Positions 1 to 11,264 of a stretch of DNA of 11,264 bases are shown here, piece by piece. Every line of letters begins with the position of its first letter. Position 1 is the stretch's first letter. The notes under the pieces were generated by a model, which did not search any database, was not told where the DNA came from, and was given only the letters and a program-made list of their open reading frames with translations. The translations under genes and the position numbers were made by a program. Source of the stretch: Clostridiales bacterium. Lineage in GTDB: Bacteria > Bacillota > Clostridia > Lachnospirales > Lachnospiraceae. The stretch is from positions 1 through 11,264 of the forward strand of contig JAJQBV010000126.1 in NCBI GenBank assembly GCA_021203115.1, given 5' to 3'.

Positions 1-217
1 CGTTAAAGCGGTCTACCATATCCTGATTCTGCTCGCGATACACCAGATGCTGACGGATGTCCTCCACCGTCTGGAGCGGAATCAGCGCGGCATCCATATT
101 AACCTGCGCACTGCATGACTGACACAACACCACGTTATCCTTGATTTTCAGAGCCAGATCGCCCTTCACCTTTTTCCCGCAGACAGGGCACAGTTCCTTT
201 TTCCCAAATAATCCCAT
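1..217 (-). CDS. DUF4428-like zinc-ribbon protein, N-terminal part (truncated by window edge)
   Basis: This is the first 72 codons of a minus-strand gene that continues beyond the left edge. The protein begins MGLFGKKELCPVCGKK and has two CxxC pairs (Cys10/Cys13 and Cys32/Cys35), which form a small zinc ribbon. A charged helical stretch follows (VEDIRQHLVYREQNQDMVDRF, from about residue 51). The MGLF start, the CxxCGKK motif, the second CxxC and the later 'YREQN' segment are the pattern of DUF4428-domain proteins common in Lachnospiraceae. Their function is not established. The start is set by GGGAGG six bases upstream of ATG (215-217), and a good promoter lies further upstream. It is transcribed divergently from the MATE gene. 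Nothing can be said about the C-terminal part. Confidence 0.8.
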   Translation of the reverse strand, partial: MGLFGKKELCPVCGKKVKGDLALKIKDNVVLCQSCSAQVNMDAALIPLQTVEDIRQHLVYREQNQDMVDRFN

Positions 218-248
218 GTTTCGCCTCCCATTTTCCGCATTTATCTGT

Positions 249-277
249 ATTTTAACGCCGCTCCCTCATCAATGCAA
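249..277 (-). promoter_or_regulatory. Predicted sigma-A promoter of the DUF4428-like gene
   Basis: Read on the minus strand, a TTGCAT -35 box (272-277) and a TAAAAT -10 box (249-254) are separated by exactly 17 bases. The -10 box lies about 30 bases upstream of the start codon, leaving room for a short leader with the GGGAGG ribosome binding site. This is inferred from consensus match and spacing only. Confidence 0.55.
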
Positions 278-308
278 GATATTGCGCCGAAAAATCTTAT
301 TTTTACAC

Positions 309-337
309 TTGAAAGGCGTCGTTTTCTATAGTATATT
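309..337 (+). promoter_or_regulatory. Predicted sigma-A promoter of the MATE exporter gene
   Basis: A TTGAAA -35 box (309-314) and a TATATT -10 box (332-337) are separated by 17 bases. The predicted start near 344 would give a leader of about 70 bases before the MATE start codon. The leader contains a small hairpin (GCAGG at 349-353 with CCTGC at 359-363) and the dyad at 375-394. The spacing is ideal and the hexamers are good, but use of the promoter is inferred. Confidence 0.5.
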
Positions 338-374
338 GGTCTGGATTCGCAGGGATTTCCTGCTTTTCACGTTA

Positions 375-394
375 CCGGATACACTATAATCCGG
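375..394. promoter_or_regulatory. Dyad (CCGGAT-N8-ATCCGG) enclosing a TATAAT box upstream of the MATE gene
   Basis: A perfect 6-bp inverted repeat, CCGGAT (375-380) and ATCCGG (389-394), has an 8-base centre that overlaps a perfect TATAAT (385-390). No good -35 box lies 17 bases upstream of that TATAAT (TTTTCA at 364-369 gives a 15-base spacer). The dyad could be an operator for a repressor of the exporter, a hairpin in the leader of the upstream promoter's transcript, or a second promoter. It ends about 10 bases before the ribosome binding site. Confidence 0.35.
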
Positions 395-416
395 AACGCA
401 GACAGGGGGAGGACTT

Positions 417-1766
417 ATGAACGAGAAAAAAATGTTTCGCCGTGCATTATTGGCGCTGGTGCTTCCGATTACAATACAGAATTTTCTGACCAGCGCGGTG
501 AACTTCGCGGATGTTTTTATGCTGGGATTTGTCGGGCAGGATGCGCTCTCCGCCGTCTCCCTGGCCAACCAGTACCAGTTCATTCTGACCGGCCTCCTTT
601 ACGGCATATCCTCCGGAATCACCATGCTCTGCTCCCAGTACTGGGGCAAAAAGGACATGGATTCCATCCAGACGATTATGGGCATCGCCTTAAAAATCGG
701 CATGACCGTCACCGCGATCATCGCCGTCCTTGCGTTGGTGATCCCGCGGCAGCTCATGCTGGTCTACACCAATGACACGACTCTGATCGAGATCGGCGTG
801 ACATATCTGCGGATCATCGGCCTGTCCTATTTCATTCAGAGCTTTTCCAATGTATATGAAAGCACCCTGCGCAGTGTGGAGCGCGCACGGCTTTCCACCA
901 TCATCTCCGGCACCGCGCTCATTCTGAACGTGTGCCTGAACGCAGTGTTTATCTTCGGTCTCTTCGGTGCCCCGAAGCTGGGCGTCCTTGGCGTCGCCCT
1001 CGCCACGCTGATCGCCCGGATCGTGGAATGCGCCCTCTGCATGGGCGACCTGTTTTCCGGGAAAATTTTCCGACCCAGCCTTCGTCAGCTCTTCGGGCGG
1101 AACGAGGTGTTGTTCAAGGACTTTTTGAAATATTCGCTTCCGGCTCTGGCAAACGATATCATCTGGACGCTGGCGTTTACAACCTACTCCATCATCCTCG
1201 GCCATTTGAGCTCTGATGTGGTGGCGGCCAACGCCATTGCCACCAATGTCCGCGACCTCTGCACGGTTCTCTGCTTCGGCATTTCCGGCGGCGGCTCTGT
1301 CCTCCTCGGGAAAACCATCGGAGAGCACCGGCTGAAGGATGCAGAGGTCATGGCCGGACGGCTCTGCAAATTCACATTCCTGATCGGGGTCGCTACTGCA
1401 GGCGTGATTCTGGCTCTCGTCCCGCTGATTCCGCATCTCTTCACGCTGACGGAGGCAGCCTCCCGCTATACGCGGCTCATGCTGTTTATCAGCTCCTACT
1501 ATGTGATCGGGCAGGCGATGAATACACTGCTGATCGCGGGGGTCTTCCGCGCCGGGGGGAATTCCCGCTTCGGACTGATCTGCGACTGCATCGTCATGTG
1601 GGGGATTTCGGTTCCGCTGGGATTTTTGAGCGCGTTTGTCTTCAATGCGCCGCCGATGGTGGTGTATTTTATTCTCTGTCTGGATGAGTTCTGGAAGCTG
1701 CCGGTGGTGATACCGCATTATCGGAGTAAGAAGTGGCTGAAGGATATTACGAGGGACTTTTCCTGA
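417..1766 (+). CDS. MATE-family multidrug/toxin efflux transporter
   Basis: A 449-residue integral membrane protein, the usual length for the MATE (multi-antimicrobial extrusion) family, which exports drugs or metabolites using a Na+ or H+ gradient. It reads as about twelve hydrophobic segments in two homologous halves. The N-terminal half shows the conserved pattern with Pro17 in 'LVLPITIQNF', 'VNFADVFMLGFVG' (Asn29, Asp32), 'ALSAVSLANQ' and then 'CSQYWGKKD' (about 72-80). The second half repeats it with 'YSLPALANDIIW', 'VVAANAIATNV' and 'LLGKTIGEHRLKDAE'. ATG is preceded by GGGGAGG with about five bases' spacing. The gene is monocistronic, with its own promoter and a possible operator. The stop codon lies inside a short hairpin (TCCTGA-TTTT-TCAGGA, 1761-1776), after which the long palindrome begins. 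The substrate cannot be read from the sequence. It resembles the Firmicutes MepA/NorM-like groups, but I do not assign a symbol. Confidence 0.93.
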   Translation: MNEKKMFRRALLALVLPITIQNFLTSAVNFADVFMLGFVGQDALSAVSLANQYQFILTGLLYGISSGITMLCSQYWGKKDMDSIQTIMGIALKIGMTVTAIIAVLALVIPRQLMLVYTNDTTLIEIGVTYLRIIGLSYFIQSFSNVYESTLRSVERARLSTIISGTALILNVCLNAVFIFGLFGAPKLGVLGVALATLIARIVECALCMGDLFSGKIFRPSLRQLFGRNEVLFKDFLKYSLPALANDIIWTLAFTTYSIILGHLSSDVVAANAIATNVRDLCTVLCFGISGGGSVLLGKTIGEHRLKDAEVMAGRLCKFTFLIGVATAGVILALVPLIPHLFTLTEAASRYTRLMLFISSYYVIGQAMNTLLIAGVFRAGGNSRFGLICDCIVMWGISVPLGFLSAFVFNAPPMVVYFILCLDEFWKLPVVIPHYRSKKWLKDITRDFS

Positions 1767-1771
1767 TTTTT

Positions 1772-1968
1772 CAGGACGGATACAGCAGGGGTTGGGAATA
1801 TATTTTAAGTAACCGGGACAACGCTTCGACGAACTAATCATTAACTGCGACTAAGACGCTCAGGAGAGCCTTCGCGCCTAAGTCTTCGTAAATGCTGGAT
1901 TTCGTCTCAGCTAAAACCGTCCCTTAAAAGTTACGTTAAAATATATTCCCAACCCCTGCCGTATCCTG
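1772..1968. repeat. Long imperfect palindrome with structured interior (MITE-like element or structured RNA)
   Basis: This fills most of the 232-base gap between the convergent MATE and ApbE-like genes. A perfect 24-bp arm at 1785-1808 (beginning GCAGGGGTTGGG) is inverted at 1936-1959. It extends outward with one mismatch to 1778/1966, and with a 4-base bulge to CAGGA (1772-1776) and TCCTG (1964-1968). Inward pairs continue after bulges: GTAAC 1809-1813 with GTTAC 1930-1934, GGGAC 1815-1819 with GTCCC 1919-1923, and GACGAA 1828-1833 with TTCGTC 1901-1906. At the tip, AAGAC (1853-1857) faces GTCTT (1882-1886) around a GCTC-AGGA-GAGC hairpin (1858-1869). No transposase or credible reading frame lies inside. 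It may be a dispersed non-autonomous element, a structured noncoding RNA, or a bidirectional transcription barrier. The transcribed strand is unknown. Confidence 0.7.
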
Positions 1969-1975
1969 TGCCAAA

Positions 1976-2000
1976 GAGATGTAAAACAAAACAACATCTC
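1976..2000 (-). terminator. Weak candidate terminator hairpin at the 3' end of the ApbE-like gene
   Basis: GAGATGT (1976-1982) and ACATCTC (1994-2000) form a 7-bp stem with an 11-base T-rich loop on the minus strand, overlapping the stop codon. Only a short TTT follows, so it is a poor intrinsic terminator by itself. The adjacent long palindrome may do the work instead. Confidence 0.3.
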
Positions 2001-3264
2001 ATCTTATCAAATATACTGTCCCATCCTCACCGACATTTTCAGTCAGTTCAGAATCATTATATATCAACTCGCCATCCATCACATAAACGGAATAAACGCC
2101 GTCTTCCGCCAGCGCATCCAGCGCGTCCGCATCCAGTTCTTCCGCGATATAGATTCCTTTGACGGACAACAGGGTTTCCGCGCAGTTTTTGTTTTCTGAG
2201 TAGGAGACCAGATCGTTGACTGCGCTTTTACACAGTCCGTCTGCGGGATCCAGATAGAGTGTCCGGATGTCTCCGTCATCCATCTCGTAGTAGTGATAGG
2301 TGTCTTTCTCTGACATCATGTAGTTGCGCAGGTAGACCATGCTCTGCGCGCCTGTGTACTGCAGAATTGCCGGCTGGTCGATCTCGTTTCCGTTCCGGCT
2401 GTAAATGGCAAAGGAGTAGGAGACCTCACGGTCGTCCAGATTGCGCACAAATCCGTCATAACTGGTGATGCAGCCGTGGGTGTAACCGTTCTCAATCAGC
2501 GAATTTGCCAGATAATCAACGATAAAGGCGTTTGTCATCCATGAGAAGTCGATATAGTCGGTGATCCCGTTTTCTTCGGCATAGGACAGATAGTCCTCCG
2601 AGACGGACAGGCGCACCTGATTGTCTCCCAGCAATTCGATGTCCACGGAATCCGGATCGCAGGCATAAGCGGCAATTTCTCCGTAATATTCCATGAGATA
2701 GCTGTTCTGATACGGGTCATAATCCACGGTCTGGGAATCATCCTCGCAGAAGAACAGACTGTCGTACATCTGATACACCGGCCCCAGATAAATGCTGCGG
2801 TCGCCGTACTCCTGCACGGTCTCCAGCGCTGCGTACAGGGCGGGCTCCACGGTCACGGTCTCATTCGGACTCTGATTTATGCTGCAGACATTTCCCACAC
2901 CGTCGTAGATATAATCCACATCATAAACCTTGTATATTTCCACTGCCAGATCGGTGTACAGGCTCTTTAAAACCTTATTCTCCGCCAAAGAGGCCGTGTC
3001 CCCCGCGCCCAACTCATAGAGGAAAACGAAGTCCTCGCTGCAGCTGAGCTCATCGGAGGTTGAATTCGCCTCGATCTCTGTCCAGCCCGCGTCGTCATCA
3101 CCCGACAAAAACTGCATAAACCCGTAAACGATCGCGCCCGCGCCCAGCAAAAGAAAGAGAATTGTCAGAATGAGCCTTCTCTTCAGATGCTTTTCTGACA
3201 ATTCTACTTTTTCTACCGGTTTCGGGCGCGGCGGTGTGCGTTTTGTGTTCACTGTGCGGCTCAT
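1999..3264 (-). CDS. Membrane-anchored extracellular protein with a degenerate ApbE-like fold
   Basis: A 421-residue protein with a basic cytoplasmic tail (1-30, rich in Lys, Arg and Pro), one membrane segment (about 31-50) and a very acidic extracellular part. No signal-peptidase site or lipobox is seen, so it is probably anchored. The soluble part follows the order of motifs in ApbE, the FAD:protein FMN transferase. 'NVCSINQSPNETVTVEPALYAALE' (about 125-148) resembles the S.i..lN....v.vs..l region. 'FIVDYLANSLIENGYTHGCIT' (about 247-267) resembles the KGyavD..a..L...G segment. 'TLYLDPADGLCKS' (335-347) stands where HiiDP.tG.P would be, and 'CAETLLSVKGIY' (361-372) where the ADalsTal..G helix would be. 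The usual GGD, the His of HiiDP and the metal-binding Asp of ADalsT look replaced, so transferase activity is doubtful. ATG follows AGAAAGGAGA at good spacing. The gene is co-oriented with opp but separated from it by a terminator. The ApbE link is read by eye; the fallback is an uncharacterised anchored protein. Confidence 0.85.
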   Translation of the reverse strand: MSRTVNTKRTPPRPKPVEKVELSEKHLKRRLILTILFLLLGAGAIVYGFMQFLSGDDDAGWTEIEANSTSDELSCSEDFVFLYELGAGDTASLAENKVLKSLYTDLAVEIYKVYDVDYIYDGVGNVCSINQSPNETVTVEPALYAALETVQEYGDRSIYLGPVYQMYDSLFFCEDDSQTVDYDPYQNSYLMEYYGEIAAYACDPDSVDIELLGDNQVRLSVSEDYLSYAEENGITDYIDFSWMTNAFIVDYLANSLIENGYTHGCITSYDGFVRNLDDREVSYSFAIYSRNGNEIDQPAILQYTGAQSMVYLRNYMMSEKDTYHYYEMDDGDIRTLYLDPADGLCKSAVNDLVSYSENKNCAETLLSVKGIYIAEELDADALDALAEDGVYSVYVMDGELIYNDSELTENVGEDGTVYLIR

Positions 3265-3305
3265 GCGGGATCTCCTTTCTATAAAGCCAAATTACAGACG
3301 GATAC

Positions 3306-3350
3306 AAAAGATGACCGTGGTCACCTGAAAACGTATCACGGTCATCTTTT
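3306..3350 (-). terminator. Intrinsic terminator of the opp operon
   Basis: A perfect 14-bp inverted repeat, AAAAGATGACCGTG (3306-3319) and its complement (3337-3350), has a 17-base loop. Because each arm begins or ends in A4/T4, the hairpin is followed by a short T run on either strand. It lies 45 bases past the oppF stop codon and about 40 bases before the ApbE-like gene, so its likely job is to end the opp transcript. Some read-through into the downstream gene is possible, because no strong promoter is visible between them. Confidence 0.75.
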
Positions 3351-3394
3351 ACATCCTGAGCCTATACTACAACACCCTTCTCAGGTAATATTCA

Positions 3395-4714
3395 TCACAC
3401 GATCACCAGCAATAATAGTAACAGGAAGATCGCCGCTATGACGATATAGAAGATCAGTCCCGCGATGGCTCCCTTCCTGCAGACCCTGCGGTTGCGCAGG
3501 TACAGCCTCTTCCGGAACGCGACCGCCAGAATCGCGCCGAGGATCGGGATAAAGAAAGAGAGAATCCCGTACAAAATGTTTCCGGTATCATGAACGGGGG
3601 CTTTCAAAAACTCCTGCTCCGCCTTGTCCAGCTCCACCTGATGCGCGCCGCTGTCCAGGCCCGCGCCGGTCTTTGAGATCGTGATGGCTTTAATCGGCTC
3701 GCCCTTTTCGCGGATCGCCCTGTACTCCTCGATCTCCTTTTTGTTGCCCCAAACCCAGTGGTCATGGCCGATGTTGACAAACTCCGGCTGATCCTCGCTG
3801 TAGTCATGGATGGACGGGTCATAGACATACTGTACCTTGTTTTTCTCAAGCTGCGGATCCGGAATCGGGATCGCAGAGATCAGGGAGTGCGTGTAGGGAT
3901 GCAGCGGATAGTCAAACAGCTCCTCGGCCTCCGCCACCTCCACGATATTTCCCTTGTAGATGACGCCGATCCGATCCGAGATAAAGCGGACGATCGACAG
4001 ATCATGGGCGATGAAGAGATAGGTGGTGCCCTTCTCCTCCTGGAACTTTTTCAGCAGATTCAGCACCTGTGCGCGGATCGACACGTCCAGCGCGGAGATC
4101 GGCTCATCTGCCACGACCAGCTCCGGCTCCATGACCATCGCTCTGGCCAGACCGATTCTCTGCCGCTGTCCGCCCGAAAACTCGTGGGGATAACGGGTCA
4201 GATGCTCCGGCAGTAGGCCGACCTCATTGATCATGTTTTCTACCTTCTGCTCGCGGTCTTTGTCATCCTCGTACAGATGGAAGTTGTAGAGTCCCTCGGA
4301 CACAATATAGTCCACCGTGGCGCGCTCGTTTAAGGATGCGGCTGGATCCTGGAAAACCATCTGGATATTGCGGATCACCTCGCGGTCCAGCGCATGGGAA
4401 ATCTTCCCGGAAATGCGGGTTCCCTTGTACTGAATCTCACCGGCGGACAACGGGTTGACGCGGATCACTGCCCGGCCAATCGTGGTTTTACCGGATCCGG
4501 ACTCGCCAACCAGCGAGAAGGTCTCGCCCTTGTAAATGTTAAAGGATGCGTTTTTCACCGCTTTTACCGCGGTGTCGCCCTTTCCGAAAGTAATATCGAT
4601 ATTTTTTACTGACAGTAAGATTTCTCTGCCATTTTCATCGATGGGGCCATGCTCCGGCAAGACGCCGGACGAACCCGATATTTTCTTTTTTGTTTGTTCG
4701 TTTGATGTCGGCAC
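3395..4714 (-). CDS. oppF: Oligopeptide ABC transporter ATPase OppF with a C-terminal hydrophobic tail
   Basis: One of the two ATPases that power peptide import. From the GTG start (439 residues) it shows Walker [10 protein letters not shown] (70-78), the Q-loop in MVFQDP (Gln122), signature FSGGQRQR (179-186), Walker B LVVADEP (199-205, catalytic Glu204) and the H-loop His237. The usual OppF C-terminal region with '[12 protein letters not shown]' follows. It then continues about 100 residues beyond the normal end, finishing in two hydrophobic stretches (about 379-399 and 416-439) separated by a loop with eight Arg/Lys. A TTG six bases upstream (4720) is in frame, but it leaves only two bases after AGGAG. 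The GTG at 4712-4714 sits eight bases after it, so GTG is chosen. The start lies two bases after the oppD stop, which suggests translational coupling. It is the last gene of the operon. Confidence 0.93.
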
Positions 4715-4716
4715 GT

Positions 4717-6288
4717 TCAAATCTCCTGTATGTTAAATGCGTGAGTCAGTTTCTCATGGATATCGTGAATGCCCTCCGGCTTTTCCAGCTTCGGCGCATT
4801 CTCCTCCAGCAGCCAGGTCTTGGCATAGTGCGTGTCGGTGACCTGAAACATCGGAGGCTCCAGCAGCGTATCAATCTTCATGCAGTACGGATTCCGCGGG
4901 GCAAAGGCATCGCCCTTGATCTCATTGTAGAGAGACGGCGGCGTACCGGTGATCGAGTACAGCTTTGTGTTCTTCTCCGCCAGCTGCGGCAGGGAGGACA
5001 GCAGCGCCCATGTGTAGGGATGGCGGGGATCGTAAAAGACCTCCTCCACCGTGCCGAGCTCCACGATCTGTCCCGCATAGATCACAGCCACACGGTCTGC
5101 GATGTTCGCCACAACGCCCAGATCGTGCGTAATAAACACAGTCGTATAATTAAACTCCTTCTGCAGATCTTTGATCAGCTGTAAAATCTGCGCCTGAATG
5201 GTCACATCCAGCGCTGTGGTCGGCTCATCGCAGATCAGAATCTTCGGCTGGCAGGAGAGCGCGATCGCAATGACAATACGCTGCCGCATGCCGCCGGAGT
5301 ACTGAAACGGATAATCGTCAAACCGCGCCTCCGGATGCGGGATGCCCACCTTATCCATCATCTCAATGGCACGCCGCCGCGCCTCCACCTCAGAGCACTG
5401 CTGGTGCTTCATGATAATCGAAGTCATCTGCTTGCCGATCGTGATAATCGGGTCGAGGGAGGTCATCGGATCCTGAAATACCGTGGAAATCTTCTTCCCG
5501 CGGATCTGCCCCCAGTCGCGCTCATCCTGCACCTTCGCCAGATTCAGGATGCAGGTGCCGTGAAGCTCCGTCTCGGTCTCATCCACATAAGCCACGCGGA
5601 ATGTCACTTCCTCAAAGACCTTCATCCGGACATCCTCGTCACTCAGATCCAGTCCGAGCTGCATGGCCTTTTTAAATGCCTCGATGATCGCGTGCGCCCG
5701 CTTTCTCCTCTTGCGCTTTGCAAACCGCGCGACAGAGAGGTGAATCTCCTTTGCGATGAGGCGGTTCATCTCTTTCATCTCCTCGGTGATTGGAGCTGCG
5801 ATTTCCTGATTATACTGCGTCTGCAAAGCCGCCTTTTTCTCATTGTAAGCGGCCAGCCATGCGGAATCCGGCGTCTGCGTCGGCTTCCCCTTCTCGTCCG
5901 GCATGGTCTTCTCGCGGTACTCACTCTCCAATTCAAGCATTTCCCGGTAAGTCGCCGCGCCGAACTGCAGGTTGGCATTTGCGTTCAGCCGCTCGATGGA
6001 ATCATCCATCAGCTTCTGCGTATCCGGTGTGATGGGCTCAACCTGACGGATCAGCTCCTCATCGTTGAAGATAATCCGACCGTTGCTGATAAACCCGTTG
6101 CTGTCCAGCATTCCGGCAAATGTCTTCGTGAAAACCGATTTTCCGGAGCCGGACTCGCCCACGATGGCAATGGATTCGTTTTCATAAATATCCAGAGATA
6201 CATTTCGGATCGCGGTCAGGATACGCCCGCGCACCCGGAACTTTACCTCTAAGTCCTTAATTGATAATAAAACTTTTTTCTCTTCCAT
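4717..6288 (-). CDS. oppD: Oligopeptide ABC transporter ATPase OppD with a large internal insertion
   Basis: The partner ATPase of OppF in the peptide importer. It is 523 residues, against roughly 330-360 for usual OppD. Motifs are Walker A GESGSGKS (44-51), Q-loop [12 protein letters not shown] (Gln272), signature YSGGMRQR (330-337), Walker B ILICDEP (350-356) and H-loop His388. All catalytic residues are present, so it should be active. About 175 extra residues lie between 'FNDEELI' (about 80) and 'WGQIRGKKI' (about 259). They are predicted largely helical, with a very basic patch KRKRRKR (191-197). The C-terminal '[15 protein letters not shown]' has lost most of the cysteines found in this position in OppD/DppD proteins. 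ATG follows AGGGGGA with four to five bases' spacing. The gap to the oppC stop is nine bases, and the gene abuts oppF. Confidence 0.95.
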
Positions 6289-6297
6289 GGCGTCCCC

Positions 6298-7269
6298 CTA
6301 CATATGTGTTCTCGGATCTGAGGCATCGCCCAGATTTTGTCCCACGACGTAGAGCACGATCGTGATGATGGATGCCACCGCCACCGGGCTCCAGAACTCA
6401 AACTGCCATCCCGGTGTGACCATGGCGCTCTCCGCCTCGTAGATCAGACGGCCCAGAGACATATCCGACAGGCCCATACCGATGTAGGAGAGGAAAACCT
6501 CGTAGGAGATATAGGACGGAAGCTCCGTCGCCAGCAGCGTAACAATGATGGATGTCATAAACGGGAGGATATTCTTCAACGCAATCTTCACCGTTCCGGT
6601 TCCCAGACATTTGGAGGCCAGATTATATTCCCGGTCACGGATGATGATAACCTGCGTCCGGATGAAATACGCGATGTAGAGCCATCCGGTGACCGTCATC
6701 GCCAGCACCATCGTCCAGAAGCTGGCGGAAAACAGCATAACCATAACCGAAATCAGCAGGACATACGGAATATTGCCAATGATGTTATAAACCTCCGTCA
6801 TGACAATATCCACTTTCTTGGAAAATCCCCAGACCGCTCCGACAACCACGCCGACCGTCATATTGATGGCAGCGCAGACAAACGCAAGCGAGATGGAAAT
6901 CCGCGCGCCGTACCAAACCGCGTCAAACGTGGACTGTCCGGCGGAGCCGGTGCCCAGAATGTAGTGAATGCTGAAGCCGAACTGCTGGATCGCCGCAGAC
7001 GGAGACAGATGCTTCGCCGTGGAGTTCAGCAGGTTTCCGAACCGGTCATAGGAAAAGACCGCCGGATAAATATAGGAAACCAAAATCAAAACCACCAATA
7101 CAGCCAGAATAATGATATTGATCTTTTTCCGGAAAAACACGCGGAACACCGACCGCCAGTAGGAATACTTCGGCGCGGTAATCTTCTCGGAATCTAGACT
7201 GTCAATATCAACTCTGGAGAACAGCTCCTCTTTTGAGAGGCCCAATTCATCTAAATTATAATCTTTCAT
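6298..7269 (-). CDS. oppC: Oligopeptide ABC transporter permease OppC
   Basis: A 323-residue inner-membrane subunit that pairs with OppB to form the peptide channel; the length is normal for the family. An N-terminal cytoplasmic stretch (1-50) precedes the first membrane segment (about 51-71). The family motif corresponding to LGTD..G.D..sr..yGaRiSL appears as 'LGTGSAGQSTFDAVWYGARI' (about 105-124), where the usual LGTDxxGRD acids are replaced. Membrane segments follow. The cytoplasmic EAA-type coupling loop, 'NLASKCLGTGTVKIALKNIL' (about 216-235), should contact the ATPases. The C terminus 'GDASDPRTHM' matches the usual G..L.DALDPR ending. ATG is preceded by GGGGAGG with five bases' spacing, 15 bases after the oppB stop. 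Confidence 0.95.
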   Translation of the reverse strand: MKDYNLDELGLSKEELFSRVDIDSLDSEKITAPKYSYWRSVFRVFFRKKINIIILAVLVVLILVSYIYPAVFSYDRFGNLLNSTAKHLSPSAAIQQFGFSIHYILGTGSAGQSTFDAVWYGARISISLAFVCAAINMTVGVVVGAVWGFSKKVDIVMTEVYNIIGNIPYVLLISVMVMLFSASFWTMVLAMTVTGWLYIAYFIRTQVIIIRDREYNLASKCLGTGTVKIALKNILPFMTSIIVTLLATELPSYISYEVFLSYIGMGLSDMSLGRLIYEAESAMVTPGWQFEFWSPVAVASIITIVLYVVGQNLGDASDPRTHM

Positions 7270-7284
7270 AGAAACCTCCCCTTT

Positions 7285-8856
7285 CTATCGGCTCTTCGAC
7301 GAGAACGAGATCCGCGGATCAACCACAGACATCAGAACGTCGCCGATGATGATGGATGCGACCGTCAGGATCGCGTAAAACATGGTCACACCGACAATGA
7401 CGCTGTTGTCATATTTGTTGATCGCGTCTGTCAGCAAATTACCTGCACCGGGAACACTGTACACACGCTCCGTGATGATCGCGCCGACCAGTGCGCCAAG
7501 AACGCTGGCCGGTATATCGTGTATGATCGGAATCGAGGCGTTCTTTAACACATGCTTGGTAAAGATTTCCCGCTCCGTTAAGCCCCCGGACCGCGCAAAC
7601 TTCACATAATCCGAGTTCATCTGGTCGATCATGTATCGGCGCAGCCACTTCATCAGGTTTGCAACGGACGGCAACGCCAGCGACACGATCGGCAGCAGAT
7701 ACATCAGCTTTCCGGAGGAATCCAGATCAAATGTGGTCGGCAGACCGATCTTTCCACCGATGGCCTTAAACAGGAAGATATAGGCCAGAGACGGCACCGC
7801 CAGAATGAAGATAATATAGATGGTTCCGATCTGATCGACCAGCTTATCCTTCCGCCGCGCCATGGTGATTCCCAGCGGAATTCCCAGCGCATAGGAAATA
7901 ATAACAGCAATAATACCGATCACAAAGGAATATCCCATCTTGGACATGCCGTTTTTCACGGTGGAAACATTTGTATAGTCATCCGTATACCGGGCCTCCA
8001 GCACCGCACTGCTGCTCAGAGAATTCCGGACATAGGTCGCCGTGTGGAGATCATCCGCACTGCTCTCCGTCAGACCGGTAGGATAGGTAATATTCGATTT
8101 TACATAGGATCCCTGGGACGCCGTCATCGTGGTAAACACATCGATACCGGAGTTGATGACATAGGATGTACCCAGGTGGATCGTCAGGATGTTCTGATGG
8201 AAGTAAGGGAACTTATTGTTAAAATAAACGAGATACTTATGCGTCGTCCCGTTCCCCATCAGCGCCGGGGAAAACTTCTCTCCGCCGTACATCGGGTCAT
8301 ACCACGTAAAGGTGAGTCCCCGTTCCCCCTCAATCTCTTCGACATTGTTGATATTGTCAATGACAAAAATACTGCCGAAATACGAAAGCAGACGCTTTCC
8401 AAGCGGAATATTTTTGTATGCGAAAAGCTGCTGTGTGCCGCCGTCCGCCACTTTCTTTGCACTCTGCATCACGGCGTCCAGCCGAACCACCGTATAGCCC
8501 TGCGATTTGTAGTACGAAGTAAACTGCGCTACATATTCACTGACCAGATCGGAGTCGTTCTCCGCTGTCCGTCCGATGGAAACCGCCGATGTACGGGTAT
8601 CCTCATCAATCTCCCCGTCATTCAGCAGCCCTTGCAGGTAATCCGCGTAAGGGACATAATCCAGATAGCCGTACTCCTCCCACTTGGAATAACGGTAGGT
8701 AACCTTTGAATTATTGCTGGTATGCGAGTAGGTGCTGTCCTGGGCAAAGATCAGGGTCCGATCCATCAACCCGTAAATCATGACCATGATGATGGCAACC
8801 ACAGCGGCGACAGAGATGATACCTCGAATGATTCTTGATATTAAATATTTAGCCAT
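7285..8856 (-). CDS. oppB: Oligopeptide ABC transporter permease OppB with a large extracellular domain (AmiC-like)
   Basis: The other channel subunit, 523 residues against about 310 in classical OppB. Membrane segment 1 (about 11-30) is followed by some 275 mostly hydrophilic residues (31-308), which should lie outside the cell. The usual core of five segments then begins at 'GYSFVIGIIAVIISYALGIP' (about 308-327). The EAA coupling loop is 'DYVKFARSGGLTEREIFTKH' (about 416-435), and the end 'DVLMSVVDPRISF' is typical. A comparable external domain is known from streptococcal AmiC. The frame is open 54 bases further upstream (to a TTG at 8910), but that extension has no ribosome binding site. 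The chosen ATG begins MAKYLISRIIRGI, the usual OppB N terminus, and follows a weak GAGAGAG site. A weak site fits lower expression than the upstream oppA. Confidence 0.93.
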   Translation of the reverse strand: MAKYLISRIIRGIISVAAVVAIIMVMIYGLMDRTLIFAQDSTYSHTSNNSKVTYRYSKWEEYGYLDYVPYADYLQGLLNDGEIDEDTRTSAVSIGRTAENDSDLVSEYVAQFTSYYKSQGYTVVRLDAVMQSAKKVADGGTQQLFAYKNIPLGKRLLSYFGSIFVIDNINNVEEIEGERGLTFTWYDPMYGGEKFSPALMGNGTTHKYLVYFNNKFPYFHQNILTIHLGTSYVINSGIDVFTTMTASQGSYVKSNITYPTGLTESSADDLHTATYVRNSLSSSAVLEARYTDDYTNVSTVKNGMSKMGYSFVIGIIAVIISYALGIPLGITMARRKDKLVDQIGTIYIIFILAVPSLAYIFLFKAIGGKIGLPTTFDLDSSGKLMYLLPIVSLALPSVANLMKWLRRYMIDQMNSDYVKFARSGGLTEREIFTKHVLKNASIPIIHDIPASVLGALVGAIITERVYSVPGAGNLLTDAINKYDNSVIVGVTMFYAILTVASIIIGDVLMSVVDPRISFSSKSR

Positions 8857-8921
8857 AATACTCTCTCTCATCCGGTAGAAGAAAGCATTGCCCCCGCAAA
8901 ACCTTCCCAACCTGTAAATGT

Positions 8922-8960
8922 TGAGAAGAGAACGGAGGGTCTCCCCCCGTTCTCTTCAAC
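8922..8960 (-). promoter_or_regulatory. Hairpin between oppA and oppB (attenuator or mRNA stabiliser)
   Basis: GAAGAGAACGG (8925-8935) pairs perfectly with CCGTTCTCTTC (8947-8957). Three more G-C pairs form inside after an A-C mismatch, leaving a three-base loop. The hairpin lies 23 bases past the oppA stop codon in the 124-base gap before oppB. No T run follows on the minus strand, so it is not a classical terminator. In transporter operons such hairpins commonly protect the upstream mRNA or partly stop transcription, so that the binding protein is made in excess. That role is inferred here. Confidence 0.6.
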
Positions 8961-8980
8961 TTCATTGTCGCTGTGTATTT

Positions 8981-11185
8981 TTAGTAAATGCCGAAGCATC
9001 TCGTCATGTATCCGGCGTAATCCGGCTGGAAGCAGCCAAGATAGGTATCCGGATCACCATAGTCCGGAGTCCATCCGGAGAGGTCAAAGAGGTCATAGTT
9101 GTTCTCATAACCATAGCTGGTATAATATCCGGTGTACAGCCACTCACTTGTATCTGCGCACTCTACAAGGTTAACGATGACCAGTCCGCCCAGAGACTCC
9201 TCTACAGATTTCTTGTATGCGTTTGCTCTGTTGACATAAACCTCTGTGTCGATCGGGTACGGCAGATCCAGATAAATCGGGTTGTCCTCATCAACAGTGA
9301 TGCCTTCCTCGGCAAGCTCCTCGATCGCCATCTGCAGGTACTCCATCGCGTTGTCCGGATTGTACCATCCGTCGTATCCGTCACTGGAACCGATGCCATC
9401 ATTGGCCTCCGGATCCCATGCGGTAATCGGAATGCCGTCCGCATCGATCTGTGCCTGTACGATCTCGCCATAGTATGTGCCGGCCGGGAATGTGGTCTCC
9501 GTGCCGTTGATATCAATCGTCACATCCTCCTCCAGAGTTACAAAGTTGCCCGGTACGATTGTATTTCTCAAAGAGTTGTATTTCAGATCCTCGCCGTTGC
9601 TCTGCGCATTGTAAGAAGCACGGTCAAACGCAAAGTCTACCGCCAGACGGAAATTCTGGTTGTTAACCGCCGCGTTGGTCCGCTCCGCATCCTCCTCTGT
9701 CTGAGAAGAAACAGCAGTCGTTGTGTCATTTACGTTAGCAAATGCGGTACGGTTCAGGTTGATAAAGCTCTGATAGGTCGTAGCGTCGGTATCGGTAACA
9801 TGCGCATAATAATCATAGTACACATTTCCATCGTCGTCTGACTCAACCTTTGCCAGCTCCAGAGCGGAGGTGTTAAGGCTTGCGCTGTCAATGGTTCCGC
9901 TGAGGACATCATAGTAGGACTTGGTCGCATCGGTGCCGTCCTCAAAGATCCAGTTGATGGTCTTGACATTGATGTTGTCCGCATTCCAGTAGGACTCATT
10001 CGCGGAAAAGACGATCTTGTTGCTCTCCGTCGCATTTGTGATCACATACGGTCCGCAATATGCAATACTGTCAGAGTTCAGCCCGTAAGTATAGTCAGAC
10101 GCGCTCGCGTCATACTCTACACCGAACTTTCCGCCCTGAGACTCATAGTAGGAACGGCTCATCGGAGCGAAAACGCTGTAGCCCAACATGGTCATAAAGT
10201 AAGAACAGGGCTCCTCCAGCGTGTAGACCAGTGTGTAGTCATCCACAGCCTCGACACCAACCTCGGCAAAATCGGTCACCTCGCCGGAAATATACTCGGA
10301 AGCATTGACAATAAGACCCTCAATCAGATACTCCAGGCCGCCCTGCGCATCCATCATGTGCTGCATACCCGCCACAAAATCATCTGCAGTCAGGTCAGCA
10401 ACTTCACGTCCCTGAGAATCAACCCAGACCACGCCCTCGCGGATGTGGAAGATATAGGTCAGGCCGTCGTCGGAAACTTCCCAGCTCTCCGCCAGCGCCG
10501 GCTGAATCTCATTCTCATTGTCATACTCGACCAGTCCGTCGTAAGTATTGATCAGTGCCTCCGCATCGACAGAAAGAGAGGACGACAGAATATCATAGGT
10601 CGCCGGATCTTCTGTGTACGGATAATTATATTCATCTTTTAATGTATAGCCTTTTTCCTCAAGATAAGACTTTGCCCATTCCTCATAGGTGCCGGTACCC
10701 TTCAGTTCCGCCCACTGTTCCTTCATCTCCGCATAATCCTCCGCGTTGATCAAGTCGGTGGTCACAAGCAACTGATGATAACGAACATTATCAGAACCCC
10801 AGAGTACTGTGCTGCAGCTATACGGCGCCACTCTGGACAGCTGATAGCGCCCCCCCTGTGTCGTCGTCGGGATGGTAACACCGGACTCCAGCAGGTAAGC
10901 CTCCGCCTTCGCCATCAGCGCATAACGCTCAGAAACAGTCTCTGCCGCCTTCGCCTCCTCATAAACCGCATAGAAAGCACCCAGCGCGTCATCATAAACC
11001 GCAGCGGATGTCTCCTCATAATCTGCAGGCATTCCGCCGGCCTCCTCGGAACCGGTCTCTGCCTCTGCTTCCTCGGTAGCAGATGTGTCATCTGCCGTGT
11101 AGTCGGAAGTGCTGCTACTGCCGCATGCCGCAAGGCTCATCGCCATCGCGCCCACGAGCAGCAGACTGACTACTCTTTTCTTCAT
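8981..11185 (-). CDS. oppA: Oligopeptide-binding lipoprotein OppA, apparently circularly permuted
   Basis: The surface receptor of the importer, belonging to the SBP_bac_5 (cluster C) peptide-binding family, 734 residues and very acidic. A lipoprotein signal with lipobox LAAC (Cys21) is followed by a Ser/Thr/Glu-rich linker (22-55). The normal N-terminal part of the family starts only at about 186: 'DPATYDILSSSLSVDAEALI' (193-212), 'YDGLVEYD', 'IQPALAESWEVSDDGLTY' and 'LTADDFVAGMQHMMDA' (265-280). The fold then runs through to 'SGWTPDYGDPDTYLGCF' (703-719), but the protein stops 15 residues later. The tail that should follow (helix with eA.....R...ya.Aea.Ll, then iPt...GG....sr.aPy, then vTt..y...k.qW) is instead found at about 60-160. 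ATG follows AGGAGG at eight bases. It is the first gene of oppABCDF. Confidence 0.95.
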   Translation of the reverse strand: MKKRVVSLLLVGAMAMSLAACGSSSTSDYTADDTSATEEAEAETGSEEAGGMPADYEETSAAVYDDALGAFYAVYEEAKAAETVSERYALMAKAEAYLLESGVTIPTTTQGGRYQLSRVAPYSCSTVLWGSDNVRYHQLLVTTDLINAEDYAEMKEQWAELKGTGTYEEWAKSYLEEKGYTLKDEYNYPYTEDPATYDILSSSLSVDAEALINTYDGLVEYDNENEIQPALAESWEVSDDGLTYIFHIREGVVWVDSQGREVADLTADDFVAGMQHMMDAQGGLEYLIEGLIVNASEYISGEVTDFAEVGVEAVDDYTLVYTLEEPCSYFMTMLGYSVFAPMSRSYYESQGGKFGVEYDASASDYTYGLNSDSIAYCGPYVITNATESNKIVFSANESYWNADNINVKTINWIFEDGTDATKSYYDVLSGTIDSASLNTSALELAKVESDDDGNVYYDYYAHVTDTDATTYQSFINLNRTAFANVNDTTTAVSSQTEEDAERTNAAVNNQNFRLAVDFAFDRASYNAQSNGEDLKYNSLRNTIVPGNFVTLEEDVTIDINGTETTFPAGTYYGEIVQAQIDADGIPITAWDPEANDGIGSSDGYDGWYNPDNAMEYLQMAIEELAEEGITVDEDNPIYLDLPYPIDTEVYVNRANAYKKSVEESLGGLVIVNLVECADTSEWLYTGYYTSYGYENNYDLFDLSGWTPDYGDPDTYLGCFQPDYAGYMTRCFGIY

Positions 11186-11211
11186 GTTCTTTTCCTCCTT
11201 TTCTCAGTTGG

Positions 11212-11248
11212 TAGTGTCAAAAACTACCCTGTTTTTAGTGTCTAAAAC
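11212..11248 (-). promoter_or_regulatory. Tandem 13-mer pair upstream of oppA
   Basis: Two direct copies of TAGTGTCWAAAAC on the plus strand (11212-11224 and 11236-11248) agree at 12 of 13 positions and are spaced 24 bases apart, about two helical turns. Each copy also forms part of a small hairpin on the transcript: GGTAGT/ACTACC around a 7-base loop, and TTTTAG/CTAAAA around ACA. The pair sits 27 bases upstream of the oppA start, next to the ribosome binding site, so it could be a repressor operator or a leader structure. The promoter itself probably lies beyond the right edge. Confidence 0.4.
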
Positions 11249-11264
11249 CTATAGAAACCTTGAT

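Follow-up and report, generated by a model that had tools for sequence, protein, structure and literature searches.

A naturally permuted cluster C peptide receptor encoded in an Opp/Ami-type operon

We identified an open reading frame (ORF) in the window (the whole 11,264-nt stretch of DNA that was analysed) whose product is a cluster C peptide receptor with a genuine, naturally occurring circular permutation (Table 1). It is very probably the lipoprotein that binds peptides for an Opp/Ami-type ABC importer, with a chain that was circularly permuted, most simply once. The last ~125 residues of the canonical chain now stand ahead of its first ~500 residues. The initial annotation had proposed that the C-terminal segment of an OppA-type binding protein has moved to the N terminus, and this was borne out by pairwise, profile and profile-profile matches, by the predicted structure and by 83 permuted ORFs. 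The stretches that it quoted are present (residues 74-93, 94-112, 116-123 and 141-158). The protein also ends where the moved part would begin, as had been claimed, but 18 and not 15 residues after GWTPDYGDPDTYL.

Table 1. Features of the permuted receptor and of its operon in the window (residue numbers are those of the receptor).
Feature	Position	Strand	Details
Permuted OppA/AmiA-type substrate-binding protein	8981..11185	-	734 aa, ATG start, stop codon included
Signal peptide with lipobox LAAC, Cys21; residues 1-21	11123..11185	-	read from sequence
Acidic low-complexity linker; residues 22-55	11021..11122	-	model pLDDT < 50 at residues 1-49
Moved segment; residues 56-181	10643..11020	-	C-terminal in canonical chains: remainder of domain III, final piece of domain I, helix alpha19; from alignments and domain limits in the available part of PMC11192437
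Conserved loop WGSDNVR inside moved segment; residues 129-135	10781..10801	-	residue conservation and alignment to AliD
Core; residues 182-734	8984..10642	-	canonical N terminus to just beyond GWxPDYxDP motif; Pfam, phmmer, VIA-align
GWTPDYGDP motif; residues 704-712	9050..9076	-	alignment to AliB and conservation
OppB permease	7285..8910	-	541-aa ORF from TTG; about 200 extra residues after first TM helix (insert place read from sequence)
OppC permease	6298..7269	-	323 aa; Pfam/NCBIfam
OppD ATPase	4717..6288	-	523 aa; long insert between Walker A and remainder of ABC domain
OppF ATPase	3395..4720	-	441 aa; C-terminal extension resembling two TM helices (read from sequence)
ApbE-like membrane protein, frequent sixth operon gene	1999..3264	-	421 aa; weak Pfam ApbE match (E 0.059, below cut-off)

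Swapped order of two homologous parts

The receptor belongs to the SBP_bac_5 family: residues 226-719 match positions 1-360 of the 368 profile positions in a single stretch, with 154.1 bits against a curated cut-off of 32.4. No Pfam match reaching a cut-off was found for the moved segment in the Pfam scan of the receptor, and an Rfam scan of the whole window gave 0 matches. The initial annotation had named the failure of profile searches to match the segment to the SBP_bac_5 C terminus as evidence that would speak against a permutation. Pfam SBP_bac_5 indeed gives no second stretch in the receptor, because the core already uses positions 1-360 of 368, but profiles that cover the C terminus do match.

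In a phmmer search of all PDB sequences, the best four matches were AmiA, AliB, AliC and AliD, each of which was matched in two stretches with the order swapped. Residues 184-720 and 74-164 of the receptor align with residues 14-498 and 531-624 of AmiA (i-E 5.5e-4 for the second stretch), and residues 181-728 and 68-163 align with residues 4-497 and 515-611 of AliB (i-E 6.1e-8); for AliC and AliD the i-E of the second stretch is 0.0052 and 0.014. Overall, residues ~182-734 resemble the first ~500 residues of these four proteins and residues ~56-165 resemble their C-termini. For the segment, such pairwise matches are of modest significance (i-E 6e-8 to 0.014). A profile built from 69 moved segments retrieved 6 PDB sequences at E <= 10, of which the top four are the C-termini of AliC, AliB, AliD and AmiA (E 2.7e-9 to 3e-8), and the fifth and sixth are amino-acid-binding proteins (E 0.84 and 0.85). 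On these sequence comparisons, the match of the segment to the Ami-family C-termini is far above chance.

Profile-profile comparison gave the same order. When moved segments (79 rows) were compared by hhalign with canonical C-termini from the fetched loci (20 rows, including one, L170, that was cut at a wrong motif and retained), the match reached 98.7% with E 2.9e-16 over 99 columns, whereas two other canonical regions used as controls gave 0.3% and 0.1%. The Mycoplasma OppA profile NF043077 (896 positions) aligns its positions 777-886 with residues ~63-167 of the receptor (E 2.2e-9) and its positions 44-135 and 260-498 with the core. In AliD, the core match (phmmer) stops at chain residue 500 and the match of the segment profile begins at 503, so nearly nothing was lost or duplicated at the junction. 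The receptor thus consists of two parts that are homologous to one relative, in swapped order and with no large loss or repeat at the junction, which is what is expected of a circular permutation. Many ordinary OppA-type receptors in the same loci gave no match to the moved segment in single-sequence searches; the homology of the segment is therefore demonstrated for the AmiA-like branch only.

Predicted fold, chain ends and binding residues

The full-length AlphaFold model of the receptor is a single confident fold (pLDDT 90.8, pTM 0.86). Were the N-terminal 183 residues unplaced, the pTM could hardly be expected to exceed 551/734 = 0.75. The permuted receptor is thus predicted to retain a single Ami-type fold, in which the moved segment packs against the core; the predicted location of the segment is based on homology, pTM and secondary structure. 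VIA-align superposed residues 182..734 on residues 33..533 of AmiA (494 residues, rmsd 1.6). For the Ami proteins, sequential structure aligners cover only about residues 182-734 of the model, and among the 50 VIA-align matches listed no residue before 143 is aligned, which is no evidence against a permutation as this aligner is sequential. The best sequence and structure matches of the receptor are cluster C peptide receptors; there is no cluster B receptor among the VIA-align matches listed, absence from a ranked list being no test of family. Helices 148-161 and 167-177 of the model correspond by alignment to the extra C-terminal helix alpha19 of the Ami/Ali proteins, which is now internal in the chain.

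According to the available part of PMC11192437, domain I of AliD comprises residues 29-63, 191-296 and 583-617, domain II residues 64-190 and domain III (lobe 2) residues 297-582, and helix alpha19 spans residues 622-652. With these limits carried over through the phmmer alignment, in which the AliD chain numbering is 25 below the published numbering (W473 = W498), the cut maps to about AliD 526-528, within domain III, and the border between domains III and I lies at residue ~110 of the receptor. A canonical chain has both of its ends in domain I (lobe 1), whereas both new ends of the permuted chain map to domain III. The initial annotation had argued that both termini lie in the same lobe, that a swap would be tolerable and that the lipid anchor would move to a different point on that lobe. 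The old termini are indeed both in lobe 1 and hence joinable; as read from the aligned sequences, alpha19 now connects them by leading into the old first strand. The argument does not hold for the anchor: the new ends map to lobe 2, so that the lipid anchor shifts to the opposite lobe.

Gly179-Tyr180 at the joint is invariant in 69/69 rows of alignment A2 (the window and 68 of the 76 listed segments), and the joint is thus strongly conserved and at least structurally important now. The new N and C termini of the receptor lie about 20 residues beyond the equivalent of the GWxPDYxDP motif. The new C terminus is sharp, ending 20-24 residues past the motif in all 77 permuted ORFs in which the motif pattern was found; three of the 6 ORFs (of 83) without a match to the pattern are truncated. 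A charge flip of helix alpha19 was considered as a sign of an altered membrane face and set aside as not informative: the mean net charge is -1.5 over the equivalent of residues 146-181 in 69 permuted rows and +0.4 over the last 36 residues of 19 canonical rows, a difference without a clear flip and one to be read with the more acidic overall composition of the permuted proteins in mind.

W705 and D708 of the receptor align with AliB W500 and D503, which touch the N-terminal end of the peptide according to the available part of PMC11192437, and both are kept in at least 90% of the 68 rows of alignment A1 (the window plus 67 of the remaining 82 permuted ORFs, with near-copies and truncated ORFs omitted). 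Within the moved segment, W129, D132 and R135 are kept in at least 90% of the 68 rows and G130 is invariant. The WGSDNVR loop to which they belong maps close to AliD I603-N608, where a two-residue alignment gap falls; I603 and N608 of AliD line the peptide cavity in the structures as described in that part of PMC11192437. From these aligned positions, the receptor likely binds peptides.

Distribution, operon and origin of the permuted receptor

Among loci L001-L106, 88 ORFs contain both parts; 83 of these are permuted and 5 canonical, a ratio that reflects the permuted query, and the window itself, truncated ORFs and one place that was fetched twice (L008/L096) are counted among the 83. The segment was matched at both ends in none of the 88 ORFs. 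Loci fetched later contain further canonical receptors that carry the segment C-terminally, and one of these loci (L115) shows a 4-bit second match at 215-269 that was taken as noise. Six short peptide patterns from P0001, used in one scan of a collection of 84,980 species, led to 72 loci, of which 70 are permuted. Their hosts are Lachnospiraceae, Oscillospiraceae/Ruminococcaceae and other Clostridia, together with MAGs labelled Acholeplasmatales, Bacillales and Spirochaetaceae, so that the suggestion that the family may be widespread in Lachnospiraceae proved right and the family extends beyond them. The permuted operon in MAGs labelled Spirochaetaceae and Acholeplasmatales (L087, L099) may reflect horizontal transfer or a binning error. 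Many carriers come from guts and rumens, and isolates are among them (Roseburia inulinivorans DSM 16841, Butyrivibrio sp. INlla14).

Of the whole genomes sampled, at least 8 among the 199 others in the family carry a full-length permuted match, in one case divided between two contigs, as do at least 4 of 390 in the class and at least 1 of 397 in the phylum; these figures are lower bounds because few candidates were scored per genome. The second strong match in the phylum sample, in genome G490, is canonical. The one genome of the same genus in the family sample (G159) has no permuted receptor among the matches listed. Both kinds occur together in G114 (L012 permuted, L112 canonical) and in G198 (L009 permuted, L116 canonical), and two permuted copies lie in one locus in L053, L055, L060 and L101.

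Downstream of the receptor, on the minus strand, follow the genes for OppB, OppC, OppD, OppF and the ApbE-like protein, in this order. The operon survey comprised 85 permuted entries, many with cut flanks, and 29 canonical entries after removal of the truncated permuted fragments L013 and L101, with some places in the survey counted twice (L156/L176, L155/L173, L008/L096); the rule used also flagged the 318-aa OppB of L116 as long. A long OppB is present in 74 of the 75 permuted entries with OppB in reach. The OppD insert was found in 57/59 permuted entries with OppD (exceptions L062 and L066) versus 0/17 canonical ones, and the OppF extension in 51/54 permuted entries with OppF versus 0/17 canonical ones. 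When the OppD of the window was used as a query against 348 genomes of the phylum (E <= 1e-80), only its own genome and G341, which is permuted, matched well beyond the ordinary OppD part. A C-terminal extension resembling two TM helices is unusual for an ABC ATPase subunit such as OppF. In L041 and L036, OppB is split into two ORFs, possibly by a frameshift or sequencing error.

The ApbE-like family has 44 members beside permuted Opp operons, including that of the window and coming from the 85 permuted entries, and none was seen in the 29 canonical entries, many of which have short flanks. The best PDB profile match of the ApbE-like protein, at only E 0.32, is TM1553, which we take to be an ApbE-type protein. 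The usual ApbE catalytic residues appear to be replaced in the protein of the window, which is perhaps a pseudo-ApbE.

In a tree of the core alone, built from 69 chosen rows (39 permuted and 30 hand-picked canonical), the permuted rows form one clade against the canonical rows with support 100/100, and all of 200 bootstrap trees (100%) require one change of order. The first version of this tree contained three canonical rows without the trimming motif and three untrimmed permuted rows, the latter being cut by length in the second. With the root placed on ordinary OppA rows, which are not a clean outgroup, the permuted clade has the two canonical Ami-like proteins of G490 as its sister group (SH-aLRT 98 in the first tree, 100/98 in the second), and the other AmiA-like canonical proteins fall outside. 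In an OppC tree of 57 rows (30 + 27), for which the tool warns of long branches, the 30 rows from permuted operons group together in one clade (SH-aLRT 97), to which L156 is sister (99). The canonical order thus appears ancestral and, most simply, a single permutation event suffices. The canonical Ami-type sister L156 has a 500-aa OppB together with a 360-aa OppD, and the long OppB therefore seems older than the permutation.

Circular permutations usually arise by duplication, fusion and trimming. The permuted receptor could have arisen by tandem duplication of a canonical gene and subsequent removal of the outer parts, the ancestor already carrying an Ami-like long OppB; no evolutionary intermediate of the permutation was seen. 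In the product, the old C-terminal helix continues directly into the old first strand. The receptor would grip peptides at their N-terminal end through W705/D708 and pass them on to OppBCDF while tethered by lobe 2 instead of lobe 1.

Export signals vary among the permuted receptors. A lipobox pattern is present in 62 of the 83 permuted ORFs, with a linker of 11-85 residues in these 62; by eye, the remaining 21 comprise 3 with a near lipobox, 9 with Tat-type signals, 6 with Sec-type signals without a lipobox, 1 with a TM helix and 2 that are cut off. Twin-arginine (Tat-type) signals stand in place of the lipobox in receptors of L053, L054, L055, L060 and L101. Judged by these signals, some permuted members appear to be exported by Tat or Sec without a lipobox, which makes the relocated lipid anchor unlikely as a general reason for the permutation.

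We lean towards regarding the permutation as a neutral accident that was fixed once and has been retained since reversal is unlikely. The single clade of permuted rows, the several types of export signal with linkers of very different length and the retained binding residues are consistent with such an accident, although the strong conservation of the new joint speaks against it. It is possible, if rather unlikely, that the permutation is adaptive, with the shift of the tether to lobe 2 serving to seat the receptor correctly on the enlarged OppB. The position of the cut in domain III and the long OppB that accompanies nearly all permuted receptors would fit an adaptive origin, but the canonical sister L156 has a long OppB as well, some permuted members lack a lipobox and the charge of alpha19 gives no clear flip. 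Equally tentative is the broader proposal of a distinct, widely inherited class of peptide importers, in which one ancestral permutation would have re-hung the receptor from the opposite lobe. In such importers the ectodomain of OppB would be enlarged, OppD would carry an insert, OppF would be bound to the membrane and a dedicated ApbE-like accessory protein would often be present, so that docking or release of the receptor may differ from canonical Opp.

That the N-terminal segment is instead an independent extra domain, with the C-terminal lobe completed by other residues, is very improbable. In the Ami rows, sequential aligners reach no residue before ~182 and Pfam is blank over the segment, as such a domain would have it, but the hhalign comparison and the PDB profile search show that the segment and the canonical C terminus are homologous, and the ORF stops where the canonical C-terminal part would start. 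Modelled alone, the segment folds poorly (pLDDT 78.3, pTM 0.50, strand 104-106 lost), which argues against an added domain; a Foldseek search with this model gave 12 matches at E <= 10 and none at E <= 0.001, although a model of such low confidence says little. We rejected an independent domain on the poor folding of the isolated segment and the profile matches to Ami C-termini. The initial annotation had named a predicted structure with an independent segment as contrary evidence, and the difference in pTM between the full model, superposed over residues 182-734, and the isolated segment points the other way. An assembly or frameshift artefact, in which two adjacent canonical genes are read as one ORF, is hardly credible and was rejected: tandem receptor genes do exist (L053, L055, L060 and L101), but these copies are themselves permuted, the same order recurs in the 83 ORFs across many assemblies, including those of the two named isolates, and the joint is conserved.

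Comparison with known systems

To our knowledge, few natural circular permutations can be traced to one event while canonical relatives are also available for comparison. The term 'circular permutation' is reportedly used in a paper on imelysin-like iron-uptake proteins. The present case concerns a receptor class with solved structures, shifts the chain ends onto the other lobe and is found in sequenced gut isolates. It makes testable whether the choice of the membrane-tethered lobe of a binding protein matters. Domain models that leave an N-terminal stretch unmatched, such as Pfam here, may overlook a real part of a fold.

A literature search outside subscription journals and bioRxiv, made mostly on titles and the beginnings of abstracts, found no description of circularly permuted peptide receptors, and PMC4990184 was the only report of a natural permuted ABC binding protein recognised in it on that basis. 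A permuted cluster B receptor is thus already known from the available part of PMC4990184, whereas a permuted cluster C peptide receptor is without description in the literature searched. The former, TpMglB-2 (Tp0684) of Treponema pallidum ('Type Ic / Cluster Bc'), is described there as a naturally permuted lipidated binding protein of an ABC importer that still binds its ligand and changes conformation, with relatives in gut Gram-positives. It differs from the receptor of the window in being a cluster B sugar receptor of another fold class, in which the first strands of the N-lobe stand at the C terminus, and in that its permuted part shows only 13% identity according to its authors (PMC4990184, same part).

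The closest known systems are canonical. The best NCBIfam models for the receptor, OppB, OppC, OppD and OppF are those of the Mycoplasma OppA and OppBCDF proteins (MMSYN1_0165-0169), the long OppD included, with all five scores below the curated cut-offs; unlike the receptor of the window, Mycoplasma OppA carries the segment at the end of its profile. AmiA, AliB, AliC and AliD (8a42, 8qlj, 8qlh and 8qlc; PMC11192437, available part) share the fold, the GWxPDYxDP motif and a homologous C-terminal segment with the permuted receptor. In these pneumococcal receptors the segment forms the C-terminal ~125 residues, whereas in the receptor of the window it sits at the N terminus and both new ends map to domain III.
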